DNA from: Nanobdellota archaeon
Lineage (GTDB): Archaea; Nanobdellota; Nanobdellia; UBA10117
Direction of reading: 5' to 3'
DNA length: 42,789 nucleotides
Assembly: GCA_013331935.1 (NCBI GenBank)
Contig: DUFN01000026.1
Span: forward strand, 1 to 42,789
Below are positions 1 through 42,789 of the stretch, one piece after another (position 1 is the stretch's first letter; every line of letters starts with the position of its first letter). The translations under genes and the position numbers were made by a program. The notes below the pieces were generated by a model. It saw only the letters and a list, made by a program, of their open reading frames with translations. It was not told the DNA's origin and searched no databases.

Positions 1-23
1 ACAAACAACCTAAATCTATCCTT
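1..23. repeat. copy of the 3' end of the DUF655 gene
   Basis: Bases 1-23 are identical to bases 100-122, which encode the C-terminal residues of the DUF655 protein. The reading frame is preserved in the copy: an ORF with an ATG at 59 reads through it on the minus strand and leaves the window. Either the neighbouring gene begins with this sequence or a short tandem duplication of the gene end occurred. Confidence 0.7.
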
Positions 24-60
24 CCCTCCAATCTTATTGGATTGTAACCCAGTCCACATG

Positions 61-90
61 TTGCGCTATCTTCGCTTTGCGCGATAGCAC
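61..90. terminator. hairpin immediately after the DUF655 stop
   Basis: The six-base arms GCTATC (65-70) and GATAGC (83-88) pair around a loop that itself contains CGC-TTT-GCG (73-81), so two alternative stems are possible. The element lies directly downstream of the stop codon of the minus-strand gene. There is no clear U-tract, so termination is a guess; a 3'-end structure or a small palindromic repeat is equally possible. Confidence 0.35.
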
Positions 91-662
91 TAAGCGCGTA
101 CAAACAACCTAAATCTATCCTTTCCTTCTAATTCATCCAAAATCCTCTGTATTATGACTTTCTTTGGATCAGATATTGCCGAAACTCTATTCTTTACATC
201 CTCAAGGCTGGCAAAAGGAGCTTTCTGCCTTTCTTCAAGCAATACTATTGAGTGCTTCTTTCCTATGCCTGGCAGTAATTCCAGCTGGTGCGTTCTAAGT
301 GACAAAGGCCCTGCCTTATTGTAGAACTCGACAAACCTGGCTTCATCATCATTCACGAGCTTTTCTATGACTGGCATGAGTGTTGACTTGGCAGTCTGGG
401 TCAGCCTGTCCATCATCAGGGCGCTTTTGATGTAGCCGATTTTGTCCCTTTTGCCTTCGCCGATATAAACTTCATCGTGTGGTTTTAGGGAAACGCCTTC
501 GAAAGGCACTAATTCCAAAAGCGTGAAGAATCCTTTACCCATGGCCTGAACGACTGGCTCTTTTCTGTGCAATGGGCGGGGATCGTCAGCATAACCGTGC
601 TGCAAGAAGTCCAGGACTACGGCGTATTCCTCTCGCTGTCTTGGTTTCTGCGTGGTTTGCAT
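90..662 (-). CDS. DUF655 family RNA/DNA-binding protein
   Basis: This 190-residue protein matches the archaeal DUF655 family. The N-terminal half is OB-fold-like with a charged loop. Residues about 120-170 carry a helix-hairpin-helix style motif (LLPGIGKK), typical of non-specific nucleic-acid binding. It follows L21e and rpo4 on the same strand, the conserved archaeal order, usually upstream of the rRNA dimethyltransferase ksgA. A role in ribosome biogenesis is therefore inferred from context, not shown. The ATG at 662 has a purine-rich GGGGAAG just upstream. The last codons (GKDRFRLFV) are duplicated at nucleotide level at the left edge of the window, and a palindromic hairpin directly follows the stop. 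Confidence 0.85.
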   Translation of the reverse strand: MQTTQKPRQREEYAVVLDFLQHGYADDPRPLHRKEPVVQAMGKGFFTLLELVPFEGVSLKPHDEVYIGEGKRDKIGYIKSALMMDRLTQTAKSTLMPVIEKLVNDDEARFVEFYNKAGPLSLRTHQLELLPGIGKKHSIVLLEERQKAPFASLEDVKNRVSAISDPKKVIIQRILDELEGKDRFRLFVRA

Positions 663-737
663 TTTCTTCCCCGTTAATTGACATTTTTTACTCTGTATTC
701 TAACAGGTATAGATTAATAAACCTTTTTAATGAGAAT

Positions 738-1079
738 TTATTTCCTAAAAGTATTGCAAATTTCTATAATTTTGACAAATTGTTCAGGGCTTAGGTTTGT
801 CTTGGAGCCTGCAAAAACCGATTTCAGCTCTGATAAGTCCTGCGGTAAAATATCAACAATCTGTATAATCTGCTCCTGATTTAATGTAACTATGTCCAAA
901 GCTCTTAATTCAGCTTCTAGCTTATCTGCCTGCTCTTCTTTTAGCCTCGCATGGTCTTTGGAATAATCAATTAGCTTGTTTTGGATTTCCGCGCGTTCCT
1001 CTTTCTTGCCGAGCTTCTGCAGGGTTTTCGCTAAGGCAGACAAGTGCAATGCTTCTTTCTTTAATATTTCGTGTTTCAT
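738..1079 (-). CDS. rpo4: DNA-directed RNA polymerase subunit Rpo4 (RpoF)
   Basis: This 113-residue protein is Rpo4/RpoF, the archaeal counterpart of eukaryotic Rpb4. With Rpo7 it forms the stalk of RNA polymerase, which binds nascent RNA and helps promoter opening. The C-terminal half shows the HRDC-like helical signature (a DILP...DLSELKSVFAG pattern ending in an EI-x-FRK-type helix). The chosen ATG at 1079 overlaps the L21e stop as ATGA. A longer in-frame ORF extends into L21e and is ignored because the family begins here. The neighbours L21e and DUF655 are the usual archaeal context. Confidence 0.93.
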   Translation of the reverse strand: MKHEILKKEALHLSALAKTLQKLGKKEERAEIQNKLIDYSKDHARLKEEQADKLEAELRALDIVTLNQEQIIQIVDILPQDLSELKSVFAGSKTNLSPEQFVKIIEICNTFRK

Positions 1080-1360
1080 CTTACTATCCTTATGTGAATC
1101 GGCGCAGATAAAAGTGTTTTCCTTACTCCGCCGTCCATTATTTCGACTTTGAATGCCTTGCCCTGCTTTCCAATAACTGTTCCGCATCTCCCTTTGAATC
1201 GCGGATGCGGAGTTGCAGAATGGTAGGACGGCTCTTGATCTATGCTGACTTTATCGCCTATTTTGAACTCGTGCAGGGCTGCGGTGATGCTGAATTTCCC
1301 TCTAGTACGAGGATTTTTAGACATAGTCCTTCTTGTCTTGCATCTGAATCCGCCACCCAT
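1076..1360 (-). CDS. rpl21e: 50S ribosomal protein L21e
   Basis: This 94-residue protein is full length for L21e. It has the basic N-terminus with KTRRTMSKNPRTRG, the central HEFKIGDKVSI beta strand, the PHPRFKGRCGTVIGKQG core and the terminal IHIRIVR. It binds 23S rRNA in the large subunit. A TATA-like TTAAAAAC lies about 27 nt upstream of the ATG, so the transcript is probably leaderless. It is the first gene of an operon with rpo4, which is translationally coupled through an ATGA overlap, and then DUF655. Confidence 0.95.
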   Translation of the reverse strand: MGGGFRCKTRRTMSKNPRTRGKFSITAALHEFKIGDKVSIDQEPSYHSATPHPRFKGRCGTVIGKQGKAFKVEIMDGGVRKTLLSAPIHIRIVR

Positions 1361-1414
1361 GTTTTAAGGCTAAGGTGCATAGTTTTTAAGGTTTTGCTTT
1401 GACGGTATTAAAAA

Positions 1415-2764
1415 TCACATTGGCATTTGCGGCAATTTCCCGCCAAGCATCTTTTGCAATTTTTTCATCTGTTTCGGATTGCCCATGACTTTCATGACCT
1501 TTTTCATCTGGGTATATTGTTTTAATAAATCGCGGACATCCTGCTCTGGCCTGCCCGCCCCTTTTGCAATCCTCTCAATCCTTCTGCCAGAAATTACATC
1601 TGGGTTGTCCTTCTCGTGAGGCGTCATTGAATCCATAACGAATTTCCAGACTTTCATCTTTTCTTCCTGAACGCCCAGCAGTTCTTTTGGAATGCTGGCC
1701 TGCCCCATTCCAGGAATCATATTCATAATCTGTGATAAAGGCCCCATTTTTTTCATTGCTTCGAGTTGTTCGTATAAGTCTGTAAGAGAAACATCACCTT
1801 TCATTATTTTCTTTCCGAGTTTTTCAGCCTGCTCTTCGGAAATTGCATCCTTCGCTTTTTCCAGCAGTGTTTCCAAATCGCCCATGCCCAATAATCTGGA
1901 AACAAAATTCTTCGGCTTGAATTCTTCAAGGTCTTCGATGTGCTCGCCATGCCCGATGAATTTTACTTTTGCACTTGTTGCAGCACAGGCAGTCAGTGCG
2001 CCTCCGCCTTTTGCTGTGCCGTCAAGTTTTGTAACAATAACTCCATTAACGCCGGCTGCTTCGTGGAACGCTTCGGCTTGTTTCCGCGCAGCTTGCCCGA
2101 TATCACCGGAGATTACTAATAATACATGTTCTGGTTTGATTGAGTCACGCACATTTTTAATTTCAGAAATTAATTCTTTATTCAAAGCATCACGCCCCGA
2201 TGAATCAAAAATCACAACATCAAACCTTTCAAAATCAGGCTCGAATTTTTTAATTATTTTGAGCGGGTCTTTTTCATCTTTTATTCCGTAAAAAGGAACT
2301 TTTACTTTTTCAGCAATCTGCATGAGCTGTTCATGAGCTGCAGGCCTCCAGACATCCAGCTGGACTAAGGCAGGCTTCTGCCCCTGCTTTTTGAAATACT
2401 TTGCTAATTTTCCAGCAGTTGTTGTTTTTCCAGAGCCGTATAAGCCTACTAATAAAATCCTGGAGGGCTTTGTTTTTGTTTCAAGTTTTCCAATATCTGC
2501 GCCCAGGAATTTTGTCAATTCTTCAAAAACTATGTTGATTGTATGCTCCCTTGCAGTTAAAGTTTTTGCTGACTTTTCAGACAATGCGCGCTTCCGGATA
2601 GATTCAGCTATTTTTGAAGCCAGCTCAGTATTAACATCTGCGCTGATTAGGGCTTTCCTTATTTCTGAAACAAGCGTATCGATTAATTTTGGGTCTATCA
2701 GCGACGCCCGAAACACTCTTTGCAGGGCAGTCTTCAGCGAGTCTGACAGCTTTTCAAGGACCAT
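1415..2764 (-). CDS. srp54: signal recognition particle GTPase SRP54
   Basis: This 449-residue protein is the SRP GTPase that binds signal sequences and 7S RNA and delivers ribosomes to FtsY at the membrane. The N domain covers about residues 1-95. The G domain follows with P-loop GLYGSGKTTTAGKLA, a G3 that reads DSSGRDA instead of the common DTAGR, and G4 TKLDGTAKGGG. The methionine-rich M domain spans about 300-449 and ends KLPQMPM. CTTTTAAAG at 2786-2794 lies about 26 nt before the ATG and serves as the TATA box. FtsY is encoded just downstream, separated by one opposite-strand gene. Confidence 0.97.
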   Translation of the reverse strand: MVLEKLSDSLKTALQRVFRASLIDPKLIDTLVSEIRKALISADVNTELASKIAESIRKRALSEKSAKTLTAREHTINIVFEELTKFLGADIGKLETKTKPSRILLVGLYGSGKTTTAGKLAKYFKKQGQKPALVQLDVWRPAAHEQLMQIAEKVKVPFYGIKDEKDPLKIIKKFEPDFERFDVVIFDSSGRDALNKELISEIKNVRDSIKPEHVLLVISGDIGQAARKQAEAFHEAAGVNGVIVTKLDGTAKGGGALTACAATSAKVKFIGHGEHIEDLEEFKPKNFVSRLLGMGDLETLLEKAKDAISEEQAEKLGKKIMKGDVSLTDLYEQLEAMKKMGPLSQIMNMIPGMGQASIPKELLGVQEEKMKVWKFVMDSMTPHEKDNPDVISGRRIERIAKGAGRPEQDVRDLLKQYTQMKKVMKVMGNPKQMKKLQKMLGGKLPQMPM

Positions 2765-2785
2765 AGTTTTTCATGATTATTGATA

Positions 2786-2820
2786 CTTTTAAAGTTTAGC
2801 ACAGGTAGGTTTTTAAATAT
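2786..2820. promoter_or_regulatory. divergent core promoters between srp54 and a hypothetical gene
   Basis: Two TATA-like boxes sit back to back. CTTTTAAAG (2786-2794) is about 26 nt from the srp54 ATG on the minus strand. TTTTTAAATA (2810-2819) is about 25 nt from the ATG at 2839 on the plus strand. The spacings fit leaderless archaeal transcripts in both directions. Confidence 0.6.
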
Positions 2821-2838
2821 GAATTTGATTTGGCAAAC

Positions 2839-3231
2839 ATGGGTGAATTACCATATTCGTTGCAGCGCGTGGCAAAAGCAGTAGCTACAAGAGAAAGTGA
2901 AGGCAGTTCTAGCCTGAGCATCCAACAATACCAACTGCTTCTAGAACAATTTCGCCTCGGAAATTATTTTGATAAGGTTTGCGTCAGATTAATCCCTGGG
3001 CGCAAGCCAGTCCCATTAGCACAATATTTGTCGGAGCACAGAGAGGAATTATGGGGTAATTATGTTTCAGGAAAAGTGCAGTGGGCTACAACTACGTTGC
3101 TCGTTGATTTTGACAGTGAAATAAAAATAGTGCCGCCACAGTGGGCGAGCGAACTAATTTTAAGTGCGCTTAGAAATTTTAGAAGCCAACAAAACCTCGA
3201 AGAAACCCTGGGCGTAGATATCATAAAATAA
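2839..3231 (+). CDS. hypothetical protein, about 130 residues
   Basis: I do not recognise this family. The protein is soluble, with no signal peptide or membrane segment, and has three tryptophans and a mixed alpha/beta look; the last third contains IVPPQWASELILSALRNF. The ATG at 2839 was preferred over an in-frame TTG at 2830 because a TATA box lies 25 nt upstream. The stop codon abuts the stop of the convergent ftsY gene with no spacer. It is the only plus-strand gene interrupting the minus-strand translation and SRP block, so it may be a later insertion. Confidence 0.7.
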   Translation: MGELPYSLQRVAKAVATRESEGSSSLSIQQYQLLLEQFRLGNYFDKVCVRLIPGRKPVPLAQYLSEHREELWGNYVSGKVQWATTTLLVDFDSEIKIVPPQWASELILSALRNFRSQQNLEETLGVDIIK

Positions 3232-4392
3232 TTAGCCTAAAATCTTCTTGACAAAATCGCCAGCATTGAATTCCATTAAGTCTTTGTATTCCTGACCGAC
3301 GCCCAAAAACAAAATTGGCTTGTTTACAGAGTGCACTGCAGAAATTACCGCACCGCCTTTGTCATCAACATCTGCTTTTGTCAGTATTATTGCATCAATG
3401 CCTATTGCCTTGTTGTAATCTGAAATTTGCTCAACAACATCATTGCCTGCAATTGATTCGCCGATGAAAATTGTTAAGTCTGGCTTTGCCACGCGTTTTA
3501 TTTTTTTTAATTCATCCATGAGGTTTGCATTTGTGTGCTGCCTGCCAGCAGTATCAATTAGCACGCAGTCCACTCTATTTGCAGAGGCATGCCTGATTGC
3601 ATCAAAAGCAACTGCAGCAGGATCTGCTCCGTACTGCTGTTTTATCACGCGAATCCCTAATTTATTTCCGTGAACTTCAAGCTGTTCAATACTCGCTGCA
3701 CGGAATGTATCTGACGCGGCAAAAACACAAGAAGTACCATTTTGTTTCAGCAGATGCGCGAATTTGGCAATTGTTGTTGTTTTTCCATGCCCGTTCGCAC
3801 CCACAAACATTATCGTGAAAGTTTTTCCTTTCTGCTTGGATTCTGAAATTAAATTATTAATATTTATTTTTGCAGGTGAAGTAAGAATAGAATAAATTTC
3901 GTCGCGCAGATCATCTTTTATTATATCTGCGACATGCCCGCGCTTGAATGAAATATCGACAAGGTCTTTGCGCAGTTTTTCTTTTATTCTGCGGATAACT
4001 TCAAGAGAAACATTATTCGCGCACAATTCCTCTTCGAGTGCGCTGAAAATTCTTTCAAAATGAACATCAGATATTTTCGTTTCAGTAATTGCTTTTGTAA
4101 CTTGCTCAAGGAAGCCAACTTTTTCCTCGATTTTTTTAACTTCTTTTAGAGGTGCGGAGCGGATTTCTGCGCTTACATCAGGTTTTGAAAATAATTTTCC
4201 CAAAAATCCTGATTTCTGTTCAGCTTTTTCAGAAATATCTGTATGCTCAATAATTTTTTCAGCTTGTTTAAGTTCTTTTCTAACCGCCTCTAATTTTTCA
4301 ACAACTTTGTTTTCTTTTGTTTCTTCTTTTGATACTTCTGCCTCTGCTTTTTTTGCGAAGCCGTCAATAGCTTTTTTCAGGAAGCCAAACAT
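3232..4392 (-). CDS. ftsY: SRP receptor GTPase FtsY
   Basis: This 386-residue protein is the archaeal SRP receptor. The N-terminal 90 or so residues are a charged lysine/glutamate-rich region used for membrane association. The NG domain follows, with P-loop GANGHGKTTTIAKFA, insertion box DTFRAAS, G3 DTAGRQHTN, G4 TKAD and the closing FLGVGQEYKDL motif. It pairs with SRP54, encoded nearby. It ends the gene string S19e-PDCD5-L39e-L31e-aIF6-PfdA-FtsY. It also has its own TATA-like TTATAAAACC about 26 nt before the ATG, so it may be transcribed separately. Confidence 0.97.
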   Translation of the reverse strand: MFGFLKKAIDGFAKKAEAEVSKEETKENKVVEKLEAVRKELKQAEKIIEHTDISEKAEQKSGFLGKLFSKPDVSAEIRSAPLKEVKKIEEKVGFLEQVTKAITETKISDVHFERIFSALEEELCANNVSLEVIRRIKEKLRKDLVDISFKRGHVADIIKDDLRDEIYSILTSPAKININNLISESKQKGKTFTIMFVGANGHGKTTTIAKFAHLLKQNGTSCVFAASDTFRAASIEQLEVHGNKLGIRVIKQQYGADPAAVAFDAIRHASANRVDCVLIDTAGRQHTNANLMDELKKIKRVAKPDLTIFIGESIAGNDVVEQISDYNKAIGIDAIILTKADVDDKGGAVISAVHSVNKPILFLGVGQEYKDLMEFNAGDFVKKILG

Positions 4393-4422
4393 AAATATAA
4401 TTAGATATTGGGTTTTATAATT

Positions 4423-4842
4423 CTACTCTTTCAGTAAGCCCTGGATTTCGCTCTCAAGTTCCTGTGCCCGCGCAGTCATTGCTGCGATATTCTGCGTTAA
4501 CCTCTGTGCAACATCGTCCATCTGCGCTAACTGCATGCTGGCCAGCTCATCAGCTTCTGTTGTTGTCTTTTTCACAAGGACTCCCGCGCCGACATTGACA
4601 AGGACATTTCCAGTGTTTTTTATTTCAGATTCGACAAAAGTGCCAAGCCCGAGGGATGAGTATGATTTGGAATTAATCTTTGTGCCAGAAAGCCTCGATA
4701 AGCTGTTTTTCAGCCCGACAATTTCACCTGATTTTGCTTCAAGGGATTCAAGCTGTTTCTGCATTTCCTGAAGCTGGCCTGCAATCAGCTGTAAAATCAT
4801 GTATTTTTCTTCAACTTCTTTTTGTTCTTCCTGTTTTGCCAT
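4423..4842 (-). CDS. pfdA: prefoldin subunit alpha
   Basis: This 139-residue protein is archaeal prefoldin alpha (GimC). Two long coiled-coil helices (about residues 1-50 and 95-139) flank a beta-hairpin region containing SYSSLGLGTFVESEI and VNVGAGVLVKKT. The hexamer captures unfolded proteins for the thermosome. The start at MAKQEEQK (4842) was chosen over an in-frame ATG at 4923 that lies inside aif6. It sits between aif6 and ftsY, as in many archaea. The rplX (L18ae/LX) gene often found between aif6 and pfdA is absent. Confidence 0.93.
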   Translation of the reverse strand: MAKQEEQKEVEEKYMILQLIAGQLQEMQKQLESLEAKSGEIVGLKNSLSRLSGTKINSKSYSSLGLGTFVESEIKNTGNVLVNVGAGVLVKKTTTEADELASMQLAQMDDVAQRLTQNIAAMTARAQELESEIQGLLKE

Positions 4843-4873
4843 GTTTATTCCTAACATATATGAGTTAAAAACC

Positions 4874-5572
4874 TTACGCAGAGAATCCGAAGCCAAGGCT
4901 TTCGAAAACCCTTGATAATTCATAACCAGAGCTCAAGCTTCCCACGATAACACCGTTTGAGTTTGAAATTATGCCTGAGCTTACAAAAGGATTGCCCATG
5001 TTTACTGTGCCAAGCCCTATTTCAAATCCAAAAAGAGTTTCTATTTTTTTTATATCATCTTCAGAAATATTCGGAGAAAATAATCCGCCTCTTGATGTTA
5101 CTGCGCCAAGAGAGCCGATTACAGACAGGCCATCCATTTCCATCTGCTCGAATTTTATTTTCGGGAATGCTTTTTTTATCTGTTCGAAGGTTTTTTTATC
5201 ATAAATTTTAGAAACAATGCCGGATTTGTCGTTCAAAATAATATTATTTCCGAAAGCAGTATGCTCTGTTTTTATTATTTCAACTTCAACACATATTTTT
5301 TTCAATTTTTCACGCAGGATTTTTAATTCAGAATCATAAATGATGTCTGGAAGAATAACTTTTTCAGAATTTGCAACTGCAAAGATGCCGATAAGGTCTG
5401 TGCCGTATAGGCCAACCTGTATGACTGGGACTTTCAGGACGCTTTCTATTTCTTTTACTTCGTGTTCGCGTGCACTCCTGCCAATTAAGCAGAATTTGTC
5501 AGTTGCAACTCCATGCAGGCCTACATTCGGATCGCCATGAAAATTTAATTTGAGAATTTGTTTGTCTGGCAT
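4874..5572 (-). CDS. aif6: translation initiation factor aIF6
   Basis: This 232-residue protein is the archaeal anti-association factor IF6, which binds the large ribosomal subunit and blocks premature joining. The pseudo-fivefold pattern of the pentein fold is visible as repeated motifs: GLYGTDLIGIFAVANS, SVIGSLGAVTSRGGL and NPFVSSGIISNSNGVIVG. The length matches the family. The ATG directly follows the L31e stop (5573), so it is translated within the S19e-to-FtsY operon. Confidence 0.96.
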   Translation of the reverse strand: MPDKQILKLNFHGDPNVGLHGVATDKFCLIGRSAREHEVKEIESVLKVPVIQVGLYGTDLIGIFAVANSEKVILPDIIYDSELKILREKLKKICVEVEIIKTEHTAFGNNIILNDKSGIVSKIYDKKTFEQIKKAFPKIKFEQMEMDGLSVIGSLGAVTSRGGLFSPNISEDDIKKIETLFGFEIGLGTVNMGNPFVSSGIISNSNGVIVGSLSSGYELSRVFESLGFGFSA

Positions 5573-6043
5573 TTATTTCTTATTCATTGCCATCTCTTGT
5601 TCTTTTGTTGGCTTGGCATGCTCTTTCGCTTCATCGAGCTTTTTCTGTTCTTCAGCTTTATTTTTCTTGAACTCTTCTTCCTTCTTTGCCTTTTCTTCCT
5701 TCGCTACCTTGGCAGATTCAGTTTTTTTCTTTTTTGATTCTTTTAATTTTGCTTCTTCCGCTTCTCTTTTTGCGCGAGGAGGCAGTTCGAAGAGTTCTGC
5801 TTTTGCTATTTTTCTGTCTTTTTCTGTAATAACGTCAACTCTGATTTTTACTTTACCGGGTGGGTTTTTTCCGCCGTGCGCCCAGATGTGCTCGTTCAGC
5901 CACTTGCTTATTTTTACTTCGTCTGCTTTTGTGTGTTTGAGAACCTGCTGTTCTAAAACATTCATCGCTTTCTTTGACCTGCGCCACATTGGAGCTATGA
6001 GAAATCTTTTCCGCAGGCCCAGTATCATTATCCTTTCTGTCAT
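5573..6043 (-). CDS. rpl31e: 50S ribosomal protein L31e with a charged C-terminal tail
   Basis: Residues 1 to about 95 are a normal L31e: RKRFLIAPMWRRSKKAMNVL, the helix before WLNEHIWAHGGKNPPGKVKI, and the VDVITEKD strand. The family is normally about 90 residues. Here about 60 extra residues follow, almost entirely K, E and A, predicted as a single charged helix. L31e sits at the peptide exit tunnel, so the tail could reach nascent-chain factors; this is inference. The gene starts 1 nt after the L39e stop and its own stop abuts aif6. Confidence 0.93.
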   Translation of the reverse strand: MTERIMILGLRKRFLIAPMWRRSKKAMNVLEQQVLKHTKADEVKISKWLNEHIWAHGGKNPPGKVKIRVDVITEKDRKIAKAELFELPPRAKREAEEAKLKESKKKKTESAKVAKEEKAKKEEEFKKNKAEEQKKLDEAKEHAKPTKEQEMAMNKK

Positions 6044-6044
6044 T

Positions 6045-6224
6045 TTATACTTTTATCCTTGTCTTTCTCCAGTTTCTTTTTACGTGAGTGATTCTTGAAG
6101 GGTGGACGTGCCTGCCTCTCTTCATTCCGTTTATTTTTGGAATTACCCAAAATGGTGCCCACTTAGTATGCGAATTAGCCTTGCCGAGCCTCTTCTTCAC
6201 TGCTGGATGTTTGTTTCGCGCCAT
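6045..6224 (-). CDS. rpl39e: 50S ribosomal protein L39e
   Basis: A 59-residue ORF starts at an ATG at 6224 and reads MARNKHPAVKKRLGKANS..., then TKWAPFWVIPK and a strongly basic end (THVKRNWRKTRIKV). This is the classic L39e pattern, a small basic protein lining the exit tunnel. It starts 1 nt after the stop of the PDCD5-family gene and ends 1 nt before L31e, matching the conserved L39e-L31e order. Confidence 0.95.
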   Translation of the reverse strand: MARNKHPAVKKRLGKANSHTKWAPFWVIPKINGMKRGRHVHPSRITHVKRNWRKTRIKV

Positions 6225-6225
6225 C

Positions 6226-6546
6226 TTATCGAATTATGTTGAACTCCTTTTTTGAACCTGATGCCCTGTTGAGTATTTCTCTCAACTGCTCTTCAGTTAT
6301 CTGCCCTTGTATCTGGCCAGCCTGTGCTGCTTCGAACAAGCCGACTTCGATTTGTTCTGCCAGTTTTGGGTTTGCTATTTTCACAGTAGCCAGCCTCTCC
6401 CGCGCCTCTTTTGTCAGGAAGCGCTGAAGGACTGTTTTCTTTGCACCTTCAAGCTGCTGGTGTATGAAGTCCTGCTCCACAGCGTTTTGCTGTGATTTCT
6501 GCAGTTCTGCAATTTTCTGTCTTCTGATGCTTTCTAAGTCAGTCAT
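6226..6546 (-). CDS. PDCD5/TFAR19 family DNA-binding protein
   Basis: This 106-residue protein matches the archaeal and eukaryotic PDCD5 family. It has a helical N-terminus (LESIRRQKIAELQKSQ), the core FLTKEARERLATVKIANPKLAEQIE and a C-terminal helix ending ILNRASGSKKEFNIIR. Archaeal members are small three-helix-bundle DNA-binding proteins of unclear role. It overlaps the S19e stop by four bases (ATGA) and is followed by L39e, the usual archaeal order. Confidence 0.93.
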   Translation of the reverse strand: MTDLESIRRQKIAELQKSQQNAVEQDFIHQQLEGAKKTVLQRFLTKEARERLATVKIANPKLAEQIEVGLFEAAQAGQIQGQITEEQLREILNRASGSKKEFNIIR

Positions 6547-6974
6547 TTTGCCTGCTTGGCTATTTTTGCTGCAATCCTTTCGAGCAAGCCAGCACCTGCA
6601 GGAGTCAGTATGCGCCCCTTGTGGACGCCTTCTTTTTTCTGCTTTAGCAGGCCAGCAGACTCAAGCTGCTGCAGTATTTTTCTGTGAATGTTGCCTGATG
6701 CTCTTGTGAACCTCGTCGGCCTTAATCCTCTGCTTTTTGCAGAGCCGTAAACAGACCTTAATCTTGATACACCAACAGGGTTTTCTGATTTGAAAATCGT
6801 CCTCAAAACAGATGCAGCCCTTATGAAAAACCAGTCTGGGTTTGCAGGAGGCCTTTCCTTATTTGTGCCTGTCTTGACAAAAATAGTCCACGCAGGTGCT
6901 TTTATCTTGCCCTTTAGTTCGGTGGCTAGCGCAGTCACAAGTTCTGCTGGTTTGACGTCAAAAACTGATGCCAT
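6543..6974 (-). CDS. rps19e: 30S ribosomal protein S19e
   Basis: This 143-residue protein is S19e, needed for late maturation of the small subunit. Typical motifs are PAWTIFVKTGTNKERPP, NPDWFFIRAASVLR, the GVSRLRSVYGSAKSRG loop, and the C-terminal winged-helix part ILQQLESAGLLKQ...GRILTPAG. It is the first gene of the operon running to FtsY. A TTTAAA box at 7001-7006 lies about 28 nt upstream of the ATG. Confidence 0.96.
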   Translation of the reverse strand: MASVFDVKPAELVTALATELKGKIKAPAWTIFVKTGTNKERPPANPDWFFIRAASVLRTIFKSENPVGVSRLRSVYGSAKSRGLRPTRFTRASGNIHRKILQQLESAGLLKQKKEGVHKGRILTPAGAGLLERIAAKIAKQAK

Positions 6975-6997
6975 TGTATTTGTTGAGTATAAAGATT

Positions 6998-7008
6998 GTT
7001 TTTAAAGC
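6998..7008. promoter_or_regulatory. shared bidirectional TATA box
   Basis: The palindromic core TTTAAA at 7001-7006 is nearly centred between two divergent ATGs, about 29 nt from rps19e (6974) and about 25 nt from the flavoprotein (7028). No second box is obvious for the plus-strand gene, so one TBP site may serve both directions. Confidence 0.5.
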
Positions 7009-7027
7009 TTTTCAACTGATTATCATT

Positions 7028-7966
7028 ATGAAAGTAGCAATTATTGGGGCTGGCATCACAGGGTTATACCTCGCCTGGAGGCTTTCTCTCACAGGGCATA
7101 ATGTTACCATCTTCGAGAAACGGGCATTCGTAGGCAAGCAGGTATGTTCTGGGCTCATATCTGAAAGGTTGTGGGATTTTATTCCGGAGAATAAAGCGCT
7201 TTTAGAACACACTATTAATTATGCAAATGTCAATTTCACTAGCAAAACTGCAAAAGTAAAATTCCGCCAAAAGATGCTCGTTATGTCGCATGCCGAGCTG
7301 GACAGATATGTTGCTTCGCTTGCTGAAAAGTCTGGTGTGAAGATTGTTCTGAACCACAAAATTGAAAAGATTCCGGAAGGCTTTAACCGCGTGATTGGTA
7401 CGGATGGCGCGCTTTCTGCAATAAGAAAATTGCTCAAACTCAAAGAGCCGCACTTCAGAACTGGCTTGCAGTTTTTTACAGAAGAAAAAAACAATTCTGA
7501 TTTTGTTGATACGTGGCCAACCACAAACGGATTTTTCTGGAAGATTCCGCGCGGAAACAAAACAGAATACGGAATAATGGAAGAGCAGTTTGCGGCCAAG
7601 AAATTGCTCGATGAGTTTTGCGAAAAATTAAATGTGAAGATTGACAGCCTGCAGGCCTGGCCAATCCCAAGCGGAATGATAGTTTCCAACAACCCTCAAG
7701 TTACTTTGTGCGGAGGAGATGCAGCAGGCCTGACGAAATTCTGGAGCGGGGGCGGGGTAATCTGGGGATTGACTGCCGCGAATATTCTTTTGAAAACGTT
7801 TCCTAATTTTGAAAAATATCACCAAGAGTTAAAAAAATTCTTTGCGCCAATCAGAAGAAATACAGAATTTGCAACAAGGCTTGGATATTTTTTAGGAAAT
7901 AATCTGCCTTGGTTATTGCCGAAAGAAAGAGTAATTGATGCGGACTTTTTATTTTTCCAAAAATAG
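7028..7966 (+). CDS. FAD-dependent oxidoreductase, geranylgeranyl reductase-like
   Basis: This 312-residue flavoprotein starts with the dinucleotide-binding GAGITGLYLAWRL motif and E30-type acidic end (FEKR). CSGLIS follows, a signature of the geranylgeranyl reductase branch, and near the C-terminus is GGDAAGLTKFWSGGGVIWG, the second FAD contact. In archaea such enzymes reduce the isoprenoid chains of membrane lipids. At 312 residues it is shorter than the usual 390-450, so the substrate is uncertain. The ATG at 7028 sits directly at the FAD motif; an upstream extension from 6968 would run back into the promoter. It overlaps the next convergent gene by 18 nt. Confidence 0.82.
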   Translation: MKVAIIGAGITGLYLAWRLSLTGHNVTIFEKRAFVGKQVCSGLISERLWDFIPENKALLEHTINYANVNFTSKTAKVKFRQKMLVMSHAELDRYVASLAEKSGVKIVLNHKIEKIPEGFNRVIGTDGALSAIRKLLKLKEPHFRTGLQFFTEEKNNSDFVDTWPTTNGFFWKIPRGNKTEYGIMEEQFAAKKLLDEFCEKLNVKIDSLQAWPIPSGMIVSNNPQVTLCGGDAAGLTKFWSGGGVIWGLTAANILLKTFPNFEKYHQELKKFFAPIRRNTEFATRLGYFLGNNLPWLLPKERVIDADFLFFQK

Positions 7967-8338
7967 AATCGCAAAATAAACAATAATAAATGCAATTAGG
8001 AATGAAATTGTTGGCAATATGATTTTATTTTTATCTTTGATTGTTATGCTTGAGATAATAGTGCTGATTAACAAAACAATCAGCAAAACTTCTGTCTTCT
8101 TTACGAAAAAAGCTGAGATTATGCCGAAGAGGACTGCAAGCGGGAGAATTAATTTGTTTAATTCCCAAGCGGAATGAGTTCCGCGGGGCCCCGCTGAACG
8201 CTGTTTAGCTAAGGTTTCCAAAACTTTGAATTTGTCCAAGATAAAATCAACTTCCTCTTTGCTCCATTTGTAAAGTATGAAGCCTAATAAGTAATTTAAA
8301 GATAATATAATTCCAATAAATATATCATTTACGAACAT
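7949..8338 (-). CDS. hypothetical membrane protein with a palindrome-rich insert
   Basis: This 129-residue protein has four likely transmembrane segments: about residues 5-24, 63-80, 83-98 and 105-126. I recognise no family. The cytoplasmic loop between segments 1 and 2 contains LAKQRSAGPRGTHSAWE, encoded by a run of three adjacent hairpins (8169-8210) that is far more GC-rich than the rest of the gene. An in-frame insertion of a palindromic element is likely. The 3' end overlaps the convergent flavoprotein gene. Confidence 0.65.
   Translation of the reverse strand: MFVNDIFIGIILSLNYLLGFILYKWSKEEVDFILDKFKVLETLAKQRSAGPRGTHSAWELNKLILPLAVLFGIISAFFVKKTEVLLIVLLISTIISSITIKDKNKIILPTISFLIAFIIVYFAILFLEK
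8169..8210. repeat. cluster of three hairpins inside a coding region
   Basis: GCGGAA-TGAG-TTCCGC (8169-8184) is followed, with 2 nt overlap, by the 12-nt perfect palindrome GCGGGGCCCCGC (8183-8194), and then by GCTGAAC-GCT-GTTTAGC with one mismatch. The cluster is GC-rich in an AT-rich gene. Confidence 0.7.
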
Positions 8339-8408
8339 AAATTCGAATTAAAACGGCACTTTAACTATTTATCGGAAAGTTTTTAATGTTAACTGATATC
8401 GTTTTGCC

Positions 8409-8759
8409 ATGGAACACAAATATGCCAAATGGTATATAGCATACAACCCTCTTGATAATTTATATGTGGCTCAAAGTATTGAAGCCCGGCGCAGAATTAC
8501 ACGAACTACGCTTAGCGAGCTGGCAAGTGTCTTAGCACACGAATCAATAGTTGCGCCGCGTAAAGCAGCAGAGCCAATACTACGGACAGCAGTATCGTTT
8601 AGATTGCCGGCAGAACAAGAGCCAGGCATAGAAAGCGTAGTATTTGCCATTGCAGATAATAATTGCATATTTGGCGGTTTGCGCGAACTTACAGTAAAAG
8701 AACACGATAAATTTGTTATGGCCCTTGGGCGCGCAGTTGATAACCGCAAAGAAGAATGA
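8409..8759 (+). CDS. hypothetical protein, 116 residues
   Basis: I do not recognise this family. The protein is soluble and basic in its first half (IEARRRITRTTLSELASVLAHE), with VVFAIADNNCIFGGLRELTVKEH near the end. TTTTTAATG lies about 26 nt upstream of the ATG, a fitting archaeal core promoter, so the start is well supported. The neighbours are not informative: a divergent membrane protein on the left, and a convergent small ORF and RAM-domain genes on the right. Confidence 0.68.
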   Translation: MEHKYAKWYIAYNPLDNLYVAQSIEARRRITRTTLSELASVLAHESIVAPRKAAEPILRTAVSFRLPAEQEPGIESVVFAIADNNCIFGGLRELTVKEHDKFVMALGRAVDNRKEE

Positions 8760-8791
8760 GATGTTTAGGCCCGGGCAGGAACGGTCCAATC

Positions 8792-8968
8792 CTACTGGGT
8801 TTTCTTACCTACTTGTTTCGGCACCTGAATCCAATAGTACGCAGCCGCTCCAGATATCAAGTCTGCTGAAGTAAGATACTCGTCCAACAAGTTTTTCCTT
8901 GCGGAAGCCGTCAGCTTGTCAGTTAAGTCAGGTCTCGTCAGCGCCCTTAATACCTGAACGAACAACAT
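8792..8968 (-). CDS. small hypothetical protein, 58 residues
   Basis: A 58-codon ORF from the ATG at 8968 reads like real protein (TRPDLTDKLTASARKNLLDE, then AYYWIQVPKQVGKKTQ). The frame stays protein-like for 10 further codons upstream (PEADWAEQQP) up to a TAG, with no start codon in that stretch. This may mean a truncated 5' end or a non-standard start. TATTTAAA at 9018-9025 on the minus strand would place transcription initiation near 8995. I recognise no family. Confidence 0.5.
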   Translation of the reverse strand: MLFVQVLRALTRPDLTDKLTASARKNLLDEYLTSADLISGAAAYYWIQVPKQVGKKTQ

Positions 8969-9034
8969 GGGTTGCTGTTCTGCCCAGTCTGCCTCTGGCT
9001 AATCATAAGCAAGGGTTTATTTAAATCTATTGAA

Positions 9035-9268
9035 TTAACCAGCCACAATTAGCGTACTTGTCTTCTCAATCTCTTTTATTGCTCTGACTTTGTCAAGAAG
9101 AAAGCTGTTAAGCTTCTGTATGTCATCTGCCTGCACCTTTGCAATTAAGTCATATTCGCCATACAGAATTTTCGCTTCCTTTATCTCTGGAAGTTTTTTC
9201 AGAGCTTCTACAACTGCTTTTTCAGAACCAGACTTGGTTGTTACCAATACGAAAGCACCAACTACCAT
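9035..9268 (-). CDS. stand-alone Lrp/AsnC ligand-binding (RAM) domain protein
   Basis: This 77-residue protein is only the effector-binding RAM domain of the Lrp/AsnC family, with no helix-turn-helix. The beta-alpha-beta pattern is clear: GAFVLVTTKSGSEKAVVEAL, then AKILYGEYDLIAKVQ and IEKTSTLIVAG. Such proteins form oligomers that bind amino acids and may modulate full-length Lrp regulators. It starts 9 nt after the stop of a paralogue, so the two are an operon. Confidence 0.88.
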   Translation of the reverse strand: MVVGAFVLVTTKSGSEKAVVEALKKLPEIKEAKILYGEYDLIAKVQADDIQKLNSFLLDKVRAIKEIEKTSTLIVAG

Positions 9269-9277
9269 TTTAACACA

Positions 9278-9508
9278 TTACTCCACTGCTATCAATGTCG
9301 AGGTCCGCTTCACGCCTTTTATCGGCCTGATTTTTTCAATTACGAAGTCCCCGAGATTTTCAATTGCCTTAACGCGAATTCTTGCGATTATGTCATATTC
9401 GCCGTAAATAGTATTAACTTCCTCTGCTTCGGCTAGCCTTTTTAGGGTTTTAGTAACTTCTTTCTCGTGGCCTGCCTCTACAACTATCAGAATGTACGCT
9501 AAGACCAT
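9278..9508 (-). CDS. stand-alone Lrp/AsnC ligand-binding (RAM) domain protein, paralogue
   Basis: This 76-residue protein aligns along its whole length with the gene downstream: YGEYDIIARIRVKAIENL and VKRTSTLIAVE against YGEYDLIAKVQADDIQKL and IEKTSTLIVAG. The pair therefore arose by tandem duplication and may form a hetero-oligomer. It lacks a DNA-binding domain. TTATAAG lies about 27 nt before the ATG and is the likely promoter of the two-gene operon. Confidence 0.88.
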   Translation of the reverse strand: MVLAYILIVVEAGHEKEVTKTLKRLAEAEEVNTIYGEYDIIARIRVKAIENLGDFVIEKIRPIKGVKRTSTLIAVE

Positions 9509-9530
9509 AAATACACTATGCAGTCAAAAC

Positions 9531-10076
9531 TTATAAGGTTTGCCTATGGACTTTTGATTTCAAAAATAATCTGTTTGGAATTATAATAATATCATTCTTC
9601 TTTCCTTCTAGCACAACTTCAAGCAGGCCAGTGGACTTTACTTTTCCTTCCAGGCCAGAAATTCGTATTACTTCGCCTTTCCCGAGTTTCATTCCGCTGA
9701 CAAAAACGTATGCGAAAAGGTTTGCAGCAGAATCCCGCAGTTCGAGATATGAAGCAATCATTACTAATCCAACTACAACTGCAACAATTATTCCGATTGC
9801 AAATTCAAATAGGCCAAGCCTCAGGAGCGCAAGGAAAAACGCCAGAACTAAAATTAAGTATTTGCTAATGTTTTGTATTACTGCCGTTGGATTTTTTATG
9901 CCGTGCACTTCAAACCATTTGCGCAGGCCAGCCTTCTGAATCAGCAGCCCGAAGGCGCTTCCGACAAAATGCGCAGTAATTATGCCTGCAGAGATGATTA
10001 CACCTGCTGTCGCTGCCTTGAGAAAAAAAGGGTTTTCCAGGAATGTCTTTATTCCGAGTGCAGATAATTCAATCAT
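9531..10076 (-). CDS. small mechanosensitive channel (MscS-like) membrane protein
   Basis: This 181-residue protein has three predicted membrane helices at about residues 18-42, 70-88 and 91-112. The last runs into a conserved-looking ELRDSAANLFAYVF, which resembles the pore helix of MscS. A small beta domain follows (GEVIRISGLEGKVKSTGLLEVVLEG) and then IIIPNRLFLKSKV, the MscS signature. The large C-terminal cage domain of MscS is absent, giving a minimal channel. The likely role is release of solutes on osmotic downshift. Confidence 0.78.
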   Translation of the reverse strand: MIELSALGIKTFLENPFFLKAATAGVIISAGIITAHFVGSAFGLLIQKAGLRKWFEVHGIKNPTAVIQNISKYLILVLAFFLALLRLGLFEFAIGIIVAVVVGLVMIASYLELRDSAANLFAYVFVSGMKLGKGEVIRISGLEGKVKSTGLLEVVLEGKKNDIIIIPNRLFLKSKVHRQTL

Positions 10077-10133
10077 GATTAAAGCTTAAAAACTTGAATT
10101 ATAAAGTTATTTATATAGTATTTAGTGGTTAAA

Positions 10134-10973
10134 ATGCCGACAAACGCAGGAATAGAATATGCATTGGCAAATGAAGAATATGTCAAGGCAGGCACCACTG
10201 CAGAAAGGCTTGCTGCGCTGAAAAAGATGATATCTACCTCGCCGAAGCACAAGTCTGCAGAAAAATTAAATGCACAATTGAAGCGAAGGCTGGCAGAATT
10301 AAAAAAAGACATTATTAAGGATAAAAAAGCAGGCAAGAGCAAAAGTTTTGCAATACGAAAGGAAGGCGCTGCGACAGTTGTTTTCCTTGGCACAAACGGT
10401 TCTGACAAAACAAAAGTTTTCTCGAAACTCGCAGGAATTGAATACAAAAAAGACAACGAATACAAGCCAGAGATGCGCATGATGCCATTTGAAGGAATCT
10501 GGCTTCAGGGCATTGACCTGCCTGTTATTTATTCAGGATATGCTTCTAGTGCAGTAGCAGGCCCTGTGTTTGACATGATTCGGACTGCAGATTATATTGT
10601 GTATGTCTGCAAGTCAAACGCTGAAGTTGAAGCAATACAATCTGAATTAAGAAAAAAAGAAGTTCATTTCCAAGGCAAGCCATTCATAGTTATCAGCTCT
10701 GCTGAAAATCCAGAACAATTCAAAAAAGATATATGGGTAAAGCTCAGCAAAATCAGGGTTTATACAAAAACCCGCGGGATTGTAGCAGGCAAGCCAGTAA
10801 TACTGCACAGGGACGCGACTGTGAAGCACATGGCAGATGCAGTCCACAAGGATTTTGCCAGGAAATTCAGGTTCGCAAAGGTCTGGGGGCAGTCCGCAAG
10901 ATTCCCTGGCCAGCAGGTAGGCTTAGGGCATAAGCTTAAAGATAAAGATATCGTGGAGTTATTCATTGATTAA
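10134..10973 (+). CDS. DRG-type TGS protein with a degenerate GTPase domain
   Basis: The 279-residue protein has the DRG family layout: an N-terminal helical segment (about 15-70, with SPKHKSAEKLNAQLKRRLAE), a G domain (about 79-205) and a C-terminal TGS domain (about 207-279, with TVKHMADAVHKDF and KVWGQSARFPGQQVG). The GTP-binding motifs are eroded. The P-loop reads GTNGSDKT (86-93) where DRGs have a GKS/T. The DLPG switch reads DLPV, and the NKxD motif is missing around residue 188. It probably does not hydrolyse GTP normally. DRG proteins act at translating ribosomes. The ATG at 10134 is preferred over a GTG at 10125 because TTATTTATA lies 25 nt before it. Confidence 0.8.
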   Translation: MPTNAGIEYALANEEYVKAGTTAERLAALKKMISTSPKHKSAEKLNAQLKRRLAELKKDIIKDKKAGKSKSFAIRKEGAATVVFLGTNGSDKTKVFSKLAGIEYKKDNEYKPEMRMMPFEGIWLQGIDLPVIYSGYASSAVAGPVFDMIRTADYIVYVCKSNAEVEAIQSELRKKEVHFQGKPFIVISSAENPEQFKKDIWVKLSKIRVYTKTRGIVAGKPVILHRDATVKHMADAVHKDFARKFRFAKVWGQSARFPGQQVGLGHKLKDKDIVELFID

Positions 10974-10974
10974 A

Positions 10975-11685
10975 ATGAGAGTAAAGCCAATATCCACAAA
11001 GCAAAAAGTGAATCCTTCGGGAAAAGTGCTAGCCAGGGCTTTCGCACAGCGCAGAGTCGAAGCTTCAAAAGGTGTTTTGGAAAGGGTCTTTGCAGAAAGA
11101 AGCCTTGAACGCATCAGCAATGAAGATACTAATGCATGGTTCAAAAAGACAGTAATTGATGCTTTCAAGAAATGGCACTCCCACTCAGATGGCTCTGTAC
11201 CGCAGGCCAGGATTGTAGGGAGCGAAGATGTTTCTAGCAGCCAGTCCGGCTTGGAAAAATCCCTTGGAAATGTAAAATTGCCATCTGGCAATGCGCCAGC
11301 AGGCAAATATGATATAAAAAAAGCAGATGCAAAGGGAGATACAGCATCGGGCGGCGTTTCGTATAAATTAGATGCTGGCAAGGGCGGTTCGGAAATAAAA
11401 TACACAACGACAACAGACTCAAATATTAATTACAAAACCACTGGCGCCACAGGCGTTTCTTATCAGCAGCATACTGCTACGCAGTATTCAAAAGATTCTG
11501 GCGCAAATGTCCAGTGCTCGTGTGGAATGGTTGCGCATGCAGGCATGCAGAACGATGGCAAAATCGGCTTTTCAGCAGTAGGCAATACGAAAAACGACAG
11601 CAATATTTATTCACAGAACAAGGCAGGCGGTTCACAGCAAAGTTCATACCAGCTTGGCGGAAGCAACGTAAGTTATACTTCTTAG
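10975..11685 (+). CDS. hypothetical protein with a low-complexity S/T/G/N-rich C-terminus
   Basis: The first 75 residues are basic and helical (VLARAFAQRRVEASKGVLER). From about residue 85 to the end the sequence is dominated by glycine, serine, threonine, asparagine and lysine, with loosely repeated YK/SY-centred stretches (SGGVSYKL, NINYKT, GVSYQQH, GSNVSYTS). There is one CSC motif and no signal peptide. The gene starts 1 nt after the DRG-like gene's stop, so the two are co-transcribed. I recognise no family; the tail looks intrinsically disordered or amyloid-like, and a partner role to the DRG-like protein is possible. Confidence 0.65.
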   Translation: MRVKPISTKQKVNPSGKVLARAFAQRRVEASKGVLERVFAERSLERISNEDTNAWFKKTVIDAFKKWHSHSDGSVPQARIVGSEDVSSSQSGLEKSLGNVKLPSGNAPAGKYDIKKADAKGDTASGGVSYKLDAGKGGSEIKYTTTTDSNINYKTTGATGVSYQQHTATQYSKDSGANVQCSCGMVAHAGMQNDGKIGFSAVGNTKNDSNIYSQNKAGGSQQSSYQLGGSNVSYTS

Positions 11686-11695
11686 AAATATTTAT

Positions 11696-11719
11696 AAAGT
11701 AAGAAAGTAAGAAAGTAAG
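11696..11719 (+). repeat. three tandem copies of AAAGTAAG before an AbrB-like gene
   Basis: The 8-mer AAAGTAAG occurs three times without interruption (11696-11703, 11704-11711, 11712-11719) and ends at the base before the ATG at 11720. A TATA-like ATTTATAAAG sits just upstream. The repeats therefore cover the transcription start region and could be an autoregulatory operator or a slippage-prone tract. Confidence 0.75.
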
Positions 11720-11926
11720 ATGCTTACAACGCTTTCTGGCAAGGGGCAGGTAGTAATACCGCAGGCTATAAGAGAAAAATTTAGCCTGCAAACAGGAGAT
11801 AATTTTATTATTGCCGCAAAAAATAATATCGTAATTCTTAAAAAAATAAAAATTAAAGGTGATTTTGAAGATTTATGCAAACCTATTAAAAAAATCGTAA
11901 GAAAAATAGAGAAGGAGTTTGATTGA
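11720..11926 (+). CDS. AbrB/MazE/SpoVT-family DNA-binding protein
   Basis: This 68-residue protein has the swapped-hairpin AbrB fold in its first 45 residues: TTLSGKGQVVIPQAIREKF, then LQTGDNFIIAAKNNIVILKK. A short basic helical tail follows. Such proteins are dimeric DNA binders, either antitoxins that repress their own operon or general regulators. No toxin gene is adjacent; the next gene, one base later, is the Holliday junction resolvase. The 8-mer repeats at its start suggest self-repression. Confidence 0.88.
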   Translation: MLTTLSGKGQVVIPQAIREKFSLQTGDNFIIAAKNNIVILKKIKIKGDFEDLCKPIKKIVRKIEKEFD

Positions 11927-12310
11927 ATGGGAGGAAATCAAAAAGGCTCGGCAGCAGAGCGCGAGTTAGTTTCAATGTTATGGGGCAGCAACTTCGCCGC
12001 AATCCGTGCAGCAGGCTCAGGCGTGCAGAGGTTTTACTCGCCAGATGTTCTTGCATCAAACGGCTCAAAAGTCTTGGCGATTGAATGCAAATCAACAAAA
12101 TCAAAATACCAATATTTCGAGCCAAAGCAGGTTGATGAATTAAAAAAGTTCGCAGATATTTTTAAGGCAGAGCCATGGCTGGCAGTCAAGTTCTCATCTG
12201 ATTGGAAGTTTTTCAGGCTCGAAGACATCGATGTTTCCGGAAAAAACTTAGTCATATCAAAAGAAACAGAAAAAGCAAAGATGCTTTTGGATATTTTTAA
12301 GCAACCTTGA
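11927..12310 (+). CDS. hjc: Holliday junction resolvase Hjc
   Basis: This 127-residue protein is the archaeal resolvase Hjc, which cuts four-way DNA junctions during recombination and fork repair. The family motifs are in order: KGSAAERELV with the catalytic glutamate, the AIRAAGSG loop, the active-site SPDVLA aspartate, and AIECKS, the E-x-K of the PD-(D/E)XK nuclease core. The length fits the family. The ATG follows the AbrB-like stop directly, and the 3' end overlaps the convergent GH3 gene by 14 nt. Confidence 0.95.
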   Translation: MGGNQKGSAAERELVSMLWGSNFAAIRAAGSGVQRFYSPDVLASNGSKVLAIECKSTKSKYQYFEPKQVDELKKFADIFKAEPWLAVKFSSDWKFFRLEDIDVSGKNLVISKETEKAKMLLDIFKQP

Positions 12311-13382
12311 GGCCCTTTGCTTTAAGAATCTTAGTTACAGAAACATCAATATGCTTTTCAGGTATTTCTCCGCGCCTTACTGCACTGGAAATTACTTTTA
12401 TGAAATGATTTATGTCATCAGTGCCAGCCAGCGCATCCAAAATCACGTCATTGCCCGCCAGCACCAAGTCAATAAGCATCTGGTCTCTTCCGGTTTTACT
12501 GTAATAGTTCTTTAGGCCAAGCATATTTATGTCATCGGTGATTACTAAGCCAGTAAAATCTTTTTTCAGCGAGCTGATTGCACTCCTTGAAACAACAGAT
12601 GGCCTGCCTTCAGAATCAACTGCTCCGCTTGCGATAACGTGGCTAACCATCACTGCTTTTGCGCCGGCATTTTTGCTAGCCTCGAAAGGGTACAAGTCAG
12701 ATTCTTTTATTTCAGATATTGTTGTCATCTTGTGCGGGTCTTTTACATCTAAAGTACGTCCAGGGTAATGCTTTGCTGTTGCGATTGTCCCGGTGGACTG
12801 CAGGCCCGAAATGTAACTCGATGCCTTGCCTGCTATTTCATCCGCTCCGCCAGTGAAGCTCCTGCACTTCCAGATTGTGTCTTTTAGGTCAACAACAGGC
12901 GAGAAATTTATCTGTATGCCGAGCTTTGCCATGAGATCTCCCTGCGCTTTTCCAACAGCATAAGCATCATTCTTGCTGTTTATTTCTGAAAAAAAAGGGT
13001 ATGGTCTGAAGTTCTGGAATGCATTTACGCATCCTTCGATATCTGCAGAAATCAGAAAAGGAATTTTTGCATCCCTCTGCATGAAATTAGTTGTCCAGTT
13101 AAAATCAGATTCAGTGCGGAGTGCTGTGAGGAAAAGCCCGCCGATATTTGACTGCTGGTAGAAATCCCTTTTGTCAGGATCGCCGTAAACAATTAGCATC
13201 TGCGCAACCTTTTGCTCAATAGTCATGGAATTTAAGTAAACTGTATCGCCGTTAGTTGCTATGTTTTTATTCGAAGGCGCGCTGTTGTCTGTGTAACTAT
13301 TTGCATTTGCGAATAACAAGCCAGCCACAAGAACAGACAGGAGAATCGTAATAATAAAATCTGCTTTGTTGTGAGGTTTCAT
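12297..13382 (-). CDS. membrane-anchored glycoside hydrolase family 3 (NagZ-like)
   Basis: This 361-residue protein has a signal or anchor helix (residues about 9-28) followed by a GH3 TIM barrel. Motifs are MTIEQKVAQMLIV, the substrate-binding KHYPG (204-208), the D-P-H loop (D215, H217) that supplies the D-x-H general acid of NagZ enzymes, and VITDDINMLG with the nucleophile aspartate (about 283). The usual GHGDT after KHFPG is altered to GRTLD, though the dyad is kept. Bacterial homologues release N-acetylhexosamine; here a surface glycan is the likely substrate. The start overlaps the upstream gene as ATGA. Confidence 0.85.
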   Translation of the reverse strand: MKPHNKADFIITILLSVLVAGLLFANANSYTDNSAPSNKNIATNGDTVYLNSMTIEQKVAQMLIVYGDPDKRDFYQQSNIGGLFLTALRTESDFNWTTNFMQRDAKIPFLISADIEGCVNAFQNFRPYPFFSEINSKNDAYAVGKAQGDLMAKLGIQINFSPVVDLKDTIWKCRSFTGGADEIAGKASSYISGLQSTGTIATAKHYPGRTLDVKDPHKMTTISEIKESDLYPFEASKNAGAKAVMVSHVIASGAVDSEGRPSVVSRSAISSLKKDFTGLVITDDINMLGLKNYYSKTGRDQMLIDLVLAGNDVILDALAGTDDINHFIKVISSAVRRGEIPEKHIDVSVTKILKAKGLKVA

Positions 13383-13714
13383 TTGAGTTTCAGCCTATAG
13401 CCCTCAGACTTGCAGTAAGAAATAGTTTTTTGGTTTGCAATGTATTTTAATCCCAAGTCCGAAGTTGAGCAGGCAAAGTCAGCAGAGTTTATGCCGTAAG
13501 GACTGCAGGCTAGCTGTGCCTGAAGCATAAAACAGCACTCATTTAAATCTGTGAGAGGCGATTGCTCATCACCATTGGAAACAATGCACCTTGGCTCTGA
13601 TTTGTCCAAAGAATAAACCATCTCTCCTGTAAATCTATTTGCGCCGATGAGATTTACAAAAAGAGCCAGCGCAGTTATGGCAAGCACGAGATTCAGGATT
13701 CTTACGGTGGCCAT
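13379..13714 (-). CDS. hypothetical membrane-anchored extracellular protein
   Basis: This 111-residue protein has one N-terminal hydrophobic helix (about 5-24) and a polar extracellular domain with six cysteines (CIV, ECC, ACS, ACS, YCK), which suggests disulfides outside the cell. I recognise no family. It overlaps the GH3 gene as ATGA, so the two are translationally coupled and probably act together at the surface. TTTATAAAAG about 25 nt upstream of the ATG is the likely promoter of this two-gene operon. Confidence 0.65.
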   Translation of the reverse strand: MATVRILNLVLAITALALFVNLIGANRFTGEMVYSLDKSEPRCIVSNGDEQSPLTDLNECCFMLQAQLACSPYGINSADFACSTSDLGLKYIANQKTISYCKSEGYRLKLK

Positions 13715-13747
13715 GCTTATTTTACAAGTTCGGCTTTTATAAATCTT

Positions 13748-14011
13748 TTACCTGATTGGAACTTTATAGCCTTTGAGGTCCTGGAATTCCCTGTAAAAGC
13801 CAGTCTTGCCTACTGCAACCAGCAGGAAGAAAAGGAAGGCAGCAACGAATACTGGCAGAATTATTATGTAGCTCAGGAAAAAATACTGCGTTGCTCTTGT
13901 CAGGCTGTATGCTAAAAAAGACATGTATGCGAACCCGACAAAGATTGCAAGGCATATGCCTAGCAGGCAGTAATACAATGTTCCACGCATTCTTGGCTGT
14001 TCCAGTGGCAT
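13748..14011 (-). CDS. hypothetical two-helix membrane protein
   Basis: This 87-residue protein has two strong membrane segments (about residues 12-34 and 42-68) and a short basic C-terminus (FYREFQDLKGYKVPIR). No family is recognised. TTTTTATAC lies about 26 nt before the ATG, so it probably has its own promoter even though it follows the phosphoglycerate mutase gene by only 30 nt. Confidence 0.62.
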   Translation of the reverse strand: MPLEQPRMRGTLYYCLLGICLAIFVGFAYMSFLAYSLTRATQYFFLSYIIILPVFVAAFLFFLLVAVGKTGFYREFQDLKGYKVPIR

Positions 14012-14041
14012 GATATTTCTAATAAATCTATGTATAAAAAT

Positions 14042-15205
14042 CTATCTGGCAAGCAGCAATTTAAACAATCCAGTCCCGTGTATCATTCCAAGGCTTCCGT
14101 ATCTGCAGCAATTTTCCGAAAACCTGCGTATGCTATCTGATTTTTTTCCATCATAAAGTAAAACAGGAACGGGCGCAGAAGTATGTGCAAGTATCTTTGA
14201 TGATGTGCAGTGGTCTGCTGTTATGCAAAGCTGAATGTTTTCAGTTTTCAGTTTTCGGTTTTGCACAATAAGAGAATATATTTTTGAAAATAATTCTCTG
14301 TCAAGCTTTTCAAACCCTTTTGCCTTGCCTTTGAAATCGCCTTTGTGTGCAAGCGAATCTGGTTTTTTTATTTGCACGTAAACATTTCCGTTGCTTAATC
14401 CTGTTTTTATCTGGGAAAATAATTTTTTGTAATCGGCTTGCTTTTCAACAACGTGCATGCCCGCCAGCCTTCCAATTGCCCTGTCAATCAGCGAGTCAGC
14501 CAGCATCGTCCATCTGCTAGTAATTTTTATGTTCGGAAGTGATGAGCCCGCCCCCCTTGAAATAATTATTTTATTTTTTAGAATTATTCTAGACTGTTTT
14601 GTAAATTCATTTACTAACTTTGCAGAATTTTTCGCAGATGCTGAGCTGTCGAGAGGCCTGCACTGCAGCAAAAATAATTTCCCAGCCTTTGGAAGAGCAG
14701 TTGTTACTTTTTCCCGCACAATCTGGTAAGTTGGGTTTGTATTTGAAATATTTGCAGAAAACTTTCCAGATAAAATCAAAACCCCGCGGTGCCCGTAAGT
14801 ATATTTGAATTCAACATTTTTTATTTTAATTGACTCAATGTTTCTGATTTCTTCTTTTGTCGGCAAATATTCAGTATTTGTAATTTCATTTCTGTTTATT
14901 TTTGCGAAATTGCACCGGAGAATAACTTTGTTTTTGAAATTCCTGCCGATTATTCCTGCGCCGAATGCTTCTAGAGGCCCGCGCCCTTTGTGATATTTAA
15001 ACGGGTCAAAGCCAAGCAGGGCCAGCGCAGCTTCGTCTGATTCCGGGGCGATGCCATGCGGAAGCAGATGCATGATGCCCAGCCGTGATTTCAGCGCAAG
15101 CTTATCCAAATTCGGAGTTTTTGCGAAATCCAGCGGAGTTTTTCCCTTTAACTGCTCGATTGGCTCATCGCCAGCCCCATCAAGAACTATGTAAAGCATT
15201 TTCAT
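14042..15205 (-). CDS. apgM: 2,3-bisphosphoglycerate-independent phosphoglycerate mutase, archaeal type
   Basis: This 387-residue enzyme interconverts 3- and 2-phosphoglycerate. Alkaline-phosphatase-superfamily motifs are visible: the N-terminal metal-binding VLDGAGDEP, the phospho-serine region PESDEAALALLGFDP, KGRGPLEAFGAG, DSLAHKGDF with a metal-ligand region, and TADHCTSSKILAHTSAPVPVLL at the C-terminus. The length matches the archaeal apgM family (about 400). It overlaps the upstream hydrolase gene by four bases. Together with AMP phosphorylase, upstream in the same operon, and RubisCO nearby, it would take the 3-phosphoglycerate made from AMP into glycolysis. Confidence 0.93.
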   Translation of the reverse strand: MKMLYIVLDGAGDEPIEQLKGKTPLDFAKTPNLDKLALKSRLGIMHLLPHGIAPESDEAALALLGFDPFKYHKGRGPLEAFGAGIIGRNFKNKVILRCNFAKINRNEITNTEYLPTKEEIRNIESIKIKNVEFKYTYGHRGVLILSGKFSANISNTNPTYQIVREKVTTALPKAGKLFLLQCRPLDSSASAKNSAKLVNEFTKQSRIILKNKIIISRGAGSSLPNIKITSRWTMLADSLIDRAIGRLAGMHVVEKQADYKKLFSQIKTGLSNGNVYVQIKKPDSLAHKGDFKGKAKGFEKLDRELFSKIYSLIVQNRKLKTENIQLCITADHCTSSKILAHTSAPVPVLLYDGKKSDSIRRFSENCCRYGSLGMIHGTGLFKLLLAR

Positions 15206-15726
15206 TTCAAAAATTCCGCCAAGTTTTTCTGTTCGACTTCAGGCCTTGTCAGCGCAATGTCATCAAAAGTATATTTCTGGATTTTTTTATTAAGAGTAAC
15301 ACAGCAGTCTTTTATTACAGCTATTTTAAAATCCCTGTCGTATGCTTCTTCCACGAACATTCTGACACAAAGATTTGTTAAAATTCCCGCAACAATAATT
15401 TTTTCAACACCCTGCAGTTCTTTTTCAATGTTTGTATTATAAAAGGAACTTACTTTATATTTTGTTATTATGGCATCTGAATTATTTTTATGCAATTCAG
15501 AAATAATTTCAGAATTTTTAGAATTTTTTGCAAATGGGCCTGTCTCAGATTGTTCTTCATGCCTTATAAAAATTATTTTAGAATTATTTTTTCTGCAGAA
15601 ATCAATTAACCTGTTTATTTTTCTAATTAAAGTTTCATTTCCACAAAAATAATCTGATTTCTTATCAAAGTATTCATTTTGCACATCAACAATTACTAAT
15701 GCTGTTTTCATTTTATCTCTAGTCAT
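15202..15726 (-). CDS. isochorismatase-family cysteine hydrolase
   Basis: This 174-residue protein belongs to the isochorismatase/nicotinamidase superfamily. The catalytic triad is readable: D14 in VIVDVQNEYF, a lysine in IITKYKVSSF, and the nucleophile cysteine in AGILTNLCVRMFVEEAYDRDF. Substrates in this family include nicotinamide and isochorismate and cannot be assigned from sequence alone. NAD or nucleotide salvage would fit the neighbours: AMP phosphorylase directly upstream (its stop abuts this ATG) and phosphoglycerate mutase, which it overlaps by 4 nt. An alternative start is the methionine at residue 6. Confidence 0.88.
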   Translation of the reverse strand: MTRDKMKTALVIVDVQNEYFDKKSDYFCGNETLIRKINRLIDFCRKNNSKIIFIRHEEQSETGPFAKNSKNSEIISELHKNNSDAIITKYKVSSFYNTNIEKELQGVEKIIVAGILTNLCVRMFVEEAYDRDFKIAVIKDCCVTLNKKIQKYTFDDIALTRPEVEQKNLAEFLK

Positions 15727-17211
15727 TTATTTGATTTTAAATGGATTATTGCTGTCTGCAAAGCCTATTGCGTCAGATAATTTCCTGCCAGACTCTGCAT
15801 AAAGCGTGAATATCGGTTCCTTGAATTTAACTTTATCGCCTACGTGCTTGTGCAGGAACATGCCAGCGCCTTTGTCATTAGGTGCTCCGAGGAATTTTGA
15901 AATTCTTTTTATTTTTTCGTTGTCAATTGCAATTACAATGCCATCTTTTTCTGCAGTTATGGTTTCAATGTCGGTCCCGACTTTAATCTGCTCAGGCTTT
16001 ATCTGCGGGTTTCCGCCCTGTGCTTTTATTATTTCGCGCATCTTTTCCAAGGTCTTGCCGGATTCAAGCTGTTTTTTGGCTAGTGCAGCGCCTTTCCCTC
16101 TCTTAGCCTTGCCAACTAATTCTAGTAGCTGGCCTGCCATGAAAATAGCTTTCTTTTTCAAATCCTGAGGAGCTTTCTTGTCATCCATGAGGACGTAGAG
16201 GACATCCCTTGCTTCCAAGGCTGGTCCGATGCCGTTTCCGATTGGCTGGCTACCGTCTGTTTTTATTGTTTTTACAATCATTCCAAGATTTTTTCCAACA
16301 GCAACAAATCTTTTTTCAAGGTCTTTTGCCCGTTTCAGGTCGCACTTTGTTCCGGGCCCGTATGGAATGTCAATAAGTACGTGAGTCGCACCGACAGAAT
16401 ATTTTTTTGCCATGACAGATGCAAGAAGAATTCCAGTTGGATCCAAACTTAGAGGATGCTCGACTTTAATTATATCATCATCTGCGGGCGCCATGTCCAG
16501 CCCTCCACCCCAAACCATGCATGCCTTGATTTTTTTCACAATCTCACGGATTTTTTCAAAGTCAAGAGAAACAGGAGCAAGAACTTCCATTGTATCTGCT
16601 GTGCCTGCAGGATCTGTTATTGCCCTTGATGATGTTTTTGGAATTGTAACTCCCGTTGATGCAACAATTGGAACAACAAGCATAGTCGTTCTGTTGCCAG
16701 GCACTCCGCCAATGCAGTGTTTATCTGCAATTGGTTTTGTTCCCAGGTTCAGCATTTCGCCTGACTCTGCTATTGCCCTCGCCAGATATTCTGTTTCTTC
16801 AATAGAAAAATCCCGCGTGTATGCTGCTGCGACAAAAAAAGCAATTTCCACTTGTGTTAATCTGTTGTCAACAATATCCGTAACAATCTCATACAACTCG
16901 TCTTTTGAGAGGCGCTGGCCAGCTAGTTTTTTTTTAATGCTGAAAACGGACATCGGCTTCTCTTCGGGAATTATTGCCAAGTACTGCCCATCTTCTGCAC
17001 CAAGAAATTTTTGGACCTCATCAAATAGTCCAATTTCATCTTCAGAAATTTTTGCAGAAACATCTGCGACAGCAACAATATATTTCTTGTCACCCATAAT
17101 TCTTACTCTGTCTGCAGGCTCTAAGTCAAGTGACTTTACTATTTTCGGGTTGAGTGCAACTATGAGTGGCCCGCCAGCCTCAATTCCAAGAAGTTTTACT
17201 TTAAGCCTCAT
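15727..17211 (-). CDS. deoA: AMP phosphorylase
   Basis: The 494-residue protein matches archaeal AMP phosphorylase of the thymidine phosphorylase family, which converts AMP and phosphate to adenine and ribose 1,5-bisphosphate. It has the archaeal N-terminal domain (MRLKVKLLGIEAGGPLIV, DLEPADRVRI), the glycosyl-transferase-like helical domain, the phosphate-binding DKHCIGGVPGNRTT region at about 167, KTSSRAITDPAGTADTMEVL, and a C-terminal barrel-sandwich part. An in-frame ATG at 17304 would add 31 residues read through a hairpin array and is rejected. The product feeds ribose-1,5-bisphosphate isomerase and RubisCO, both encoded in this window. Confidence 0.94.
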   Translation of the reverse strand: MRLKVKLLGIEAGGPLIVALNPKIVKSLDLEPADRVRIMGDKKYIVAVADVSAKISEDEIGLFDEVQKFLGAEDGQYLAIIPEEKPMSVFSIKKKLAGQRLSKDELYEIVTDIVDNRLTQVEIAFFVAAAYTRDFSIEETEYLARAIAESGEMLNLGTKPIADKHCIGGVPGNRTTMLVVPIVASTGVTIPKTSSRAITDPAGTADTMEVLAPVSLDFEKIREIVKKIKACMVWGGGLDMAPADDDIIKVEHPLSLDPTGILLASVMAKKYSVGATHVLIDIPYGPGTKCDLKRAKDLEKRFVAVGKNLGMIVKTIKTDGSQPIGNGIGPALEARDVLYVLMDDKKAPQDLKKKAIFMAGQLLELVGKAKRGKGAALAKKQLESGKTLEKMREIIKAQGGNPQIKPEQIKVGTDIETITAEKDGIVIAIDNEKIKRISKFLGAPNDKGAGMFLHKHVGDKVKFKEPIFTLYAESGRKLSDAIGFADSNNPFKIK

Positions 17212-17218
17212 TGTGGTC

Positions 17219-17323
17219 GCGCGGTTAAACGCGCCTCCGTGACTACACGCGAGCGAACTTCTGTTCGCTGCGCCAAGCCGAACTTTGTTCGGCGCTGGAT
17301 TCAAAAACTCACTGCGAGTTTTT
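17219..17323. repeat. array of four hairpins upstream of AMP phosphorylase
   Basis: Four consecutive perfect stems occur. GCGCG/CGCGC is at 17219-17234, AGCGAAC/GTTCGCT at 17252-17269, GCCGAAC/GTTCGGC at 17277-17293, and AAAAACTC/GAGTTTTT at 17303-17323. On the minus strand the last follows the permease stop and ends in a T-run like a terminator, while the first ends 7 nt before the AMP phosphorylase ATG. No TATA box is visible between, so the array lies in a transcribed spacer. Confidence 0.75.
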
Positions 17324-17324
17324 G

Positions 17325-18275
17325 TTATTTTGTTTCAGCATTTGCGCCGAGCAGGGCAGACACGCAAATCAATACTATCGGCCCGATTATTAATCCTGCA
17401 GAACCCATCACCATCAAACCGCCAAGTAATCCAATGAGCATCAGCAAGGGATGCGCTTTTGCTTTCTGGCCTGCGAGGTAAGGCCTCAAAACATAATCAA
17501 GTATGCCTCCGATTACCAAACCGCATGCCATCAGCCCAAGCCCCATGTATAACTGCCCCGAAAGTATCAGCGCGATGCCCGCAGGAATATATAATGTTCC
17601 TGGGCCGACAATCGGCAGGAAGGAAAGGACAGCTACAACTGCGCCAGCTAGAATTACGTAAGGCAGACCAAACAAGTAGAACAAAACCGATGCAATCACG
17701 CCCTGCACAACTGCAATCATCAGCCAAACATACAAGTAAGCATAAGTATATCTTTCAATTTCTTTTATGAGATGATTTTTCTTTTCAGTTTCGATTGGGA
17801 CAATTTTTTTTATCCAGATGGCAAGGGCAGGCCCGTCTTTCAGCAAGTAGAAGACTGCTGAGAAGAAAATAAATACAGACAATATAACTCTAGGAATGCT
17901 TGTGATTGTGCCAGACACATTTTCAATTGCTTTTGTGAAAACAACCCTCGCAACACTTTTTACTGTGTCGCCGAGCATGGAATTGTAATAATTTATATCT
18001 AATCCGGAAATGTGCATGTATGCTTTTGCGAGTTCGTTAATGAATACGCTAGTGCCGTATGCGAGAAAAACTATTCCGATAATCAACGCAGTAAATACCA
18101 TCAAGTATCTGCTTGTTGCTTCTCCTATTTTTTTTGATAACTTCATGTGAATTGGATAGAGCGCATAAGCAGTAACAGCTGCAAATACTAATGCTGTTAA
18201 AAATGGTTTTATTACTAAGAAGGCTAAGCCCATGGCTACCAGCAATATTATCAGCTTGACTAAGTTCTTGGCCAT
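17325..18275 (-). CDS. AI-2E family (PerM/TqsA-type) membrane transporter
   Basis: This 316-residue protein is an AI-2 exporter superfamily permease. About seven to eight membrane helices are visible, with the family's long amphipathic segment in the middle (residues about 70-130). The C-terminal signature PIVGPGTLYIPAGIALILSG and the late GPIVLICVSALLG are typical. The substrate is unknown; members export signals, organic acids or cations. The ATG at 18275 is chosen over a TTG at 18290 because TTTTTATACC lies about 26 nt before it. It precedes AMP phosphorylase on the same strand. Confidence 0.87.
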   Translation of the reverse strand: MAKNLVKLIILLVAMGLAFLVIKPFLTALVFAAVTAYALYPIHMKLSKKIGEATSRYLMVFTALIIGIVFLAYGTSVFINELAKAYMHISGLDINYYNSMLGDTVKSVARVVFTKAIENVSGTITSIPRVILSVFIFFSAVFYLLKDGPALAIWIKKIVPIETEKKNHLIKEIERYTYAYLYVWLMIAVVQGVIASVLFYLFGLPYVILAGAVVAVLSFLPIVGPGTLYIPAGIALILSGQLYMGLGLMACGLVIGGILDYVLRPYLAGQKAKAHPLLMLIGLLGGLMVMGSAGLIIGPIVLICVSALLGANAETK

Positions 18276-18306
18276 TATTATTGTTTGCAAAAGAGGTATA
18301 AAAAGG

Positions 18307-18843
18307 TTAAGGAAGCAAATCTGTCTTAGTAATTATTCCAACTAGATTTCCTTTCTTCGTTACAAGAACGCAATCATTTGTCCTCAGCAGACCTGCAAGT
18401 ATAGAAATCGGCGTATCCCCTGGAACTTGTGGCGGCGCCTCTGCCATAATTTCAGAAACTTTTGTCTTGCTGTTTACCTTGCTAAGATTATCAAGTATAT
18501 TTGACTCTGAAATTGTCCCTACGACATTTTCTTTACTAATCACTGGCAATTGTGAAATAGATTTTTCTTTCATGGTTTTTATTTTATCTCTGACAAATTC
18601 ATTCGGATTTGCAGTTACTATTTCTTTAATCATTACATCCTTCGCCTTTTTTTCCTCTTTGTGCTCTAGCTTTGCTAGCGTTCCAAGAATTCGCACAGCA
18701 ACAGAGTGTGAAACATCATTCAGGCTTCCGTTTTCTATTTTTGCTATGAGCGACTGCGAAACTTCAGCAGCACGGGCCAGCTGGTGCTGAGTTAGTTCTA
18801 AAACCTTCCTTCTCCTCTGAATTGCCTTTAAGTCATATTCCAT
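18307..18843 (-). CDS. transcriptional regulator with XRE-type HTH and two CBS domains
   Basis: The 178-residue protein combines a Cro/CI-type helix-turn-helix (residues about 9-55: LTQHQLARAAEVSQSLIAKIENGSLN) with a pair of CBS domains (about 74-125 and 135-178, ending GNLVGIITKTDLLP). CBS pairs bind adenosine nucleotides such as AMP or SAM, so the regulator could sense adenylates. It is immediately upstream of the permease and AMP phosphorylase genes, and control of that AMP-degrading operon is an attractive inference. The start at MEYDLK fits the family; an upstream in-frame ATG is less likely. Confidence 0.88.
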   Translation of the reverse strand: MEYDLKAIQRRRKVLELTQHQLARAAEVSQSLIAKIENGSLNDVSHSVAVRILGTLAKLEHKEEKKAKDVMIKEIVTANPNEFVRDKIKTMKEKSISQLPVISKENVVGTISESNILDNLSKVNSKTKVSEIMAEAPPQVPGDTPISILAGLLRTNDCVLVTKKGNLVGIITKTDLLP

Positions 18844-18906
18844 TAGGAATAAAATTAACAATAATTATTAATAAGCTTTTCTGTTATCTAGTAAATAGGT
18901 GGAAAA

Positions 18907-19407
18907 ATGAGCTTACAAGATTTGGAACGTGCAATAGAAATACATAGCGAGAACATAAAACTGGCAACGCAGAAGCACATAGCCGAAGAGGCAGCACAGC
19001 AGGCAACGCAGGCCTGCATGGTGGATTATGAAAACTCTCTAAAAGAGAAAAAACTGCAGATAGCAAAGAAAATTTTTGTGTGGGTTTCTGATTTCGCGGC
19101 GACAGACATTTACAAAAAAATGCTTGCAGTCATAAGTACTGGCGGAGTCCACATTTACGGCGGCGGTTGGGGGCACGAGGTGCCGCACAATGAAGGCTTT
19201 GGAATCTGGTCGCGGCTTTCCGTGCGGCCGGACGGCACGCTTTGCTACTTTGCCGGCTTTAAGTACGCCGGCGGGAAACAAACAGAATTTGCAACACCAG
19301 AACAGCTGGCAGATGGCCTGAATCACACATACCTATCGCGCTTGTTGAACAAAATAGAAACTGAAGAAGTTTACAGCATCATGCAAAACTGGCATTTCAG
19401 GAGATGA
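18907..19407 (+). CDS. hypothetical protein, 166 residues
   Basis: I do not recognise this protein. The N-terminal 60 residues form a probable coiled coil rich in alanine and glutamine (HIAEEAAQQATQ). The C-terminal part is a compact domain with GGVHIYGGGWGHEVPHNEGF, glycine-rich with three histidines, then LSVRPDGTLCYFAGFKYAGG. A good Shine-Dalgarno-like AGGTGG precedes the ATG. It overlaps a small zinc-ribbon gene as ATGA. The pair differs in style from its neighbours (leadered, SD-led, higher GC) and may be mobile or viral in origin. Confidence 0.68.
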   Translation: MSLQDLERAIEIHSENIKLATQKHIAEEAAQQATQACMVDYENSLKEKKLQIAKKIFVWVSDFAATDIYKKMLAVISTGGVHIYGGGWGHEVPHNEGFGIWSRLSVRPDGTLCYFAGFKYAGGKQTEFATPEQLADGLNHTYLSRLLNKIETEEVYSIMQNWHFRR

Positions 19408-19592
19408 AAATGAAAATCGTATTAAAAGCAAAAATACCAAAAAATAAATATAATAGGTGCATCCATTGCGGCGAAACGAGGCAAAAAGTCCGGCACGTAG
19501 CGCCTTATGTAACAGCGTGTTACAAATGCACACCACCGAGTTTTGAGAAAAGGACTGCGTGGAAAAGCAAGGTGTTTGAGAAATTTATTTAA
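19404..19592 (+). CDS. small zinc-ribbon protein
   Basis: This 62-residue basic protein has two CxxC pairs, C19/C22 and C39/C42, spaced as a zinc ribbon (RCIHCGETR, then ACYKCTPP). It could bind nucleic acid or a protein partner. Its ATG overlaps the previous stop, so the two products are probably made together. An alternative ATG lies two codons later. I recognise no specific family. Confidence 0.72.
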   Translation: MKMKIVLKAKIPKNKYNRCIHCGETRQKVRHVAPYVTACYKCTPPSFEKRTAWKSKVFEKFI

Positions 19593-19607
19593 ATAAACCG
19601 TGTTTAA

Positions 19608-19712
19608 TCAAACCTTCTCGCACCACTCGCACCCATTTTTAGGACAATCTCTATTTAATAATTTAAGTGCAGTCTCAAACAATCTTTCTGCATTTTTAAT
19701 ATGGGTCTTCAT
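19608..19712 (-). CDS. 34-residue protein with a CxxxxCxxC motif
   Basis: A short ORF begins 5 nt after the stop of the DUF2779 gene and reads MKTHIKNAERLFETALKLLN, ending DCPKNGCEWCEKV. Three cysteines in a C-x4-C-x2-C pattern with a tryptophan resemble the C-terminal metal-binding tip of many PD-(D/E)XK nucleases such as Cas4. It may be a detached subunit of the upstream protein. The call rests on position and motif only. Confidence 0.5.
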   Translation of the reverse strand: MKTHIKNAERLFETALKLLNRDCPKNGCEWCEKV

Positions 19713-19717
19713 CTTAA

Positions 19718-21163
19718 TTAGATTTGTTCAAGCACTCTCACAATCTCAATCATCGCCTCGGTATCCTGCCCGCAGTAGGCTAAAAGATCTTTGCGTATTT
19801 TGGCTTTCTCATTTGCAGATATTGGCTTGCCCTTAGGATGCATCATCTCAAGGAATTTTCTTGCAGCAGTCCCGCCTTCACAAATAGCCAAGTGCGCATA
19901 ATTTTTTCCAGTTAGGGCTGGCAAGACAGCCTTCAGAGATGCATGACCGTGCTGTTCTGGATGATAGTACCAGAAATTCCTGAAAGGTATTATTAAGTCT
20001 TCTATTCTTTCAATAACAGAACCAAGCCATTTCTCTTTTGGGAATGCCTCAAGTAAATCCTTAAGTACATTCTTCTCAAATGAGGCATTGTAGCACAAAA
20101 CCGTTCCTTTTGGTTTTATTGCCTTTATGGCTTCAATCAAATCAGGGCGCGGATCTCCTGAATGGCTGGCAAGGAACTCAAAGTGTTCTGGCGCGCTATT
20201 TGGCGCATTTATTATGTGCAGTGAAAACTGGAAAGGAATGTGCTGAAAAGGGCACGTCCAGTCAAAAAGCGGTATTGCTGGATTAATTGTTTCAAAATCA
20301 AAGAAATGAAGCGGATATTTCAAATCATATAGGAATTTTTTTATCTCTGCAGGCTTTATGCAGGCCTTCCCAGAAATAACAGCTTCTTTCTGAATGCATT
20401 GTTTTTCATTCAGCTTGAAATCTTTTGGTATATCTTTTATTTTCGTGATGCCATCACATATGAGCTGGTATGCCTTTGCACCAAGGCAGTATAATTCTGT
20501 GATCTCTGGCAGGCTAGCAGAATGTATGGGGCAGTCCTTCGGCGATACACAGTCCACGCCGAGAAGTGCAGATGGTATCTTGCCAGAAATTATCCCAAGC
20601 ATTCTATCTACAGAGCTTTCAATTGAATTGATTTTCAAAACCTCATCAGTTATGTCTTCGCAGATAAAAAACTCCTTTGGGTTTATTTCTCCTTTCTTAA
20701 TATATTCGTTATTAATGTGCATCAAGTGGCACTTTCGTATTTTAACACCAGCGCCTTCAAGAACATATTTCTGAAAAGCAACATCAGGAATATGCTCTGG
20801 CTTTATGTGGCTCGAACTCTTGACTTCAATTAAATCCCATTCATCCCTGCCAATTGGCGCAAGAATATCTACCTTGCACACCGCGTTTTTATGAAAAAAT
20901 GTTGCTTCAAAAATAGGCATGCGTTTCACGAGAAGTTCTTTAGTTTGTTTAGCAGATTCCCTGCCATGCGGAACTTCAGTTCCGTTAGAATAAACCTTCT
21001 TTGCCAAAGCCCCGACTTCATGCCCTTGGTCAAAAATGGCCTGCGTCGCATCATCAATCTCTGGCAATTTTTCAGGTGCATTGAAAGTACACCATAATAA
21101 TGTAGGGCAGGATAAGCCAATCATAAAGTTTGACTTGGATATGGTTATTTGTTTAGGCGCCAT
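19718..21163 (-). CDS. DUF2779 protein: PD-(D/E)XK and RNase H-like domains
   Basis: This 481-residue protein carries two nuclease-like modules. The N-terminal half has a PD-(D/E)XK core with D99 in KVDILAP and E113-V-K115. The C-terminal half (about 285-480) is the DUF2779 exonuclease-like domain, with acidic residues in FFDFETINPAIP, CYNASFEKNVL, the YYHPEQHGHASLKAVLP stretch and a final YCGQDTEAM. The layout resembles RecB-family and DnaQ-like fusions found near defence and repair genes. No CRISPR or defence genes are adjacent here. A TATA-like CTTATAAATT precedes the ATG. Confidence 0.88.
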   Translation of the reverse strand: MAPKQITISKSNFMIGLSCPTLLWCTFNAPEKLPEIDDATQAIFDQGHEVGALAKKVYSNGTEVPHGRESAKQTKELLVKRMPIFEATFFHKNAVCKVDILAPIGRDEWDLIEVKSSSHIKPEHIPDVAFQKYVLEGAGVKIRKCHLMHINNEYIKKGEINPKEFFICEDITDEVLKINSIESSVDRMLGIISGKIPSALLGVDCVSPKDCPIHSASLPEITELYCLGAKAYQLICDGITKIKDIPKDFKLNEKQCIQKEAVISGKACIKPAEIKKFLYDLKYPLHFFDFETINPAIPLFDWTCPFQHIPFQFSLHIINAPNSAPEHFEFLASHSGDPRPDLIEAIKAIKPKGTVLCYNASFEKNVLKDLLEAFPKEKWLGSVIERIEDLIIPFRNFWYYHPEQHGHASLKAVLPALTGKNYAHLAICEGGTAARKFLEMMHPKGKPISANEKAKIRKDLLAYCGQDTEAMIEIVRVLEQI

Positions 21164-21401
21164 GATTATTTGATAATTCGGGAATTTATAAGGTTAATCA
21201 ATAAAAATAGCCAAAACCCTGCCAATAATAGCAATAATTAATATGCCTCTCGTAATGTAGCCAGTCCAAAGAGCATCAAAGATCTCTTACAGAGTTATTA
21301 TTATGGCATATACTGGCGTTAAGAATTTAAAAGCACAACTAATATTCATAGTATAAGAGTAAGCTTTTAAACAAGGATTGCGGTCCTAAGAATGAGGTAA
21401 A
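21164..21401. other. intergenic leader between the DUF2779 gene and RubisCO
   Basis: This 238-bp spacer holds divergent promoters: CTTATAAATT for the minus-strand gene and TTTTAAACA near 21366 for RubisCO. GAGGT at about 21394 serves as a ribosome-binding site for RubisCO. Loosely inverted blocks TGCCAATAATA (from about 21211) and TATTATTATGGCA (about 21296-21308) face each other. No tRNA or known RNA fold is evident. Confidence 0.4.
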
Positions 21402-22757
21402 ATGGCTGGCTATGCTGACTTCGTGCACCTGAATTATAAACCTAAGAAAACAGACTTGATAGTTTCATTCAGAGTTAGAGTCCCGTTCTGGGAGCCTGTC
21501 AATACTTCAATCGGCGCAGTTGCTTCTGAAAGTTCTGTCGGCACATGGGCAGAGACAGTTGCCGGCCTGAAGTATGCGCACGTCCAAAAAGTTGCAGCAA
21601 AGGTTTACGAAATAAAAAAAGAAGGCGCAGACTACTGGATTAAAGTTGCTTATCCTGAAAATCATTTTGAGTTCGGTAATATGTCACAGATTTTAGCGTC
21701 AATTGCGGGCAATGTTTTCGGAATGAAAGCAGTAAATGCCCTGCGCCTGCAGGACATCCGCTGGACAAAAAACCTTATGAAATCTTTCCCAGGCCCGCAG
21801 TTCGGCACTTATGGAATTAAAAAATTATTCAAGGCAAAGGATAGGCCAGTCATGCTATCTGTCGCAAAGCCAAAAGTTGGGATGACAACTGATGAGCATT
21901 GCGAAATAGGAAGAGAAGTCTGGATGGGCGGGCTTGATTTATTAAAAGATGATGAAAATCTCACAGGGCAGAAATTCAATCCATTTGCAAGACGAGTTGA
22001 AAAAGCCCTGAAAATTAGAAACCAAGTCGAAAAAATCACAGGAGAAAAAAAATCCTATCTGATTAACGTTACGCATTCCGATTTCAAAGAAATGGAAAAG
22101 CGCGCAAGGTTTGTCAAAAAAATGGGCGGAGAATATGTAATGCTTGACATCATAACTGCAGGCTGGACAGCTGTCCACTCGCTGAGAAATCTCTGCGAAG
22201 ACCTAGGATTGGCAATCCACGCGCACAGAGCATTCCACGGAGCATTCACAAGAAATCCTCTGCATGGCTTCTCAATGCTGGCAGTTGCAGAAGTTTCTAG
22301 ATTATTAGGAGTTGACCAATTGCACATAGGCACTGCAGGAGTTGGAAAATTAGTCGGCGGGCGAAAAGAAGTTGTTGAAATCGAAGAGCACATAGCAGAA
22401 CCGCCAAGAACGCTAGGCGAGGCAAGAAGGCATTATTCGTCGCAGAAAGTTCCGCCAAATCCAAAATTACATACATTGGGACAGGATTGGCTTAATATCA
22501 AACCAGTACTGCCAGTCTCATCAGGCGGTTTGCATCCAGGGGTCGTGCCAGATGTTTTGGAAAGATTAGGAGTTGATATTGCATTACAAATCGGCGGAGG
22601 AATACATGGGCATCCCCACGGTAGCTACGCAGGTGCAAAGGCAATGAGAGATGCAGTCGAGGCTTGCTTGGATGGCGTTTCATTAGAAGACGCTGCAAGG
22701 CATAGCTTAGAACTAAAAACAGCATTAAACTTATGGGGAACTAGTTCTGTAAGATAA
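21402..22757 (+). CDS. rbcL: ribulose-1,5-bisphosphate carboxylase, archaeal form III type
   Basis: This 451-residue RubisCO large subunit has its catalytic residues intact: K156 and K158 in VAKPKVGM, the carbamylated K182 with its metal ligands in LLKDDENL, H275 and R276 in HAHRAFHGAF, loop 6 K316 in GVGKLVGG, and SSGGLHPG at about 373. It lacks a small-subunit gene nearby. With AMP phosphorylase and ribose-1,5-bisphosphate isomerase in the window, its role is fixing CO2 on ribulose 1,5-bisphosphate made from AMP, giving two 3-phosphoglycerates. No phosphoribulokinase is seen. Its stop codon abuts the convergent HAD phosphatase gene. The exact subform (III-a, III-b, III-like) needs a tree. 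Confidence 0.95.
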   Translation: MAGYADFVHLNYKPKKTDLIVSFRVRVPFWEPVNTSIGAVASESSVGTWAETVAGLKYAHVQKVAAKVYEIKKEGADYWIKVAYPENHFEFGNMSQILASIAGNVFGMKAVNALRLQDIRWTKNLMKSFPGPQFGTYGIKKLFKAKDRPVMLSVAKPKVGMTTDEHCEIGREVWMGGLDLLKDDENLTGQKFNPFARRVEKALKIRNQVEKITGEKKSYLINVTHSDFKEMEKRARFVKKMGGEYVMLDIITAGWTAVHSLRNLCEDLGLAIHAHRAFHGAFTRNPLHGFSMLAVAEVSRLLGVDQLHIGTAGVGKLVGGRKEVVEIEEHIAEPPRTLGEARRHYSSQKVPPNPKLHTLGQDWLNIKPVLPVSSGGLHPGVVPDVLERLGVDIALQIGGGIHGHPHGSYAGAKAMRDAVEACLDGVSLEDAARHSLELKTALNLWGTSSVR

Positions 22758-23411
22758 TTAAACCTTTTCAAAAAGCAAATCAGGCAGGACAGCCACGGAT
22801 TCAATAATGACATTAGGGTTCTCGGTGCTTAGCAAGGCCATGTCATGCACTCCGCTTAAAACTGCAATAGTCTTCTTGCCAGCAGCCTTGCCTGCCATCA
22901 AATCGTAAATCGTATCGCCTATGACATACTCCACCTTGGCATTCAATTTTTTTTCGATTTTGAAAATCTCATCGGGTGCAGGCTTGCCATGCGCTACTTC
23001 CTGCCTGCATGCAGCCGCATCAAACAGCTTTGCAGGAATGCCAGCACCTTTCAGCAGGGCAGTTATATCATCGTGTTGCGAATTTGAAATCAGCGCAATG
23101 TAATATTTTTCCTTCAGCATTTCCAGCGCCTCAACAGCGCCAGGAACCTGCTTTACGAGCTTGTAAGTATCCTTTATCATAAAATCTGATTTATCTTTTG
23201 CAACTTTTTGTATTTTTCTCTCAGGAATGTCTGGGAAAAGAGTCCGCACAATGACGTCCGCAGGCTTTCCGAATAAGGCAAGCAGTGTTCTCGAAGGGAC
23301 AAAAGGCAGGTTATTCAGCTCAATAGCTTTGGTAAAAGAAGCAATGTGTGCTTCATTTGAATTAATCAGTGTTCCATCGAGGTCAAAACATAGTATTGTT
23401 TTTGCAGTCAT
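22758..23411 (-). CDS. HAD-family phosphatase, phosphoglycolate phosphatase-like
   Basis: This 217-residue protein is a HAD hydrolase with motif I FDLDGTLINSNEAH (D10, D12), an alpha-helical cap (about 18-90), motif II LISNSQHDD and motif IV VIGDTIYDLMAGKAAG. It matches the beta-phosphoglucomutase / phosphoglycolate phosphatase branch. Convergent adjacency to RubisCO, which makes 2-phosphoglycolate when it uses oxygen, hints at a clean-up role, but the substrate is not provable from sequence. TTTAAGC lies about 25 nt before the ATG. Confidence 0.85.
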   Translation of the reverse strand: MTAKTILCFDLDGTLINSNEAHIASFTKAIELNNLPFVPSRTLLALFGKPADVIVRTLFPDIPERKIQKVAKDKSDFMIKDTYKLVKQVPGAVEALEMLKEKYYIALISNSQHDDITALLKGAGIPAKLFDAAACRQEVAHGKPAPDEIFKIEKKLNAKVEYVIGDTIYDLMAGKAAGKKTIAVLSGVHDMALLSTENPNVIIESVAVLPDLLFEKV

Positions 23412-23541
23412 GAATATCTAATCATGTTAAAGCTTAAATAATTGTTGTTTGTGTTGCGCGTAAATATTCTTGTAGATTTATGCAATAACTATGAAATAAT
23501 ATAGTGCAAATAATTGGAGCAAATAGATAGTCAACTATGGG

Positions 23542-23565
23542 AATTTTTATATATGCGTAAAAATT
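23542..23565 (+). promoter_or_regulatory. inverted repeat around the TATA box of the surface-protease operon
   Basis: AATTTTTA (23542-23549) and TAAAAATT (23558-23565) are perfect inverted copies around TATATGCG. The element contains the TATA-like stretch and lies about 25-45 nt before the ATG at 23589, which is preceded by a GAGGTGA ribosome-binding site. A repressor-binding site is possible. Confidence 0.45.
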
Positions 23566-23588
23566 TCACTATGTGATAGAGGTGAGTG

Positions 23589-24029
23589 ATGAAGCGAAAA
23601 CACATATTTGTAATTATTTTAATAATTATTGCTGTTGTGATTGCAATATTTTTCACATCTTCGCAAAAAACCGCAGATGTCAATAATGCGCCACCCCTGA
23701 AAATTTTTGGAAAAGCAACAATCATTGCCGAAATTTTAGAAAAAACCACCAAAGAAAACAACATTGCAACAACAGCCACGATTAAAGAAATTAAGAAATA
23801 TGATGAATTGCAAGCACAAGAAATTTTTTTAGAACAAGGCGATAACATAACGATAGAATTTTCTGGCATTGGCGATAAAATATATTGGAACGCAAATAAA
23901 TTTGACATTAGAAACATAATACAAATTGAAGTAAGATGCTTGGACGGACGAGTAAATAGTTTAGATTCATTTGAAAAAAAAGATTGTTATTGGGAGGGCG
24001 ATGATACTGCTATCATAATAGTGCAATGA
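23589..24029 (+). CDS. hypothetical membrane-anchored extracellular protein
   Basis: This 146-residue protein has one N-terminal membrane helix (residues about 5-24) and a polar outside domain with two cysteines near the end (EVRCLDGRV, KKDCYWEG). The fold appears beta-rich (NITIEFSGIGDKIYWN). The ATG at 23589 follows a GAGGTGA ribosome-binding site; the GTG directly before it is a less likely start. It overlaps the 1276-residue surface protein gene as ATGA, so the two are a translation-coupled operon. It could be an inhibitor, chaperone or partner of the protease. No family recognised. Confidence 0.68.
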   Translation: MKRKHIFVIILIIIAVVIAIFFTSSQKTADVNNAPPLKIFGKATIIAEILEKTTKENNIATTATIKEIKKYDELQAQEIFLEQGDNITIEFSGIGDKIYWNANKFDIRNIIQIEVRCLDGRVNSLDSFEKKDCYWEGDDTAIIIVQ

Positions 24030-27000
24030 AGAGAATAATTATATTTTTGCTTCTAATTATTTCATGTGTCTTATCTTTTCCAGTTAGCGTTATGGCAAAT
24101 ACTGCCAATGACGCAATAATAATAACAAAAAATACAGACATGGCTGATATGAAGTTAATTGTTAATTTCGTTCGCAGTAACGGAGGCTCAGTTTCACTAG
24201 TTTTCGGTCCCAGCGCATTTATCGGTGAAGTGCCTTCTGAATTGGAGCAACTTTTATTAGATAAATACGCAGATAAAATTGATTTATATCGCAGCAAAGT
24301 GAACAGTGCATACGGCGATAACGACACGGTATTGCCAGCCATAAACTTTTGGAATAGTAAGTTTGAACCAGAACTTGGAACCGTTAATTTCCAATCACAG
24401 ACAGCCCCCGCGCCAATTATTAATGACGCTAAAATACCGCTGGATAAATCAAAAGACTTGCAATCGCAATCTGATATTAAAAAATTTTCAGCGCCCACCA
24501 GCTCACAGACAAGCGAGTATATGTATGGCGATGTCATGGTTTCAGTAGTGTTGTTAGAAAGCAATAGTGCTGTAGATGCAAATATAGAAGACTGGACTGC
24601 GCAGGAGGAAACAAATGTTGATAATGAAATTGCGTACGCATTAGATTGGTGGGTTGCAAGAAAACCTGCAAATGTAAATCTAACCTTCTGGCTTTTTTCT
24701 GTTGATGGCCGTAATCACTACAAAGCGCCAACAAAGTATGAGCCAATAAATAGACCTCAATACAATCAAGACTTATGGATAAATGATGCAATGAATTATT
24801 TGGGTGTTCAAAGTGATTATTATTTTAGCAGAGTCCGTGCATATGACGATAGCATCAGAAATTCTTACAATACTAATTGGGCATTTACTATTTTTGTTGT
24901 TGACAGTTCCGCAGATGCAGATGGCGAATTTACTAACCACTATTCCGCGTATGCTTATCTAACAGGGCCATTCTTGGTATTGACTTATGACAATGGTAAT
25001 TACGGTGTAAATAATATGGATTATGTCACAGTCCATGAAATGGGGCATATATTTGGCGCAGGAGATCAATATGTTAGTTATTACTATGATCCGCCAGTTA
25101 TCTGCAGTTGTACTGCAAAATTTGGATTCCTGCAAGTCGAAAATCAAAATTGTGAAAATAATTGCCTAAGCAACGTCCCATCTATAATGAGGAACTTCTT
25201 TGGCTACGTGAATAACCCATCTGCAATAGATTATTACGCAAGAGGACAAGTAGGCTGGAGAGATTTGGACACTGACGGAATAGTTGATATAATAGATTCA
25301 ACTTATAATTCGGATACAGATACTGATATAGATGGCATAGTTAATTATTGGGATGCTAATGATGATAATGATAACTTCATTGACATTGATGATGGTTGCC
25401 CTCTGCAATTTGGGCCTGCCTGCAATAATGGCTGTCCTGACACCGATGTGCCAGTCATAACAGTTAACTCTCCATTTCCAACTAGATACCCGTATAAAAA
25501 TATACTAATATCCTTGAGTGTAACAGACAACGTAGTAAATGGCGTAAATTCTCTGCTCGATAAATTCAGACCAAAAAGCGAGGCGCCAGAAGTATTGGCG
25601 CAAAGCAGTACTGGTTGCCTAGATACAATTTGGATGAACAATGGCACTACAAACATAGTATTAAATACGTCTTATGCTGCACCGCACAGTTTTGATGCCG
25701 GCCAGCATACAGTTTCGTTTTACGCCAATGATAGTTATGGAAATCTAAAAAACGTTAATGTGAGTTTTTCTATAAATTTATCAAGGCTGGAAATCGCCAG
25801 TTCTAAAAATACCAGTACGCATAATTGCAACAACTTCGATAGTGTTAGCAAAATTGATGGCTTTGTAATAAACAATACATTGTACAGAAACATTAATTAT
25901 TCAGCTCAAATAAGCTGGACTGGCTGGCATTATTATGATCCGAACCATTGGGCGTTTTTCTTAAATGATTCGTTAATAGATACGTGCATAACCTATGAAC
26001 CCGATTATGATATAAATAATTCGTACGCAATGGCTTGCGAATTAACGCTGCCTGCGAATACATCTTTAGGAAATTATTCGCTCGTTCTTACCGCAAATGA
26101 TGTTCCAGGTTACTGCACACCTTCTGAAAATGGCACAGACGCTCAGCAGTCAATAAATATATACATAGATTGCTTTGACAATTGGGTTTTGAATAATACA
26201 TGGTCTGCTTGCGACACTAATAATTATCAATACAAAAACTACTATGAGTCGAATAATTGCAACAAAAACTCCGCACCAACGAGCATCAATCAAACCTGCG
26301 ACTTCTGCACGCCAAACTGGACTGAAGTTTTGACAGCTTGCCAAGCTGACGATAGTAAAATTGGCTGGTTTAAAGACACTGCAGATTGTTTCGCAAAAAC
26401 AAATCTCACTTCTGATTTAGAAGGCACGCCAGAAAATAAAACGCATTCATTCTATTGCGATTCAAACAGCGATGGCTTTATTGGAAATTCCAGCAACATA
26501 AACACAACGCTGGTTATTACGATAACAACTACAAACGATACAATTGAATTTAAAGATGCAAATGCGAGTTTGATAAAATTTGATTTCAATTTAACGCAAA
26601 ATCAAATAAATCTAGCGAATATAATAATAGAAAAGCAAAATATAAATGATTCTTTCGGCTATTTATTAGTAAAAGGCATCGATTTAACCCCACAGAATAA
26701 AACAAAAACAATAATCTTTGATAAAAAAATCAATGCAACTGGAATTTGTATAAAAGATGCTGAAATTAGTGCAATGAGTGAGTTGTCAGAAGATTGCACC
26801 AGTGCCAGTGAAGCTTGGCTGGCCTGCCCTGGCTTCAAGGATAATTACGCTTGCAATCTAACAAATAATAATAACTCATACGAAGTATTCGGACTGCAAC
26901 ATTCTGGATTAAAAGAATTAGCAACATTCTGCGGAGACGCAGTTTGCAATGGTGCGGAAGCCTGCTCCTCGTGCTCTAAAGACTGCGGCAGCTGTTCTTC

Positions 27001-27856
27001 CAGTGGCGAAGGCTCTGGCGGTGGAGGAGGCGGTGGAGGAGGAGGTAGCGGTGGTGGAGGAGGCGGAGGAGCGCAGGCCAGCACGTTCTTTGACGTTGTG
27101 GTTGCAGGCCAAACTTTATCTTTAGATATAAACAAAGGCGTAGCTATTACTAATCTTGAAGTTGAAGCCAAAGCAGCTGCAATTGCAGTAAAATTCACAG
27201 TCGAAATGGACTTCAAACCATCTTATATTCCTGAGCCAAGCAACACGATATATAAGTATGCTGAAATTCGTGCAGAAAATCTGCCAGAGAGCGCCATTGG
27301 CATAGCAACAATAAGGTTCGACGTGGATAAAAAATGGCTTGCTGAAAACTCCATTGACGCGAATACGATAATTATGCAAAGATACACCGGAAGCTGGCAA
27401 GAGATACCAACTACAAAATTGAGTGAATCTGCGGATAAAGTTATGTATTCTGCGAGATCGCCTGGCTTTTCTTATTTCGCAATAACTGGAAAGAAAAGCG
27501 AAAAAAGCACTTTGGCAGAGCAAACTCTAGAAAAAACAGAGCAAACTGGTGCAGAAAATGAAATAACGGGCGCGGCCGTTGGAGTTGGAGCTAAAGGCGG
27601 TCGGTCCAATATTTGGAAAGTTGCTTTGCTTACTTTATTCGTAATTGCGCTTATAGTAAGGCCATCAAGAAAATTTATAATTAATAAATTAGTAAAAGAT
27701 CCGTTCCGGCGAATATTTAGCAGTAAGCGAAAACAATCAGTAGCGCAAACAACAACACCACAAATAAAATCTGAATCTACGCAGACTGCTGAGCCTCAAA
27801 TGCCAATTGTTCCACAAGAACAAAAACGAGAGCAACCGCCAGAAACAGCGCAGTAA
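24026..27856 (+). CDS. secreted zinc metalloprotease-like surface protein with PGF-pre-PGF domain
   Basis: This 1276-residue protein has a signal peptide (1 to about 25). A zincin-type domain carries H337-E-M-G-H341-I-F-G344-A-G-D347 and a Met-turn-like SIMRNFF (M388). Calcium-binding D-rich repeats follow (about 413-460, thrombospondin-3 style), then Ig-like regions (about 475-730) and a cysteine knot-like stretch before a long glycine linker (about 970-1014). The PGF-pre-PGF domain (about 1016-1165) ends PGFSYFAITG. A membrane helix (about 1195-1211) and a basic, Q/P-rich cytoplasmic tail close the protein. Many N-x-S/T sequons suggest heavy N-glycosylation. Likely a cell-surface peptidase; cleavage activity is inferred. 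Confidence 0.88.
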   Translation: MKRIIIFLLLIISCVLSFPVSVMANTANDAIIITKNTDMADMKLIVNFVRSNGGSVSLVFGPSAFIGEVPSELEQLLLDKYADKIDLYRSKVNSAYGDNDTVLPAINFWNSKFEPELGTVNFQSQTAPAPIINDAKIPLDKSKDLQSQSDIKKFSAPTSSQTSEYMYGDVMVSVVLLESNSAVDANIEDWTAQEETNVDNEIAYALDWWVARKPANVNLTFWLFSVDGRNHYKAPTKYEPINRPQYNQDLWINDAMNYLGVQSDYYFSRVRAYDDSIRNSYNTNWAFTIFVVDSSADADGEFTNHYSAYAYLTGPFLVLTYDNGNYGVNNMDYVTVHEMGHIFGAGDQYVSYYYDPPVICSCTAKFGFLQVENQNCENNCLSNVPSIMRNFFGYVNNPSAIDYYARGQVGWRDLDTDGIVDIIDSTYNSDTDTDIDGIVNYWDANDDNDNFIDIDDGCPLQFGPACNNGCPDTDVPVITVNSPFPTRYPYKNILISLSVTDNVVNGVNSLLDKFRPKSEAPEVLAQSSTGCLDTIWMNNGTTNIVLNTSYAAPHSFDAGQHTVSFYANDSYGNLKNVNVSFSINLSRLEIASSKNTSTHNCNNFDSVSKIDGFVINNTLYRNINYSAQISWTGWHYYDPNHWAFFLNDSLIDTCITYEPDYDINNSYAMACELTLPANTSLGNYSLVLTANDVPGYCTPSENGTDAQQSINIYIDCFDNWVLNNTWSACDTNNYQYKNYYESNNCNKNSAPTSINQTCDFCTPNWTEVLTACQADDSKIGWFKDTADCFAKTNLTSDLEGTPENKTHSFYCDSNSDGFIGNSSNINTTLVITITTTNDTIEFKDANASLIKFDFNLTQNQINLANIIIEKQNINDSFGYLLVKGIDLTPQNKTKTIIFDKKINATGICIKDAEISAMSELSEDCTSASEAWLACPGFKDNYACNLTNNNNSYEVFGLQHSGLKELATFCGDAVCNGAEACSSCSKDCGSCSSSGEGSGGGGGGGGGGSGGGGGGGAQASTFFDVVVAGQTLSLDINKGVAITNLEVEAKAAAIAVKFTVEMDFKPSYIPEPSNTIYKYAEIRAENLPESAIGIATIRFDVDKKWLAENSIDANTIIMQRYTGSWQEIPTTKLSESADKVMYSARSPGFSYFAITGKKSEKSTLAEQTLEKTEQTGAENEITGAAVGVGAKGGRSNIWKVALLTLFVIALIVRPSRKFIINKLVKDPFRRIFSSKRKQSVAQTTTPQIKSESTQTAEPQMPIVPQEQKREQPPETAQ

Positions 27857-27872
27857 TTCGAAATATTTTCAT

Positions 27873-28658
27873 TTAGCCTATCTGTCTTAAAAACTTTTCA
27901 AAGCTCAAAACCCCTAATTCTGAAACAATTCCAGTAATGTGCTTGGCCTCAGCAACTTCAAACGCAGGGTTTTCTACAATAATTCCTTTCGGATAGGCAG
28001 GCCAGACTTCGCCCGCATCCCTTTGTTCTATTTTCAAATTATCTGGACTGAATTTCCAGCTGTGCGAACAGCAGTAAACCGGAATTTTTCTAATTGAGGC
28101 AAGCTCTGCAAACATTTCAGTTCCAATTTTATTTGCAACGCCTTTCGGTGAAATCCAGTCAGCACCCATCAAAAATAAATCTGCCTTGGAAAGTGCTTTC
28201 ATGCCTGCAGAATCAACAAGATGGTGGACTTTTATTCCAGCTTCTGCCAGCTCGCGCGCAGTAATCCTTCCTTGAAACAAAGGCCTCGTCTCGGTGTTGT
28301 AAACCTCAAACTTTTTTCCAAGTTTTTTCGCTTCTTTCAAAATACCTATAACAGTTGAAGAGTGGCAGTGGGTGAAAACAACAGATTTATTTTTTATCAG
28401 CGCTGCCCCGCATTTGAAAATTTTTTCCTTGTCATTTTTGAATTTGCAGATGAGGACTTCAGGGTCATGGCCTGCCTCCGCAGCAGAAATTGCGTTGAAA
28501 AGCATAGGTTCTGTTGGCCTTGCTTCTTTTAATAATCGGGAAGCAAGTTTTTTGTCCTTTGCATCTGCCCATGCCTGCAGAGCAACCTCTGCAATAGTCT
28601 GTGCTCCTTGTATCTTTAGGTGTTTTATGTAAGAAACTACCTGTTCAAGTGTGGCCAT
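27873..28658 (-). CDS. ribose-1,5-bisphosphate isomerase (eIF2B-like)
   Basis: This 261-residue protein belongs to the eIF-2B alpha/beta/delta superfamily, in the branch that isomerises ribose 1,5-bisphosphate to ribulose 1,5-bisphosphate. Key residues are present: C98 in FTHCHSSTVIG, the phosphate-binding YNTETRPLFQGRITA, D167 in MGADWISPKG and NKIGTEMFAELA. The 69-residue C-D spacing agrees with the archaeal enzymes. It is shorter than the Thermococcus protein (about 320) at the N-terminus. A translation factor subunit is a less likely alternative given RubisCO and AMP phosphorylase nearby. The ATG at 28658 is used; TTTAAATT lies about 29 nt upstream. Confidence 0.92.
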   Translation of the reverse strand: MATLEQVVSYIKHLKIQGAQTIAEVALQAWADAKDKKLASRLLKEARPTEPMLFNAISAAEAGHDPEVLICKFKNDKEKIFKCGAALIKNKSVVFTHCHSSTVIGILKEAKKLGKKFEVYNTETRPLFQGRITARELAEAGIKVHHLVDSAGMKALSKADLFLMGADWISPKGVANKIGTEMFAELASIRKIPVYCCSHSWKFSPDNLKIEQRDAGEVWPAYPKGIIVENPAFEVAEAKHITGIVSELGVLSFEKFLRQIG

Positions 28659-28688
28659 AAAAACCAATCAAAATTAGAGAATTTAAAT

Positions 28689-29672
28689 CTATTTCTTTAA
28701 CAAAGCATAAAGAAAGCCAGCCCCATAGCTAATATGCATAGCAAAAAAGAGAAAAGAAATCAACGGGATTGCCAGAGGAAGCTTTTTCTCAATTCCGGCA
28801 GGAACTGCAAAAGCCAAAGAAAAAAAACCATACAAAGCGATTGGAATTAAAAACTTAAAACTTAAAGTGGCAAGCACAGGCAATAACAATATATAAATCA
28901 AAAACACAGAAGGCGTAAAAAATAATAAATTCTGCGGAAAAGGCGTTTTAGATAATATTTCCTTAAGCACCCTGTTATATCCGTACTTGTAATGCTGTTT
29001 GCAGAATAGTTTCAAGTTTGGCCGCCTGCTGTGCTGGACTGCAATATCCGGAGAAAAAGCCATTTTTACACCGTTCTTTTTCGCGCGGGCAAATAATTCT
29101 GGATCTTCACCTGGATAAATAGATTCATCAAACCCTCCGATTTTGTCAAAAACTTTTTTTCTTACAAAAACATTTGCTGACGTGAGTGAAAATTCATCTG
29201 CATCAAGAGTAGTTTTTGTTTTTTTATATCTTTGTGCCATCGTGAACGAGCCAAAGAAAGAACCCATTGCCGCGCCTGCAGACTTTGCAAAGAAATTGTC
29301 GTGAGCAGAATCAACCTGAGGCCCGCCAAGTATGTCTATGCTATGATTATCATTAAGAAATTTCAAACCTTTTTCAAAATGATCTTTTTCAGGAACACTG
29401 TCATCGTCAAAGAAAAGAACAACATCTGATTTTGCAGACTTTATTCCGTTATTCCTCTGCGTGCTTGTCCTCGGAGGGCTGATTAGCAATTTTACATTTT
29501 CATGTCCTTCAGAAAAATCTTTTACAATCTGCTGTGTTTTATCATCTGAATTTCTGTCAACAATAATTATTTCATATTCACTAATAGGGATGCTTTGGGC
29601 AGTCCAGGCCTGCAAAGCCGCGCGAATCAGTTTCTCAGAATTATAAGTTGGGCAGATGACGCTTAATTTCAT
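28689..29672 (-). CDS. membrane-associated family 2 glycosyltransferase
   Basis: This 327-residue protein has a GT-A domain (about 1-230). It starts [17 protein letters not shown] and has the nucleotide-binding DxD-type acidic cluster [11 protein letters not shown], then [16 protein letters not shown] near the acceptor site. Three or more C-terminal membrane helices (about 250-322) tether it to the membrane. It would transfer a sugar from a nucleotide donor to a lipid or surface glycan. Its ATG overlaps the UDP-glucuronate decarboxylase stop, so donor synthesis and transfer may be coupled. Confidence 0.88.
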
Positions 29673-30619
29673 TTTTGTTCCAATTGTTTTTTAAAATAAT
29701 CAATAGTTTGTTTCAGTCCAGTATCTAAATCAACTTTTGGCTCCCAGCCGAGCTTTTCCTTCGCAAGTGTTATGTCTGGCTTTCTCTTGTAAGGGTCATC
29801 TGCTGGCAATGGCATGAATATTATTTTCGACTGTGAATTTGTCAAAGAAATTATCTTCCTGGCGATGTCAATAATAGATAATTCAGTTGGGTTTCCAAGA
29901 TTGACCGGCCCAGCAGTATTTGAATTCATAAGTTTGTATAGTCCTTCAACCATGTCAGAAACATAGCAGAAACTTCTTGTCTGCAGTCCATCGCCGTAGA
30001 TTGTTATGGGCTCGCCTCGGATTGCTTGAAGTATGAAATTAGAAACCACCCTGCCGTCGTTCTGCGCAATTCGGGGCCCGTATGTGTTGAAAATCCTCGC
30101 GACACGTATCTCAACGCTGTGCTGGCGGTGATAGTCAAACATCAGCGTTTCTGCAACTCTTTTTCCTTCATCATAGCATGCCCGTATTCCAATCGGGTTT
30201 ACATTTCCCTTGTAGGTTTCTTTTTGTGGGTGTTCAAGTGGATCGCCGTAGATTTCAGATGTTGAGGCCTGCAGGATTCTGGCTTTGTTAAGCTTTGCAA
30301 GCCCCAGCATGTTAATCACACCCATTGTGTTTGCCTTGATTGTGCGGATTGCGTTGAACTGGTAATGCACTGGCGCTGCGGGGCAGGCCAGATTGTAAAT
30401 CTGCCCAACTCCTTCATGCAGATAAAGCGGATCTATTATATCGTGAGGAACAAATCTTAAGTTTGGATTTGCCAATAAGTGCTTGATGTTTTCCTTGCTC
30501 CCTGTAAATAAATTATCGACTGCAATTACCTTATGCCCTTTGCCAAGAAGAAATTCGCAGAGGTGGCTCCCTATGAAGCCAGCTCCGCCAGTAATTAATA
30601 CATTGCTGTGCGAATCCAT
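29669..30619 (-). CDS. UDP-glucuronate decarboxylase (UDP-xylose synthase), SDR family
   Basis: This 316-residue extended SDR enzyme has the NAD motif [10 protein letters not shown], the family-specific [14 protein letters not shown] stretch, the catalytic S-T/E triad in [11 protein letters not shown], the Y-x3-K in [12 protein letters not shown], and [20 protein letters not shown]. It converts UDP-glucuronate to UDP-xylose. These motifs match UXS much better than UDP-glucose 4-epimerase. It gives the neighbouring glycosyltransferase a likely pentose donor. TTAAATAA lies about 24 nt before the ATG. Confidence 0.9.
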
Positions 30620-30663
30620 GTATTTTGAAGCTGGAAAAGTTATTTAATGCTTGTTGCGCAGAG

Positions 30664-31470
30664 TTAGTCTGAGTTATTTGCGCATATAATAACATCACTG
30701 CCAAAGTAGCCCGCGGATTTTGGAAGCAGGGCGTCCAGCATGATTGCCAGTGAAAATAGAAAAGGCCTTCTGTCCAGCCAATCTCCTCCGAACAAAACAC
30801 TCCCGCGCCGTAATTCTATATTTTTGAAACCTGTTTCGCTGAGAGCTTTTTTCAGCTGTGAAGGTGTTTGCACCGATACGTGCGTTGATTCTGCCTGAGC
30901 CTGCCAGTATCTTCGCATGTAAAGCCATTTCTGCTCCTGCCTGAATTTGCTGATTATTTTTTTTGGAATTAATCTAGACAACTGCTTGAGAAAATAACTT
31001 TCATTCGGCGTGCTGAGTATGAGCCTGCCACCTTTTTTCAAAAGTGATTTTAATTTTAAAAGAGACGCTGCAACGTCTTCCATGTGTTCTATTACTTCGG
31101 AAGCTATTACTATGTCGAATTTTTCCAAATTCTCGGAACTGAAATCAGCAACGCGAAAGCTGCAGTTTTTTATGCCTAGCTGCGCGCACATGCCTTGCGC
31201 AGTTTTAATCGCAACTGGCGATAGATCTATGCCGGTGAAATGCACATCTTCCCTGCCCGCCTTTCGGTTAAGCATCAGTATGTCCATGCCAAGCCCGCAT
31301 CCAATATCTAATACGGAAACATTTTTCTTACCTTGTATTTCTTTCAGGAAAAACCCTGCAAGATTGCTTTTTATTTTGTAAAAATAATAATCTTCGGAAG
31401 GCGAGCGCCAAAAAAGCTTCATGCCAGAGTGCATTGCGTCATATTGCCAGCTGTGTTCTGTATCTGTCAT
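30664..31470 (-). CDS. class I SAM-dependent methyltransferase
   Basis: This 268-residue protein has a Rossmann-type SAM domain: motif I VLDIGCGLGMDILML (about 55-70), FTGIDLSPVAIKTAQ, DFSSENLEKFDIVIASEVIEHM, and LKKGGRLILSTPNESYF. The type is common in glycan and lipid modification clusters (Methyltransf_23/11). A sugar or lipid substrate is inferred from the neighbours UXS and GT2. It has its own TATA (CTTAAATATG) about 25 nt before the ATG. Confidence 0.87.
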   Translation of the reverse strand: MTDTEHSWQYDAMHSGMKLFWRSPSEDYYFYKIKSNLAGFFLKEIQGKKNVSVLDIGCGLGMDILMLNRKAGREDVHFTGIDLSPVAIKTAQGMCAQLGIKNCSFRVADFSSENLEKFDIVIASEVIEHMEDVAASLLKLKSLLKKGGRLILSTPNESYFLKQLSRLIPKKIISKFRQEQKWLYMRRYWQAQAESTHVSVQTPSQLKKALSETGFKNIELRRGSVLFGGDWLDRRPFLFSLAIMLDALLPKSAGYFGSDVIICANNSD

Positions 31471-31521
31471 GCGGCAGTCAATCTGGAAACATATTTAAGT
31501 GTTTCTAATAATTTCTAGCAG

Positions 31522-32172
31522 TTATTTTTTCTTTCTAATAAGTGCAAGAACTGAATACCCGAGCAGGCCTGCAAGTATTAAAACGCCAAGCACGAGCCCG
31601 CCGGCAAGGTTGAAAAAAGCAGAAATGGCTGGCTTGCCAAAAAAATCAGATTTGATTTTCGGCATGGCTAAAATAGTTTTAGCAGTTTCTTTCAAAGTAA
31701 ATGACTCTGTTTTTCCAATAACCAATGAATACTTTCCTGTCGCATCTCTGTTGTAGACTTTTATTAGGTATGTGCCTGCAGGCACCTTCTGCTCGAAGGA
31801 AGGCCCGCGTAGATAGTCATCGCCTGTAAAATCCTCGTGGAACTTTGTCCACTCAAAACCAGCGCTGCCAATTTTCTTGAAAAGCCTGCCATCCTGATAA
31901 ATGTCAACTGCAAAATCAGTCCTTTGTTTTGGAATGTCAGGGACAGTTATTTCCAAATATAAGTTGAATTCTTTATCTGATTTTATCTGGTAATAATCTA
32001 TTGTATCTTTTAACTCACCGTAAAATGCCTGAGATATTTCTGGGTTTTTGACTATGATTTGATTATCTATTGAGCTTTCTGTTTCAAAAGCAATTCTTGG
32101 CGGATAGGCTAATGCGATTGGAATCAAAAGCAATGCAACTAGAACAAAAACTATCTTTTTCAATTTACGCAC
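31522..32172 (-). CDS. hypothetical secreted protein with C-terminal membrane anchor
   Basis: The 216-residue product (GTG start) has a signal peptide (MRKLKKIVFVLVALLLIPIALA), an extracellular beta-sandwich-like domain with LYLEITVPDIPKQRT and VPAGTYLIKVYNRDATGKYSLVIG, and a C-terminal membrane helix ending in RKKK. The pattern resembles archaeal surface proteins of unknown role. A longer frame reaches back to 32277; the GTG at 32172 was chosen because TTTATAAA at 32198-32205 lies about 29 nt upstream and gives a proper signal peptide. Confidence 0.66.
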   Translation of the reverse strand: MRKLKKIVFVLVALLLIPIALAYPPRIAFETESSIDNQIIVKNPEISQAFYGELKDTIDYYQIKSDKEFNLYLEITVPDIPKQRTDFAVDIYQDGRLFKKIGSAGFEWTKFHEDFTGDDYLRGPSFEQKVPAGTYLIKVYNRDATGKYSLVIGKTESFTLKETAKTILAMPKIKSDFFGKPAISAFFNLAGGLVLGVLILAGLLGYSVLALIRKKK

Positions 32173-32197
32173 CTTGCATACGGTTGTTTTTGGTTTT

Positions 32198-32243
32198 GGG
32201 TTTATAAACGCTATGTGAATATTTGCCATAAGATTATTTAAAC
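32198..32243. promoter_or_regulatory. divergent core promoters
   Basis: TTTATAAA (32198-32205) lies about 29 nt before the GTG at 32172 on the minus strand. TATTTAAAC (about 32234-32242) lies about 28 nt before the ATG at 32266 on the plus strand. Both fit leaderless start sites. Confidence 0.55.
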
Positions 32244-32265
32244 TATAAGATGTTATTGCTGTTTT

Positions 32266-33111
32266 ATGGCAAAACAAATATTTGTATTGGCAGTGCTGGC
32301 CCTATTTTTATTAGCGCCAGTAGCAGCTGCGATTGATGCAGAACAACCGAAAACAACGCCGGACAAGCCATTCTATGGTTTATCAGTAGCGCTTGATAAG
32401 TTATCACTTGCCATGACTTTTGACAGGAATGCGAAGGCAAAGAAAGCATTGGCGCATGCGAGAGAAAGGCTGCTTGAAATTCAGGCAATGAAAGGTAATC
32501 CAGACAAAGCAGAAATTTCTGCGAGGAATTATGCAGATGCGCTTGAAGTTGCAGCGCAAAATATTGAGAAGGCTACTGCAGTAAATGCAGATGCAGAATC
32601 TGACCAATTAACTGAAAATGAAAATCAATTAATACATCTGGCTGAAAAAGCAAATGAAGTTTCAGGAGAGCTGGCCAGCGATAAGACAGCAGACCAGACT
32701 AAAATCAATTCTATAAATGAAAAAATTGCAAAACATCGGGAAGCAATACAACGTTTGGAAGGTAAAAAAGCAAAACTGATGGACAAGCTGTCTGATGTTA
32801 AAAAAGTAAAAGTAAAAGAACATGATTTGGAAAAAGAAACAAAAGCTATGGAAGAGATTGCAAAGGCTGAAACTGCAATAGCGGTTGCAGATGCTTCTGA
32901 AAATATAATTATGGTTGCGAATAAACATCTAACTAATGCCAAGACTGCCCTAGCAGCAAAGAAATTCGGCGAGGCTTACGGGCAGGCCAATGCAGCATAC
33001 AGGCTTGCTACTGCTGCGCATAAGATAAATGATAAAGAGGCGAAGGAAAACAAAACTGATGCTGGCGAAGGCACTGCCAAAAATAATTTTAAGGGTCAGA
33101 AGGCTGATTAA
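32266..33111 (+). CDS. DUF5667-domain secreted coiled-coil protein
   Basis: This 281-residue protein has a signal peptide (1 to about 22) and the DUF5667 pattern: PDKPFYGLSVALDKLSLAMT followed by AKAKKALAHARERLLE. The rest is long alpha-helical coiled coil rich in lysine, glutamate and alanine, ending in a charged, disordered tail (DAGEGTAKNNFKGQKAD). DUF5667 proteins are common in DPANN archaea and Bacteria candidate phyla as exported helical proteins of unknown function. It probably stays outside the membrane, perhaps retained by an uncleaved signal. Confidence 0.82.
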   Translation: MAKQIFVLAVLALFLLAPVAAAIDAEQPKTTPDKPFYGLSVALDKLSLAMTFDRNAKAKKALAHARERLLEIQAMKGNPDKAEISARNYADALEVAAQNIEKATAVNADAESDQLTENENQLIHLAEKANEVSGELASDKTADQTKINSINEKIAKHREAIQRLEGKKAKLMDKLSDVKKVKVKEHDLEKETKAMEEIAKAETAIAVADASENIIMVANKHLTNAKTALAAKKFGEAYGQANAAYRLATAAHKINDKEAKENKTDAGEGTAKNNFKGQKAD

Positions 33112-33191
33112 TACTGGCATCTCCACTCCCCAGTGCGTGCTAACTTATTTAATACGCCTGAGCAAAACCAACTTATCAAGGGAGGTAAACA

Positions 33192-33395
33192 ATGAAAGAT
33201 GGAAAAAATTGCAGCTGCGCGCACCACACAACCATGCACACAATGTTTGGCCTGTTCGTACTGATATTTGGCATCTCAGGCCTGCTCAAGGCAATGGGCA
33301 ACATTTCAGCAGAAACATTCAACTGGATATGGCCCTCGTTAGTAACAATAGCTGCGCTTGGCAAGCTGGCAAAAAACATGTGCAAGTGCTGCTAA
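33192..33395 (+). CDS. small membrane protein with cysteine-rich ends
   Basis: This 67-residue protein has a cysteine/histidine-rich N-terminus (NCSCAHHTTMHTMFG), two membrane helices (about 16-34 and 44-60) and a C-terminal CKCC. A strong Shine-Dalgarno GGGAGGT precedes the ATG by 6 nt, unusual here where most genes look leaderless. The Cys/His clusters at both ends suggest metal binding. No family recognised. Confidence 0.68.
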   Translation: MKDGKNCSCAHHTTMHTMFGLFVLIFGISGLLKAMGNISAETFNWIWPSLVTIAALGKLAKNMCKCC

Positions 33396-33435
33396 AGGTT
33401 TATTTTTTTGATTTATTTTTTAATAATAATGTTTT
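33396..33435 (+). terminator. T-rich terminator tract
   Basis: Directly after the stop codon, TTTATTTTTTTGATTTATTTTTTAATAATAATG contains two runs of six to seven T. Archaeal RNA polymerase terminates at such oligo-T stretches without a hairpin. Confidence 0.5.
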
Positions 33436-33460
33436 TAAGCTTCAAATGCGATATATAGTC

Positions 33461-33658
33461 ATGGATATTAAAAATATTATTTGGTGGATTGGCTTAATAT
33501 TTATACTTATTTTCGCAGCATATGTTGGAATGAATATTAGCAACATGCAAAATCCAAAAATTATTGAACGCCTGCTTATTGCAAGTTTAGTTTTTGGTGC
33601 AGGCATAACTATTTGTGCGGTTTTGAGTTGGAAAAAACAACAACCAGATTATTCGTAA
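33461..33658 (+). CDS. small two-helix membrane protein, 65 residues
   Basis: The 65-residue product has two membrane helices (about residues 5-26 and 38-55) and a short polar end (WKKQQPDYS). TTTTTAAGC about 27 nt before the ATG at 33461 supports this start; the frame is open further upstream but without coding character. No family recognised. Confidence 0.55.
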   Translation: MDIKNIIWWIGLIFILIFAAYVGMNISNMQNPKIIERLLIASLVFGAGITICAVLSWKKQQPDYS

Positions 33659-33689
33659 AAGTTAAATACTGCATGTCATAATAATTAAT

Positions 33690-33977
33690 ATGGGCGAAAT
33701 ATTATCTGCGATTGGTGACTTTTTGAAAGAAGAAATGAGAAAGAGTCGCGAAAGAGCGCACAGAAGAGAAGAAGCGCAAAAACAGTTTGATCAAATACGT
33801 CGCGAGGCTAAAGCTGCCGAATTAGGCAGAGTACAAGCTCACGATGAATACGCAGATCAAAAAAGAAGAGAAAGAGGAGTGTGGGAAGATCCACTTGGAA
33901 TTAAAAGGACATCTATGGGCAGAGAATTTTGGTTCGGCCATGATCCTTTTATGCCAAAGAAAAAACGACGCAAATAA
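33690..33977 (+). CDS. hypothetical basic helical protein, 95 residues
   Basis: The protein is strongly charged. Residues about 8-65 form one likely coiled-coil helix rich in R, E and A (MRKSRERAHRREEAQKQFD), followed by GVWEDPLGIKRTSMGREFWFG and a basic end PKKKRRK. It is soluble with no recognised domain; nucleic-acid binding is possible. Confidence 0.6.
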   Translation: MGEILSAIGDFLKEEMRKSRERAHRREEAQKQFDQIRREAKAAELGRVQAHDEYADQKRRERGVWEDPLGIKRTSMGREFWFGHDPFMPKKKRRK

Positions 33978-34003
33978 TGACTGTCAATTTACTATTATTA
34001 TGA

Positions 34004-34185
34004 AAAAGCGCAGGGTTCAAAACCCCGCAGTTTACTGCGCTTTTCCATTCCTTGAACCCGCCTTCTAGGCGAGTGCCGTAAAAACCCCGCACTTCATCGG
34101 AAAATTTCATTTTCCGAGTGTGATGGAAAATTCTGAAAGAATTTTTCACATAGTGCGGGGAATAGGCACAAGCGGCGGGTTCAAG
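34004..34185. repeat. nested multi-hairpin palindromic element
   Basis: This 182-bp element folds almost entirely on itself. AAAAGCGCAG (34004-34013) pairs with CTGCGCTTTT (34035-34044). The outer stem CTTGAACCCGCC (34051-34062) pairs with GGCGGGTTCAAG (34174-34185). Nested inside are GTGCC/GGCAC (34073-34077/34165-34169), CCCCGCAC/GTGCGGGG (34085-34092/34153-34160), CGGAAAAT/ATTTTCCG (34098-34105/34109-34116) and GAAAATTC with a near-perfect partner (34126-34147). It has no ORF. It occupies most of the 353-bp gene-free stretch 33978-34330. Confidence 0.85.
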
Positions 34186-34244
34186 TTATTGAGGAGCGTT
34201 TGAAATAGTTTATTCTCTCTTAGTGTATACAATAATATTTATAG

Positions 34245-34270
34245 TGGCATGTGCCATATAATTATATAAT
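34245..34270. promoter_or_regulatory. adjoining palindromes upstream of the VapB-like ORF
   Basis: TGGCATGTGCCA (34245-34256) contains 5-bp inverted arms and is followed directly by the 14-nt perfect palindrome TATATAATTATATA (34257-34270). ATGGCCAC just after echoes GTGGCAT before it. The site is about 60-85 nt before the ATG at 34331 and could be an operator. Confidence 0.4.
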
Positions 34271-34330
34271 GGCCACAGTCTTTTCAATACGAAAACTTTA
34301 AAAGTTCAGACTTGGCTATTTAATCACTAC

Positions 34331-34477
34331 ATGGTAGCAAATGGCATGTCAAGGGAAATGAAAATCAAAGAAGTAGAAAAATCTCTAAAGAAAGTTAAAG
34401 AAGCTCTGGCAAAGTATGGCAATCCATTTGAAGGCAAAAGCACAATGGAAATTCTTAAAATAATAAGAACTAACTAA
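34331..34477 (+). CDS. VapB-like small protein, possible antitoxin
   Basis: A 48-residue ORF reads as a short helical protein (MKIKEVEKSLKKVKEALAKY) and then NPFEGKSTMEILKIIRTN. The pattern of a charged helix with a YGNPFEGKS-type turn resembles small antitoxins that cap PIN toxins, but the match is by eye only. TTTAAAAG about 30 nt upstream is a promoter. Its 3' end overlaps by 8 nt the 3' end of the convergent PIN gene, an unusual layout for a toxin-antitoxin pair. Confidence 0.55.
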   Translation: MVANGMSREMKIKEVEKSLKKVKEALAKYGNPFEGKSTMEILKIIRTN

Positions 34478-34940
34478 TATTTTTTATTTTAATTCTAAAC
34501 GCAGATTCTAGCGGTTTATCAAAATCAGTATCTAAAGTAATAAATGCTTCTGCATTTGCATCTATCGCACAAGCGTAATTCAAAGCATCCATAGATTCCA
34601 AGCGGTTATTTATTTTTACCAAAGCAGGTATGATATTAAATGCGCTAAAAGTTGGCACAAACATTTCTATTTCAAACTTTTCAATTAAATCTCTAAAACT
34701 TTCAAATAGGGATTTTCTCAGGTCCGACGTGGGAAATTCGAGTATAAATTTAGAAATTTCGCCAAGAACAGAAATTGCCACGCATAAACGATATGTTTTG
34801 CCATAATTATATAAATAACTAAAACATTTATCTTTATTCTGCTGTTCGATTAAAATTTCTATAAACACTGAAGAATCAACATGATGCGCGGGCAAGGCCC
34901 GAAATCGTTCAACTTTTTCTTCCTTGCTCTTTTCACTCAT
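34470..34940 (-). CDS. PIN-domain ribonuclease-like protein
   Basis: This 156-residue protein has the PIN signature acidic residues: D22 in HHVDSSVFIEIL, a glutamate in VLGEISKF, an aspartate in SMDALNYACAIDANA, and FITLDTDF. PIN proteins are metal-dependent RNases, often toxins (VapC), but also rRNA-processing enzymes. The N-terminal 18 residues are a charged extension. TTTAAATA about 27 nt upstream is the promoter. The only candidate partner is the convergent ORF at 34331. Confidence 0.83.
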   Translation of the reverse strand: MSEKSKEEKVERFRALPAHHVDSSVFIEILIEQQNKDKCFSYLYNYGKTYRLCVAISVLGEISKFILEFPTSDLRKSLFESFRDLIEKFEIEMFVPTFSAFNIIPALVKINNRLESMDALNYACAIDANAEAFITLDTDFDKPLESAFRIKIKNIS

Positions 34941-34988
34941 TAATTAGGATTTTAGTTTGCATATTTAAATTTATTGAATTTTAAACCT

Positions 34989-35022
34989 CAGCATAAATCT
35001 GAACAAAGTTCAGCTAATGCTG
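34989..35022 (-). terminator. double-stem hairpin after the pelota stop
   Basis: CAGCAT (34989-34994) pairs with ATGCTG (35017-35022), and inside it CTGAAC (34999-35004) pairs with GTTCAG (35008-35013) around AAA. It begins 2 nt after the pelota stop codon. The inner stem-loop on the minus strand, GAACTTTGTTC, is identical in core to a hairpin at 17280-17290. Confidence 0.6.
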
Positions 35023-35024
35023 CT

Positions 35025-36077
35025 CTATGTAAGTTTGTAGCGCAGCAAAGCCCCAATCCCGCCCAGCCCCTTCAGTTTCTCACCAGCTTCGTTATCAGTA
35101 GAAATAATATGGACCTCGCCGCCTTGCTGTTCCACTTTGTCAATCAATTGCTCAAAATCTCCGAATTTTTCTTTTTCCCGCGCTTTTTCAATAATTTCAT
35201 CTGTGAAAAGCAAAGTCCTTACTGCGTTTGCCTCAACTGCCTTGATAACATCTTTTCCGTAAGCTGCAAGCCCTTTTTTCGCAATTTCAACTAAAAGCTC
35301 TTCAATAAGCTCAAATTCTTTTTGCAATTGCGACTTTTTCAAAATCTTTTCAAGGATTCCCCTGTTAATCAGTTCGTTGAACGCCCTTTTTGTCCCTGTT
35401 GATGATGATTCTAATTTAATTTTTTTTACAATCTTTGCATCTTTTTCTTTCAGAGCATTAAACATCGTTTCCTTCCAGAAAATCGGCGAGGCAACAATAA
35501 TTATTTCTGGGTTTGATTCTGAATTTATCCTCAGTATTTCGGCAACAACTTTTCCCAAACCATTATCTGTTTTCTCAACAAATCTTTTTTTTGCCAAGCG
35601 CAATTCAAAGCCAGCCAGATATTGGAAACCGCTTGCAGTGAGCGCGGCAATGTGGGCCTGCTCATCGTCAAGGATAACAACAAGCGCTTTCGGTGCTTTT
35701 GATGCGCGTTCAGCATCTTCCAATCTCCGCAATTGGTAATCCTTCCATGGCTTTTCGATTTTGATTACATCTTCCGGAAAAATGTCCAGTGTGTGCGCCG
35801 CGCCGATTTGCAATTCCTCAGAGCCTGCCAGAATTTCGCCCGAAACTTTCAGGACTGCTGATTCTAATTTTACCTTGTTTGTTTTTATTTTCGCGAAATA
35901 ATTTTTCACAACAACCTTGGAGCGCTCACCCTCTCCGGAAAGTTTTACTTTTCTTTTTATCTCGCCGGAAATAAAATCGCCAATCTCGACTATTTTTGAG
36001 AGATGCCAGAGGTCGTCTAATGTATCTACGCGGATTTTTGCGATGCCTTCTTTTCGATTAAAGTTAATTACTTTCAT
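35025..36077 (-). CDS. pelA: pelota (Dom34) ribosome rescue factor
   Basis: This 350-residue protein is archaeal pelota, an eRF1 paralogue that recognises stalled ribosomes and, with aABCE1 and aEF1-alpha, splits them. The Sm-like N domain covers about 1-125 (LWHLSKIVEIGDFISGEIKRK). The middle domain (131-250) lacks the GGQ of release factors. The C domain (about 255-350) has AKKGLAAYGKDVIKAVEANAVRTLLFTDEI. The start MKVINFNRKEGIAKI fits the family; an in-frame ATG 39 nt upstream is rejected. A second copy of this N-terminal motif lies just upstream. Confidence 0.95.
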   Translation of the reverse strand: MKVINFNRKEGIAKIRVDTLDDLWHLSKIVEIGDFISGEIKRKVKLSGEGERSKVVVKNYFAKIKTNKVKLESAVLKVSGEILAGSEELQIGAAHTLDIFPEDVIKIEKPWKDYQLRRLEDAERASKAPKALVVILDDEQAHIAALTASGFQYLAGFELRLAKKRFVEKTDNGLGKVVAEILRINSESNPEIIIVASPIFWKETMFNALKEKDAKIVKKIKLESSSTGTKRAFNELINRGILEKILKKSQLQKEFELIEELLVEIAKKGLAAYGKDVIKAVEANAVRTLLFTDEIIEKAREKEKFGDFEQLIDKVEQQGGEVHIISTDNEAGEKLKGLGGIGALLRYKLT

Positions 36078-36162
36078 TACAATGCCCCTCGAAAAGAAGA
36101 CCCGCGAAATGCGCAAGCATTTCAGCGATGCCTTCTTTTTTGTTGAAGTGGATGGTTTTCAT
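36065..36162 (-). pseudogene. duplicated 5' fragment of pelota
   Basis: An ORF from the ATG at 36162 reads MKTIHFNKKEGIAEM and then leaves the family and stops within the pelota start region. These 15 residues match the pelota N-terminus MKVINFNRKEGIAKI at 10 positions, and GAAGGCATCGC is shared at nucleotide level. Its ATG overlaps the stop of the HExxH gene as ATGA. It is either a remnant of a tandem duplication or a short leader peptide. Confidence 0.55.
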
Positions 36163-36896
36163 TTTAGTTTTTTATGCAAAATAAATATTGCTTTTTTTCT
36201 TTCTAGGGGTGTTTTATTTTTTAAAAGTTTTCTGAATTTTATTGCATAAACAAAATACCATTTCTCCATGCGAGATTTAAATTTTTTTGCTTTTTTCTCA
36301 AGCACGTTTAGTTTTTTCTGAAGCCAAAAATCGCAATAAGTAACTAAACCCTCGTCATATTTCCAATATTTGCTGTTTTTTTTCTGAAAATTTATTTTAT
36401 TTTTAATTAATAAAATATGAATTAGTTCATGCAATAATACGAATCTTATAATCCATGGCATGTCAGATTTTTTTTCTAACTGCGCTAGCGAAGATATATT
36501 TGCTAATAATATTACGCGGTCGCTTTTTTTTAATTTCGCTTCAATTTTATTCAAAGCATTAGAAAATTTATTTTTAAGTTTTTTATTTTTTAATTTATCG
36601 CAAAACCTTTGCATCACTTTATAATCTTTTTTATCTATAACTTGACCCCCCCATGATTTTGCGAGGTTTGAAAATTCTTCTGAAACTATAAATTTATTAA
36701 GATTAGCGAGCCTTTTTTCAACAGTAACCCCGAATTTTCGATAATCTTTATCTGGGCACATGCCGCAGTAATTTGTTAGCACTTTCATGTCAGCAGGAAT
36801 AAAAATATAACGTAGCCAATCTGAATTATGTCTGAGATCTAGATGTTTTGATAGCCTTAATATCTGCCTGCGAATTTTGGATAATATTTTTTTCAT
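36159..36896 (-). CDS. HExxH metalloprotease-like protein
   Basis: This 245-residue protein is very lysine-rich and AT-rich. It has a zincin motif H156-E-L-I-H160 in FVLLHELIHILL and an E182 in YDEGLVTYCDFW about 22 residues later, a gluzincin-like third ligand. A CxxC (NYCGMCPDKDY) lies near residue 44. There is no signal peptide, so it is probably cytoplasmic. No named family is recognised. Codon choice is markedly A/T-biased compared with pelota, which may indicate transfer. Confidence 0.72.
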   Translation of the reverse strand: MKKILSKIRRQILRLSKHLDLRHNSDWLRYIFIPADMKVLTNYCGMCPDKDYRKFGVTVEKRLANLNKFIVSEEFSNLAKSWGGQVIDKKDYKVMQRFCDKLKNKKLKNKFSNALNKIEAKLKKSDRVILLANISSLAQLEKKSDMPWIIRFVLLHELIHILLIKNKINFQKKNSKYWKYDEGLVTYCDFWLQKKLNVLEKKAKKFKSRMEKWYFVYAIKFRKLLKNKTPLERKKAIFILHKKLK

Positions 36897-36935
36897 ATAA
36901 CTAACTCTGTCTATCTGGCTTAATAAAATTAATTA

Positions 36936-37034
36936 ATGCAGGGCGGCGGTACTGGCCTTGACGCATTTGTCTTTGGTTGGAATGCGCGAAACAAAGGTGA
37001 TGATTTGCTCTCGCGGCTTGAAAGTTTGAGGTAA
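36936..37034 (+). CDS. possible micro-ORF, 32 residues
   Basis: The frame from the ATG at 36936 reads MQGGGTGLDAFVFGWNARNK and ends LLSRLESLR. A TAATAAAATTAATT stretch lies just upstream. It has no homologue I recognise and could be a remnant of a larger gene. Listed only because the frame is coding-like. Confidence 0.25.
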   Translation: MQGGGTGLDAFVFGWNARNKGDDLLSRLESLR

Positions 37035-37043
37035 TGTTTTGGG

Positions 37044-37208
37044 TTAAGGTTTGATAATAATATGTCCCAAAAGCCTGTCAACCTCAATCCGCACCACGCG
37101 CTGCTTTCTAATCCACTTTGCCTCGCTGATTATTTCCTTTGGCACGGTAAGTGACAGGGAAAAATACTGCCCAAAGTGGCTTTTCCTTTTTTGCACACGT
37201 ATTTTCAT
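37044..37208 (-). CDS. small AbrB/SpoVT-like DNA-binding protein
   Basis: This 54-residue ORF reads MKIRVQKRKSHFGQYFSLSL, then TVPKEIISEAKWIRKQRVVR and IEVDRLLGHIIIKP. The strand-turn-helix-strand order around VPKEIIS resembles swapped-hairpin AbrB or MazE antitoxins. The ATG at 37208 directly follows two copies of ACTGCAGT and a TTTAAAAA box, a compact autoregulated promoter. No toxin is adjacent. Confidence 0.68.
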   Translation of the reverse strand: MKIRVQKRKSHFGQYFSLSLTVPKEIISEAKWIRKQRVVRIEVDRLLGHIIIKP

Positions 37209-37209
37209 A

Positions 37210-37243
37210 ACTGCAGTCTGACTGCAGTCATACTTTTTAAAGG
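37210..37243 (-). promoter_or_regulatory. operator: two ACTGCAGT palindromes between TATA and start
   Basis: The 8-nt palindrome ACTGCAGT occurs at 37210-37217 and 37221-37228, 11 nt centre to centre (one helical turn). TTTAAAAA (about 37235-37242) lies right behind. A dimeric repressor here would cover the transcription start site of the AbrB-like gene. Confidence 0.7.
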
Positions 37244-37278
37244 TTTCGTAGATTTTAGGCGTAATTAGATGTTGAGCA

Positions 37279-37542
37279 TCAAGCTGTCAGATATGCAAGC
37301 TCGGTTTTAGGCGCGTTGTCCAAATCCAGAACAATAACTTCTGGTTGTGGTGTTTCAAACAAATATGCTTCTGATTTCTCGCTTTCTAGCATTTGGCAGT
37401 ATGGCTTGCTAGCCTCCCGCCGCTGGCAGCCGGCTTCCTGCAATAAATACCAATTACGAACTACAAACTCAAAACTGCTTACTAATATGGCGAGCGGCGG
37501 GTTCAAGTTATTTAATAGCGCCATTGTTGGCAATGGCAACAT
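37279..37542 (-). CDS. doubtful ORF overlapping a dispersed repeat
   Basis: An 87-codon frame fills the gene-free stretch 37209-37570. Its C-terminal third (EAYLFETPQPEVIVLDLDNA) looks protein-like, while the N-terminal part (LNNLNPPLA) is read from the 20-nt repeat shared with 34171-34190. It may be a decayed gene with a repeat inserted. No family recognised. Confidence 0.3.
   Translation of the reverse strand: MLPLPTMALLNNLNPPLAILVSSFEFVVRNWYLLQEAGCQRREASKPYCQMLESEKSEAYLFETPQPEVIVLDLDNAPKTELAYLTA
37493..37512. repeat. 20-nt sequence shared with the 34 kb palindromic element
   Basis: AGCGGCGGGTTCAAGTTATT at 37493-37512 is identical to 34171-34190, which includes the right outer arm of the large palindromic element. 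No matching left arm CTTGAACCCGCC is present near here, so this appears to be a partial copy or a conserved end. Confidence 0.8.
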
Positions 37543-37570
37543 TTATATATAAACTTTCAGAATTAAAAAC

Positions 37571-38764
37571 ATGGCCACAACAACATTATTTCGTGCGAAT
37601 AAACGTGCTGCTTCTTCGGTGTATGAAGGAAATTATGGCGGGATGATACTTCTGATAATCATGTCTGGCGCAATCCTGACATACCTTCTGCTCGTAACGC
37701 CTGCGGAGCGCGAGAAATTCGGAATAGTGCCTGAAAAATACGCAAGAACCCTGCTTGATGTGGCGCCCGGAACAATAAGCGTTTCAGAATCACAGGCCCG
37801 CGCAAAGGATTTCAATTTTGGCACAATAAATCTTGATTATTCCATAAACCAGATTTCTGAGGAACTGCGGAATACGATAGCATTAAGGAGTGCAGGCTTT
37901 TCTGAAGACACAATCAGCCTTCCTGTAACTTTAGACCAAACCGCAGAATCAATCCTTCTTCAGGCAGTTGTTTCAGACAAGCTTGGCGATGGCAAACTGT
38001 TGGTTTTCCTGAACGGCATTGAAGTTTTCAATGAAGCTGTAAACAAAAACCAGATTTTGAAAATAACCCTGCCGAAAAACCTCTGGCAGGCCAGCAATAC
38101 ATTGAAGTTTTCAGTCTCATCGCCGGGAGCAGCTTTCTGGAATACAAATTCTTATTCGCTTGTAAATGTAAACCTAATCACAAATAAGTATGCGCAGGCA
38201 AAGGCGATAACTACGCAGTCCTTCACACTAACAGGCGAACTGGCAACAGGCTTGCAGAAAGCAACACTAACTGCTTACGTTACTGCAACTGTGCCAAAAT
38301 CAAATTACGAAATCACTGTAAATGGCAAGGCAGTTTATAGCGGAATAGGCATCGGAAGCATCTCTCTTGAAATTCCAAACAATTATCTGGTTTCCGGAGA
38401 AAATAAAATCGCATTCAGCGTTGCAAAGGACAGCGGATATAGGCTTGCCTTCACAAAAATAACAGCAACATATTATCTCGCAGGCCTGAAAGCAAAAAAA
38501 TACACTTTCTTTGTGAATGATTACAATTGGAATCAAATAAGAGATAGCGGAATATACTGCACAGTAAAAGCAGTAAAATCATCTGGAGGCGATTCTGTAA
38601 ATGTCCGCGTGAATGGAAAGAGCCTGAAACTCGGATTCATAGAAGGCAGTGCAGATGCGCAGGCCTGCCAGTATTTCATCAAAGGCGACAATGAGCTTGT
38701 TCTGGGTTCAAATGAGCCAGTTGAACTAAGCAGTTTGAAGGTTATGGTTGGGGCAAAGCAGTAA
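37571..38764 (+). CDS. membrane-anchored extracellular beta-repeat protein (unknown)
   Basis: The 397-residue protein has a short cytoplasmic N-terminus, one membrane helix (about 24-43) and a large outside region. Three copies of a beta unit with a VNG turn and a LPxxx(x)GxNxLxFS strand are visible: FLNGIEVF about 144, TVNGKAVYSG about 248 and RVNGKSLKLG about 344. Each is followed by an N-x-L/I hydrophobic strand. The fold may be a jelly-roll-like binding domain. Its TAA overlaps the next ATG by one base (TAATG), so translation is coupled. TTTATATATAAAC lies before the start. Confidence 0.75.
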   Translation: MATTTLFRANKRAASSVYEGNYGGMILLIIMSGAILTYLLLVTPAEREKFGIVPEKYARTLLDVAPGTISVSESQARAKDFNFGTINLDYSINQISEELRNTIALRSAGFSEDTISLPVTLDQTAESILLQAVVSDKLGDGKLLVFLNGIEVFNEAVNKNQILKITLPKNLWQASNTLKFSVSSPGAAFWNTNSYSLVNVNLITNKYAQAKAITTQSFTLTGELATGLQKATLTAYVTATVPKSNYEITVNGKAVYSGIGIGSISLEIPNNYLVSGENKIAFSVAKDSGYRLAFTKITATYYLAGLKAKKYTFFVNDYNWNQIRDSGIYCTVKAVKSSGGDSVNVRVNGKSLKLGFIEGSADAQACQYFIKGDNELVLGSNEPVELSSLKVMVGAKQ

Positions 38765-40368
38765 TGGCACAAGGAGATAGTGACGCAGCAGGATTTTTTG
38801 CTGGAATGGATGCAGAAACAGCAACAAAGAAAAAAGGCTTGTTTAGCCAAGTAATTGATAAAGCTAAAAAGTCCGGCGTGGGCAAGGCAGTTGGCAAAGC
38901 AAAAGCTGCAGCTGGCAAGGCAAGTGCAGGCTACCAAAACGTAAGCGCGGCTGGAGGGATGGCAAATAGGCACTCTGCACTTCTGCAAAAGCAAAGGACT
39001 GAAGGGCTTAGTGAAGAAGAGGAAAAAGAGCTGGCCGGCATTGGAGAGAAAAAATCTGCATTATCCGGGCTAGCAAAATTTAGTTTTGTTGGTACAAAAT
39101 TTCACTCCTTATTCTCGAGCTGGCTCGGACCCATAATAGTCTTTGTCGTAACAATCGTCTTTGGCGGATTTTTGCAGTTTTTCTTCCCATTATTTTTAGT
39201 AATCGGATTAGTAGCGGGGTTTGTTCTGGTTGGCCTAAAAGCATTTCCAACATTGACAAAATACATTCTCGCGATTGGAATAATCATAATATTATTATTT
39301 ATACCCATGAGCCCGATAGCAAAATCATACGGAATTGATTACGGTTCTTTATCGCTCACTGGAAAACAATCGTCGAAAGCAACAGCAGGCGTCCAGACAC
39401 AGCTCAGTGCAACTTTCAGCTGCATTCTGGGCGGAACAAACTGCGAACTAATAACAAATACATATAAGTCAGAGCAGGCGCAAAGCGATTATACTGCACA
39501 GGTAAGCGATGTCGGCGTTAAACTTGAGCATCTCGGGCCTGCAAGGGATTTCGCAAGCAAAGACACGCCGGAAATACAAGCAATAGTTAATGCAAAAGGA
39601 TTTTACAAATCTCCAATTGGCGTGATTGTCAGTGCAGCATCAGCTAGTACTGATCAGAAAATAAAGGATGTGCTGACTGGCGGCAGTTGGAACTGTCCGA
39701 CTATTTCTCCGAGCAACAATATTAGAAACAAATTCATCTCATGCTCTTACAATCAAGAAATTTGCGTTAAGGAAGGTGATACGTTCAACATGCCAGTAGA
39801 AGTATCAATAATTGCTCAAAATACAGTTACTATGGCAAGCAAGCAATTTGCACTTACAACATCAGGAGTTATGTCTTCAATTGAAGGTGATGACCAATTA
39901 AGTTATTTTGGATTTGATAAAGAAAATTTTAAATCCGTGCAGATTGGCGACGAATCTGCAAATCTTGCGATTTATGCAACAACTGGGCAGGATGTCTTGC
40001 CGGGAGATTTTGCTAATACAATTGCCATAAAGATTGCAAATCCGGGCAGTGGCAAGCTGATGCCATCAAGAATTAATCTGACAATGCCAGCGCAGTTAGC
40101 AAAATATATTGATTCTGATAAGAGCCAATTTAATCCTACTGATGCACAAAAAGCACAGCAGAACGGCACAATTACACTGGTTCGGTCTATCAGCGGAGAC
40201 ATTGAAACAAGCAAATTCAAAAACTGGTATTTGGTGTTTAATGATAAATTATCTAAAGAAGTGAAAAACAGCGAAGTTACAGTATTTTCAATTGCAGCAT
40301 CTGCAACGTATAATTATGCAGATTCGCAGTCCCTCATAGTGCCGATAACTGGATCAGGTACATGCTAA
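38764..40368 (+). CDS. multi-spanning membrane protein with extracellular domain (unknown)
   Basis: The 534-residue protein begins with about 115 cytoplasmic residues rich in alanine, glycine and lysine (KAKAAAGKASAGYQN), followed by three hydrophobic segments (about 118-188). An extracellular beta-rich domain (about 200-534) carries paired cysteines (SCILGGTNC, WNCP, SCSYNQEIC, GSGTC at the end). I recognise no family. It starts in a one-base overlap with the preceding gene and is followed 10 nt later by a lipoprotein gene, so these proteins likely assemble together at the envelope. Confidence 0.74.
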   Translation: MAQGDSDAAGFFAGMDAETATKKKGLFSQVIDKAKKSGVGKAVGKAKAAAGKASAGYQNVSAAGGMANRHSALLQKQRTEGLSEEEEKELAGIGEKKSALSGLAKFSFVGTKFHSLFSSWLGPIIVFVVTIVFGGFLQFFFPLFLVIGLVAGFVLVGLKAFPTLTKYILAIGIIIILLFIPMSPIAKSYGIDYGSLSLTGKQSSKATAGVQTQLSATFSCILGGTNCELITNTYKSEQAQSDYTAQVSDVGVKLEHLGPARDFASKDTPEIQAIVNAKGFYKSPIGVIVSAASASTDQKIKDVLTGGSWNCPTISPSNNIRNKFISCSYNQEICVKEGDTFNMPVEVSIIAQNTVTMASKQFALTTSGVMSSIEGDDQLSYFGFDKENFKSVQIGDESANLAIYATTGQDVLPGDFANTIAIKIANPGSGKLMPSRINLTMPAQLAKYIDSDKSQFNPTDAQKAQQNGTITLVRSISGDIETSKFKNWYLVFNDKLSKEVKNSEVTVFSIAASATYNYADSQSLIVPITGSGTC

Positions 40369-40378
40369 AAATAATAAC

Positions 40379-41290
40379 ATGAACTCGAAATCAACAAACA
40401 CAGCTGTTACATTATCACTCATAGCTTTATTTATTTTAATCAGCGGATGCGTGCAAAAAGATGTGCCGCAAAAGCAATTTATAGCTTCTGATGATGCGCT
40501 CGTAATGAGCTTTCAGGCAGGCAGTCCTCCAGATAAAGTATTTTCAGACAGCGAATTTGACATAGTTCTTCAGGCAGAAAACAAGGGAGAGCACGGGCTT
40601 GCGCTTGGCGATGTAAGGTTTGTACTGACTGATGCGGGCTTCAGCAATGGACAGTCAGAAATTATGAAAAACTCGCAGAATATTGCACCGGCAAGCCAGG
40701 CAATCAGCGGCGAATATCTGGCTGGCGGAATTGATTTTGCCAATTGGAATGGCATGAAATATGCGTCCGTAATGCAAGTCACTGAAATGAAAAAAATACC
40801 GGCAAGGGTTGAGGCGTGCTATCCTTACGAAACAAAGGCATCTGCAACTCTGTGCGTAAAAGCTGGCACGACCGCAAAATGCAGTGATGATGAAGAAAAA
40901 ACAGTGGCAAACTCAGGCGCGCCAGTCAAAATCACAGAATTTTCGCAGATTGGAAGCACAAAGACTGCAACCGGCGTGCAGACGGGGTTTAAGTTTAAAG
41001 TTGCAAGGACTGGCGGAGAAGAGTATAAATTTTATAGCAATGTGGCAGACTGCCCCACGCTAAGTGCAATCAACGCTAACATAATAAATGTAGCAGTTGA
41101 TATGCCAAAGACTACTTGCTCGCCAACTACCGCAATATTAGATAGCAAGACACAAGAATCTGATTCCATAACTTGCACAATTTCATTTGATACTACATCA
41201 AGTTTCGAGAAAGTTATACCGATAAAGCTTAATTACGTGATAAAGCAAAGTACTAACAAAGATATACAAATAATCCCGCTTCCCAAATGA
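40379..41290 (+). CDS. lipoprotein, paralogue of the next gene
   Basis: This 303-residue protein has a lipobox LISGC with C24 after a hydrophobic signal, so it is probably lipid-anchored outside the membrane. The domain has DDALVMSFQAGSPPDKVFSD, ENKGEHGLALGDVRF and ACYPYETKASATLC, with about ten cysteines. It aligns with the following protein along its whole length. It is co-transcribed with the two preceding membrane proteins (spacing 10 nt). Function unknown. Confidence 0.76.
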   Translation: MNSKSTNTAVTLSLIALFILISGCVQKDVPQKQFIASDDALVMSFQAGSPPDKVFSDSEFDIVLQAENKGEHGLALGDVRFVLTDAGFSNGQSEIMKNSQNIAPASQAISGEYLAGGIDFANWNGMKYASVMQVTEMKKIPARVEACYPYETKASATLCVKAGTTAKCSDDEEKTVANSGAPVKITEFSQIGSTKTATGVQTGFKFKVARTGGEEYKFYSNVADCPTLSAINANIINVAVDMPKTTCSPTTAILDSKTQESDSITCTISFDTTSSFEKVIPIKLNYVIKQSTNKDIQIIPLPK

Positions 41291-41367
41291 AGCATAAACG
41301 CAGTTTCACTACTTAGCGTATTTCATAAAGCTTTAAAAATAAGCCCTGTATTTAATAATTGATAATC

Positions 41368-42333
41368 ATGGCCACGAAAAACGATTATGTGATAGTGCTT
41401 ATAATTGCAGTGTTATTGTTAATGGCAAGCGGTTGCGTTGGGAAAAAGACAACAACTGTCGCGGCTGGCGCGGGGACTGCTTTTGCAGGCGGAAATGATG
41501 GGCTGACCTTGTCATTTGTGCCCGGCGAGCCTCTGGATGAGTTTTACACTGGCGATGAGCTGAAAATAGGATTGCTTCTTGAAAATAAAGGCGAATACGG
41601 CATCACACCTCCAAATAATCCAATGGTTTATGTGGGCGGAGTTTCGTCCAGTGCTTTTACGCCGAAACCGACTTTTGCCAAAAATTATGCAAACGCATTA
41701 GATCCTGTAAAAATAACTGGTACGCAGAAAATTCCGGGCGGACAAGATACGATAGAATTTCCATCTGCAACAGAATCAATGAAGTACACAGATACAGTCA
41801 TAGGACAATTTGTTGATTTGACTCTTACTTCTGCAGTATGCTATCCATACCAAACAAAAGCAATTGCGCTGGCCTGCCTGAGCAGTAACCTGCTGTCACA
41901 GACAGTTGGCAAGGAAATATGCAAAATTTCGGGCGAGAAAAACCCGCAAAGCGCTGGTGCGCCAGTAAAAGTAACGTCTGCTATTGAATTGCCAACAGGG
42001 CAGAAAAAAGTTGGCTTCCAGATAAAAATAAAAGATGTTGGCGGCGGATTCACTTACTCATTGGACCGAACAGAGGACTGCAGATCTACACCAATAGCTC
42101 AGCAGAACATGGTTAAGGTAACTGCAGTAATTGGCGGAAATGTGGCAACTGATTGTGTGAGCAAAGATGTCCGCTTGATAAATGGAGAAGGCACTGTAAC
42201 ATGCAGGACGCCGAATGACCTGCCTGCTGACCTCGTGAGCGGAATATCGCAGATACCATTGACAGTAACTGTTGATTATAAATATATGAGCGAAGCAACA
42301 AAGAAAATCAAAGTAAGGAAAGCAGAAGTTTGA
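41368..42333 (+). CDS. lipoprotein, paralogue of the preceding gene
   Basis: This 321-residue protein has a lipobox MASGC with C23. The same domain as the previous gene follows: LTLSFVPGEPLDEFYTGDEL, ENKGEYGI, VCYPYQTKAIALAC, then DC, TDC and VTC near the end at equivalent places. The ATG at 41368 has TTTAAAAATA about 27 nt upstream, so it also has its own promoter, and an in-frame TTG at 41359 is rejected. Conserved cysteines suggest extracellular disulfides. Function unknown. Confidence 0.76.
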   Translation: MATKNDYVIVLIIAVLLLMASGCVGKKTTTVAAGAGTAFAGGNDGLTLSFVPGEPLDEFYTGDELKIGLLLENKGEYGITPPNNPMVYVGGVSSSAFTPKPTFAKNYANALDPVKITGTQKIPGGQDTIEFPSATESMKYTDTVIGQFVDLTLTSAVCYPYQTKAIALACLSSNLLSQTVGKEICKISGEKNPQSAGAPVKVTSAIELPTGQKKVGFQIKIKDVGGGFTYSLDRTEDCRSTPIAQQNMVKVTAVIGGNVATDCVSKDVRLINGEGTVTCRTPNDLPADLVSGISQIPLTVTVDYKYMSEATKKIKVRKAEV

Positions 42334-42441
42334 TTTTTTATTCTATTATTTATTTTTCTATTATTTAATATTGCCAAACAAATAAACTATCAACTAAAAA
42401 ACTATTAACTGAACAAATAACTAACAACTAAATACCAATAA
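42334..42441. other. AT-rich low-complexity spacer
   Basis: The spacer between two convergent genes holds a direct repeat (TTCTATTATTTA occurs at about 42342 and 42357) and then a run of AACTA-like units (CAACTAAAAAACTATTAACT and so on). It has no ORF or clear hairpin; the T-rich first part may terminate the lipoprotein transcript. Confidence 0.5.
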
Positions 42442-42789
42442 CTACCCTATGTAATGCACATCAGGCTTTTCGGTAAACTGTGTCTTCAGCTTCTTAAGCT
42501 TAGTAATTCCCTGCAATTCATCAGGGTTATTGCCATCCTGCTTGATTTTTGACTGCGTTTTCTCATATTCAGCAGATTCCTTGTCCAGTTCGCTTAAATC
42601 CACTTCCATGCCAGTGATTTTCTTCAGCTGAGTAAGCACTGATTTAGCTTCCTTGAACCCAAGATGCGAAGGATGCCCGTAAGTTTCGGATAATAAGGCA
42701 ATCCCACCCATGTTCCTCAGCCTCGCCAATCCCAATAGTAGGCCAGAAGCGCCAACAATAGCCTCTACTTTCTTTCCTAATTTGAAGCT
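42442..42789 (-). CDS. PAC2 family protein (proteasome assembly chaperone-like), partial
   Basis: The C-terminal 115 residues are inside the window; the 5' part lies beyond the right edge. The frame is open to the last base and contains VGASGLLLGLARLRNMGGIA, LLSETYGHPSHLGFKEAKSV and ITGMEVDLSELDKESAEYEK. The GASGLLLG turn and SETYGHPS are typical of archaeal PAC2 family proteins, related to eukaryotic proteasome assembly chaperones. Role in proteasome assembly is by family only. Confidence 0.85.
   Translation of the reverse strand, partial: SFKLGKKVEAIVGASGLLLGLARLRNMGGIALLSETYGHPSHLGFKEAKSVLTQLKKITGMEVDLSELDKESAEYEKTQSKIKQDGNNPDELQGITKLKKLKTQFTEKPDVHYIG

Follow-up and report, generated by a model that had tools for sequence, protein, structure and literature searches.

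The analysed window, 42,789 nucleotides long, is part of a 769-kb assembly with 34 contigs and 88% completeness. The genome encodes a type III RuBisCO, an AMP phosphorylase, a PGF-pre-PGF domain protein, and an aRF1/pelota-type eRF1-fold protein, and from this gene content we infer that it belongs to the DPANN archaea. The original prediction had described a dense inverted-repeat structure at 34004-34185, and the structure is real. Its folding energy on the plus strand is -81.7 kcal/mol (z = -8.4; 200 shuffles with a mean of -46.2 and a standard deviation of 4.2, none of them as good), and that on the minus strand is -81.1 kcal/mol (z -7.3). Hence, the comparison with shuffled controls proposed together with that prediction gave a fold far better than that of shuffled sequence. 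The 12-bp outer stem claimed at the time was found and encloses further stems. The absence of a known RNA family was also borne out, as there is no Rfam match anywhere in the window at the gathering score and the sub-threshold matches at the locus are far below the cut-offs. Two points need revision. The location was correct, but the true element is slightly longer at its ends (Table 1); the 10-bp hairpin described as separate exists, but it is hairpin A of a two-hairpin unit. The palindromic element had been seen, whereas the two-hairpin unit, the nesting, and the family had been missed. We refer to the element as a double-hairpin element (DHE).

Table 1. Coordinates of the double-hairpin element and related features in the window
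Feature	Position	Strand	Evidence or remark
Complete long-form DHE, 188 bp	34001..34188	+	Alignment to 46 units; filled and empty sites of homologous units
Target TTA directly 5' of the element; its A pairs at the foot of hairpin A	33998..34000	+	
Hairpin A, ATGAAAAAGCGC...GCGCTTTTCCAT; contains an inner GGGTTCAAAACCC stem and, at its foot, the A/C mismatch seen across the family	34000..34048	+	
Linker TC joining hairpins A and B	34049..34050	+	TC in 34/46 and CC in 10/46 units
Hairpin B	34051..34185	+	Other long copies are built alike internally
Hairpin B, outer 12-bp stem CTTGAACCCGCC/GGCGGGTTCAAG	34051-34062 with 34174-34185	+	
Hairpin B, second stem GTGCC/GGCAC	34073-34077 with 34165-34169	+	
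Hairpin B, third stem CCCCGCAC/GTGCGGGG	34085-34092 with 34153-34160	+	
Nested double-hairpin unit of DHE-2 type in the TTTA tetraloop of the CCCCGCAC/GTGCGGGG stem	34095..34150	-	Best R1 match of the window, 30.9 bits
Internal-loop AATA, unoccupied insertion site (34163/34164; after 34164)	34161..34164	+	Junction of GCGGGGAATA and GGCAC empty here
Right end TTA	34186..34188	+	GTTA at this end almost invariant across 46 units
Probable unit remnant; hairpin B and GTTATT end clear, hairpin A lost or degenerate	17285..17330	+	R1, 17.6 bits
Truncated right end of a long-form element (GGCGAGCGGCGGGTTCAAGTTATTT)	37493..37520	+	89% match to the window element

The unit consists of two adjacent hairpins between TTA and GTTA, and such units are dispersed. 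Its skeleton reads TTA, TG-hairpin A-CAT, TC, C-hairpin B-G, and TTA, with the first TTA being the target and the last one being the right end, and its compact form has 50-100 bases. The target bases over 46 aligned units are TTA in most cases, and the rest are mainly ATA, CTA, or GTA. In the long form at the window locus, the 12-bp outer stem of hairpin B contains a 2-bp stem, the GTGCC/GGCAC stem, the CCCCGCAC/GTGCGGGG stem, and two tip hairpins. Near the foot of hairpin A, 27 of the 46 units have an A.C mismatch and 14 have a G-C pair instead (columns 6 and 70 of alignment A3, 34003 and 34045 in the window); read on the opposite strand, the mismatch is a G.T wobble. A search for the skeleton (a hairpin, TC, a second hairpin, and TTA) recovered the window element at 34000 plus many others, with a few obviously unrelated matches removed by eye, while 1.18 Mb of shuffled sequence gave three matches.

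The stems of hairpins A and B have many different sequences, and their complementarity is kept. In an alignment of 18 units that was not fitted to a model, 96.7% of the cells are paired, compared with 77.6% after shuffling and at most 47% with the partners slid. An alignment of 46 units from eleven genomes, which was fitted to the model and therefore leans towards structure, has 96.9% of the cells paired versus 75.4% after shuffling and at most 50.4% after sliding, and each of the two helices is 95-99% paired. Here the two-sided changes amount to 182 versus about 45 in shuffles, and the covariation score is 0.51 versus 0.13. We then inspected the mismatches in 21 base-paired positions on the unit strand and found about equal numbers of G.T (21) and A.C (17). 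If selection acted on an RNA, G.U would be accepted on one strand and A.C would not. In a test of modest power, the near equality hence favours a DNA-level process, or decay after insertion, over one-strand RNA selection.

The region 34004-34185 has 13 further BLAST matches elsewhere in the genome. Their comparison side by side reveals large compound palindromes on many contigs, which have the end motifs but not the stem sequences in common. The single-hairpin pattern GGAATGGAAAA..TTTTTCATA has ten matches in this genome and none in a reversed control, and among 141 genomes, namely this one and its relatives, it occurs only here and in G003, G005, and G006, three species of one sister genus. 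The search of related genomes with a covariance model, which had been suggested as a check, likewise returned many homologous copies. Specifically, model R1 has 29 matches in this genome, 24 in G003, 19 in G005, and 14 in G006; elsewhere it has three in G002, five in G092, which belongs to another family, and scattered single matches. Model R2 was trained on a wider set, and its matches in G002, G011, G012, G074, G082, and G092 are accordingly not independent of it. With E values up to 1e-4, R2 matches 44 of 371 genomes sampled from the phylum, in 37 of 259 genera, and the best of these matches share the skeleton, mostly as TTATTG..CAATTCC..GTTA. As a negative control, 0.56 Mb of loci selected by half of the motif, nearly all bacterial and mostly chance matches, reached 36 bits at best, at the selected positions. 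Two unit-specific patterns had no match in viral contigs. One covariance-model match in this genome (C5:11704, 33 bits), at the start of sufB or immediately before it, probably arose by chance.

Two further observations concern these genomes. Loci L037 (G003:C30) and L026 (G006:C5) are 99.6% identical over 820 bases that include a unit, and their two species are about 82% identical at another compared locus; the near-identity may reflect either a recent transfer or a mis-binned contig. Contig 3 of G003 also contains another dispersed structured-looking sequence (L240:7411-7657), with copies in this genome, G005, and G006 and a 69-base core that is 99% identical between genera. It is matched neither by a tRNA in ARAGORN nor by an Rfam family, and it may be a non-coding RNA under conservation or belong to another family of repeats.

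Units are inserted precisely 3' of TA and are absent from the orthologous sites of relatives. The evidence for filled and empty sites comes from homologous units at other loci and from internal loops, as the genes that flank the pelota-like gene towards the element at the window locus are kept in no relative. In G003, a unit at L240:13883-13972 lies inside a gene for a PF01170 methyltransferase and adds 84 bp, in-frame, as 28 codons, whereas the orthologues of G006, with 94% identical flanks, and of G005 are uninterrupted. A second G003 unit (L241:678-749) lengthens SufB by 22 residues close to its N-terminus relative to the SufB of this genome, which is without the insert, and a third one (L240:2093-2152) adds 18 residues in-frame to another protein compared with the insert-free G006 orthologue. 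The peptides from the 28-, 22-, and 18-codon inserts are unrelated to one another. An intergenic compound of about 290 bases in G003 (around L240:11678-11904) is absent in G006, and the unit at L241:8141-8223 is common to the two genomes. At sites with a single comparison, precise deletion in the relatives instead of insertion is possible. Among 29 units or compounds checked, 23 have no spanning open frame of at least 90 codons; six have one, and the three in-frame insertions are among them. The main units have TA on both sides, so a duplicated TA and an element ending in TA look alike. General targeting of hairpin loops was considered and is seen only weakly outside compounds: a stem of at least 5 bp is present at 5 of 39 empty sites versus 5.1% of control sites, and the excess of flanking stems is weak (rank test, p = 0.011).

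Units also nest at loop positions of other units, in the manner of Russian dolls. The interior of the long form is conserved as ..GTGCC-GTAAAAA-CCCCGCAC..GTGCGGGG-AATA-GGCAC.., and its AATA/ATA internal-loop site, which is empty in the window, is filled by a complete unit in C24 and C10 of this genome and in C14 of G005. Within this genome, C3 and C2 carry a unit where C7 and C1 have none, and C6 has two tandem units at the same internal-loop place. The tip of the stem is a second insertion site. Copies in C26 have an intact tetraloop there, GCAC-TAAA-GTGC, and the window and C1 have a DHE-2 double hairpin instead, without any duplicated bases. As a nested unit lies inside the long-form element, the window element is at least two insertions deep.

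We consider it probable that 34001-34188 is a long-form copy of a transposase-free mobile DHE, which would be mobilised in trans as folded single-stranded DNA, likely as a parasite. Of the three explanations offered by the original prediction, a non-autonomous mobile element lacking a transposase is the one backed by the dispersed copies, the exact filled and empty sites, and the nested insertions. A cruciform may form at the site, but as a property of the element rather than as an explanation of it. The anatomy suggests that the element would move as single-stranded DNA folded into two hairpins. A trans-acting enzyme would recognise the hairpins, not their sequence, and cut the right end at GTTA; the unit would then be inserted after TA in exposed single strands, either in A/T-rich intergenic DNA or in loops extruded by older copies. 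Insertion into the loops of older copies would give rise to the nested form. The stem sequences would be free to change, since movement would require no more than pairing and the short motifs at the foot, linker, and end, and arm-to-arm template switching at replication may help the arms stay complementary. Most likely, the host tolerates the DHE as a molecular parasite, either between genes or in-frame within them.

The identity of the mover was approached by looking for three enzyme families, Y1 transposase (PF01797), TnpB (PF07282), and reverse transcriptase (RVT_1), in unit-rich assemblies of which most are 68-88% complete. None of the three families was found in the present genome. A tentative candidate is an IS200/IS605-type derivative, similar to PATEs or REPs, in which a Y1 HUH transposase acting in trans inserts a single strand 3' of a short target without duplication. 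The hairpins at both ends, the lack of terminal inverted repeats, the insertion 3' of TA, and the absence of duplication at the DHE-2 tips agree with such an origin, and haloarchaeal PATEs, some of only 52 bp, are often found inserted in other mobile elements or carry such elements themselves (PMC3119063). Against it, a search of this genome and eleven relatives for Y1 transposase gave none in unit-rich genomes, with neither Y1_Tnp nor, above cut-off, TnpB in G000, G002, G003, G005, G006, and G092. The unit model does not match at the Y1 loci of G074 and G082 or at the TnpB loci of G349, the only genome searched with TnpB above cut-off. Moreover, in IS200/IS605 elements a guide tetranucleotide precedes the foot of the hairpin on its 5' side (PMC6006769), whereas hairpin A of the DHE begins at the junction itself, leaving no such guide. 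It is equally conceivable, and to be held just as tentatively, that the DHE is a gene-less single-stranded DNA parasite which is recognised by shape only, targets the loops folded by its older copies and thereby builds Russian-doll palindromes, and depends on an enzyme from none of the tested families. If so, the mover is possibly a host, viral, or so far undescribed enzyme.

In another reading, the hairpin RNA is copied by a reverse transcriptase. RNA-mediated spread has been proposed for the GC clusters of yeast mitochondria (PMC4478555), and G003, which has lineage-specific insertions, is the only one of eight genomes with a reverse transcriptase, encoding two RVT_1 proteins (L299, G003:C17:4699-5310; L300, G003:C26:5949-6566). 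Such a route is nevertheless unlikely, as RVT_1 has no match in G000, G002, G005, G006, and G092, all of which carry units, and the mismatches have no strand bias. It is very unlikely that the units are a multi-copy structured non-coding RNA family kept for a host function such as regulation or the formation of transcript ends. The very stable fold, the strong covariation, and the mostly intergenic location would suit a structured RNA, the reading also put forward in the original prediction, but the units have no fixed gene neighbour, are inserted into coding genes in some cases, differ among close relatives as lineage-specific insertions, have symmetric G.T and A.C mismatches, and are without an Rfam match at the gathering score. 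Passive palindrome growth, in which replication slippage and template switching make or duplicate hairpins locally without transposition, would keep variable stems complementary, quasi-palindrome correction being a known process, but is highly improbable given the copies at unrelated sites with constant ends and the precise insertions into different genes.

The mobile DHE interpretation has several implications. DPANN archaea have small genomes that are usually regarded as streamlined, but 29 matches occur here and up to 24 in relatives. Stem sequences that are nearly free under strict pairing preserve, as a natural record, the requirements of a mobility enzyme that recognises structure, and the mechanism can be tested directly at the filled and empty sites. 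In SufB and the methyltransferase, the in-frame insertions are cases outside Rickettsia of protein segments that arise from mobile palindromes.

We then compared the DHE with known systems. It does not match a MITE, which has terminal inverted repeats shared with a transposon of the genome: TG and GTTA at its two ends (TG...GTTA) do not form an inverted repeat, and hairpin A differs from hairpin B. Integron attC sites have RYYYAAC and GTTRRRY boxes within a cassette array. In 43 of the 46 units, the first pair of stem B is C-G (CTTGAAC, CGTGAAT, CAAAAAC, and others), which misfits the R, and the dispersed copies do not fit a cassette array. REP/BIME sequences are like the DHE in being many short, mostly intergenic hairpins; a REP, however, is one hairpin rather than two, and it comes with a tetranucleotide guide and an encoded TnpA-REP (PMC6006769, PMC8266576), neither of which is seen for the DHE. 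Rickettsia palindromic elements, of about 150 bp, encode a conserved peptide and lie in-frame in unrelated genes (reviewed in PMC10969869). They share with the DHE the palindromic nature, the in-frame location in unrelated genes, and the small host genomes, but the DHE has no conserved peptide, most of its checked copies are intergenic, and it has two separate hairpins with copies nested in each other's loops. The PATEs of Haloquadratum, the closest parallel among archaea, are transposase-free, have palindromes near both ends, measure down to 52 bp, and frequently undergo element-into-element insertion (PMC3119063). The DHE is similarly archaeal and transposase-free; alignments A1 and A3 have palindromes at both ends, no terminal inverted repeats, and lengths too short for a transposase. 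PATEs descend from IS605-type transposons that the same genome carries (PMC3119063), whereas no IS200/IS605 gene was found in the unit-rich genomes. Another difference from PATEs is the wide variation of the DHE stems under strict covariation.

Double-hairpin elements of fungal mitochondrial DNA were reportedly described by Paquin, Laforest and Lang in 2000. The papers citing them (PMC4478555, PMC5910586) present them as small elements named for their two hairpins, with evidence of mobility. In yeast mitochondria, the palindromic units of GC clusters merge and shuffle and have a two-base target (PMC4478555). With its adjacent hairpins, short linker, and filled and empty sites, the DHE belongs to the descriptive kind of mobile double-hairpin elements. 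The likeness to the fungal elements, as these are described, lies in the two-hairpin anatomy and the evidence of mobility; those elements reside in eukaryote organelles, whereas the DHE resides in a DPANN archaeon and has the skeleton TTATG..CATTCC..GTTA. In the open-access literature searched, no description of such elements in DPANN archaea was found. The DHEs form an authentic family in DPANN archaea, one that is mobile and inserts into its own copies; its nearest known kinds are the mitochondrial double-hairpin elements, the haloarchaeal PATEs, and the Rickettsia palindromic elements, of which it is a new archaeal variant.
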